Positions 1-36,094 of a DNA stretch of 36,094 bases are shown piece after piece. The stretch covers positions 1-36,094 of the forward strand of contig CAJWMA010000003.1 of NCBI GenBank assembly GCA_913042995.1, in the 5' to 3' direction. The notes beneath the pieces are model-generated. The model saw only the letters and a list, made by a program, of their open reading frames with translations. It had not been told where the DNA came from and ran no database searches. Both the position numbers and the translations under genes were made by a program. Every line of letters starts with the position of its first letter. The stretch's first letter is position 1. Source of the DNA: an uncultured bacterium. GTDB taxonomy: Bacteria; Planctomycetota; UBA8108.

Positions 1-359
1 GCCAGGGTGATCTCTTCGAGAGCCATGTTGCGTCCGGCCTTGCCCTTCATGTCTCCCTGCATCCAGGTGTTGACCCCTGAACGCTGGGGGTGGCGGCCGG
101 TTAGAAGAGCGGCCCGCGAGGGGCAGCAGACGGTGTGCGCGTAGGCCTGGGTAAACCGCACCCCGGTCTTCGCCAGCTTGTCGATGTTCGGTGTCCGGAG
201 GTCCCGCGAGCCGAAACACCTGGCATCCAGCGTACCCTGGTCGTCGGTGAAGAGAATCACCACGTTGGGGCGGCGGCCCTTCTTCCCGTCTGTGGCGGGG
301 GTTCCGGCCGCATTGGTTGATGCCAGCCCAAGACAGGCGGCCAGGTAGAGCCATTTCAT
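1..359 (-). CDS. Sulfatase (arylsulfatase-type), N-terminal part, truncated by window edge
   Basis: Reverse complement translates as MKWLYLAACLGLASTNAAG...RRPNVVILFTDDQGTLDARCFGSRDLRTPNIDKLAKTGVRFTQAYAHTVCCPSRAALLTGRHPQRSGVNTW; signal peptide, metal-binding DD and C-x-P-S-R formylglycine motif. ATG overlaps the stop of the upstream gene (TGATG). Confidence 0.9.
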   Translation of the reverse strand, partial: MKWLYLAACLGLASTNAAGTPATDGKKGRRPNVVILFTDDQGTLDARCFGSRDLRTPNIDKLAKTGVRFTQAYAHTVCCPSRAALLTGRHPQRSGVNTWMQGDMKGKAGRNMALEEITL

Positions 360-1375
360 CAGGAACCTTCGAGGCTGGCGATGTAGGCGAGGCAGAGTTC
401 GATCGTTGCTTCGATGCCCTTGACGTGGGTCCTCTCAACTCCATGGGAGGCGGCAACGCCCGGGCCGATGAGGCCGACCCGGAAGTCGTTTCCCGCCCTC
501 AGGGCGGCGGATCCATCGGAGCCGTAGTAGGGGTAAACGTCGACGGAGTGGGGGATGGAGTTTCCATCCGCCAGGTCGACGAGCTTCTTTCGCATGGCGT
601 AGTCGTAGGGGCCGCTGGTGTCCTTGGCGCAGATCGAGCAGCGCGCTTCGCTTCCCTCGCAGGGGTCCCCGAGCACTCCCATGTCGATGACGAGCAGCTC
701 CTCGATGGTGTCGGAGTAGCCGCAGGTTCCGCCGTGTCCGACCTCCTCGTAGTTTGAGAAGAAGAGCTCTACCGGGAGTCCCTCGTTCGTAGGCGGCAGC
801 CGCCGCGCGATTTCGAAGAGGACGAAGCAGCCGGCCTTGTTGTCCATGAAGCGGCCCTTCACGTAGCCGGATGGCAGCTCCTGGTAGCGCGGGTCGAAGC
901 AGACGATGTCGCCGGGTCGGATCCCCAGCTTCCTGGTGTCGGCCTCCGTATAGACCTCCTCGTCGAGGCGAATGTGCATATTCGAGATGTCGCGCCGGGT
1001 CTTGTTCAACTCCCGGTTGGCGTGCGAGGAGGGATTGTCGAGCAGGAAGGTACCGGTGATGATCTTCCCCTCCATGGTGTAGACCTTCACGTACTCACCC
1101 TCCGCCATGTTCAGCGACAGTCCGCCGATGGAGGAGATGGCGAGGCTTCCGTTGGAATTGATGCCGCTGACCATTGCTCCCAGGGTGTCGGTGTGCGCGG
1201 CGATCGCGAGCTTCGGAGCCGGTCCAAGCGAGCAGCGTACGGCGCCCTTATTGCTCAGCTCCGGCGAGTAGCCGTAGCCTTCGAGAACCTCGGCCGCGTA
1301 TTTACAGGCCTGCTCGGTAAAGCCGGTGGGGGAGTCAATCTCTACAAGCTTTTTCAGGGTCTCGAGTGAGCTCAT
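359..1375 (-). CDS. M42 family metallopeptidase (glutamyl aminopeptidase/endoglucanase-like)
   Basis: 338 aa ORF; AAHTDTLGAMV, GRFMDNKAGCFVLFEIARRL, FSNYEEVGHGG, VIDMGVLGD motifs typical of M42 peptidases. Confidence 0.88.
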   Translation of the reverse strand: MSSLETLKKLVEIDSPTGFTEQACKYAAEVLEGYGYSPELSNKGAVRCSLGPAPKLAIAAHTDTLGAMVSGINSNGSLAISSIGGLSLNMAEGEYVKVYTMEGKIITGTFLLDNPSSHANRELNKTRRDISNMHIRLDEEVYTEADTRKLGIRPGDIVCFDPRYQELPSGYVKGRFMDNKAGCFVLFEIARRLPPTNEGLPVELFFSNYEEVGHGGTCGYSDTIEELLVIDMGVLGDPCEGSEARCSICAKDTSGPYDYAMRKKLVDLADGNSIPHSVDVYPYYGSDGSAALRAGNDFRVGLIGPGVAASHGVERTHVKGIEATIELCLAYIASLEGS

Positions 1376-1500
1376 CGCGTCGACATCCTCTCTTGTTTGC
1401 CATGTTCTCCCCCTGGAGGGGCCAAGCGAAGGATAGAAGGCTCCTCGAGTCCTGTCAATACGGGCATTTCATTCACGGGCGCCGGAGCGAACCCGCAACA

Positions 1501-1530
1501 AAAAAAAGCGGCGACCGGTGAGGTCGCCGC
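1501..1530 (-). terminator. Intrinsic terminator downstream of xer recombinase gene
   Basis: GCGGCGACC (1508-1516) / GGTCGCCGC (1522-1530) perfect 9-bp inverted repeat flanked by A7 (1501-1507), i.e. T7 on the minus strand. Confidence 0.85.
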
Positions 1531-1559
1531 TCTTTCTCTTCGGTCTCTTTTCCAAGAGC

Positions 1560-2699
1560 TTATGGACGCTGGTGGGCGTCCGCGTAACTTTCCTTGATCT
1601 TCTCCTTGGCGACCTGGGCGTAGATCTGGGTCGTCGAGAGGTGCTTGTGTCCCAGGAGTTCCTGGACCATTCTCAAGTTGGCTCCGCGGTCAAGAAGATG
1701 GGTCGCGAAGCTGTGACGCAGCGTATGCGGTGAGGTCTTCTTGTTGAGCCCGGTGACCTTGATGTACTTGTCGAGAATCTTCCGAATGCTCCGGCTGGAG
1801 AGCCGCTTGCCGAAGCGATTGAGGAAGAGAGCGTCAGGATCGTTCTCGTCAGGCGTGTGGGTCTGTTCACGGGAGTGGACATACCGCTTGATCGCCTGGA
1901 GGGCGAAACTTCCAACCGGCACGACCCGCTCCTTGGAGCCCTTGCCGCGCGCCTTGATCACCTCGGCGCTGAAGTCGAGGGAGGCCACGTTGAGAGCGGT
2001 CAGCTCGCTGACCCGCAGGCCTGTCGAGTAGAGGGTCTCGAGGATCGCCCTGTCGCGGGCAGGCTGGAAGGCGGTGCCCTGGGGAGCGCTCAGGAGCTTC
2101 TCTACCTCGTCGACGCTGAGGGAGAGGGGGAGCTTCTTCTCGACCTTCGGAGTCTCGATCGTGGTCAGCGGGTTGGTCGTGATGTGCCTCTTGCGCATCA
2201 GGAACTTGTAGAAGCTGCGTATGGTCGCCAGCTTTCGAACGATCGTCGTGGGCTTGTAGTTGCGTTCTTTCAACTCGGCCAGGAATTCACGCACCTGCAT
2301 GGTGGTGATACTGGCGGGATGAGGAATTTCAGGCGTCTCCTTGCAGAAGAAACGCATGAACTGGTGGAGATCCTTTTCGTAGGCGCGGATCGTCTCAGGA
2401 GACATGTTTCGCTCGTAGCGGAGGTACTTCACGAATTCCTGTTCGTAATCGATGTCGGCTCCGCCCGGGGCGGGACTGCCGGCCTCGGCAGGCTCCGCAG
2501 CCGCAGGGGCGTTTGTCTCGGCGGCGAGATTGTCGTCACTGGCGGGAGCGGCCGGCGGCACCACGGGGGGCTGCATCGCTGGCGGCGGCGTCGCGGCTGG
2601 CATATCCATCGGCGTGGAACCGGTATCTCCCTGGGACTGTTCCGGCATTGGGCCCGGCTCAGGCTGAGTCGGCTGATAGGTTTGAGTGTTGTCTTCCAT
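1560..2699 (-). CDS. Site-specific tyrosine recombinase XerC/XerD family with long Pro/Ala-rich N-terminal extension
   Basis: LYSTGLRVSELTALN, HTLRHSFATHLLDRGANLRMVQELLGHKHLSTTQIYAQV: catalytic R/H-x-x-R/H/Y; SAM-like N-terminal domain preceded by about 85 aa of low complexity. Confidence 0.92.
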   Translation of the reverse strand: MEDNTQTYQPTQPEPGPMPEQSQGDTGSTPMDMPAATPPPAMQPPVVPPAAPASDDNLAAETNAPAAAEPAEAGSPAPGGADIDYEQEFVKYLRYERNMSPETIRAYEKDLHQFMRFFCKETPEIPHPASITTMQVREFLAELKERNYKPTTIVRKLATIRSFYKFLMRKRHITTNPLTTIETPKVEKKLPLSLSVDEVEKLLSAPQGTAFQPARDRAILETLYSTGLRVSELTALNVASLDFSAEVIKARGKGSKERVVPVGSFALQAIKRYVHSREQTHTPDENDPDALFLNRFGKRLSSRSIRKILDKYIKVTGLNKKTSPHTLRHSFATHLLDRGANLRMVQELLGHKHLSTTQIYAQVAKEKIKESYADAHQRP

Positions 2700-2770
2700 T
2701 TCCTTTGTTCCTTCTCCCGGCCCTTGGTGACCGATAAAAGCTCCTTAGCTGTGATTCTTCGCGCCCAGGT

Positions 2771-2968
2771 TCAAATCGACCTGAGCCGCTCTGGAATCAT
2801 CCCTTCCATGATTTCGTATGCCTCCCCGCGCGTCAGTCCCGAACTCTTTTCCCCCGCTTGCTCCATGAGCGCGCGGAAGATCTCGAATGGATCCTCGTCG
2901 TTGGAGAGGAAGCAGTACTCCTGCCCCTCTTTGATTACGAAGGTCGTTTTGCTGACGCTCTCAGACAT
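2771..2968 (-). CDS. Small hypothetical protein (65 aa), apparently in operon with the xer recombinase
   Basis: ORF immediately upstream of and codirectional with the recombinase; balanced acidic composition. Confidence 0.55.
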   Translation of the reverse strand: MSESVSKTTFVIKEGQEYCFLSNDEDPFEIFRALMEQAGEKSSGLTRGEAYEIMEGMIPERLRSI

Positions 2969-3226
2969 TTCCCTGAACAGTTCCTTCCTGGTTATTCTGT
3001 TCCCGAAACCCGTCCTGAGAATTCGCCGGGGGCCACGAAACGGCCGCCAGAGATTCCGTAAATATCACTTTGTGAATATCGGCAGTTCGACCGCTATTTC
3101 CTTGATGAATATTTTCGGACGCCAAGAAATGGGGTATTCATGCGAAAAGGGGGCACAAATAGTGGCGCAACAGGGGGTTCAGTTCAGGCCTGTTATGTGC
3201 CGATAAAATACCCGGGGTCCGCTTTT

Positions 3227-4810
3227 TCAGAACCTCAACCAGGCGAAGAGCTCGCCGATCTCAGTCGGTCTCGAGAGGACCGTGCGGGAGAGAAGAAACG
3301 CTCCGAGGGCCAGGATGGCCAGGGCCGAGACGAGAGAGAAGGCGCGAGAAAACCCGGGCAGGTTCCGGCGCAGTGGAGCGAGCCTGCGATGGGTCGCCAG
3401 CAGCTGCTTGCCGCTGATTGTGAGAATCCCGATCAGCACCAGGACGAAGCCCACCCCCATGCTGAAGGAGAAAAGCAGGAGGATGGAGAAGAAGAGCTTG
3501 CCGGGTTGGTGCAGGCCAATGAGGATCACCATGATGCCCGGAGTGCAGGGCAGGAGCCCGCTGGAGATCCCAAGGCCGAGCAGCTCCCTGAGGCGATTTC
3601 TCCGCTTGTCGGAGTCAGTGGAATGATCGCGGGACTCTTCGTTTCGGTCATTCGTCTCCCCCCTGGCCCGCTTGAGAAAGATCGCCAGGCCCATGATGGT
3701 AAGGAGGATGCTCGACAGCAGCATACAGACGGTGATGAGCCGCTCCTGGAGAACCCCCATTGCCAGGTTGCTGATGATGGCCAGGAGGGCCGCGCCGACG
3801 ATGATAAAGGTAAGGGTGTGGGTGAAGGTTGTGGTGACCCCCAGCAGGATGGCATCGCGGTAGCGGCATCTCGAGCCAGCCAGGTAGGCTGCGACCATGG
3901 TCTTGCCGTGGCCGGGGGCCAGGGAGTGGCCGGCTCCGAGTGTGAAGGCCAGCAGGAGGAAGCCCAGGATCCAGGTTGTGTCTTTCTCCGAGAGATCCTG
4001 GTCGAGAAGCGAGGAGAAGAAAGAGTTTTCTTTTTCTTCCCGTGACCGGGGGAGGCTTTCGGCCTCACCTGAAGGCTGGGAGGCCTGCAGGTTGACCTCC
4101 ACATCGAAGGGAGGGGGGGCGGAGGCCGCCCCGGACCTCGGAGGTTCGATGCTGAGCTCGGCCGCAAGCTTCCTGTTCTCGATGAGAATTCGATGCCCCT
4201 GGGCGTCGATGATCTGCTCCTCTGGCCCCGGCACCACCAGGCGATGCCGGAGGTTCGCCTTCGAGGGGTCCAGGCCATGGCCCGAGAAGGGGACCAGGAA
4301 GATGGGCAGGCCGGGAACAGCGCCTTCCAGGATCCGGTTGGTGATTTCAACCTTGTGGGTGCTTCCGGTTTTCATGGGGGTTTTCCCCAGGCGGGCGATA
4401 ACGGTGAAGTAGAGGCTGAAGGGAGTCGGCGCGACCTGGCCGACGAGACCTTCATGCAGCGACTTGACGAGCTCCAACTCGATCTTCTTTCCATCCACCC
4501 GGCAGGTGATGGCGGGGTCTTCCTCCCCTGTTTTTCGCCGCAGGATTCTATTTTTCCAGCCCTGCGCGAGGTAGGCATCGGCCTCGGTCTTGTTGACCAC
4601 CGAGTTCCTGTCGGAGTCCGCCTCGAGCATCTCCGCCTGCGCCCAGGATCCCCTGTAGCCCAGGTCGATCGAGATTTCAACCCGATCTTCAAAGAAGAGG
4701 ACCCGGCACTGGCTGCCGGCGAGGTGTCGGGGGACGTGGGCGCGGGCACCAGAAGCCGACAATATTCCCGCTAAGGTAAGAAAAAGGAAGACCGGGATTC
4801 TGCTGGTCAT
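3227..4810 (-). CDS. NicO/RcnA-family nickel/cobalt (HupE/UreJ-like) transporter with signal peptide and periplasmic N-terminal domain
   Basis: C-terminal half has GAGHSLAPGHGKTMVAAYLAGSRCRYRDAILLGVTTTFTHTLTF and GISSGLLPCTPGIMVILIG; several TM stretches; N-terminal signal peptide. Confidence 0.82.
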   Translation of the reverse strand: MTSRIPVFLFLTLAGILSASGARAHVPRHLAGSQCRVLFFEDRVEISIDLGYRGSWAQAEMLEADSDRNSVVNKTEADAYLAQGWKNRILRRKTGEEDPAITCRVDGKKIELELVKSLHEGLVGQVAPTPFSLYFTVIARLGKTPMKTGSTHKVEITNRILEGAVPGLPIFLVPFSGHGLDPSKANLRHRLVVPGPEEQIIDAQGHRILIENRKLAAELSIEPPRSGAASAPPPFDVEVNLQASQPSGEAESLPRSREEKENSFFSSLLDQDLSEKDTTWILGFLLLAFTLGAGHSLAPGHGKTMVAAYLAGSRCRYRDAILLGVTTTFTHTLTFIIVGAALLAIISNLAMGVLQERLITVCMLLSSILLTIMGLAIFLKRARGETNDRNEESRDHSTDSDKRRNRLRELLGLGISSGLLPCTPGIMVILIGLHQPGKLFFSILLLFSFSMGVGFVLVLIGILTISGKQLLATHRRLAPLRRNLPGFSRAFSLVSALAILALGAFLLSRTVLSRPTEIGELFAWLRF

Positions 4811-4874
4811 GGCGATCTAACCTGAGGAGGGTTTGGCAGGCAGTGAAAGGTGCTAACGGCAGTTTTCTCGGGAG

Positions 4875-5603
4875 CTACTGTCTCAAAGAGTATTCGATCA
4901 TTGCATCTATGGAGTCACCAAGGTCATTGCAGAACATGGCAACACACTCGGTCTCCTTCAGGTGGAGAAGCAGTAAATTGTCGACACTGGCATCGAATGA
5001 TTTTTCAAACAGGCGCTTGTACAGGGAAAGCTGGAGATTGTAGTGGACGAAATTACAGTCCATTAATTGAGCGGATGGAGGACTGGTTCCGCACTTCTCC
5101 CTGTAGGAAGTACGCTCAATTTTCCTGGAGGTTTTCCAGTCGAGAAGTACTGCTGTTTTTTCGGCTTCGTTGAAGGCGACGAGATCGATCATCCCCATGA
5201 GCCGGGAGTCGGTATCGTAGACGATAAATTCACTGAGGTAAGTCCAGCCCGGTCCTTGCTGTTCCCGGTAATTTTCGAACCAGGCTACTGCGTGTTTGGC
5301 TTTTCTAAGAGCAGGGCTTTCCTCGTTCTCGATATACGCCTGTATTTCCGAATGGGCGGCTGTGCCCGCGTCTCTTCGAGCATGCCATTCAGCTATCAGG
5401 GATTCGACGGTGTAGTCCCTGTACTTGAAGTGATTGTTTACCAGGTTCGTAGCGATTTTCACCTCATCGAAAGGTTCGAAAAAAGACCCGAGGAATGTAG
5501 TGCAGCTGTTGAATTCGATTCCGGGGTCACTCTTCAACGTATAGGTGTGATCATCTTCGTTAAACTCAATTTCAAGTTGCGACCTGTTTAAGTCTTCGAG
5601 CAT
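4875..5603 (-). CDS. PD-(D/E)XK superfamily nuclease (RecB/Cas4-like fold)
   Basis: GMIDLVAFNEAEKTAVLLDWKTSRKI ... HYNLQLSLYKRLFE: GxxD, D-W-K and Q-LxLY motifs. Confidence 0.75.
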   Translation of the reverse strand: MLEDLNRSQLEIEFNEDDHTYTLKSDPGIEFNSCTTFLGSFFEPFDEVKIATNLVNNHFKYRDYTVESLIAEWHARRDAGTAAHSEIQAYIENEESPALRKAKHAVAWFENYREQQGPGWTYLSEFIVYDTDSRLMGMIDLVAFNEAEKTAVLLDWKTSRKIERTSYREKCGTSPPSAQLMDCNFVHYNLQLSLYKRLFEKSFDASVDNLLLLHLKETECVAMFCNDLGDSIDAMIEYSLRQ

Positions 5604-5618
5604 GACGCCTCCTTGATC

Positions 5619-7877
5619 TCAGCAACCTGAGGAATCTCCAATGATCCGGAGGTTGACATGGGATATGACGAATTGCAATTCTCCTGCATCCTTGAAGCAG
5701 ATGGTGACTCTGCGCCGCTCTCCAAAGCCGTTGGTCCTGACGATTTCTCCTTCACCGTATTCTCCATGTTCCACGAGGGTTCCGACCTTGTAAGGATCCT
5801 CAGTTTCATCGAAGAAATCTCCAAAGGGATCTTCATTTGAGAATGGGTCGATGTCGCCGGGGAAATCCTCCTCGGGGGCGCGTCCGAAGCCGGGTCGTCT
5901 TATTCCCTGGCCCTGCAGGCTCGCCCGGGTCTCGGCATCGAGCTCGAGATGGTCGGTGTTCTCGTCCTTCGGCCGAGTGAGCTCGCCGAGGAATCGGGAG
6001 GGGATGGATGAGTGTATCTGTCCGAAGCGCTGCCTGCTGTTGGTGTGCGTCATGTAGAGCAGCTTCTCGGCGCGAGTGATTCCGACGAAGAGCAGCCGCC
6101 TCTCTTCTTCGATGTCAGGTTCATCATCATCTGCTCGCAGCAGGGGCAGCACTCCGTCCTCGATCCCGGCGATGATCACCACTGGAAATTCCAGACCCTT
6201 GGCCGAGTGCAGCGTCATCATGCAGACCCGGTCTTCCTTCTGGTCCCAGCGGTCGACGTCTCCCAGGATCGCCGTCAGTTCCAGGAAGTCGGTCAACGAG
6301 CCCTCAGGATGCTTTCGGTCGTATTCAACCGCGGCTCCAAGCAGTTCGCCGATGTTCGCCTTGCGCTCCTGCGCTTCTTCGTAGCCCGTTCGCTCGAGCA
6401 TGCCTTCGTAGCCGGTCTCCCGCAGTATGGAGCGAAGGACGTTCTCGACAGATTCCTCCCGCGCCTCGTTGAGCTTTCGGTAGATCTTTCGGAAGCTGTC
6501 GAGGGCCTTGCGCTGACGGGTGGTGAAGAGGTCGTTGAGCTCTTCTGAGAGGACGACGTCGAGAAGTCCCCTGCCAAGCTCACTCGCAACGCTCTCTAGG
6601 CGGGCGATCGTTCCCTTGCCCATGCCTCTCGGCGGCACGTTGATGATTCGTTTGAGGCTTTCGCTGTCCCTGGGATTGTCAAGGATCCGCAGAAAGCTGA
6701 GCAGGTCCTTGACCTCTTTGCGCAGGAAGAACTCGACGCCGCCGACGATGGTATAGGGGATATTGGAGTAGATCAGCTCCTGTTCGAGCGTCCTTGAGAA
6801 CGAGTTCAGGCGGTAGAAGATCGCTATGTCTCCACAGGGTGTTCCCGCGTCGATGAGCCCCCTGATGAGAGTGGAGATTTCTCGCGCTTCCTCCAGTTCG
6901 TTCAGGAACCTGTAGACGCGCACCGGTTCTCCTCCGGGGTTCTCGGTCCAGAGGTCCTTGGGCTTGCGCTCGAGGTTCCTGGAGATCAGCGCATTGGCCG
7001 TGGCGAGAACGTTTCCTGTCGAGCGGTAGTTCTGTTCCAGCAGGATGACCTGCGCTCCGGGGTAGTCCTTCTCGAAGTTCAGGATGTTGTTGATGTCCGC
7101 GCCGCGCCAGTGATAGATCGACTGGTCGGGGTCGCCGGTGATGCACAGGTTCCCATGGCTCTGCGCCAGCAGCGAGCCGATCTTGTACTGTACAGAGTTG
7201 GTGTCCTGGTATTCGTCGATGAGAATGTACTGGAACTGCTCGCGGTAGCGTTCGAGCAGATCCTCGTTCTCCTCCAGCAGTTGCACCGAGAGCAGCAGGA
7301 GATCATCGAAGTCGAGCAGGTTGCGCTCCCGCATCGCATCTGTGTAGCGGTTGTAGAGGTCCCGGAGCACCTGGCCATGTTTATAGTCCGAGCCGAGCGA
7401 GGCGTCGTCTCCATGGTCGACGTTCTTGAGCTTGCTGATCGAGGACAGCAGGCTGTTTGGATCCCAGAGCTGCGAGTCGATATTCTGTTCCTTGAGGATC
7501 GTCTTGACGAGCGCCTTGCAGTCGGCCCGGTCGCAGATCGTGAAGGAAGAATCGTAGGGCTCGATGCGGTAGGCGTGGCGGCGAAGCAGCTTCGCGGAGA
7601 AGCTGTGGAAGGTTGAAACCCAGGGACTGCTCGAACCGCAGAGCTGTTCTGTTCGCGCCTTCATTTCGCTGGCGGCCTTGTTGGTAAAGGTGATGGCGAG
7701 AACATTGTCATGCGGGATTCCCGCGCGCAGGAGGTGGGCTATGCGATGGGTGATGACACGGGTCTTGCCGCTGCCGGGTCCGGCAAGAACCATCAGCGCT
7801 CCATCGACGTGGGTTACCGCTTTTCGTTGGGCCGGATTGAGCTCGGCCAGAAGGTCGTCGAATCGTGTTTTTTCCAT
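5619..7877 (-). CDS. UvrD/PcrA/Rep family SF1A DNA helicase
   Basis: LNPAQRKAV, GPGSGKTRVITHRI, FTNKAASEMKAR, ILIDEYQDTNSVQY, GDPDQSIYHWRGAD, LEQNYRST, TLHSAKGLEFPVVIIAG, LLFVGITRAEKLLY motifs. Confidence 0.96.
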   Translation of the reverse strand: MEKTRFDDLLAELNPAQRKAVTHVDGALMVLAGPGSGKTRVITHRIAHLLRAGIPHDNVLAITFTNKAASEMKARTEQLCGSSSPWVSTFHSFSAKLLRRHAYRIEPYDSSFTICDRADCKALVKTILKEQNIDSQLWDPNSLLSSISKLKNVDHGDDASLGSDYKHGQVLRDLYNRYTDAMRERNLLDFDDLLLLSVQLLEENEDLLERYREQFQYILIDEYQDTNSVQYKIGSLLAQSHGNLCITGDPDQSIYHWRGADINNILNFEKDYPGAQVILLEQNYRSTGNVLATANALISRNLERKPKDLWTENPGGEPVRVYRFLNELEEAREISTLIRGLIDAGTPCGDIAIFYRLNSFSRTLEQELIYSNIPYTIVGGVEFFLRKEVKDLLSFLRILDNPRDSESLKRIINVPPRGMGKGTIARLESVASELGRGLLDVVLSEELNDLFTTRQRKALDSFRKIYRKLNEAREESVENVLRSILRETGYEGMLERTGYEEAQERKANIGELLGAAVEYDRKHPEGSLTDFLELTAILGDVDRWDQKEDRVCMMTLHSAKGLEFPVVIIAGIEDGVLPLLRADDDEPDIEEERRLLFVGITRAEKLLYMTHTNSRQRFGQIHSSIPSRFLGELTRPKDENTDHLELDAETRASLQGQGIRRPGFGRAPEEDFPGDIDPFSNEDPFGDFFDETEDPYKVGTLVEHGEYGEGEIVRTNGFGERRRVTICFKDAGELQFVISHVNLRIIGDSSGC

Positions 7878-8081
7878 CGTTTTCCGTCAGATCACCGGAG
7901 TGTACGGGTCACACCTAACCTGCTTAAGATAACTTTGTTGCAGTGGAGCGGTAAGCAGAAACCTCAAAGAGACCGTCCCCGGGCTGACAGCCCCAGCAGA
8001 ACGCATTATCGGCATCTCTGCCCCGGGGAAAACCCATTGGTGGAAAAAATCTCGAGATGGCCATCTGAATTCCCTCAGGTA

Positions 8082-8110
8082 TTGACAAAACAGTATCTTG
8101 GGACTAATTT
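8082..8110 (+). promoter_or_regulatory. Sigma70-type promoter candidate
   Basis: TTGACA (8082-8087) - 17 nt - TAATTT (8105-8110), about 80 nt upstream of the TPR/alpha-CTD gene. Confidence 0.6.
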
Positions 8111-8191
8111 AGTCCGTTTAACAAAGGTCGCCGACAGGGGTTTCGGAGCCTTCTTTTTTTTCTCCCGTTTAAGCGACACGGAGAGGATCTC

Positions 8192-9565
8192 TTGGAAAAT
8201 ATAGTTTCAGACCAGACAAGTGACCAACCGGATCAGGATCTCGGCGCCATCGTCGGTGAGATCGCCGCGGAGGGTCTTCAGAAGCAGTCTTTTCACCGTC
8301 TCTCCTACGAGGCCTATTCCACGGCTAACGGGTCCGACCAACTCCGGTCTCTCGTTTCCGATTGGGGTGTCGTAGCCGGGTCAATTCCTTCGACCGCTGA
8401 TGCGGGCGCCATTCTCGGGTATTTTCAGATGATTCTTGGTGATCTGGATGCGGCCCAGGCCACCCTCGAGTCGAACGGTGGTTCGGACTGGGGTTCCTAC
8501 TGGCTCTGCCGGGTTCTCCTGGAGAAGAAGATGCCCGCAGAAGCCCTGGCGATCGCGAAGAAGTTCCAGGGAGGATCTCCCGCTTCGGTAGACTTTGCCT
8601 ACCTGGCTGTTGAGGCGTTTCTTCAGAGCGGCAACATTGACGAGGCTCGTTCGATTCTCGATTCGCTGAAGACGGGCCAGAGCGAATCCAGCCAGTTTGC
8701 CTATGCCAGCGGACTCTGCAGTGAGAAAGACGGCGATTACAGGGAGGCGATCGATTCTTACCGTCGAGCCATTTCGCTTGACGAAGAAAATTACGATGCC
8801 TATTTCCGTCTGGGCTACCTGCTGGGCTTCCATGCTACCGAAGAAGAGGAGCAGAGCGGCCTCGCCCTCGAATACTATGAGAAATGTCTCGATGCTCGCC
8901 CCATCAATACCAACGTGGTGATGAACCTCGGCATCCTCTATGAGGATTGTGAGCGATATCACGATGCCATCCAGTGCTTCCAGGCCGTCCTGAAGCATCA
9001 TCCGAACCACGCCAGGGCCAGGCTTTTTCTCGATGACGCCGTCGCCTCTACCACCATGTTCTACGATAAAGAGCAGGAGAAGAAGGCGGATCGTCAATCC
9101 CAGGTACTCAGGATCCCGGTCAGTGATTTCGAGCTCTCGGTCAGAAGCCGCAACTGTCTGCAGAAGATGAACATTGACACTCTTGGTGACCTCATCATGC
9201 GGACGGAGCAGGAATTGCTCTCCTACAAGAATTTCGGAGAGACCTCTCTTACCGAGATCAAGGAGATGCTGGTGCAGAAGAAGCTGCGTCTCGGGCAGGG
9301 ACTTGACGATCTGGATAGTGAGCCGCTCTCGCCCAGGAATCCGCTTGAGGCTTCCGCCGATCCGCAGGTACTCGATACCCCGATCGATTCACTGAACCTT
9401 TCTGTTCGCAGCCGGCGTTGCATGGAGCGTTTGAACGTTCGGTTGGTGAGAGATCTCATCAACAAGACCGAGGTCGAGCTCATGTCGGCCAAGAACTTTG
9501 GTATGACCTCTCTTACTGAGATCAAGCAGCAGCTCAGCGAGCAAGGCTTGTCGTTGCGCGGTTGA
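8192..9565 (+). CDS. TPR-repeat protein with two tandem RNA polymerase alpha-subunit C-terminal-domain-like modules
   Basis: TTG start with GGAGAGG upstream. TPR-like helices (DYREAIDSYRRAISLDEENYDAYFRLGYLLG, YHDAIQCFQAVLKHHPNHARARLFL). Then VSDFELSVRSRNCLQKMNIDTLGDLIMRTEQELLSYKNFGETSLTEIKEMLVQKKLRLGQGLDDL and IDSLNLSVRSRRCMERLNVRLVRDLINKTEVELMSAKNFGMTSLTEIKQQLSEQGLSL. Confidence 0.9.
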   Translation: MENIVSDQTSDQPDQDLGAIVGEIAAEGLQKQSFHRLSYEAYSTANGSDQLRSLVSDWGVVAGSIPSTADAGAILGYFQMILGDLDAAQATLESNGGSDWGSYWLCRVLLEKKMPAEALAIAKKFQGGSPASVDFAYLAVEAFLQSGNIDEARSILDSLKTGQSESSQFAYASGLCSEKDGDYREAIDSYRRAISLDEENYDAYFRLGYLLGFHATEEEEQSGLALEYYEKCLDARPINTNVVMNLGILYEDCERYHDAIQCFQAVLKHHPNHARARLFLDDAVASTTMFYDKEQEKKADRQSQVLRIPVSDFELSVRSRNCLQKMNIDTLGDLIMRTEQELLSYKNFGETSLTEIKEMLVQKKLRLGQGLDDLDSEPLSPRNPLEASADPQVLDTPIDSLNLSVRSRRCMERLNVRLVRDLINKTEVELMSAKNFGMTSLTEIKQQLSEQGLSLRG

Positions 9566-9599
9566 TTTTCAGGTAGATCCTGAAAGTTCGAGGTGTCTT

Positions 9600-10232
9600 T
9601 TGTATCACCATCTTAGGGGTAGGCTGATCGAACTGGGCTCCCTGAGCGCCGTCGTGGAAACCTCCGGTGTCGGTTGGCATGTCGAGATCCCTCTCTCGAC
9701 CAGGTCGTTGATCGGCGATCGTCTCGGGGAAGAGGTGCTGCTCTATACCCATCTCCTCGTCAGGGAAGATGTGCTCAAGCTCTTCGGTTTTTCCACCCTG
9801 GAGGAGCGGGAACTTTTCAGGCTTCTTCTCTCGGTTTCGGGAACAGGACCCAAGATCGCGTTGCAGGCGCTCTCGGCTTTTTCGGTCAAGGAGCTCATAC
9901 GCGATCTCGGATCCAGTGATGTTGATTCGCTCAAACGCATCAAGGGTGTGGGGAAGAAGCTTGCCGAGCGGATGGTGCTGGAGCTTCGGGACAAGGCAGG
10001 AGTCCTGCAATTGGGCGAGCCTGGCGGCGGGGCTGAGCAGCTACCGGAAGGCGGAGGAGGTCGGGTAGCCGAAATCGCGATTACCGTGCTGGTGGAACAG
10101 CTCGGCTTTTCGCTTAAGGATGCCCGCAAACGGGTTGAGGCGGCCTGCCAGAAGCTGTCAGGGCCCGATTCCCCGGCGAGTGCCCCAGGTGAGGCTGAAG
10201 AGATCATCCGGGTCGTTCTCGAGAACTCCTGA
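9600..10232 (+). CDS. ruvA: Holliday junction branch migration protein RuvA
   Basis: TTG start; MYHHLRGRLIELGSLSAVVETSGVGWHVEIPLST...LLSVSGTGPKIALQALSAFSVKELIRDLGSSDVDSLKRIKGVGKKLAERMVLELRDK; C-terminal three-helix domain. Confidence 0.95.
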   Translation: MYHHLRGRLIELGSLSAVVETSGVGWHVEIPLSTRSLIGDRLGEEVLLYTHLLVREDVLKLFGFSTLEERELFRLLLSVSGTGPKIALQALSAFSVKELIRDLGSSDVDSLKRIKGVGKKLAERMVLELRDKAGVLQLGEPGGGAEQLPEGGGGRVAEIAITVLVEQLGFSLKDARKRVEAACQKLSGPDSPASAPGEAEEIIRVVLENS

Positions 10233-10340
10233 TCCTGGCCGCGGTTCGGTTAACAGGTTGGGGTTTACGGCGGTTTTTTGCTGTGAGGGGGCTTTGAAGG
10301 TTTCGTAAGTCGCTTCAGATAAAGAACCTTCGCTCCCGGC

Positions 10341-10368
10341 TTGAAAGCGCCCATCTCCCTATTATAGT
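10341..10368 (+). promoter_or_regulatory. Sigma70-type promoter candidate
   Basis: TTGAAA (10341-10346) - 16 nt - TATAGT (10363-10368). Confidence 0.5.
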
Positions 10369-10435
10369 TGCCTTTAGAGGAAAAGATCAGAGTCTCTACT
10401 TTTCTCTCTCAGGACTGCTTCCGGCTGTGATTGAA

Positions 10436-10463
10436 CGGTTCCTGTAGCGGTTCCTGTAGCGGT
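10436..10463. repeat. Short direct repeat, 2.3 copies of CGGTTCCTGTAG
   Basis: cggttcctgtag at 10436-10447 and 10448-10459 plus partial cggt. Confidence 0.9.
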
Positions 10464-10635
10464 CTGTGTGTGACTTGCAGCTTGTTTGTGGGTTTTCTTT
10501 GTCCTGCTGGCAGGCCTTCCGGGAGTGGGTCCCGGGAAATGTCGGATTTGAAGAAGTGTGAAGGTAATTCGGCCGACCGGCTTTCTTTTTGAGCGGTTTC
10601 GCGGAGGTTTCCGGGCAGCCGAGAGAGGGGAACAA

Positions 10636-11772
10636 ATGAATCTGGGCAGTTGTAGCCAGGGTCCTGAACGCTGCGGTCGAGTTGGAAAGACAGCGGCTGG
10701 CGTGTTCCTTGCCCTGATAGCGGCGATGGCGCTTGGGGCTCTGCTGATGGGGTCTTCCCTTTCAGCCCAGGAGTCGGTGGCTGTTTCAGATGTGGCGGGC
10801 AGCGGTCCCGGCGCCGCAGTTTTCGCTGCGCGGCTCGAGCTTGAGCGCGGCAATCGGAGTGCCGCGGTTTCGCCGGTTCCGGAGGCGAGGAAAATAAGGC
10901 GCGCAGTCCGGCGCGGTTCGCGGGCGGGCCAGCGCGGAGAAAGAGCTCCCTGGGTCGCCATCAGAACACTCAAGCCTCCGACTTTCGAACAGGATGGTTT
11001 TTTCAGCGAATCCCGCGGGCTCGAGAAATTTACAGCCAGGAGCCTGGAGAATGATTTCGACAGGCCTGTTTTTGATGAGCCGCCGGTCTACGTCAACTAT
11101 GATCCCGACCCCATGTTCAGACTCAAGCCTCCTGTCGAGACCCGGTTTGCCAGGGCTGCCAGGAGACTGGCCGAGAAAAAATTCTATGTTGAGCTCAGGC
11201 GTAACCTGAAGAGGGAGTGGCAGAAGAACTACGAGAACAGCTCGGGGCTGGCCTATGATAAGTACCAGGAGCAGATGCTGCGCATCAATGAGATCGGCAG
11301 GGAGGCTCATGAGTACAACCTGCTGGTTGGAGATTACTATTCAAGCCAGCTCAAGGGAGCGCTTTTCGAGGAAGGCTACGAAGGCGGCGAGAGAGATATC
11401 CAGCTCCTGGGCTGGGGGCCTTTCACGATCATGGACTCGGGGTCCATGAAGGTTCATTTCGAGAAGCTTTTCAATACGGAAGATCCCCTCCCTCGGCTGG
11501 GGGAGCCCGAGACCAAGAACCCGGGCCGTGAAGGCTTCCTTGTGTCCGAACATTATCGCGTGGACACCAACCTGAGATTACGTTTTGATCTCGGCCAGCT
11601 TATTGAAGAAGGAGATGTGGTTGGCCTGCTCGAGAGCTACGGCGTGTCGGTCAGCATCGACTGGCTGTCAAAGATTCTCGGGCGTGAGATGCTGACCGCT
11701 GAGCTCGAGGCGGAGGTGAACAGGCAGGGCGATTACGCCATTGCCTTGAACTTTGTTCTCATCGGGAGGTGA
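10636..11772 (+). CDS. Hypothetical secreted/membrane-anchored protein
   Basis: ORF track begins at 10558; ATG at 10636 preceded by GAGAGGGG looks better. Hydrophobic segment VFLALIAAMALGALLMGSSLSAQE near the N-terminus; no recognised domain. Confidence 0.7.
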   Translation: MNLGSCSQGPERCGRVGKTAAGVFLALIAAMALGALLMGSSLSAQESVAVSDVAGSGPGAAVFAARLELERGNRSAAVSPVPEARKIRRAVRRGSRAGQRGERAPWVAIRTLKPPTFEQDGFFSESRGLEKFTARSLENDFDRPVFDEPPVYVNYDPDPMFRLKPPVETRFARAARRLAEKKFYVELRRNLKREWQKNYENSSGLAYDKYQEQMLRINEIGREAHEYNLLVGDYYSSQLKGALFEEGYEGGERDIQLLGWGPFTIMDSGSMKVHFEKLFNTEDPLPRLGEPETKNPGREGFLVSEHYRVDTNLRLRFDLGQLIEEGDVVGLLESYGVSVSIDWLSKILGREMLTAELEAEVNRQGDYAIALNFVLIGR

Positions 11773-11831
11773 GGCCCGGGGGGTGGGGAGATCTGGTCCC
11801 GCAAACTTCTCCGGGACGGGTTCTGAGCGCC

Positions 11832-11860
11832 TTGCTTATACTGAAATCTGCTGATAATAT
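11832..11860 (+). promoter_or_regulatory. Sigma70-type promoter candidate
   Basis: TTGCTT (11832-11837) - 17 nt - TAATAT (11855-11860). Confidence 0.5.
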
Positions 11861-12010
11861 ACCGGCGCTGATTCGGCCCCAGGCTCGTGGTGGAGTTTCC
11901 CGGGTCAGTCCTCTCTTTTCCTTAGTGTCGGTCTTACTTTTAGAACTGAAGTCGGCTTCGTGCTGGAATTTAGCTTTGTCGCCGCAGAGAAGAAGTGAAA
12001 TGGTGGGCTC

Positions 12011-13201
12011 ATGATACAGAAGATTTCTGATCAATGGGATGGTGTGGAGAAGGACGTCGATCGGGTTGGCAGTCCTGAGGGACAGCAACTGGAGGCGGTG
12101 GCTCAAAAGGTGAAGGACGTTCGTACAGCCCTTCAGACGATGTGCCAGGCCTCGGTTACCAGGGCAACCCTCAAGGAGGCGGTGAGGGAGGTCGTCGTGT
12201 CTCTTATCGAGGAAAGAGGCGACGAGCTCTTCCCTGAACTCAAGGATTTGCGGGGCAGGGTGGCGCAGGCGGATGCAGGGCAGGATTCAACTCCGGCTCT
12301 GTCTGGCGGTGTCGCCGGGATGAGAGAGTCCGTGGATGAGCTCCGCGCCCGGCTCGATTCAATCGAGGCAAGGGCGGGCGAGCTGGGCACCTCGCTTGAC
12401 GATGGTCTTGGAGCTCTGCAGCTCGATGTCAACGAGGTGCGGGCGGAGGCCGCCGGCACTGGCCGGCAGGTCAACGATGAGCTCGAGGTCGTCAGTGAAA
12501 TGGTTATGGATATCGAGGAAGGACTCGTGCAGCTCAAGCAGTCCATTCCGGAAACGGCAAAGACCGTGATGGGTGAGCTGGAAGTTCGCCTGGGTAAGGA
12601 GATCTCTGAGATGATGGAACAATTGACCGCGCAAATCGGTGAGCTGAAGGAAATGCTGGGTCGTGTAGAGGAATCGGTTCCCTCCAGGGGAATGGTAGAG
12701 AGCCTCGGAGAAGAGGTTGGTCAGCGTCTCGGCCGTATCGAGGAGACCTTCTCGAAGGTCTCCGGGCAGGTTGAGCATATCGACTCTACCACTCCCGAGA
12801 TCGAGAGCATGGGAGCGCGCTTCAAAGAATTGCGTGAGCAGACAGCCGCGGCCCAGGAAGAGCTGGGCCGCAACAGCGAGGGGGTCGAAGAAATCAGGAG
12901 CACCCTTGGCGGGCGTCTCGACGAACTCGGGCTGGCCCTGAAGGATGTTGTCTCCAGGTGGGAGAGCGACCAGTCGGCGATGGCAGAGAGGCTGGGCCGG
13001 CTCCGCGACTCGCTCAGGGACCAACTGCATGATTTCAATCTCCAGGTTGAAGGTGAGCAGAAGGGACTGTGGAACAAGCTCCGGGGGAACAAGGACCCCG
13101 GCCTGAAGCTCTCCGCGGAAGAATTTGACAACCTGTCCGGGAAGCTCGAGGGAATCATCTCGGGCCTCGAGACGGTCATTTCAAAGAAGGACGAGTCCTG
13201 A
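12011..13201 (+). CDS. Coiled-coil hypothetical protein
   Basis: 396 aa rich in E/L/Q/R heptad-like segments (e.g. LEVRLGKEISEMMEQLTAQIGELKEMLGRVEESV); no signal peptide or recognised domain. Confidence 0.7.
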   Translation: MIQKISDQWDGVEKDVDRVGSPEGQQLEAVAQKVKDVRTALQTMCQASVTRATLKEAVREVVVSLIEERGDELFPELKDLRGRVAQADAGQDSTPALSGGVAGMRESVDELRARLDSIEARAGELGTSLDDGLGALQLDVNEVRAEAAGTGRQVNDELEVVSEMVMDIEEGLVQLKQSIPETAKTVMGELEVRLGKEISEMMEQLTAQIGELKEMLGRVEESVPSRGMVESLGEEVGQRLGRIEETFSKVSGQVEHIDSTTPEIESMGARFKELREQTAAAQEELGRNSEGVEEIRSTLGGRLDELGLALKDVVSRWESDQSAMAERLGRLRDSLRDQLHDFNLQVEGEQKGLWNKLRGNKDPGLKLSAEEFDNLSGKLEGIISGLETVISKKDES

Positions 13202-13250
13202 TTCGAGCGCTCCAGCTCTTCCGGCCGCTCTCCCTCGCGAGGGTTAGTGC

Positions 13251-13278
13251 TTGAAATAAACCCCCGGGTTCGTAAACT
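13251..13278 (+). promoter_or_regulatory. Promoter candidate for tRNA-His
   Basis: TTGAAA (13251-13256) - 16 nt - TAAACT (13273-13278). Confidence 0.5.
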
Positions 13279-13336
13279 CGTGTTTCGATTTTCAGGAAGC
13301 TTTCCAGTGGGAGGCTCCCCAGGAAGGATCCATTGT

Positions 13337-13414
13337 GGTGAGCGTAGCTCAGGTGGCTAGAGCGCTTGGTTGTGGTCCAGGAGGTCGGGGGTTCAAGTCC
13401 CCTCGCTCACCCCA
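13337..13414 (+). tRNA. tRNA-His (anticodon GTG), with G-1 and encoded CCA
   Basis: Cloverleaf: acceptor GTGAGCG/CGCTCAC; D arm GCTC...GAGC; anticodon arm CTTGG-TTGTGGT-CCAGG; T arm GGGGG-TTCAAGT-CCCCT. G-1 at 13337 opposite C73 at 13411; CCA at 13412-13414. Confidence 0.95.
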
Positions 13415-13459
13415 TTTTTACCTTCCCATCATCGAGTAGACGCGCGTTCGCGGGTTTGC

Positions 13460-13838
13460 TCAGTCTTTTGCTTCCATGGTGGAGTAGGCCCTGGAGGTGA
13501 AACGGTCGAGGGCGTCGCAGGTCCTCTTTCCCAGCTCCGCGCCTGTCTTCAGCTCATCTCCGAGCTCCAGGTACGAGGACTCTTTCGAATCGTATTCCGG
13601 CCAGGCGGGTAACCCCTTGGCGTTGGGATTGCCCGTTTCGGAAAATCGCACCCAGTATTTCATGAGCTTCCGGGCAAGGCTCCGGCCGCCTTCCCCGGCG
13701 CGGCCGGCCTTGAGTGTGTTGAAGACATAGGCGAGCTCGATCGCATGGGGGGCGCCAAGGGCCGGGTAGCTCCAGCCTTTGCCGTCGGCAAGCTCCGGAA
13801 ATTTATTCCCCAGGTCATTTGCGGAGTATAATTTCTCT
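13460..13838 (-). pseudogene. C-terminal remnant of a type-B carboxylesterase
   Basis: WSYPALGAPHAIELAYVFNTLKAG...LARKLMKYWVRFSETGNPNAKGLPAWPEYDSKESSYLELGDEL resembles the carboxylesterase C-terminus (catalytic-His region GxxHxxEL.YVF). The nucleophile-elbow half is absent; upstream DNA is the FHA gene on the other strand. Confidence 0.65.
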
Positions 13839-16415
13839 GTGCCAAAGCAAGTAAGCGGACCCCATTTTCTGCTCGCGATTGCCGGTGAAGATTCCCAGCC
13901 GCGCCTGGTGATTCTTCCCGAGGGGGAGACCCTGCTCGGCCGCTCGCGGAAAAACGATATCATTCTCAAGGATTCGGCCGTCTCGCGTGAGCATGGCCGG
14001 GTGCTGCGCCAGGGAGCGGTGGTTCGCTACGAGGATCTTGGAGACAGGAACATTACCCTCATTGGTTCCAGTCCCGCTCATGGCAGGGAGCTGCGGGATG
14101 GCGATATTTTGAAAATGGGCCATTCGCGCCTGGAGTTTCATTCCGGCGCCGTCCTGGCGGCGCGGCCGTCGGCAAAGGCTGGAGGCATCGCCCCGCGCAG
14201 GCGTGTTTCTGATTCCTACAAGGCTAAAACCAGGTCAGCCGGTCTGCCCATGATGGTCGCGACGGTCGCGCTGATGGGCATCATCCTGGCGATCGTTCTT
14301 TTCAGGAATCCTCCTTCGCAACAGCCGTCCGCCGGTACGAATACGAACCTTCTCGTCCGGCGGAGTCAGCCATCCCGGAAGGAGAGCAGCTCGAAGTATC
14401 CCAAGGTACCAGAGGTCACCAGGCCGAAGCGGGCCGTGGTGAGCCCTGCCGCGAAGCCGCCTCCGGCTGAAGCGAAGCCCAAGCCGTCGGACGGCGGACG
14501 GGGCGCCGTTGCCGTAGAGACCCCGGTTCCCGCGGCAAAGAAAGAAAAACCGCCGGTTCCGAAGCCCGTTATCGTGAGACCGGTGGTTCCGAAGAATGCT
14601 GAGGAGGCCTACTTCGAGGCCCACGTAGTTCCCTTTCTTTCAAAATACTGCAACTCATGTCACAACCAGGAGAAGAAGAAGGGTGAGCTGGCGCTCAATG
14701 GTTATCTTGTCGCTTCCGAGGCGGTTAAGGACAAGCAGGCATGGGAGGCTGTGGCCAAGAAGATCAAGGCGGCCGAGATGCCTCCGAAGAGAAGCCGGAA
14801 GCCCACAGAAGATGAGGTCTCCAAGGTCGTCGCCTGGATTGACGCGGCAGTCTTCGGACTCAACGAGGGCAATGGGAACGATCCTGGCCGGGTTACCATG
14901 AGGAGGCTCAACAAGGTCGAGTACAACTATACGGTCCATGATCTTGTTGGCGTTGATCTCGACCTGGCCGATGCTTTTCCCGCCGATGAAATTGGCTATG
15001 GATTCGATAACATCAGCGATCTGCTCTCGATACCGCCGCTGTTGATGGAGAAATATCTCAAGGCGGGCGAGAAGATCGTGGAGGCGGCCTGGTCTAAAGA
15101 TGAATCCCGCGAGCGGATCCTGATCTGCTCGCCGAAAAAGAAGAGCGAGATGAAGACCTGCGCCAGGAAAATCATCAAGGCCTTCGGACTCAGGGCTTTT
15201 CGGCGTCCCCTGACCTCCAGCGAGACCGCGGCCCTGGTCAGCCTTGTCGAGCTTGCGGTGAAGAATGACGATGGGTTTGATAAAGGTATCCAGCTCGCGG
15301 TCCAGGCCATGTTGGTGTCTCCCCATTTTCTCTTCCGGGTAGAGATCGACCCAAAGCCTGATGATCCCGAGGCGGTACGCGCCCTCAACGACTACGAACT
15401 CGCCTCACGGCTGTCCTATTTTCTCTGGAGCAGCATGCCGGACGATGAATTGTTCGAGCTCGCCCGCACGAGAAGCCTTCGAAGGCGCAGCGTGCTTGAA
15501 AAACAGGTCGAGCGGATGCTTGCGGATAAGAGATCGCAGGCCCTGGTTCAAACCTTCGCCGCCCACTGGCTTGGCATCCGGACGATGAAGCTGGTCACTC
15601 CCGATGAGGAAACCTTCCCCGATTTTGATCAGCAGCTTCGGGATGCCATGTGCAGGGAGACCGAGCTCTTCTTCGAGGAGATCATGAAGAAGGATCTCAG
15701 CGTTCTCCTCTTTATTGATTCGGACTTCACCTTTCTCAACCAGCGTCTTGCCGAGCACTACGGTATTCGCGGAGTGAGCGGCGCGAAGCATCAACGTGTA
15801 GCCCTGGAGGACGGGCGCCGCGGCGGAGTCCTCACCCAGGGTACTGTTCTGACGATCACCTCCGATCCCACCCGGACCTCTCCGGTGAAGCGGGGGAAAT
15901 GGATTCTCGAACAGATTCTCGGAAGCCCTCCTCCCCCTCCTCCTCCGGGCGCGGATAATTTTGTCGGCAAGGCTACCGAGGAGGGGTTGACCCTCCGCGA
16001 GCGTATGAAGCTGCACCGGCAGAATCCCGAATGCGCGGTCTGCCACGAAAAGATGGACACCATCGGGCTGGGATTCGAAAGATTTGACGGGATTGGCACC
16101 TTTCGGGAAACCCAGTCCGGAGCGCCGATTATTGTCAACGGCACCTTGCCGAGCGGCCAGAGCTTCAAGAATGTGACCGAATTGAAGAGCCTTCTGCTGC
16201 GGCATAAGGCTGATTTCTGCCGCTGCCTGACCGAGAAAATGATGATCTTTGCCCTCGGCCGGGGGCTGGAGTATACTGATACTTCACTGGTAGATGAGAT
16301 CTCGAAAGAGCTCGCTCTGAGCGGCTACCGATTTTCGACGTTAGTGAAACAGATCGTCCTGTCTGAGAAGTTCAGGAAACGCAGAGGGGAAAAACCGCTG
16401 ACCGCGGTGAAATAG
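13839..16415 (+). CDS. FHA domain - TM - planctomycete-type cytochrome C (PSCyt1) with DUF1587/DUF1592/DUF1588/DUF1585-like regions
   Basis: FHA core GETLLGRSRKNDIILKDSAVSREHGRVL; TM LPMMVATVALMGIILAIVLF; CNSCH heme motif (14649-14663) in PSCyt1-like context; CAVCHEKMDTIGLGFERFDGIG (CxxCH at 16032-16046). ORF track begins at 13779; GTG at 13839 gives a better FHA N-terminus. Confidence 0.88.
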   Translation: MPKQVSGPHFLLAIAGEDSQPRLVILPEGETLLGRSRKNDIILKDSAVSREHGRVLRQGAVVRYEDLGDRNITLIGSSPAHGRELRDGDILKMGHSRLEFHSGAVLAARPSAKAGGIAPRRRVSDSYKAKTRSAGLPMMVATVALMGIILAIVLFRNPPSQQPSAGTNTNLLVRRSQPSRKESSSKYPKVPEVTRPKRAVVSPAAKPPPAEAKPKPSDGGRGAVAVETPVPAAKKEKPPVPKPVIVRPVVPKNAEEAYFEAHVVPFLSKYCNSCHNQEKKKGELALNGYLVASEAVKDKQAWEAVAKKIKAAEMPPKRSRKPTEDEVSKVVAWIDAAVFGLNEGNGNDPGRVTMRRLNKVEYNYTVHDLVGVDLDLADAFPADEIGYGFDNISDLLSIPPLLMEKYLKAGEKIVEAAWSKDESRERILICSPKKKSEMKTCARKIIKAFGLRAFRRPLTSSETAALVSLVELAVKNDDGFDKGIQLAVQAMLVSPHFLFRVEIDPKPDDPEAVRALNDYELASRLSYFLWSSMPDDELFELARTRSLRRRSVLEKQVERMLADKRSQALVQTFAAHWLGIRTMKLVTPDEETFPDFDQQLRDAMCRETELFFEEIMKKDLSVLLFIDSDFTFLNQRLAEHYGIRGVSGAKHQRVALEDGRRGGVLTQGTVLTITSDPTRTSPVKRGKWILEQILGSPPPPPPPGADNFVGKATEEGLTLRERMKLHRQNPECAVCHEKMDTIGLGFERFDGIGTFRETQSGAPIIVNGTLPSGQSFKNVTELKSLLLRHKADFCRCLTEKMMIFALGRGLEYTDTSLVDEISKELALSGYRFSTLVKQIVLSEKFRKRRGEKPLTAVK

Positions 16416-16458
16416 GGCAGAACAAACGGCTGCAGCGATACCGGAGCTAAATGCTGAC

Positions 16459-17844
16459 ATGAACACTGGAAGTCCGTTAGCCAGAAGAACGTTTCTCAGG
16501 GGTGTAGGGACAGCCATGGCGCTGCCCTTCCTTGATGCCATGCTTCCCTCGGATCTCCTGGTCAGGGCCCACGCCGCCGGAAAGAAATTTCCCCGTCGTA
16601 TGGCCTTCTTCTATGTGCCCAACGGGGCGCATATGCCGACGTGGACTCCCGAGAAGACCGGCGCGCTCAGACAGCTTCCAGAGACGCTCGCGCCGCTCAA
16701 GGATCTGCGCAGCCATATGCTCGTTCTCAGCGGGTTGACCCAGGACAAGGCGCGTGCCAACGGCGATGGCCCCGGCGACCACGCCAGGTCAGCCGCCGCC
16801 TTTCTTACCGGGGCGCAGCCCAAGAAAACCAATGGAAAAGATATCAAGGTGGGGGTCTCGGTCGACCAGTACGCCGCTGCCCGCATAGGAAAAGAGACCT
16901 CTTTTCCCTCGCTTGAGATCGGTTGTGATAAAGGTAAACAGACCGGAAGCTGTGATTCGGGATATAGCTGCGCCTATTCGCACAATCTCTCCTGGAAGAA
17001 CGCCTCGATGCCGATGGCCAAGGAGACCAGTCCCCGCCAGCTCTTCGATCGTCTCTTTCCGAATATTTCGGAACAGAAGACCCAGGTCAATGAGCGCTAT
17101 CGCAAGAGCATCCTCGATTTTGTTCTTGGTGATGCCAGGAAACTCAGCAGGAAGCTGGGCTCGAGCGACAGCCGCAAGCTTGACGAATACCTGACCGCGG
17201 TCCGTGAAATAGAGGGCCGCCTCTCCCGGGCCCAGGCCGACAAGGAAAAGGACGGAACCCTTCGCAAGCTTCCGAAGGATGCGGAGAAGGTCGGCCAGAG
17301 CCTCCCGGGTGGAAGGCCCGGTGATTACGGCGAGCACATCAGGCTCCTCGGTGACATCATGATTCTCGCTTTCCAGGCCGACCTGACCCGGGTGGCGACC
17401 TTCATGTTTGCCAACGAGGGCAGCAATAAGAGCTACAAGAACGTTGGTGTTCCCGAGGGCCATCATTCTCTGTCCCATCACGGCAACGACAAGGGTAAGC
17501 AGGCGAAGATCAGGAAGATCAACAAATTCCATATGGACCAGTTTGTCTACCTCATGAAGAAACTGAAGGCTTCAACCGAGGGGTCCTACAGTCTTCTCGA
17601 CAACTCGATGATCCTCTACGGCAGTGGTATCGGCGATGGGAACCGTCACAATCATCATGAGCTTCCGATCATCCTGATGGGCAAGGGCGGCGGCACCCTC
17701 AAGCCGGGGCGCCATGTGCGCTATCCGAAGAATACACCGCTCAACAATCTCTACCTCGCCATGCTTGAGCGCATGGGGGCGCCCTGCAAGAAACTCGGTG
17801 ACTCCACTGCTCGACTGAACAACCTCTACTCTTCGAAGTACTGA
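16459..17844 (+). CDS. DUF1552 family protein with Tat-like signal
   Basis: LARRTFLRGVGTAMALPFLDAMLPS; RRMAFFYVPNGAHMPTWTPEKTG; SLEIGCDKGKQTGSCDSGYSCAYSHNLSW; typically encoded next to DUF1592/1588 proteins. Confidence 0.9.
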   Translation: MNTGSPLARRTFLRGVGTAMALPFLDAMLPSDLLVRAHAAGKKFPRRMAFFYVPNGAHMPTWTPEKTGALRQLPETLAPLKDLRSHMLVLSGLTQDKARANGDGPGDHARSAAAFLTGAQPKKTNGKDIKVGVSVDQYAAARIGKETSFPSLEIGCDKGKQTGSCDSGYSCAYSHNLSWKNASMPMAKETSPRQLFDRLFPNISEQKTQVNERYRKSILDFVLGDARKLSRKLGSSDSRKLDEYLTAVREIEGRLSRAQADKEKDGTLRKLPKDAEKVGQSLPGGRPGDYGEHIRLLGDIMILAFQADLTRVATFMFANEGSNKSYKNVGVPEGHHSLSHHGNDKGKQAKIRKINKFHMDQFVYLMKKLKASTEGSYSLLDNSMILYGSGIGDGNRHNHHELPIILMGKGGGTLKPGRHVRYPKNTPLNNLYLAMLERMGAPCKKLGDSTARLNNLYSSKY

Positions 17845-17880
17845 TTCCGCCTTCGACAGTTCGCCGCCTCTAGAGGTTTT

Positions 17881-19515
17881 TCAGCGCGGTCTCTTCTCGG
17901 CCTTTCCGTTCAGCTCCCAATGCCACGGGTAATCCAGGTACCGAACCGTGATTTTTCTGCCGCTACGGGCGGCCTGATGAAGGGCCGCGTGGTAGTGGGC
18001 GGCGTGGGCCTGGACCGAACCGGAGATGGCCTCGAAGTCAGTGTAATACCATTCGTAGATCGGGCTGAGCTCGAGAAGCCCTTCCCGGAGATCGAAGCGC
18101 AGCCAGGTCTCCTTTGAATGCACGAGCCGCGCCTGTTCTTCAAGCTGGCTCTCGAGCTTCGCTCCCGTGTAGGCCTCCGAGCGAAGGGGAGGACAGCCGG
18201 CGGCCGCGCAGACCAGCGCGAAGTGGATTCGCGCTTCGCGGAAATGGTTCCTGATCTGGTCGTGTTCGATTTCGTCCAGGCTCAGGCTCTTACCGCCGAT
18301 CTTCCAGCGCGGGTCTTCCCAGCGTATCTCCTCGGGGATATCGAGGATCGAGTCGATGCGGCCATGGTGGTCCAGCACCAGGCGAAGGGTGAAGGCGTTG
18401 TAGGCGTTGATGAGCAGGGCCAGTCGTTCGTCTCTTCCCAGGCGGTCGAGATCCTGGCCGCCAAGGCTCTCAATATAGCGGTCAAGATCTTCGGAGTTGG
18501 CGGCAAGGGCCGGGTAGTCAACCCAGCCCTCCGGGTCGACATGCGTTCTGAGGACCGAGTTCAGGAGAGAGTGGTCAACCACGGATTCTCCTCTGTTGGC
18601 CGAGTAGCTCTCGGTCAGCTCGGCGCGCGGCGGGCCAAGAAGATCGACCAGCGCCTCACGCAGGAGGTTTGGCTGGAACCGGCTGAGGAGGCCGCAGGCC
18701 AGGATGAGCGCTCCGGCCGCGGCGAGCAGGATGGTCTTGAGATCGATGCTCCGGGCCGGGGGAGACGGCTTGTCAAATTTACCAAGTGAGGCAAGCTGGC
18801 CGCGGGCCAGCCGGGTGACGTAGATTGTCGCGGCCACCGTGGCGAGCAGCCCGGCTCCCTGGAGGATCCACCTCGCTGTCTGCAGCGGCTCCTCTCCCGT
18901 TGCCGCGCCGGCCGCTTCGCGAGAGATATAGCCAAGGTAGACGTAGAGGAAGGTGCCCGGGAGCATCGCGATCCAGCTCGCGAGAGTGTAGGTGAGAAAA
19001 CGAACAGGGGTCAGTCCCCAGAGATAGTTCTGTAGATTGAATGGGATAGCCGGAGAGAGCCGCATGAGGGCGACCGTCTTCCAGCCGCCCTCCTCGAGCG
19101 CCTTGTCGATGGCCGTGAGGTAGGGGCGCTGTTCCAGCAGGCGCGAGACCCGGTTCCTGGCCAGGCGCCGGGCGGCCAGAAACGACAGGGCGGCTCCCGC
19201 GGTGGAGGCGATCGAGACAGTCAGGGTGCCGACTCCCAGGCCGAAGGAGACCCCGGCAAAGAAGGTCAGGATGGAGCCCGGCACCATCGCCACGGTGGCG
19301 ATGGCGTAGGTGACCCCATAGAGGATGGGACCCCAGGGACCCGCGTCATCGATCAATGATGAGAGCCGCCTGAGCGATGATTCAAGCGGCAGGGAGCCTG
19401 CGCAAAGCAGCAGGCCGGTGATGAGCATCAGCGCCGAGATCCAGCGAAGGGCGCTTCCCAGGCCTTTCAGGCCTCTTTCCCGCGACAATTCAGGGGCTGG
19501 GGGATCGGTCTTCAT
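17881..19515 (-). CDS. TVP38/TMEM64 (VTT domain) membrane protein fused to a DUF547 domain
   Basis: N-terminal half: MVPGSILTFFAGVSFGLGVGTLTVSIASTAGAALSFLAARRLARNRV, ALMRLSPAIPFNLQNYLWGLTPV. C-terminal half: WVDYPALAANSEDLDRYIESL...LALLINAYNAFTLRLVLDHH...FALVCAAAGCPPLRSEAYTG. Confidence 0.85.
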   Translation of the reverse strand: MKTDPPAPELSRERGLKGLGSALRWISALMLITGLLLCAGSLPLESSLRRLSSLIDDAGPWGPILYGVTYAIATVAMVPGSILTFFAGVSFGLGVGTLTVSIASTAGAALSFLAARRLARNRVSRLLEQRPYLTAIDKALEEGGWKTVALMRLSPAIPFNLQNYLWGLTPVRFLTYTLASWIAMLPGTFLYVYLGYISREAAGAATGEEPLQTARWILQGAGLLATVAATIYVTRLARGQLASLGKFDKPSPPARSIDLKTILLAAAGALILACGLLSRFQPNLLREALVDLLGPPRAELTESYSANRGESVVDHSLLNSVLRTHVDPEGWVDYPALAANSEDLDRYIESLGGQDLDRLGRDERLALLINAYNAFTLRLVLDHHGRIDSILDIPEEIRWEDPRWKIGGKSLSLDEIEHDQIRNHFREARIHFALVCAAAGCPPLRSEAYTGAKLESQLEEQARLVHSKETWLRFDLREGLLELSPIYEWYYTDFEAISGSVQAHAAHYHAALHQAARSGRKITVRYLDYPWHWELNGKAEKRPR

Positions 19516-19696
19516 TTACTTCTCAGGCGTTGGTTCGGCTTGTTCCGGCCGTTTGGGGCTCTGTGGGTCTTTTACGGCAGGTCCCTGGGTTTTGAAAGGG
19601 CATCTTAATGGTACACTAGATGGTAAGTAAGTCACTGGCTGGAGTTAGAGTGGGAAGTGGGCTGAATGAGTTTTCATCTGGAAGGGGCGCTTACCC

Positions 19697-21988
19697 GTGA
19701 ATAGAGGTTCTCTCGTGTACTCCAGGTCCGTAATTTCCACATACCTGTGCGTCATGCTCCTCTTGCCTGGCACCGCTGCCGTTCTGCAGGCTGCTCCGGA
19801 GAATGATGATTACGCAGATGCCGCTGCTCTCGAAGGTCTCTCAGGCCACTGGACCGGCGACAATCGCGGAGCGAGCCGGGAGCTCGGTGAGGAGCTCCAC
19901 GCTGACAATGCAGGGGGCGCTTCGGTCTGGTTTCGCTGGACCGCGGTTTTTACTGGCAGGCTTACCGTCTATACCTTCGGCAGCGATTTCGATACCCTGC
20001 TCGCCTCCTATACTGGAGAGACCGTCGGCAATACGGTTTTTCTCGAATCCAACGATGATTCCTGGGATGATTTTCAAAGCAGGATCGTCTTTCCCGTCAC
20101 CCAGGGGCGGGAGTATCGCATTGTCGTTGATGGCTGGAATGGCAATGTCGGGAACATCCTGCTGACCTGGCACCTCTCGCGCTCCGGCGGAGCGCCCGCC
20201 AATGACGCGTTCTCCGCGGCCTGGGAGCTTGACGGGCCGGCGGGGATGGAGATCGGCAGCAATACCGGCTCTTCCCGGGAAGAAGAGGAGCCCTATCATC
20301 TTGGCCAGATCCCGGGCCGCTCGGTCTGGTACACCTGGACTCCCGCCAATGATGGAGAGGCATCTTTCAGCACGGATGGAAGCGGCTTCGATACCCTGCT
20401 GGCGGTCTACACAGGTGATTCAATAGATGCCCTGGAGCGTATCACCCAGAACGATGATGTGGACGAGGTAGGTACCCCCGGTTTCAGCCGGGTGCGGTTT
20501 CGAGTCTCCGCGGGAGTTCCTTATCATCTGGTCGTCGATGGTCAGAACGAGGATATTGGTGTTTTCATTCTGCGCTGGGTTTTTTCGATCCCCTGCGATT
20601 CCCCTCCCCGTCCGGAGGCGCCGGTGCCGGGCGATGCATCGGTTGAGGTGGGTCGCCGGCTGACCCTGCAATGGAACCAGGCACGGCAGGTAGCTGCCCG
20701 GATTGTCTATGGCGAAGATGACCGGATGGAGGCCTACGCGGTCATCCAGGAGGATCGGCGCGAAGCTCTCGAGTCCATCGCCATGGTAGTAGACCGCGCC
20801 GAGCTGACCGAGAATCCCGACGGGACGTTCAGCCTCCCGGCGCGGACCCTTGGAGAGACGGCCTCCTTCTGCGAAACGGAGAGATTTGTCGACCAGCCGA
20901 ATCCGGGGATCTGCTCGGCTTTCCTGGTTGGCCCCGATCTCCTCGCCACCAGCGGACAGTGCCTGTCAGATGACTCCGACTGCGGCCGGTTTGCCTTTGT
21001 CTTTGGCTGCAGGATGGAGAGGCCTGGAGTTCCCATCCTGGACTTCGATGCTTCCCAGGTCTATTTCTGCGAGGGCATTCTCCAGAACCGGGTTGAAGGG
21101 CAGGGCGCCGATTGGGCGGTTGTCCGGGTTGACCGGGAGGTTGATGGCCGGGAGCCCTTCGCGGTTCGGCGTGAAGGGCAGGTTGAGGAGGGTCAGGAGC
21201 TGCTGGCGATGGGCCATCCATTCGGGCTCCCTCTCAAGGTCTCGGATGGAGCCGTGGTTCGGGACGCCCGCCAGCCTGAAATATTCGTAGCCAGTATCGA
21301 CGCGGCCTACGGAGGCCCCGGGCGCGGAAGCTCGGGCTCGCCTGTTCTCGACGCGCGAACCCTGCTGGTCGAGGGCATCCTGGTGCGTGGGGAGGAAGAT
21401 GTCATTGAAGAGAACGGCTGCTTTGTGAGCCTTCGCTGCGGGGATGAGGTCTGTCGCGGGGAGGACGTGACGCGCGCAGCGGAATTCCAGCACCTCGTTC
21501 CGCCGAATCTTGACAATGTCATCTACGAGGTCTGGATGGGATCCTGCGGAGGACTGGTCAAGATTGGCGAGACAAGCTCGACCAGTTGGGAGATCGAGGA
21601 GAGATTAGACAGGGCCACTCCCTATTGCTGGCGCATCGTGGCGCGCAATGAATGCGGACGGGTCTTCGGTCCAAGCTGGAGCTTTATCACCACGGCGGCG
21701 CTCGATCCGGTCTTTCGCCGGGGCGATGTCAACCAGGACGAGCTGGCCAATCTCAGCGATGCCATCGGCATTCTCAACTACCTGTTCCTCGAGGGAGATA
21801 CGCCGGGCTGTCTCAACACCGCCGACGTCGATGACTCCGGACAGGTGGATATTACCGATGGAGTCTATCTCTTGAACTATCTCTTCATCGGCGGCGCTCC
21901 TCCGGCCGAGCCCCTGGCGGCCTGCGACATCGATGTCACTCCGGATGTCGGCCTGGGCTGCGAGTTCTACACCCCCTGCGGTTTCTGA
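19697..21988 (+). CDS. Secreted multidomain protein: two PPC-like beta domains, trypsin-like (S1) domain, C-terminal dockerin-like repeats
   Basis: Repeated WTGDNRGAS.../GSDFDTLLASYTGE.../YRIVVDGWNG modules; CSAFLVGPDLLATSGQC..DWAVVRVD..GRGSSGSPV; GDVNQDELANLSDAIGILNYLF and ADVDDSGQVDITDGVYLLNYLF. The start codon is as given in the track (not ATG-verified). Confidence 0.8.
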   Translation: MNRGSLVYSRSVISTYLCVMLLLPGTAAVLQAAPENDDYADAAALEGLSGHWTGDNRGASRELGEELHADNAGGASVWFRWTAVFTGRLTVYTFGSDFDTLLASYTGETVGNTVFLESNDDSWDDFQSRIVFPVTQGREYRIVVDGWNGNVGNILLTWHLSRSGGAPANDAFSAAWELDGPAGMEIGSNTGSSREEEEPYHLGQIPGRSVWYTWTPANDGEASFSTDGSGFDTLLAVYTGDSIDALERITQNDDVDEVGTPGFSRVRFRVSAGVPYHLVVDGQNEDIGVFILRWVFSIPCDSPPRPEAPVPGDASVEVGRRLTLQWNQARQVAARIVYGEDDRMEAYAVIQEDRREALESIAMVVDRAELTENPDGTFSLPARTLGETASFCETERFVDQPNPGICSAFLVGPDLLATSGQCLSDDSDCGRFAFVFGCRMERPGVPILDFDASQVYFCEGILQNRVEGQGADWAVVRVDREVDGREPFAVRREGQVEEGQELLAMGHPFGLPLKVSDGAVVRDARQPEIFVASIDAAYGGPGRGSSGSPVLDARTLLVEGILVRGEEDVIEENGCFVSLRCGDEVCRGEDVTRAAEFQHLVPPNLDNVIYEVWMGSCGGLVKIGETSSTSWEIEERLDRATPYCWRIVARNECGRVFGPSWSFITTAALDPVFRRGDVNQDELANLSDAIGILNYLFLEGDTPGCLNTADVDDSGQVDITDGVYLLNYLFIGGAPPAEPLAACDIDVTPDVGLGCEFYTPCGF

Positions 21989-22007
21989 GGGAGGCCGGGG
22001 CTGCGAA

Positions 22008-22787
<780 letters not shown>

Positions 22788-22910
22788 GGGTCTTTCCTGG
22801 AAAAAAGGGTGAAATTCGAGGCAAATATATTCGGTCGTTCGAAGAAACGGCCTGAGCGTGCGTCAGGGCCGGAATTGTGATAGATTTGAACTGGCTGGGC
22901 AAGATTTTCT

Positions 22911-22940
22911 TTGCCGATGGGCTCATCTGAGGGCTATATT
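22911..22940 (+). promoter_or_regulatory. Candidate promoter for the arg leader transcript
   Basis: TTGCCG (22911-22916) - 18 nt - TATATT (22935-22940). Confidence 0.45.
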
Positions 22941-23021
22941 CGGCAGTTAAGCGTTGTCGTGCGGCAACGGTGCCAGTCACGGCTAAAACCCGGTTGAATA
23001 GCATATTTGGGGTTCGCAAAG

Positions 23022-23114
23022 ATGAATACTCTTCGTTCTAGACCTAGATCAACCCGCAGACGCTCCAGAGCGTCCTGCGCCCGTTGTCGGCTGGCTCGAA
23101 GATCCCGCATCTGA
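23022..23114 (+). CDS. Candidate arginine-rich leader peptide (30 aa, 12 Arg)
   Basis: ATG AAT ACT CTT CGT TCT AGA CCT AGA TCA ACC CGC AGA CGC TCC AGA GCG TCC TGC GCC CGT TGT CGG CTG GCT CGA AGA TCC CGC ATC TGA = MNTLRSRPRSTRRRSRASCARCRLARRSRI*. Weak SD-like GGGG about 10 nt upstream. Confidence 0.65.
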   Translation: MNTLRSRPRSTRRRSRASCARCRLARRSRI

Positions 23115-23186
23115 GAAAACGCCAGGGGGCCGAGAGGAATTCCCGGACCCCGGCGAAGCGGAAACAACCAGATCTTTGAAGGCCAG

Positions 23187-23223
23187 CCCACTCCGGAATC
23201 AGTCACTGGAGTCGGGTTTTTTT
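23187..23223 (+). terminator. Intrinsic terminator between the leader ORF and argB (candidate attenuator terminator)
   Basis: CCC-ACTCCGG (23187-23196) pairs with CTGGAGT-c-GGG (23206-23216) with a 9-nt loop and one bulge, followed by T7 (23217-23223). Confidence 0.85.
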
Positions 23224-23269
23224 CGTTTCACGCCCCCATTTACCAGCTAATACCAGGATTTAAAGTCTC

Positions 23270-24181
23270 GTGGAAAACATAGAAGTACTCAAACACGCGC
23301 TCCCCTACATCAGGCAGTACCGCGATTCGACCTTTATCATCAAGGTCGGCGGCGAGCTGTTGCAGGCCGATGGTTTTCTTGATCGTCTCAGCCACGATGT
23401 CGCCCTGCTCTACCAGCTGAATATTCGCGTGGTCATTATCCACGGCGGCGGTCCCCAGCTCTCTGAGATGGCGGAGAAGATCGGGATTGAGAGCGTCAAG
23501 GTCAACGGGCGCAGGATCACCGACGACCGCATGATCGAGGTGGCCAATATGGTCTTCAGCGGCGCCTCCACCGACATCCTGGGGGCTCTGCGCAGTCACG
23601 GGACGCCCGCGGTCGGTCTCTCCGGAGTCGATGGCGACCTGGTCCAGGCGACGAGGCGGCCGCCCGTGAAGCTGGTTGACAGGGAGACGGGAGAGGAGAA
23701 GGAGGTCGACTTCCAGAACGTCGGCGACATCGATGTGGTGGATTCCAAGGTTCTGAATGTCCTTCTCGATAATCGGTTTGTTCCCGTGGTCGCGCCGCTG
23801 GGAGCCGATAGCGCCGGCAACGTGCTCAACATCAACGCCGACACCATCGCCTCCATGGTCTCCGCGGCCATGCCAGCCGAGAAGCTCTTCCTGCTGACGA
23901 ATGTGGGTGGAGTTCTCGAAGATATAGATGATCCTTCGAGCCGTATCAGCTATCTCACAGAGTCAAGCGCCGAGAGCCTGCTCGCCGACGGGGGCGTCTC
24001 GGGCGGCATGATGCCGAAGCTGCAGTCGGCTGTCGACGCCGTGCGCGCGGGAGTGAAGCGGGCGCATATTATTGATGGCCTGGCGGATAACTCGCTCCTC
24101 TTCGAGGTCTTCACCAAGAAGGGGACCGGCACGATGGTCATCAGCGATAGCGCCGAGTCCGAATACCTGGAGCAGGGATGA
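23270..24181 (+). CDS. argB: Acetylglutamate kinase
   Basis: GTG start; FIIKVGGELLQ, VVIIHGGGPQLSEMAEKIGIESVKVNGRRITDD, LNINADTIASMVSAAMPAEKLFLLTNVGGVL, GGVSGGMMPKLQSAVDAVRAGVKRAHIIDG. Confidence 0.95.
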   Translation: MENIEVLKHALPYIRQYRDSTFIIKVGGELLQADGFLDRLSHDVALLYQLNIRVVIIHGGGPQLSEMAEKIGIESVKVNGRRITDDRMIEVANMVFSGASTDILGALRSHGTPAVGLSGVDGDLVQATRRPPVKLVDRETGEEKEVDFQNVGDIDVVDSKVLNVLLDNRFVPVVAPLGADSAGNVLNINADTIASMVSAAMPAEKLFLLTNVGGVLEDIDDPSSRISYLTESSAESLLADGGVSGGMMPKLQSAVDAVRAGVKRAHIIDGLADNSLLFEVFTKKGTGTMVISDSAESEYLEQG

Positions 24182-25545
24182 TGCGAAGCGGACGATTCGA
24201 AAAAGGCATGGCCGACAATATGCGGAGCCTCAACGCCTCCATCAGCTTCGATAAGCGGTTCTACCGCGAGGATATCGAGGCCAGCAAGGCCTGGGCGCGC
24301 GGTCTGTCGGGGCTTGGCTTTCTCTCCGAGGATGAGCTGGGCCAGATCTGCTCAGGGCTGGACCAGGTCGCCGGCGAGATCGAGTCGGGAAGCTTCACCT
24401 TCAGTGAAGAGCTTGAGGACATCCACATGAACGTCGAGGCCCGGTTGAGCGAGCTCATCGGGGAGGCCGGGGCGAAGCTGCATACCGGCAGGAGCCGCAA
24501 TGACCAGGTGGCGACGGACTTCCGTCTCTATGTGAAGCGAGCCGCTGAAGAAGCAGCCGATGCCATCGGGGCACTGATGAAGGCGGTCGTCGAGAGCGCT
24601 GAGGCGTGCCAGGATGTCGTTATTCCCGCCTACACTCACCTGCAGCGCGCCCAGCCGGTGCTCTTTTCCCATCACCTGCTGGCCTATGTAGAGATGCTCG
24701 AGCGCGACAGGCGCCGGTTCCTCTGGGCCGCGGAGCAGGCCGACTCCTGCCCACTGGGCTCGGGAGCCTGTGTCGGTAACCAGTTTGGCATCGACAGGGA
24801 GAAGCTGCAGGAGGATCTGGGCTTCAGCTCGTTGACCTCTAATTCGCTCGATGGAGTGAGCGACCGGGATTTTGCCTGCGATTTTCTCTACGCCGCCTCC
24901 ATGCTGATGGTTCACCTCTCGCGTTTCAGCGAGGACATCATCCTCTGGATGACCAGCGAATTCGGCTTCGTGCGCCTGGATGATTCGGTTACCTCCGGCA
25001 GCTCGATGCTTCCACAGAAGAAGAACCCCGATGCCTGCGAGCTGGCCCGCGGTAAGACTGGCCGGGTTGTGGGTCATCTCATCGGGCTGCTGACCTGCCT
25101 GAAGGGATTGCCGCTGTCCTACAATAAGGATCTGCAGGAGGACAAGGAGGGGGTCTTTGATACTCATGATACCCTGCTTGGCATTCTTGGGGTGTTTACG
25201 ACGATGGTCGAGACCATGCAGGTTGACCGGGAGCGTACAGCCGGAAGCCTCGAGGGCGGGTATCTCGAGGCGCTTGGAGTCGCGGACTACCTGACCCGAA
25301 AGGGAATGCCCTTTCGGGAGGCCCATGGCCTTGCAGGGAGCTGTGTACGGAGAGCCGAGGAGCTGGGGGTTTCGCTTCCTTCTCTCGACCTCGAGGAGTA
25401 CCGCTCCATCCACGAGGCCTTCGAGGAGGATCTCTTCGAGGCGATCTCGGTCGAGGGCTCGCTCGCCGACAAGGATGTGCCCGGGGGTACCGCCCCGAGC
25501 CAGGTCGCCGCGCAGCTCGAGCGCTGGAGGGAGGCGCTCAAATGA
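24178..25545 (+). CDS. argH: Argininosuccinate lyase
   Basis: [39 protein letters not shown]; signature [25 protein letters not shown] overlap with argB. Confidence 0.95.
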
Positions 25546-25640
25546 TCATGGGCCAGGTAAAGAAACAGAACCAGGAGACCGGCGCGGTTGCCGGTCGGAT
25601 TAACGCGCTCCAGGCGCGATTCCAGAAGGACCACGGATAA
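25542..25640 (+). CDS. Possible 32-aa small protein between argH and argG
   Basis: ATG overlaps argH stop (aATGA); [32 protein letters not shown]; ends 4 nt before argG ATG. Confidence 0.45.
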   Translation: MIMGQVKKQNQETGAVAGRINALQARFQKDHG

Positions 25641-25644
25641 CCAA

Positions 25645-26865
25645 ATGAACCAGGCCAGGAAAATCGTTCTAGCTTATTCCGGAGGACTTGACACCTCCTA
25701 TTGCATTCCCTACCTGCTCGAGCAGAAGGGCTTTGAGGTCGTGACCGTCACGGTTGACACCGGTGGATTCGATGCCGCCGAGCTCGCCGAGATCGAGGAA
25801 CGCTCGAGCTCCCTGGGAGCCATCGAGCACTACACCATCGACGCTCGCCAGGAGGTCTTCGACCGCTGGGTGAGCTACCTGGTGAAGGGCAATGTGCTCC
25901 GCGGCCAGGTCTATCCACTGGCGGTGGCGGCCGAACGCGTGGTGCAGGCCGAGGTCATCGCCCGCAAGGTGAAGGAGACGGGAGCGGATGCCGTCGCGCA
26001 TGGCTCCACGGGAGCCGGCAATGACCAGGTTCGCTTCGATACCGCCTTTCATGTGCTGATTCCGGGAATCGAGATTGTCACTCCCACCAGGGATGAGAAA
26101 CTCAGCAGGGAGGAGGAGTACGACTTCCTGAAGGAGCGGGGCGTCGATATTGACCCGAGCGTTCGCGAATACTCGATCAATTCAGGGCTCTGGGGCTCGA
26201 CGATCGGCGGTGGTGTGACACACGATTCCGGCAGCGAGATTCCGCGTGATGTCTTTGAGCAGGCGGTGGCTACCGATGAGGTGGAAGGTGGCGAGCTGCT
26301 CGAGATCGGCTTCGAGAAGGGAGTACCGGTCGCGCTTGGCGGTGAGGCGCTCAATGGCGTCGACCTGGTAAATAAGCTGGGTGAGCTCTGCCGGGGCTAC
26401 AGGGTCGGACTCGGAGTTCATATCGGGGATACGGTCCTTGGCATCAAGGGGCGGATCGCGTTCGAGGCCGGGGCGGCGATAGTGCTCATCCACGCGCACC
26501 GTGAGCTCGAGAAGATAACCCTGACAGACTGGCAGCGTTTCTGGAAGGACCACATGGCCTCCTTCTATGGAAAGCTGCTGCATGAGGGGCAGGCCTTCGA
26601 GCCCGTGCTCAGGGACATAGAGGCCATGATCGATTCTTCCCAGGAGCGCGTGACTGGAACGGCCGGGGTGCGCTTCGGCCCCGGGACCTTCAGCGTTGTC
26701 ACGACCGCGAGCCCCTGCACCATGGCGGGCGCGGAGGCCGGCGTCTACGGTGAGATGCCCAAGCTCTGGGAAGGCAACGACGTTCGGGGATATTCGACGA
26801 TTTCAGCGATTCCTTCACGGCTCTACAGGAGCGCCGGGGAGAATGACCAGGCGAAGGACGAGTGA
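25645..26865 (+). CDS. argG: Argininosuccinate synthase
   Basis: MNQARKIVLAYSGGLDTSYCIPYLLEQKGFEVVTVTVDTGG; GSTGAGNDQVRFD. ORF track starts upstream at 25588, but the family N-terminus fits 25645. Confidence 0.95.
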   Translation: MNQARKIVLAYSGGLDTSYCIPYLLEQKGFEVVTVTVDTGGFDAAELAEIEERSSSLGAIEHYTIDARQEVFDRWVSYLVKGNVLRGQVYPLAVAAERVVQAEVIARKVKETGADAVAHGSTGAGNDQVRFDTAFHVLIPGIEIVTPTRDEKLSREEEYDFLKERGVDIDPSVREYSINSGLWGSTIGGGVTHDSGSEIPRDVFEQAVATDEVEGGELLEIGFEKGVPVALGGEALNGVDLVNKLGELCRGYRVGLGVHIGDTVLGIKGRIAFEAGAAIVLIHAHRELEKITLTDWQRFWKDHMASFYGKLLHEGQAFEPVLRDIEAMIDSSQERVTGTAGVRFGPGTFSVVTTASPCTMAGAEAGVYGEMPKLWEGNDVRGYSTISAIPSRLYRSAGENDQAKDE

Positions 26866-26883
26866 AGCTTCAGAGAGGGTGAG

Positions 26884-27930
26884 ATGACCAATTCGGCAAA
26901 CGACCAGCTGAGGGTGGGTGTTTTCGGGGGCTCCGGTTATATCGGCGCCGAGCTGCTGCGCTATCTCAGCGCTCATCCCGCCGTGTCTCTTTCCTGGGTG
27001 ACCGCGCATTCCAACGTCGGGCAGGAGGTGGGCGCTGTCCTGCCGAATCTCAAGGCCGCGGTGCCCGGAGCCTTCATCTCCCAGGCGGAGGGGGAAGAGA
27101 GGGTCTCCGAGGTCGATGTCGCCTTCGCGGCCCTTCCTCACAACGAGTCTCAGAACCTGGTTCCGAGGCTTGCCGAGGCCAGTCCTGAGATACGTTTTAT
27201 CGACATGGCCGGCGACTTCCGGACCAATGACGCCCAGGGCTATGAGAAATACTACGGCTGCGAGCATGGCGCCGCTGACTGGCTGCCGCGTTTTACCTAC
27301 GGCTTCACCGAGTTCCAGCGCGACAAGGTGCGTGAGGCCCGCCTGGTGGCGAATCCGGGTTGTTTCGCCACCGGCATGCTGCTCGCCCTGGCGCCGCTGG
27401 CCGCCGCCGGGCGGCTCTCGGGAGATGTCTGCCTCCTGGGCCTGACGGGGTCCTCGGGTTCCGGAAACAAGCCGAGCTCGACAACGCATCATCCCGAGCG
27501 TTTCAGCAATGTACGCTCCTACAAGCCGCTGGCTCACCAGCACATGCTGGAGGTCGAGGCGTTTCTCGGTGGGCTGGGCGAATCCGACTTCAGCCTGCAG
27601 TTTGTGCCCCAGTCGGGTCCCTTCGTAAGAGGCATCTTCACGACCATCTTTACCCCGGGAGTGGGAGCTGACGATCTTCACGCGATCTATGCCGACACCT
27701 ACGGCGGGGAGAGCCTTGTGGAGGTGATGGAGGGCTCTCCCGATCTTCGCTGGGTCCAGGGCTCACCGCGGTCCTGGGTAGGAGTCGGCGGCGAGGGAGA
27801 TAATGGCGTGGTGTTTACCGTGATCGACAACCTCGGCAAGGGAGCCGCTAGCCAGGGTGTGCAGAACATGAACCTGATGTGCGGCCTGGATGAGACCGAG
27901 GGTCTTCGCGCGCCGGGTGGATTTGTTTGA
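26884..27930 (+). CDS. argC: N-acetyl-gamma-glutamyl-phosphate reductase
   Basis: RVGVFGGSGYIGAELLRYLSAHP; LVANPGCFATGMLLALAPL; SGSGNKPSSTTHHPER. Confidence 0.94.
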   Translation: MTNSANDQLRVGVFGGSGYIGAELLRYLSAHPAVSLSWVTAHSNVGQEVGAVLPNLKAAVPGAFISQAEGEERVSEVDVAFAALPHNESQNLVPRLAEASPEIRFIDMAGDFRTNDAQGYEKYYGCEHGAADWLPRFTYGFTEFQRDKVREARLVANPGCFATGMLLALAPLAAAGRLSGDVCLLGLTGSSGSGNKPSSTTHHPERFSNVRSYKPLAHQHMLEVEAFLGGLGESDFSLQFVPQSGPFVRGIFTTIFTPGVGADDLHAIYADTYGGESLVEVMEGSPDLRWVQGSPRSWVGVGGEGDNGVVFTVIDNLGKGAASQGVQNMNLMCGLDETEGLRAPGGFV

Positions 27931-27976
27931 CGGCCGCGGACATGCCCGGTTGGAAGCAACAGGAGAATCAAGCAGG

Positions 27977-29143
27977 ATGAATTCAAAAGAAACCGAGGAT
28001 CGCTACATCCTTCCGACCTACAACAATATTCGTTTTCCCCTGAGCTTCGTCCGAGCTGAAGGAAGCTATGTTGAAGATGATTCGGGCGGCCGCTACCTCG
28101 ATCTCTATGGAGGGCACGCCGTCTGCGTGCTGGGTCACTGCCATCCGAAGTGGGTTGAGGCGATCGCGGAGCAGGCGGGTACTTTCGATTTCTATTCGAA
28201 CCTCTGTTATTGCCCTGTTCGGGCGGAGGCCGCCAAGCTCATGGTCGAGCGGTGCTATTCCATGCACCAGGCGTTCTTCTGCAATTCCGGAGCCGAGGCG
28301 AATGAGACCGCCCTGAAGATCGCCCGCAAGGCGACCGGTAGAGAATACGTTGTTTCCATGGAGGAGGACTTCCATGGCCGGACGATCGGCGCGCTCAGCG
28401 TGACGGGCTTCGAGAAGTCGCGCGCCCTCTTCCCACAGAACATCTCCCGGTGGACGCGTTTTCTTCGTCTTGGCGACCTGGAGGCTTTTGATTCCCTTGA
28501 TCCGGAAGAGATCGCGGGCGTCATCCTCGAGCCTCTCCAGAGCGTCGTCGGCGTCAAGATGGCCGAGCCGGAGTACTACCGGGGGCTGCGGGACTGGTGT
28601 GATCGTACCGGCGCCGTGCTGATCTTCGACGAAGTGCAGACCGGAAACGGCCGAACCGGAAAATGGTTTGTCGGTGAGCACTGGGGGGTAGAACCGGACC
28701 TCGTGACCACGGCCAAGGGTCTGGGCGGGGGCTATCCTGTCGGCGCCGTTCTCGCGAATGAGAAGATCTCGGCCACGGTGGAAGCCGGAGACCAGGCCAC
28801 CACCTTCGGGGGAGGCCCGATGGCGGCCGCGGCGGTGGCCGCGACCTATCGCATCATCGAGGAGGAGGGTCTCGTCGAGCAGGTGGCACGGCTGTCCAGC
28901 GGCGTTATCGAGCGCCTCGGAGGATATGTCGGCCGGGGAATCGAGGAGGTTCGGGGTCTTGGCTATCTTCTCGGCGTGCGTTGCGAGAAGCCGGCGAAGG
29001 AGATCCAGGCGGCTCTTCTCGATCGCGGCATCCTGGTTGGTACCTCCGGAGATCCCCAGACCTTCAGGCTCCTGCCTCCACTGACGGTAAGCGAGGAGGA
29101 GTGGGGAGTCTTCTTCGCGGCGCTGGATGATATCTTCGCCTGA
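27977..29143 (+). CDS. argD: Acetylornithine (class III) aminotransferase
   Basis: YLDLYGGHAVCVLGHCHPKWVEAI; FCNSGAEANETALKIARK; LIFDEVQTGNGRTGKWF; TTAKGLGGGYPVGAVL. ATG at 27977 preferred over the longer track ORF. Confidence 0.93.
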   Translation: MNSKETEDRYILPTYNNIRFPLSFVRAEGSYVEDDSGGRYLDLYGGHAVCVLGHCHPKWVEAIAEQAGTFDFYSNLCYCPVRAEAAKLMVERCYSMHQAFFCNSGAEANETALKIARKATGREYVVSMEEDFHGRTIGALSVTGFEKSRALFPQNISRWTRFLRLGDLEAFDSLDPEEIAGVILEPLQSVVGVKMAEPEYYRGLRDWCDRTGAVLIFDEVQTGNGRTGKWFVGEHWGVEPDLVTTAKGLGGGYPVGAVLANEKISATVEAGDQATTFGGGPMAAAAVAATYRIIEEEGLVEQVARLSSGVIERLGGYVGRGIEEVRGLGYLLGVRCEKPAKEIQAALLDRGILVGTSGDPQTFRLLPPLTVSEEEWGVFFAALDDIFA

Positions 29144-29160
29144 GCCGATTTTCGCGCGCC

Positions 29161-29166
29161 TATAAT
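29161..29166 (+). promoter_or_regulatory. Possible -10 box of an internal promoter before argF'
   Basis: Perfect TATAAT at 29161-29166, 65 nt before the argF' start; no convincing -35. Confidence 0.3.
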
Positions 29167-29230
29167 GGCTTGCACATCCCCGGCTAAAGTGGGACATTCA
29201 ACGCCTTCAAAATACTGGTGGAGTCGTTAG

Positions 29231-30223
29231 ATGCGGCATTTCTACAGCTTGAACGAGTTCTCCTCTGAACAGATAGGGGAGTTTGTTAACAGGGCTCTCG
29301 CCTTCAAGGAGAACCCCTATTCGGAGGTTCTTGACCATCGCCAGATAGCCCTCCTCTTTCTGAACCAGTCCCTGCGTACTCGCTGTTCCTTCGAGGTAGC
29401 GACGAGGGAGCTGGGAGGAGATGTAAGCACTCTCGATGCCGAGACGCTCTTCGCCCTGGAGACCGAGTTCGGCAAACGCATGGACGGCGCCTCAGCCGAG
29501 CATGTGAAGGAGGCCATCGGCGTCTTCTCGCGTTACTTCTCGGCCCTGGGCCTGCGCTCCTTCGCGCGCGGCGAGGACCAGCAGGAGGATCTCCTGGACA
29601 AGACCTTTACCACGTTTCTCGAGCACGCGAAGATCCCGGTCTTCAATATGGAGTCGGCACTGTACCACCCCTGCCAGGCGCTCGCCGATCTCGTGACCAT
29701 CAAGGAGCTCTTTCAGGATTTCCAGGGACGCAAGGTCACCATTACCTGGGCGAACCATCCGCGCGCCCTTCCGATGGCTGTTGCCAACTCGGCCCTGCTG
29801 GCCATGACGAAGATGGGGATGCACGTCACCCTCGCTCATCCGGAGAAATTCGAGCTGCAGGAGGGAATCATGAATATGGCTGGCGACTTTGCCGGCGAAT
29901 CAGGCGGCAGTGTAGAGGTTGTCCATGATCGTCTCGAGGCGGCCGCCGATGCCGATGTGATCTATGCCAAGTCCTGGGGATCCCTGCTGCGTTACGATGA
30001 CCCTGCCGCTGAGCAGGATCTTCGCGACAGCCTGAAGGATTGGGTGGTGGACAGCGAGATGATGAGCCGTACGCGCAGAGCCTATTTCATGCATTGCCTG
30101 CCGGTGCGCAGGAATGTCGTGGTCAACGATGACGTTATCGACAGCAACCGGTCCGTTGTTCTGCAGGAGGCGGAGAACCGTCTCCATGCCCAGAAGGCGA
30201 TTCTTGAATGGATTTTTTCCTGA
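29231..30223 (+). CDS. argF': N-acyl-ornithine carbamoyltransferase (N-acetyl- or N-succinylornithine type, ArgF'-like)
   Basis: FLNQSLRTRCSFEVATRELGG; FNMESALYHPCQALADLVTIKE; TWANHPRALPMAVANSALLAMTKMGMHVTL; YAKSWGSL; HCLPVRRNVVVNDDVIDSNRSVVLQEAENRLHAQKAI. Pattern resembles AOTCase/SOTCase rather than canonical OTCase. Confidence 0.82.
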   Translation: MRHFYSLNEFSSEQIGEFVNRALAFKENPYSEVLDHRQIALLFLNQSLRTRCSFEVATRELGGDVSTLDAETLFALETEFGKRMDGASAEHVKEAIGVFSRYFSALGLRSFARGEDQQEDLLDKTFTTFLEHAKIPVFNMESALYHPCQALADLVTIKELFQDFQGRKVTITWANHPRALPMAVANSALLAMTKMGMHVTLAHPEKFELQEGIMNMAGDFAGESGGSVEVVHDRLEAAADADVIYAKSWGSLLRYDDPAAEQDLRDSLKDWVVDSEMMSRTRRAYFMHCLPVRRNVVVNDDVIDSNRSVVLQEAENRLHAQKAILEWIFS

Positions 30224-32013
30224 GCGACTCACGCCGCGTCTCCAGCCCCGCCTCGCGGCGGCCGGCAAGCCTTCCGCTTGTCGGGTGCTTGTTGGCCGCG
30301 TTGATCCTGGGGCAGGGCCTCTGGTCCGGGCGGACCCTGGCGGGGCCCCTCGAGGCCGGAATCCCGCCGGAGTCCGTCCTCTTCCTGCACTGGCAGAACG
30401 CGAAAGATTCGGGCTTCGCCTCCACCTATCTCGGTCATTTGCAGGAGAAGATCGCGAGCTCAGGGTTCCTTGACACGTTTTTCCGCCACCTGGGAGAAAC
30501 GTTTCCTCCCGCTTCGAGAAAGGCCTTCACATCTCACCTCAAGCGCTGGCGAGGCATCGTTTCCAACCTGCCGTGGTGGCACCTCGCCTCATCCGAGGTG
30601 GCGATCGGCGGACGGGTGGGAGCCCGGGGAACCTTTGAGTTTATTCTCCTCTTTCGTAGAGAGAAAGAGAAGATCGCCGCGGAGCTGTTGGGGTTGCGGG
30701 ACCTGCTCTACGCCTATTCCAGCCTGGGTGAAGAATATGAACTCGAGGTCGGTATTCGAAACGGCGCGGCGACCACGGTTCTTCAGAATGGTCTCGACCT
30801 GCTTGACCAGATAGCGGTTAGCGCCCAGGGGGACGTGATCGGGATTTCGACCTCAGCCGCCCTTCTTCGCCGAAGCTTTCAGCTGCTCTCCGGCGAGACT
30901 CTCTCTCCGGGCTTTACCCGGACACCCGGCTACGAGCAATTGCAGAGTAAGATGAAGAAGCGCATTGGCAGGAAACCTCCCGCCGGGAAGGAGACCGCGC
31001 GTTTCGAGTTTATTTTTCAACCTCGCGGAGTTCTGAAGGATGTGGTGATCCTTGACGTGATTGAGGAGTACCACTATCTCGCGAGCTTTACGCCCGCTGG
31101 CGCGGAATCGAGCTCGCGTACTGTCCTCAGCGAGGCCATCGGCAACCCGCTGATAAAGGCGGTTGCCGGTCAGCCCTCGGTTGAGGGACTCGCCGCCGGA
31201 ATCTCAGCTGACGCGGTCTCCTACAGCGCCACCTCGGGGACGGATCCGGCCGGAGTCTATGAGTTCTGCATGGAGCTGCTTGTCAACATTACAGGGAATG
31301 CGGAATCAGCCGAGAGGTTTGAGCGTGAGCAGGCCAGGCTTGGTATTCGCCTGCGGCGCGAGATTCTCCAGAGCCTTACCGGGCGGCGGGTGACCGCGGT
31401 CTTTCCTCCCTCGCCGGGCGCTCGACCTTCACGCGCGTTTCTTCTCGAGGTCAAGGATGCTGACAGGGCCTCCAGCGCGATCGCTGGAGCTGTCGAGGCT
31501 CTTGCCGGGCCGCTGAGGGAGTGGAACCTGGAGCTTGGCAGCAAGACTGAAGAGGGAGCCAGGGAAGGCTTTCATGTTTTCAGCTCGGGCTTGCTGGGAT
31601 TCGATATCGCCTTTGGAGTGCGCGGGAACTTCCTGGTCCTGGCCACATCGAGAGAGGCTTTCAGGAAGGTTGCCGCCACCCTCGAGGGCAAGTCAGCCTC
31701 CCTGGCTGATGCCGGGGGTCTCAAATGGCTGCCGAAATCGGATCTTGCGGTCGACAGCTTCTACAAGGGCGTGGGCTCGGGGCTCTCCGACCCCGGCGAC
31801 TGGCTGCTGAAGATCGGCGGCTTGCTGGGTACTCTGCTTCCGGATCCCAGGGAGCCGGCTATTTTAAAGCCGTTCCTGATCTCCCTGCCCCGCCTGGAGG
31901 GCGCGCTGCGTTCCCTGGATGTCTTCAGCGACAGCTCTGGGTATTCTCTGCGTGATGGGCGTGTTTTTTTCAGCACAGCCTCCAGCAAATTGCGCCCTGT
32001 CGCCGGATTTTAA
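30208..32013 (+). CDS. Hypothetical secreted protein (601 aa)
   Basis: N-terminal signal/TM segment (LPLVGCLLAALILGQGLWSG); overlaps the argF' 3' end by 16 nt; no recognised domain. Confidence 0.7.
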   Translation: MDFFLSDSRRVSSPASRRPASLPLVGCLLAALILGQGLWSGRTLAGPLEAGIPPESVLFLHWQNAKDSGFASTYLGHLQEKIASSGFLDTFFRHLGETFPPASRKAFTSHLKRWRGIVSNLPWWHLASSEVAIGGRVGARGTFEFILLFRREKEKIAAELLGLRDLLYAYSSLGEEYELEVGIRNGAATTVLQNGLDLLDQIAVSAQGDVIGISTSAALLRRSFQLLSGETLSPGFTRTPGYEQLQSKMKKRIGRKPPAGKETARFEFIFQPRGVLKDVVILDVIEEYHYLASFTPAGAESSSRTVLSEAIGNPLIKAVAGQPSVEGLAAGISADAVSYSATSGTDPAGVYEFCMELLVNITGNAESAERFEREQARLGIRLRREILQSLTGRRVTAVFPPSPGARPSRAFLLEVKDADRASSAIAGAVEALAGPLREWNLELGSKTEEGAREGFHVFSSGLLGFDIAFGVRGNFLVLATSREAFRKVAATLEGKSASLADAGGLKWLPKSDLAVDSFYKGVGSGLSDPGDWLLKIGGLLGTLLPDPREPAILKPFLISLPRLEGALRSLDVFSDSSGYSLRDGRVFFSTASSKLRPVAGF

Positions 32014-32156
32014 GCCTTCTCTGCCGGTATAAATCTCCCGACGTTCTTGAGCCATTGGGGAGCGTCCTGCATACTGGTTGCAGTGACCAGCGGCTTGGAA
32101 TGAGCGGCTGGTAGGTTCACAGACGCGCCCGGTCTTCGGGGGGAGCTCTTCAGGTC

Positions 32157-34154
32157 ATGTTACAGTGCCAGACTTGTAAAAGCTGGAACGAGGATGGAGC
32201 GTCCTTTTGTACCCAGTGCGGCCAGCCGGTCGGTGGAGGCAAGAGACGCTGGGGGTTGCGTCACACGCTGGTTCTCATCGCAGGGCTGGCGGGAATCCAG
32301 GCGGCCGTTTTCTTTTATTTTTTCGAGCAGCCTGTCGAGCCTGGTGTGCCGCAGGGGCAGGGACAGCCGCGCTCCGTCGCCGTGATGAAGCCGGCGGTTG
32401 AGGGAGAGACTCCCGCGCCGCCGCCTGCCAGGGCGGGGAAGCCGCTCTCGAGCCGGAAGAAGCCCGGACCTGCCTCGAAGGCTTCCTCCAGCCCGCCCAC
32501 GGTTCGCAGAGTCAAGGTCGATTCGGCGCTGGCCATTCTCGAGCTCTTTGACAAGAGCGGTCAGTTCGCGCGGATTGCACAGGCGGTGGTTGTCCATCCC
32601 GATGGGGTGGTGCTGACACGCTACAGCCCTCTTCTTGGAGCTTACAAGGTGAGATGCCGCCGTGAGGGCGTAGCCGGGAGCATCCCGGTCACAGGTATCA
32701 TTCGCTACAACCAGCCCTCAGACCTGGCCCTGTTGCGCCTTGCGAGGTCGGGGCAGAAGCTGGCCGCTCTGGAAATCATCACTCGCTCTACAGCAGATGG
32801 GCTGGCCAATGAGGATGAGATCAACATCTTCGACGGCCCCGGAGGCCGACCGGCAAGGATCGCCGAGGCTTTCTTTTCCACCGCGGATGGGCATTTGGGG
32901 ATCCTGCTGGCTGATTCGCCGGGAATTGATGAAGAGTCCTTCCTGGCCGTCTCAAAGGCGGGGGAGGTCATCGGGTTGTGCCGCCCGATGGTGGACAATG
33001 TTGTGGGGCTTCCCCGCAGGACGATTCCCGCCAGGCCCCAGGGCTTGAGGGTGTTCATCGACCCTGCCAGCGTTTTCCTGCGGGAGTTCCTGGTCGAGCC
33101 CGTCAGCTCTACCGTGGCTGATAATACGATGAGAATTTACGAAGGCACCTTTGATGACCTCGAGGCCCGGGCGCGTGAGAGCTACCGGACGAAGCGCTGG
33201 GGAGAGGCCATCGAGCTTTTGCGGAAGGCGATCGAGCGCGGGAATGTTGAGAATGTCGAGGTGGTGCGGCTTGACAGGTTGTTCGATTTTTTGCGGGAGA
33301 GCTACCTGGGAGAGATCGGCCGTCTGCAGGACAGGCGCCGCTTCGAGGAGGCCGCCGAGATGGCTCGTCGGGGACTCGAGTTCTTCGCCAGGGATGGGAT
33401 TCTATGGTTCAAGCTGGCTGAGATCTGCGCCGAGCTGGAGCTGACTCGCGAGGTGATTGACGCTCTTCTGCAGGTCCGGGCGCTCGAGAGTTCACGGCGG
33501 ATCGCTCCCATGCTGGAAGGAGCCTATCATCAGCTGGCACGGGATGCGCTCAAGGAGAACGACGGGCGCCGGGCGGAGCTGGCTTATGTCGAAGGGATCG
33601 AGCAGATTCCCGATTCAGCCATACTCAGGCTGCATCTCGGACAGCTTTACCAGGAATGGGCGATCTACCAGGATGCGATCAGGCTGCTGGAAGAGGCGAA
33701 ACAGCTCGATTCCGCCCTGGCCCAGCAATCGGACGTCCTGCTGGGTAGAATTGATGACATCCTTTCGAGCAGGGAGGCGGTTGTCATTCCCATACCTGAA
33801 GGGGCTCCATCGATCAGCGCCAAGATGCTGCTGGATGGAAGGATGGAAGAGACCTTTGTGATTGATACGGGCGCCACCTATACGGCTATTTCGGAGACCC
33901 TGGCGCGTCGGCTCGGTTACGCGTTTGAGCGCGGAGAGCGGATCAACGTGACCACGGCGGCCGGGAGGATGCAGGTTCGCAGGATTCGCCTGGTTTCCGT
34001 TTCACTGCAGGGATACGCGGTGCACAATCTGCCCGTCATCGTTTTGCCTGACAGCAAGGGGAGGAGCCTCAATCTTCTTGGGCTCAATTTCCTCAATTAC
34101 TTCAAATACAGTGTCGATTCGACCCGCGGGGAGTTCCGCCTCGAGCGCCCCTGA
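32157..34154 (+). CDS. Zinc ribbon - TM - trypsin-like (degenerate) - TPR-like - retropepsin-like aspartic protease protein
   Basis: CQTCKSWNEDGASFCTQCG; TM HTLVLIAGLAGIQAAVFFYFF; SDLALLRL S1-like segment; TPR-like helices; FVIDTGATYTAISETLARRLG...LLGLNFLNYFKYSVDSTRGEFRLERP. Confidence 0.78.
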   Translation: MLQCQTCKSWNEDGASFCTQCGQPVGGGKRRWGLRHTLVLIAGLAGIQAAVFFYFFEQPVEPGVPQGQGQPRSVAVMKPAVEGETPAPPPARAGKPLSSRKKPGPASKASSSPPTVRRVKVDSALAILELFDKSGQFARIAQAVVVHPDGVVLTRYSPLLGAYKVRCRREGVAGSIPVTGIIRYNQPSDLALLRLARSGQKLAALEIITRSTADGLANEDEINIFDGPGGRPARIAEAFFSTADGHLGILLADSPGIDEESFLAVSKAGEVIGLCRPMVDNVVGLPRRTIPARPQGLRVFIDPASVFLREFLVEPVSSTVADNTMRIYEGTFDDLEARARESYRTKRWGEAIELLRKAIERGNVENVEVVRLDRLFDFLRESYLGEIGRLQDRRRFEEAAEMARRGLEFFARDGILWFKLAEICAELELTREVIDALLQVRALESSRRIAPMLEGAYHQLARDALKENDGRRAELAYVEGIEQIPDSAILRLHLGQLYQEWAIYQDAIRLLEEAKQLDSALAQQSDVLLGRIDDILSSREAVVIPIPEGAPSISAKMLLDGRMEETFVIDTGATYTAISETLARRLGYAFERGERINVTTAAGRMQVRRIRLVSVSLQGYAVHNLPVIVLPDSKGRSLNLLGLNFLNYFKYSVDSTRGEFRLERP

Positions 34155-34198
34155 GAGGTCCGCCGGCCGCCAGCCGTTTGGGTAGAATCTCCGGCATC

Positions 34199-34229
34199 AA
34201 AAAAAGGAGCCGGAATCCATCCGGCTCCC
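34199..34229 (-). terminator. Intrinsic terminator downstream of the DUF1573 gene
   Basis: GGAGCCGG (34207-34214) / CCGGCTCC (34222-34229) with A8 on the plus strand (T8 on minus). Confidence 0.85.
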
Positions 34230-34264
34230 TTCATTATTAAGCTGGTTGTTCGGCTTCGTGACGC

Positions 34265-35548
34265 CTACTTGGGCTTTCCGCCTCCAGCTGGAGGAACGGG
34301 GCCGAAGACCTTCGGCTTCGCCGGCTGAGGCTTCGAGCTGAGAGGGCGCGATGTGCCGCCGGTGAATTTGTTGGTCGAACTTTTGCGGGTGATGGATGAC
34401 CCCATGGAGGCCGTGGCGTTGATCTTGATCTCCTTCAGGGTTGGATCATCCGTGGCGACCAGGATCTTTTCCACGACTCTTCTCGTTCCGGCCTTGGGCT
34501 TCTTGAAGAGCTCTACGGAGAGCGCGTATTCTTTACCGGGGGTGATTGTCGACAGCTTGGTCTTGAAGTGCTCCCCCTGGAGACGGACTCCCGTGATGTT
34601 GAAGGTGTGGTTGGAGTCGAGGCTCTTGATGCGCAGCTCCTTGGTCGGAAGAGGGCCGCCGGCCTTGTCGAGTTTCTCGGTTTCTCTGCGGCTGAAGTAG
34701 ACCGAGGGAGGACTCGCTTCAATGCGGTCTTTGACAGTGATCGATACACGCACAGGCAGGTCGAAGCTCTTGTTCTTGACCGTGACATTGGCGTCAATTT
34801 CCGCATAGTGATATTTGCGAGTGTCTTCCGGAAGTTTCGGGGTGACCAGCAGCTCGTAGGAGCTGTTCGCTTCAATTTCCTTCATCTCAATGCTGACGAC
34901 CTCGCTTTTGCTCGAGGCCTTGTTGAGCTTGAAGGAGTTTTTAGAGGACTTCTTAAGGCTGATGGTGAGCGGCTTGATCGGCACTCCCCGTACGACGGTA
35001 ATCCTGGGCAGCTTGGGTTCGATCAACACGGCGGTCTCGATTTTCCCCGTCATGGTGAGGGTCTGGGTCGTCTTGCTCGCATTGGTGCTGATCTGGGCTG
35101 TTTTACGGATGGTTCCTGAAAATTTCTTGGTGTCGACCTTCAGGGTAATCTTGCCGGTGGCCCCGGGCGCGATGACCTGGCCTTCTCCGCCGACCGTGGT
35201 GCAACCGCAGGAGGGTTTGATCTTTTCAATTCGCAGGGGAGCTCCACCGCTGTTCGTGACGACGAAGTCATGGATCACCACCTCGCCTTGCAGCACCGAA
35301 CCCCAATCGAAGACATCCTCGGCCACCTTAGACAGGGGCGGCGAGAAGTTCTTCGGCGGCGGCTTCAGGAGGTAGCGTTTTTTCTTGGCGCTGCCAGTCT
35401 TGGCCGGGGCGACCTTTCCGGCCTGGGGAGTCTTGGCGGTCTTCTCGTCCTGGGATGAGATCTGTCCCGTGGAGAGCAATCCGAACACAAATGCCAGGGC
35501 TACAACCAGACCCTGACGATGGATCATTTTCTTAGAAAAGGTCAGCAT
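34265..35548 (-). CDS. DUF1573 domain secreted protein
   Basis: VFDWGSVLQGEVVIHDFVVTNSGGAPLRIEKIKPSCGCTTVGGEGQVIAPGATGKITLKVDTKKFSGTIRKTAQISTN; N-terminal signal peptide. Confidence 0.85.
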   Translation of the reverse strand: MLTFSKKMIHRQGLVVALAFVFGLLSTGQISSQDEKTAKTPQAGKVAPAKTGSAKKKRYLLKPPPKNFSPPLSKVAEDVFDWGSVLQGEVVIHDFVVTNSGGAPLRIEKIKPSCGCTTVGGEGQVIAPGATGKITLKVDTKKFSGTIRKTAQISTNASKTTQTLTMTGKIETAVLIEPKLPRITVVRGVPIKPLTISLKKSSKNSFKLNKASSKSEVVSIEMKEIEANSSYELLVTPKLPEDTRKYHYAEIDANVTVKNKSFDLPVRVSITVKDRIEASPPSVYFSRRETEKLDKAGGPLPTKELRIKSLDSNHTFNITGVRLQGEHFKTKLSTITPGKEYALSVELFKKPKAGTRRVVEKILVATDDPTLKEIKINATASMGSSITRKSSTNKFTGGTSRPLSSKPQPAKPKVFGPVPPAGGGKPK

Positions 35549-35622
35549 GACGTTACTTTAACTCCAAAACGAAATAATGGTGAATTGCCTGTCCCGGTCG
35601 GCCTTACTTGCCGGTTAACTGG

Positions 35623-36057
35623 TTAATTGGAGCCTCCCGCGGCGGCAGGGGCGGGGTTATTTTTTGGCCTGGCTTTGCGGAGCAAAATGGCTTGGATTTT
35701 GAACTCCTGCAGGTTCGGGTCATCATCGTCGGTGTCGACGAGAATGGTCTCTACGATTTTCCTGGCTGTGGTGGCATTGGGCTTTTTGGCAAGTTCAATG
35801 GCCAGTTTATATTCTTTACCGGGTGCTACGGTTTCGAGGCGGGTCTTGATGTGTTCGCCTTGGATTCGAATTCCGGCAATGTTAAAGCTGTGTGCCGGGT
35901 GGAGGCTTTTGATTATTATTTCCCTGGTTGCGGGGGTAGTGCCGGGGTTGTCGAGTCTCTCGATATCCTTGCTACCGAAGTAGACCGAACTCGGGCTCAC
36001 ATCGATTCGCTTTTTTCGCTCGGATTTGGGTAGAGCAACAGCAAAAGGTTTTTTCAA
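35623..36057 (-). CDS. C-terminal part of a paralogue of the neighbouring DUF1573 protein (possibly 5'-disrupted or frameshifted)
   Basis: RIDVSPSSVYFGSKDIERLDN...HSFNIAGIRIQGEHIKTRLETVAPGKEYKLAIELAKKP...VETILVDTDDDDPNLQEFKIQA aligns by eye with RIEASPPSVYFSRRETEKLDK...HTFNITGVRLQGEHFKTKLSTITPGKEYALSVELFKKP...VEKILVATDDPTLKEIKINA. Confidence 0.65.
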   Translation of the reverse strand: MKKPFAVALPKSERKKRIDVSPSSVYFGSKDIERLDNPGTTPATREIIIKSLHPAHSFNIAGIRIQGEHIKTRLETVAPGKEYKLAIELAKKPNATTARKIVETILVDTDDDDPNLQEFKIQAILLRKARPKNNPAPAAAGGSN

Positions 36058-36094
36058 GTCTTAGAAGAAGAATTTGAATCTGTTTTATTTGTCC

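Follow-up and report, generated by a model that had tools for sequence, protein, structure and literature searches.

The gene described here lies in the window, which is the whole 36,094-nucleotide stretch of DNA analyzed. An initial annotation of this DNA had singled out positions 9105-9565, which form the 3' third of an open reading frame (ORF) at 8192-9565. This ORF encodes a TPR protein that ends in two true RNA polymerase alpha-subunit C-terminal domains (alpha-CTDs). The features of the gene and its surroundings, with the source of each assignment in brackets, are as follows.

8082..8110, + strand: probable promoter, TTGACA (8082-8087), 17 nt, TAATTT (8105-8110) (conserved block)
8180..8194, + strand: ribosome-binding site GGAGAGG, then TTG start codon (8192) (sequence)
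8192..9565, + strand: TPR - tandem alpha-CTD protein, 457 aa (ORF, Pfam, AlphaFold2)
8390..9055, + strand: TPR superhelix, aa ~67-288 (Pfam TPR models, Foldseek, regional conservation)
9098..9295, + strand: alpha-CTD 1 (CTD1), aa 303-368, with DNA determinant R318 N321 C322 G349 T351 S352 E355 and sigma-facing acids D312 and E314 (Pfam, structure match, residue table of 150 members)
9296..9361, + strand: acidic flexible linker between the alpha-CTDs, aa 369-390 (low pLDDT, poor conservation)
9362..9559, + strand: alpha-CTD 2 (CTD2), aa 391-456, with R406, R409 (the N268 position), C410, G437, T439, S440 and E443 (Pfam, residue table)
9600..10232, + strand: ruvA, the next gene downstream (Pfam RuvA_N and HHH_5)

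The TTG start is supported by three congeners, which have TTG or GTG at the same position. The TPR scaffold is acidic and apparently soluble; the computed net charge of the protein is about -26, and no transmembrane segment is apparent by hydropathy in its 457 residues. Pfam TPR models span roughly aa 100-283, with TPR_19 at 72.8 bits and others also above the cut-off. Regional conservation in the array is highest in the last repeats (FRLGY, NLGxLYED and RAxL).

The sequence at 8082-8110 had been called a strong-looking promoter. Across four species of one genus, a 30-nt block here is nearly identical and its flanks vary; by operator search, the block occurs once in the genome. The element is thus conserved, but its strength was not borne out, as the -10 is poor and not close to consensus. 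The weak -10 also explains why a consensus promoter scan did not list 8082-8110. A functional promoter at this site is plausible from its conservation.

Among 80 related loci, ruvA lies downstream on the same strand in 24 (median 14 bp). At other loci, the same strand carries a SpoIID-like gene (31 of 80) and after it tgt (28), yajC (19) and secD (12), all four named by eye from representative sequences. These are common housekeeping genes and give no specific functional hint. Three further ORFs in the window were recorded. The ORF at 10558-11772 (+ strand, 404 aa), downstream of ruvA, has no Pfam match. The one at 13779-16415 (+ strand) joins an FHA domain (aa 52-114) to a Planctomycetota cytochrome/PSD protein (DUF1587, 1592, 1588, 1585, 1595). 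The union is unusual: the FHA domain binds phosphothreonine, and cytochrome-type proteins of this sort are normally exported. At 17881-19515 (- strand), a VTT (DedA-type) membrane domain is fused with DUF547.

Pfam RNA_pol_A_CTD (PF03118) matches the protein twice, at 143.4 bits in total (E 1.7e-42, cut-off 23.8). In a six-frame genome scan, the single modules scored 80.8 and 75.1 bits, versus 73.1 for the CTD of the genome's own RpoA. Generic HhH domains had been named as the finding that would speak against this identity. No Pfam HhH family matched the 457-aa protein at E<=1, although the neighboring RuvA does match HHH_5, and the structural matches described below are to alpha-CTDs; a generic HhH protein was therefore ruled out.

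An AlphaFold2 model built with 49 sequences (mean pLDDT 90.4) shows a long TPR-type helix array followed by two small domains with a low-confidence linker between them. The alpha-CTD domains themselves reach a pLDDT of about 90, and their placement relative to each other is unreliable in the model (pTM 0.44). When the whole chain was submitted to Foldseek, the matches were TPR superhelices. The tandem segment alone matched solved alpha-CTDs of E. coli, Bacillus, Caulobacter, Vibrio and Synechococcus, including some in coupling and antitermination complexes. The compact matches superimpose at 0.7-1.3 A over about 65 residues with 37-53% identity (45-53% at 0.7-0.9 A), and those to the E. coli and Caulobacter CTDs at 0.7-0.9 A over ~64 residues. 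Structure prediction, which the initial annotation had proposed as a check, thus recovered the alpha-CTD fold, and its assignment of two tandem alpha-CTD modules holds by both profile and structure.

The same annotation held that the gene is not rpoA and that a TPR array stands in place of the alpha N-terminal domain (NTD), and we agree. Pfam finds TPR models and no alpha NTD in the protein. The NCBIfam rpoA models have cut-offs of at least 228 bits and give the protein no more than 84-146 bits, so it is not rpoA by these models either. The genome encodes its real RpoA on another contig; that protein is a complete alpha subunit, aligning with E. coli RpoA over residues 17-329 at 213 bits. Both rpoA and an rpoA fragment were accordingly rejected as identities for the gene.

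The distribution of the family was examined in 147 evenly sampled Planctomycetota genomes, each at least 90% complete. A family profile matched at the full-length level (E<=1.3e-80) in 145 of the 147; an RpoA CTD alone scores only about 1e-26 with this profile. The two exceptions were G054, with only an RpoA-CTD-grade match, and G110, with no match. The gap in G110 may be an assembly artifact, given that a congener has the gene. A scan of genome contigs confirmed at least 587 relatives. Nearly all of the best 80 of these are labeled Planctomycetota, and they include Gemmataceae, Pirellulaceae, Phycisphaerae, Sedimentisphaerales and Kuenenia; one with the label "Proteobacteria" (L038) is probably mislabeled. 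There were no virus-encoded relatives among the pattern matches. The matches from a plasmid search lie in organisms of other phyla, either at an annotated rpoA or where nothing is annotated, and are most likely rpoA itself. The family is therefore no local oddity; it is core and near-universal within the Planctomycetota sampled.

For residue counts, 150 family members were extracted independently of the CTD motif, and 146 of them have two alpha-CTDs, separated across the family by 14-53 aa. In three members from one genus (L139-L141) the protein stops after CTD1, and L144 is truncated by the end of its contig. A sample seeded with the motif (80 loci and 30 others) had given two CTDs in 110 of 110 members; in view of these exceptions, we do not hold that every member has two.

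Residue positions are given below in E. coli alpha numbering. In E. coli, R265 and N268 contact the backbone and minor groove of DNA (PMC11434276). As had been noted from the sequence, CTD1 of the window protein has the full E. coli determinant (R265, N268, C269, G296, S299 and E302) except for T in place of K298. Across CTD1s (n=150), the counts are R265 149, N268 141, C269 138, G296 150, T298 141, S299 147 and E302 149. In Planctomycetota RpoA (n=20, L114-L133), they are R265 20, N268 19, C269 20, G296 20, T298 19, S299 16 and E302 20. The commonest string is R-N-C-G-T-S-E in both, found in 132 of 150 CTD1s and 15 of 20 RpoAs.

The K298-to-T change reported for module 1 is thus real, but it is not specific to that module: module 2 has it as well, and so do 19 of the 20 Planctomycetota polymerases, at a position known as an UP-element contact. 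T298 is therefore the state of the lineage and no defect, and module 1 is intact by the standard of its lineage. We rejected the idea that the change marks an impaired module. Since the K298 of E. coli is absent, E. coli-like UP binding should not be assumed.

The N268-to-R change reported for module 2 is also present, and CTD2 of the window protein retains R265, G296, S299 and E302. Among 146 CTD2s, R265 and E302 are invariant (146/146), and position 268 is R or K in 124. CTD1 departs at 265 or 268 in nine of the 150 members. One of these nine, L147, has a CTD1 without R265, N268, C269 and S299, whereas its CTD2 retains R265. CTD2 is degenerate in a few members (L148, L151 and L156). The existence of lineages with an altered CTD1 or without CTD2 means that neither face is indispensable everywhere. 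Taken with L139-L141, these variants indicate that the modules divide the labor differently from lineage to lineage.

A second conserved surface of CTD1 faces sigma. In E. coli, contacts of D259 and E261 with R603 of sigma70 help the UP element to function (PMC5511352). In CTD1, position 259 is acidic in 150 of 150 members and 261 in 143 of 150. RpoA (n=20) is variable at 259 (Q6, E5, A3, H2, D1 and G1 among the commonest), with about 6 of 20 acidic. Judged from these alignments, CTD1 retains the acidic sigma-facing pair better than RpoA does. On the sigma side, an arginine in the motif HPxRSR/K, which we take to be the counterpart of E. coli sigma70 R603, is conserved in each of the nine housekeeping sigma C-termini compared, including that of the window genome.

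Conservation of whole domains was compared in 18 genomes in which both the family gene and rpoA could be read. Mean pairwise identity was 77% for CTD1, 58% for CTD2, 59% for the RpoA CTD and 61% for the RpoA NTD. CTD1 exceeded the RpoA CTD in 97% of genome pairs, which are not independent of one another. A tree built from 123 domains grouped the CTD1s in one clade and the RpoA CTDs in another, each with a bootstrap of 100 and apart from CTD2; its 64 columns are too few to place where the modules came from. Because the faces of an alpha-CTD bind proteins as well, this conservation does not single out DNA as the ligand.

The alpha-CTD domain itself is already known, and databases will recognize it. 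The family resembles the RpoA CTD (PF03118) in fold, sequence and DNA-contact residues, with T298 common to it and Planctomycetota RpoA. It differs from RpoA in having no alpha NTD, two CTDs per chain, a TPR scaffold and a CTD2 that usually has R or K at 268. An alpha-CTD outside rpoA is also found in NCBIfam NF005841/PRK07758 ("hypothetical protein"), but that family is about 95 aa long, with one domain and no TPR, and the window protein scores 34.5 bits with its model (cut-off 115). The C-terminal acidic repeats of NusA are likewise tandem small helical modules linked to transcription and the alpha-CTD; they are absent from the Pfam matches and the top 50 Foldseek hits of the window protein. 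AfsR/SARP-type activators with TPR domains act on transcription initiation (PMC10936776). Unlike the present family, which itself bears alpha-CTDs, AfsR uses a SARP domain for this and also contains a NOD; Pfam found neither SARP nor NOD in the window protein. We found no study of the family in the open-access literature searched, and no mention of it was found in the main text of a Planctopirus limnophila essentiality paper (PMC10632474). In NCBI, such proteins presumably carry the labels "RNA polymerase alpha subunit C-terminal domain-containing" or "TPR". What is new is the phylum-wide spread, a DNA determinant that matches the polymerase of the lineage including T298, and a CTD1 more conserved than the CTD of the polymerase.

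We propose that this core protein of the Planctomycetota acts at promoters, where it provides alpha-CTDs in trans, a reading to which we assign a probability of about 0.5. From the residue patterns, we infer binding to DNA, sigma and a partner. Like the CTD of the polymerase, CTD1 would bind A/T-rich (UP-element-like) promoter DNA in the minor groove, and its acidic 259/261 face could contact sigma region 4. A second contact to DNA or polymerase may come from CTD2, which has a basic residue at the N268 position. This second contact would make it possible for one protein to mimic the CTD pair of the alpha dimer. A partner would sit in the TPR groove. As a general or broadly acting factor, the protein as a whole would bring RNA polymerase to promoters, stabilize it there or modulate it. 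The fullest form of the proposal is more tentative: a phylum-wide general initiation factor whose functional alpha-CTD pair sits in trans at promoters, next to sigma region 4, and which links a TPR-bound partner or signal to RNA polymerase.

The retained DNA determinant of CTD1 would also suit an adaptor outside transcription, in which the alpha-CTDs serve as A/T-rich minor-groove binders that tether a TPR partner to the nucleoid or to sites of repair or recombination. The adjacent ruvA, in the window and in the 24 related loci, fits such a role; this adjacency is not general, as spoIID-tgt-yajC-secD genes are found elsewhere. Moreover, the acids at 259/261 of CTD1 are conserved to the same degree as its DNA face, and plain DNA binding needs no such acids. 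We consider this explanation unlikely. Another possible explanation is an accessory factor held on RNA polymerase or the ribosome by its TPR array, with the CTDs working in elongation or transcription-translation coupling by a NusA-like logic. Near-universal conservation suits a component of a core machine, and alpha-CTDs do act in elongation, as the coupling and antitermination complexes among the Foldseek matches reflect. No kinship in sequence or structure to NusA or elongation factors appears among the listed Pfam and Foldseek matches, and we regard this role as improbable.

Free alpha-CTDs could instead act as a decoy or sink, binding activators or anti-activators of the polymerase CTD and so setting their availability. 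The surface of CTD1 looks complete enough for this, including 286/288 of the activator-contact face. A decoy would need neither a near-invariant DNA determinant nor another CTD whose position 268 is basic, and the polymerase CTD, which CTD1 would have to imitate, is less conserved than CTD1 in the 18 matched genomes. We regard a decoy as improbable.

Very little is known of transcription control in Planctomycetota. With its near-universal presence and an alpha-CTD more conserved than that of the polymerase, this factor is a prime candidate for a phylum-specific part of the initiation machinery. The family is amenable to study in tractable planctomycetes such as P. limnophila. If the fullest form of the proposal is correct, the polymerase of Planctomycetota would share UP-element recognition with a second, separate protein. 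The family would also be a natural case of an alpha-CTD at work away from the alpha subunit.

Follow-up and report, generated by a model that had tools for sequence, protein, structure and literature searches.

Which signal governs the arginine operon of this uncultured planctomycete? The stretch of DNA that we analysed (36,094 nucleotides, hereafter the window; 59% GC) carries an argBHGCDF' cluster with a short arginine-rich open reading frame (ORF) in front of it. The textbook attenuators serve His, Trp, Leu, Ile/Val, Thr and Phe, and arginine is the standard case of repressor control. Our comparisons and folding models indicate that the leader is very probably a ribosome-mediated transcription attenuator that senses charged tRNA-Arg. 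The genes downstream of it, whose identities were confirmed by Pfam and NCBIfam, are as follows.

23270 to 24181, plus strand: argB, acetylglutamate kinase, GTG start at 23270 (Pfam/NCBIfam); first gene of the putatively regulated operon
24178 to 30223, plus strand: argH, argG, argC, argD and argF', on the same strand and overlapping or closely spaced; the remainder of the presumed operon

The divergent gene upstream of the leader is fabI. The nearest named record for argB is that of the Planctomycetes MAG UBA1662 (98% identical), and other records close to the window come, going by their titles, from ocean samples. We compared the window's genome (G000) with three close relatives in its genus (G006, G008 and G009), one member of another genus of the same family (G005), two of a second family (G001 and G002), two of a third (G003 and G004) and a 62% complete genome with neither argB nor the leader (G007), all of the same order. 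In G008 the argB match (L004, G008:C124:3222-4130) has one in-frame TAG according to the search report.

What, then, does the leader consist of? Four elements precede argB.

22911 to 22940, plus strand: predicted sigma-70 promoter of the arg operon (promoter scan; TTGCCG, 18 nt, TATATT)
23008 to 23013, plus strand: Shine-Dalgarno-like TGGGGT, some 9 nt upstream of the ATG of the leader (sequence)
23022 to 23114, plus strand: Arg-rich leader peptide ORF of 30 codons, ATG start, 12 Arg, UGA at 23112-23114
23185 to 23223, plus strand: intrinsic terminator, stem-loop with a T7 tract (sequence and folding)

The predicted peptide reads MNTLRSRPRSTRRRSRASCARCRLARRSRI, then stop, with its Arg codons distributed as AGA (five), CGC (three), CGT (two), CGG and CGA. 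None of the other ATG-started ORFs of 20 to 60 codons in the window, 190 in all with this one, is as Arg-rich. In shuffled 36-kb windows, an Arg share of 40% or more was reached by 0.07 ORFs per window (6 of 100 shuffles, counted anywhere on either strand). AGA makes up 5 of the 12 Arg codons in the leader versus 7% of those in 19 genes of the window. Judged by its conservation and better placement, the ATG is the start, rather than an in-frame TTG 15 nt upstream, and we infer that the ORF is translated.

The promoter scan places the start of transcription at about 22947, and between the terminator and argB it found no promoter. A T-rich -35 region and GGCTATATTC are common to G006, G008 and G005; the G009 contig begins inside the promoter region, with TATAGT there. 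Around the Shine-Dalgarno-like site, the four genus members share ATTTGGGGTTCG unchanged within an otherwise variable region. The terminator pairs 23185-23196 with 23206-23216, ends in seven T at 23217-23223 and folds at -18.4 kcal/mol; a simple scanner missed the hairpin because of its 9-base loop. A terminator stands at the equivalent place in all four genus members, G005 and G001. As in ribosome-mediated transcription attenuators, a short ORF enriched in the operon's own amino acid, here Arg, lies between the promoter and the first structural gene, and as in the his/trp/leu type an intrinsic terminator separates that ORF from the gene. The original prediction had read the locus as having the layout of his/trp/leu/thr attenuators, and its description holds in each part: the translation of 23022-23114 agrees to the base with the 30-codon ATG ORF, its 12 Arg and their codon counts, sequence and fold both place a terminator between ORF and argB, the distances are those given (about 70 to 72 nt from ORF to terminator, 46 nt from there to the argB GTG), and argB heads the cluster by Pfam and NCBIfam. 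To the ORF and terminator of that layout we add a predicted antiterminator.

23089 to 23104, plus strand: antiterminator 5' strand, within the ORF (GGCTGGCTCGAAGATC); in the minimum free energy fold its partner is 23171-23188
23171 to 23188, plus strand: antiterminator 3' strand (GATCTTTGAAGGCCAGCC), overlapping the terminator stem foot at 23185-23188 (minimum free energy fold)
23034 to 23069, plus strand: predicted sensing codons Arg 5, 7, 9, 12, 13, 14 and 16 (folding model; a ribosome there leaves the antiterminator strand free)

This helix, formed by the 3' part of the ORF and 23171-23188, takes 23185-23188 from the terminator foot, and the leftover hairpin stands apart from the U-tract. 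The duplex of G000 beats 999 of 1,000 shuffles of the ORF segment; that of G005 is no better than shuffles of its very GC-rich segment. Does the position of the ribosome decide between the two structures? In our model, which is thermodynamic and not kinetic, a ribosome was placed on each leader at one Arg codon after another, or at the stop codon, the RNA was folded with the stretch that it covers kept from pairing, and the probability of the terminator foot, P(terminator foot), was read out. For G000 this value was 0.00 to 0.05 at Arg 5 to 14, 0.03 at Arg 16, at least 0.93 from Arg 21 onward and 0.97 at the stop. The other genus members (G006, G008 and G009) behaved similarly, with up to 0.26 at Arg 16. 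In G005, of the other genus, it stayed between 0.00 and 0.10 as far as Arg 21 and reached 0.91 at the stop, and in G001 it went from 0.00 at Arg 9 and 13 through 0.33 at Arg 15 to 0.67 at the stop. Set against an early Arg codon, the stop thus yields 0.97/0.01 in G000, 0.99/0.01 in G008, 0.91/0.00 in G005 and 0.67/0.00 in G001. When dinucleotide-shuffled leaders were placed before the same terminators, differences within 0.05 of the real one arose in 0 of 199 (G000), 0 of 227 (G008), 2 of 300 (G005) and 7 of 300 (G001) shuffles. The stop-codon result of G000 requires at least about 14 nt to be covered upstream of the P-site and is mostly lost at 8 or 11 nt; G008 and G005 hold at nearly all footprint settings, and G001 is intermediate. 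An antiterminator that excludes the terminator according to ribosome position is therefore predicted by the model for G000, G006, G008, G009, G005 and G001, and not for G002, whose leader showed no switch.

In untranslated RNA the antiterminator mostly wins (P(terminator foot) of 0.00 to 0.14 in most leaders, 0.64 in G008), so we see no sign of a trp-type protecting hairpin, and the model predicts that the operon would be turned on if the leader were no longer translated. The same calculation applied to other amino acid leaders of the order gave a modest switch for hisG and little or none for trpE and leuA. The model is thus no universal detector: a negative such as that of G002 means little, and a positive is supportive, short of proof.

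These elements suggest the following scenario. RNA polymerase would start near 22947, with a ribosome behind it translating the 30-codon ORF. When arginine suffices, this ribosome would reach the UGA at 23112-23114 and cover the 3' end of the ORF, leaving 23089-23104 unable to pair with 23171-23188; the stem at 23185-23216 would then form beside the U-tract, and transcription would end before argB. With charged tRNA-Arg scarce, the ribosome would wait on one of the first seven Arg codons (5 to 16), and 23089-23104, now free, would pair with 23171-23188 and remove the foot of the terminator stem, so that the polymerase would read into argBHGCDF'. The scheme predicts that only the first seven Arg codons serve in sensing, the 3' part of the ORF being given over to the antiterminator.

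If the leader works in this way, its working parts should be the ones that are kept. The ORF and the terminator stand at the same place in G006, G008 and G009; all 12 Arg are retained in each, and the ORF has no indels. Synonymous changes from AGA to AGG occur at codon 13 in G008 and codon 16 in G009, and the peptide in both genomes is MKPLRSRPRSTRRRSRAFCARCRLARRFRI, then stop. Measured from G000 to G008 and G009, respectively, substitutions number 15 and 23 in the 91 nt before the ATG, 10 and 6 in the 51-nt spacer and 16 and 20 in the 45 nt that follow the terminator, compared with 7 and 8 in the 93-nt ORF (no indel) and 0 and 2 in the 5' arm of the stem. Among the four genomes, the 19 nt leading up to that stem (23166-23184) show neither substitutions nor indels. 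Conservation is thus, on the alignment, confined to the apparent working parts of the leader. Since the genus members are close relatives, no compensatory base changes back the antiterminator helix.

Beyond the genus the design is kept and the sequence is not. The leader of G005, MRLRRRDEAGCRGRRTARLRRRGEERA, then stop, has 12 Arg in 27 codons, a Shine-Dalgarno-like GAGG and a strong terminator, and it is unalignable with that of the window's genus. In the second family, G001 has a weaker version based on AGA and AGG (MLIYSELFRKAVRNRPLTCVAWVGRPA, then stop; three AGA and one AGG), followed by a terminator, and G002 has a weaker candidate ORF with RSRP and only 10% Arg. The third family (G003 and G004) has terminator hairpins and no convincing Arg ORF. 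The strong form is therefore present in only five of the nine argB-bearing genomes of the order. The original prediction had asked for a conserved Arg-rich ORF and a downstream terminator in related argB leaders; such a leader is conserved within the genus, recurs in a second genus and reappears more weakly in a second family. We also considered G002 and G004 as further attenuators, each having a terminator and a short GTGGG:CCCAC complementarity, but with no switch in the model these are unproven. In G003 the promoter and a terminator-like hairpin (GACCCACAC...GTGTGGGTC) upstream of argB (L008, minus strand) are only about 30 nt apart, which leaves no room for a leader ORF; its leader peptide may possibly have been lost. 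As a separate observation, the leader peptides of the genus (RSRP, window 23034-23045), G001 (RNRP) and G002 (RSRP) have R-[SN]-R-P in common, and G000 and G002 encode it by the same DNA, CGTTCTAGACC, through homology or coincidence. We also inspected the regions upstream of 81 argB genes from elsewhere in the class and phylum, outside this order. In none of them does a terminator follow an Arg-rich ORF with an ATG start; within our sample the device is thus confined to the order, and a wider origin in the phylum was rejected. The carA loci of the order, inspected by eye, have no terminator or leader of the arg type, and a second attenuator copy before carA was likewise rejected.

Could a known regulator account for the operon instead? 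The ArgR domains PF01316 and PF02863 were found in 0 of the 10 genomes of the order (several of them incomplete; three besides the window's own at least 90% complete) and matched in 9 and 8 of 14 control genomes, respectively. Membership in an ArgR/AhrC regulon presupposes an ArgR encoded in the genome, and none of the ten encodes a detectable one. The leader had no Rfam match at the gathering score or at E values up to 1, so it holds no known T-box or riboswitch, and a structured RNA family of either kind (T-box or metabolite riboswitch) was rejected as the leader element.

In the same genomes, hisG, trpE and leuA are preceded by leaders rich in His, Trp and Leu, respectively, together with terminators. 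The hisG leader of G000 reads MTTILHVFHHCIHHHLRHSPERGSQVC, then stop, and precedes a terminator (L171, G000:C293, about 1199-1328); His-rich leaders followed by a terminator also precede hisG in G008 (L170) and in G002 (L169), the latter with a run of seven His, and these are probably his attenuators in Planctomycetota. The trpE leader of G000, MIAPRLSDCEKPALEAVCALWWIP, then stop, is likewise followed by a terminator (L154, G000:C93, about 651-780). The leaders of the trpE-like genes end in tandem Trp before the stop (...CALWWIP in G000, L154; ...GVIWWIP in G008, L155); the two peptides differ, the WWIP end is kept, and the terminator lies directly before the trpE-like gene. The leuA loci of the order (L123-L132) have a strong terminator just upstream, which follows an ORF ending in LLGILLLILLISEAGRS, then stop, in G000 (L126, G000:C34, minus strand) and an ORF with GIILVIVGLILPLP, then stop, in G001. 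With His, Trp and Leu leaders in the same genomes, leader-peptide attenuation looks like the lineage's general way, arginine being one case, and an attenuator acting in place of ArgR is the best reading of these sequences in Planctomycetota. We infer ribosome stalling, termination, read-through and the response to arginine; the original suggestion that stalling at Arg codons under arginine limitation favours read-through gains support from conservation, the modelled position-dependent antiterminator, the absence of ArgR and the His, Trp and Leu leaders.

Other explanations have to be weighed against this one. An Arg-rich nascent peptide might, together with free arginine or ornithine, halt its own ribosome in the manner of TnaC or SpeFL and so control the terminator. 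The size of the ORF suits such peptides, SpeFL (orf34) is an Arg- and ornithine-responsive leader (PMC6386406), and R-x-R-P is shared by the genus, G001 and G002. However, the peptide is kept within the genus and not between genera (MRLRRRDEAGC... in G005, with no RxRP), the constant feature being Arg content spread over the ORF; RxRP at residues 5 to 8 in the genus is early for tunnel-based arrest; and a ligand-induced early halt would turn a biosynthetic operon on when arginine is plentiful, which is the wrong sense. We consider arrest quite unlikely. That the ORF codes for a functional Arg-rich small protein, the hairpin ending its own transcript and argB being fed by read-through, is highly improbable. 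The ORF is indeed protein-constrained within the genus (synonymous Arg-codon changes, no indels), but the two genera share no sequence similarity, the antiterminator strand lies inside the ORF, the stretch between terminator and argB lacks a predicted promoter, and the ORF was found only immediately before argB, a leader DNA search of the order having matched only the four genus members at one place each. A plasmid search with the leader peptide gave no match.

Equally hard to credit is an attenuator ruled by a protein, a small molecule or general translation, with the Arg codons a by-product of GC-rich sequence. CGN codons do arise easily at 59% GC, and G002, G003 and G004 keep the terminator without a strongly Arg-rich ORF; against this, 40 to 44% Arg is far beyond chance, the bias toward AGA is not that of the window's genes (7%), Arg codons are kept through synonymous change, and no Rfam family matches. 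A chance ORF beside a chance hairpin, with no regulatory role, is barely conceivable: GC-rich DNA is full of short ORFs, and 0.07 ORFs this rich in Arg are expected per 36-kb window, but position, frame and Arg content are conserved across the genus, the arrangement recurs in another genus, and shuffles rarely give the pairing switch.

Taking the leader, then, as a tRNA-Arg-sensing attenuator, how does it compare with known systems? In fungi, an upstream ORF, the arginine attenuator peptide (arg-2 / CPA1), controls an arginine biosynthetic gene; that system is eukaryotic, and its conserved peptide arrests the ribosome at high arginine and acts through translation and mRNA decay. ArgR/AhrC regulons adjust the same pathway to arginine but rely on a protein repressor, neither domain of which was found in these ten genomes. 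With the his, trp, leu, ilv, thr and phe attenuators of Proteobacteria and Actinobacteria (his also in some Firmicutes), the leader shares an ORF rich in the operon's amino acid, a terminator, a competing antiterminator and ribosome position as the signal. It differs in arginine specificity, in the argBHGCDF' operon and in belonging to Planctomycetota; furthermore, the ORF itself contains the 5' strand of the antiterminator, and we saw no protecting 1:2 hairpin, so that the model predicts read-through for most of the leaders when they are not translated. In the open-access papers that we searched, the leader-peptide attenuators reported from Proteobacteria, Actinobacteria and Firmicutes serve Trp, Leu, Ile/Val, His and Cys, among other amino acids (PMC1262725, PMC2965389).

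Two bacterial leaders described in these papers use Arg codons, and neither serves arginine biosynthetic genes or is an intrinsic-terminator attenuator (PMC6386406, PMC13009471). In the orf34/SpeFL leader of speF (Salmonella, E. coli), pausing at Arg codons of a short ORF under low arginine alters downstream RNA structure, as proposed here, but it controls putrescine synthesis, has only two tandem Arg codons as sensor and works through Rho-dependent termination, RBS masking and RNase G decay, with no intrinsic terminator (PMC6386406). The rbfL leader of rbf (Staphylococcus aureus) also senses arginine limitation via Arg codons; unlike the present leader it has two of them, its target is the initiation of translation of a biofilm regulator, and the pause represses (PMC13009471). 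The open-access literature that we searched (subscription papers lay outside its scope) contained no leader-peptide attenuator for a bacterial arginine biosynthetic operon, which does not prove priority, and no leader-peptide attenuation for Planctomycetota; the kind of device is known, and its arginine specificity and phylum appear new in that literature.

We think it likely that in this ArgR-less order of Planctomycetota arginine synthesis, like that of histidine, tryptophan and leucine, is governed by leader-peptide attenuation, that the arginine version is codon-sensing and without a described precedent among bacterial arginine biosynthetic operons, and that it arose, or diverged, until two genera of one family came to share the design and no leader sequence. 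If true, an arginine attenuator without ArgR would show how control of one and the same pathway can pass from a protein repressor to tRNA charging, and amino acid leader-peptide attenuation would extend to Planctomycetota.

The enzymes of the pathway call for a last remark. None of the 10 genomes of the order has argJ, so there is no second ornithine-forming locus for comparison. The argF' product (window 29231-30223) is an N-acetylornithine carbamoyltransferase of the Xanthomonas type (389.9 bits against a cut-off of 288), and with the absence of argJ this points to the acetylcitrulline route of arginine synthesis in these Planctomycetota.
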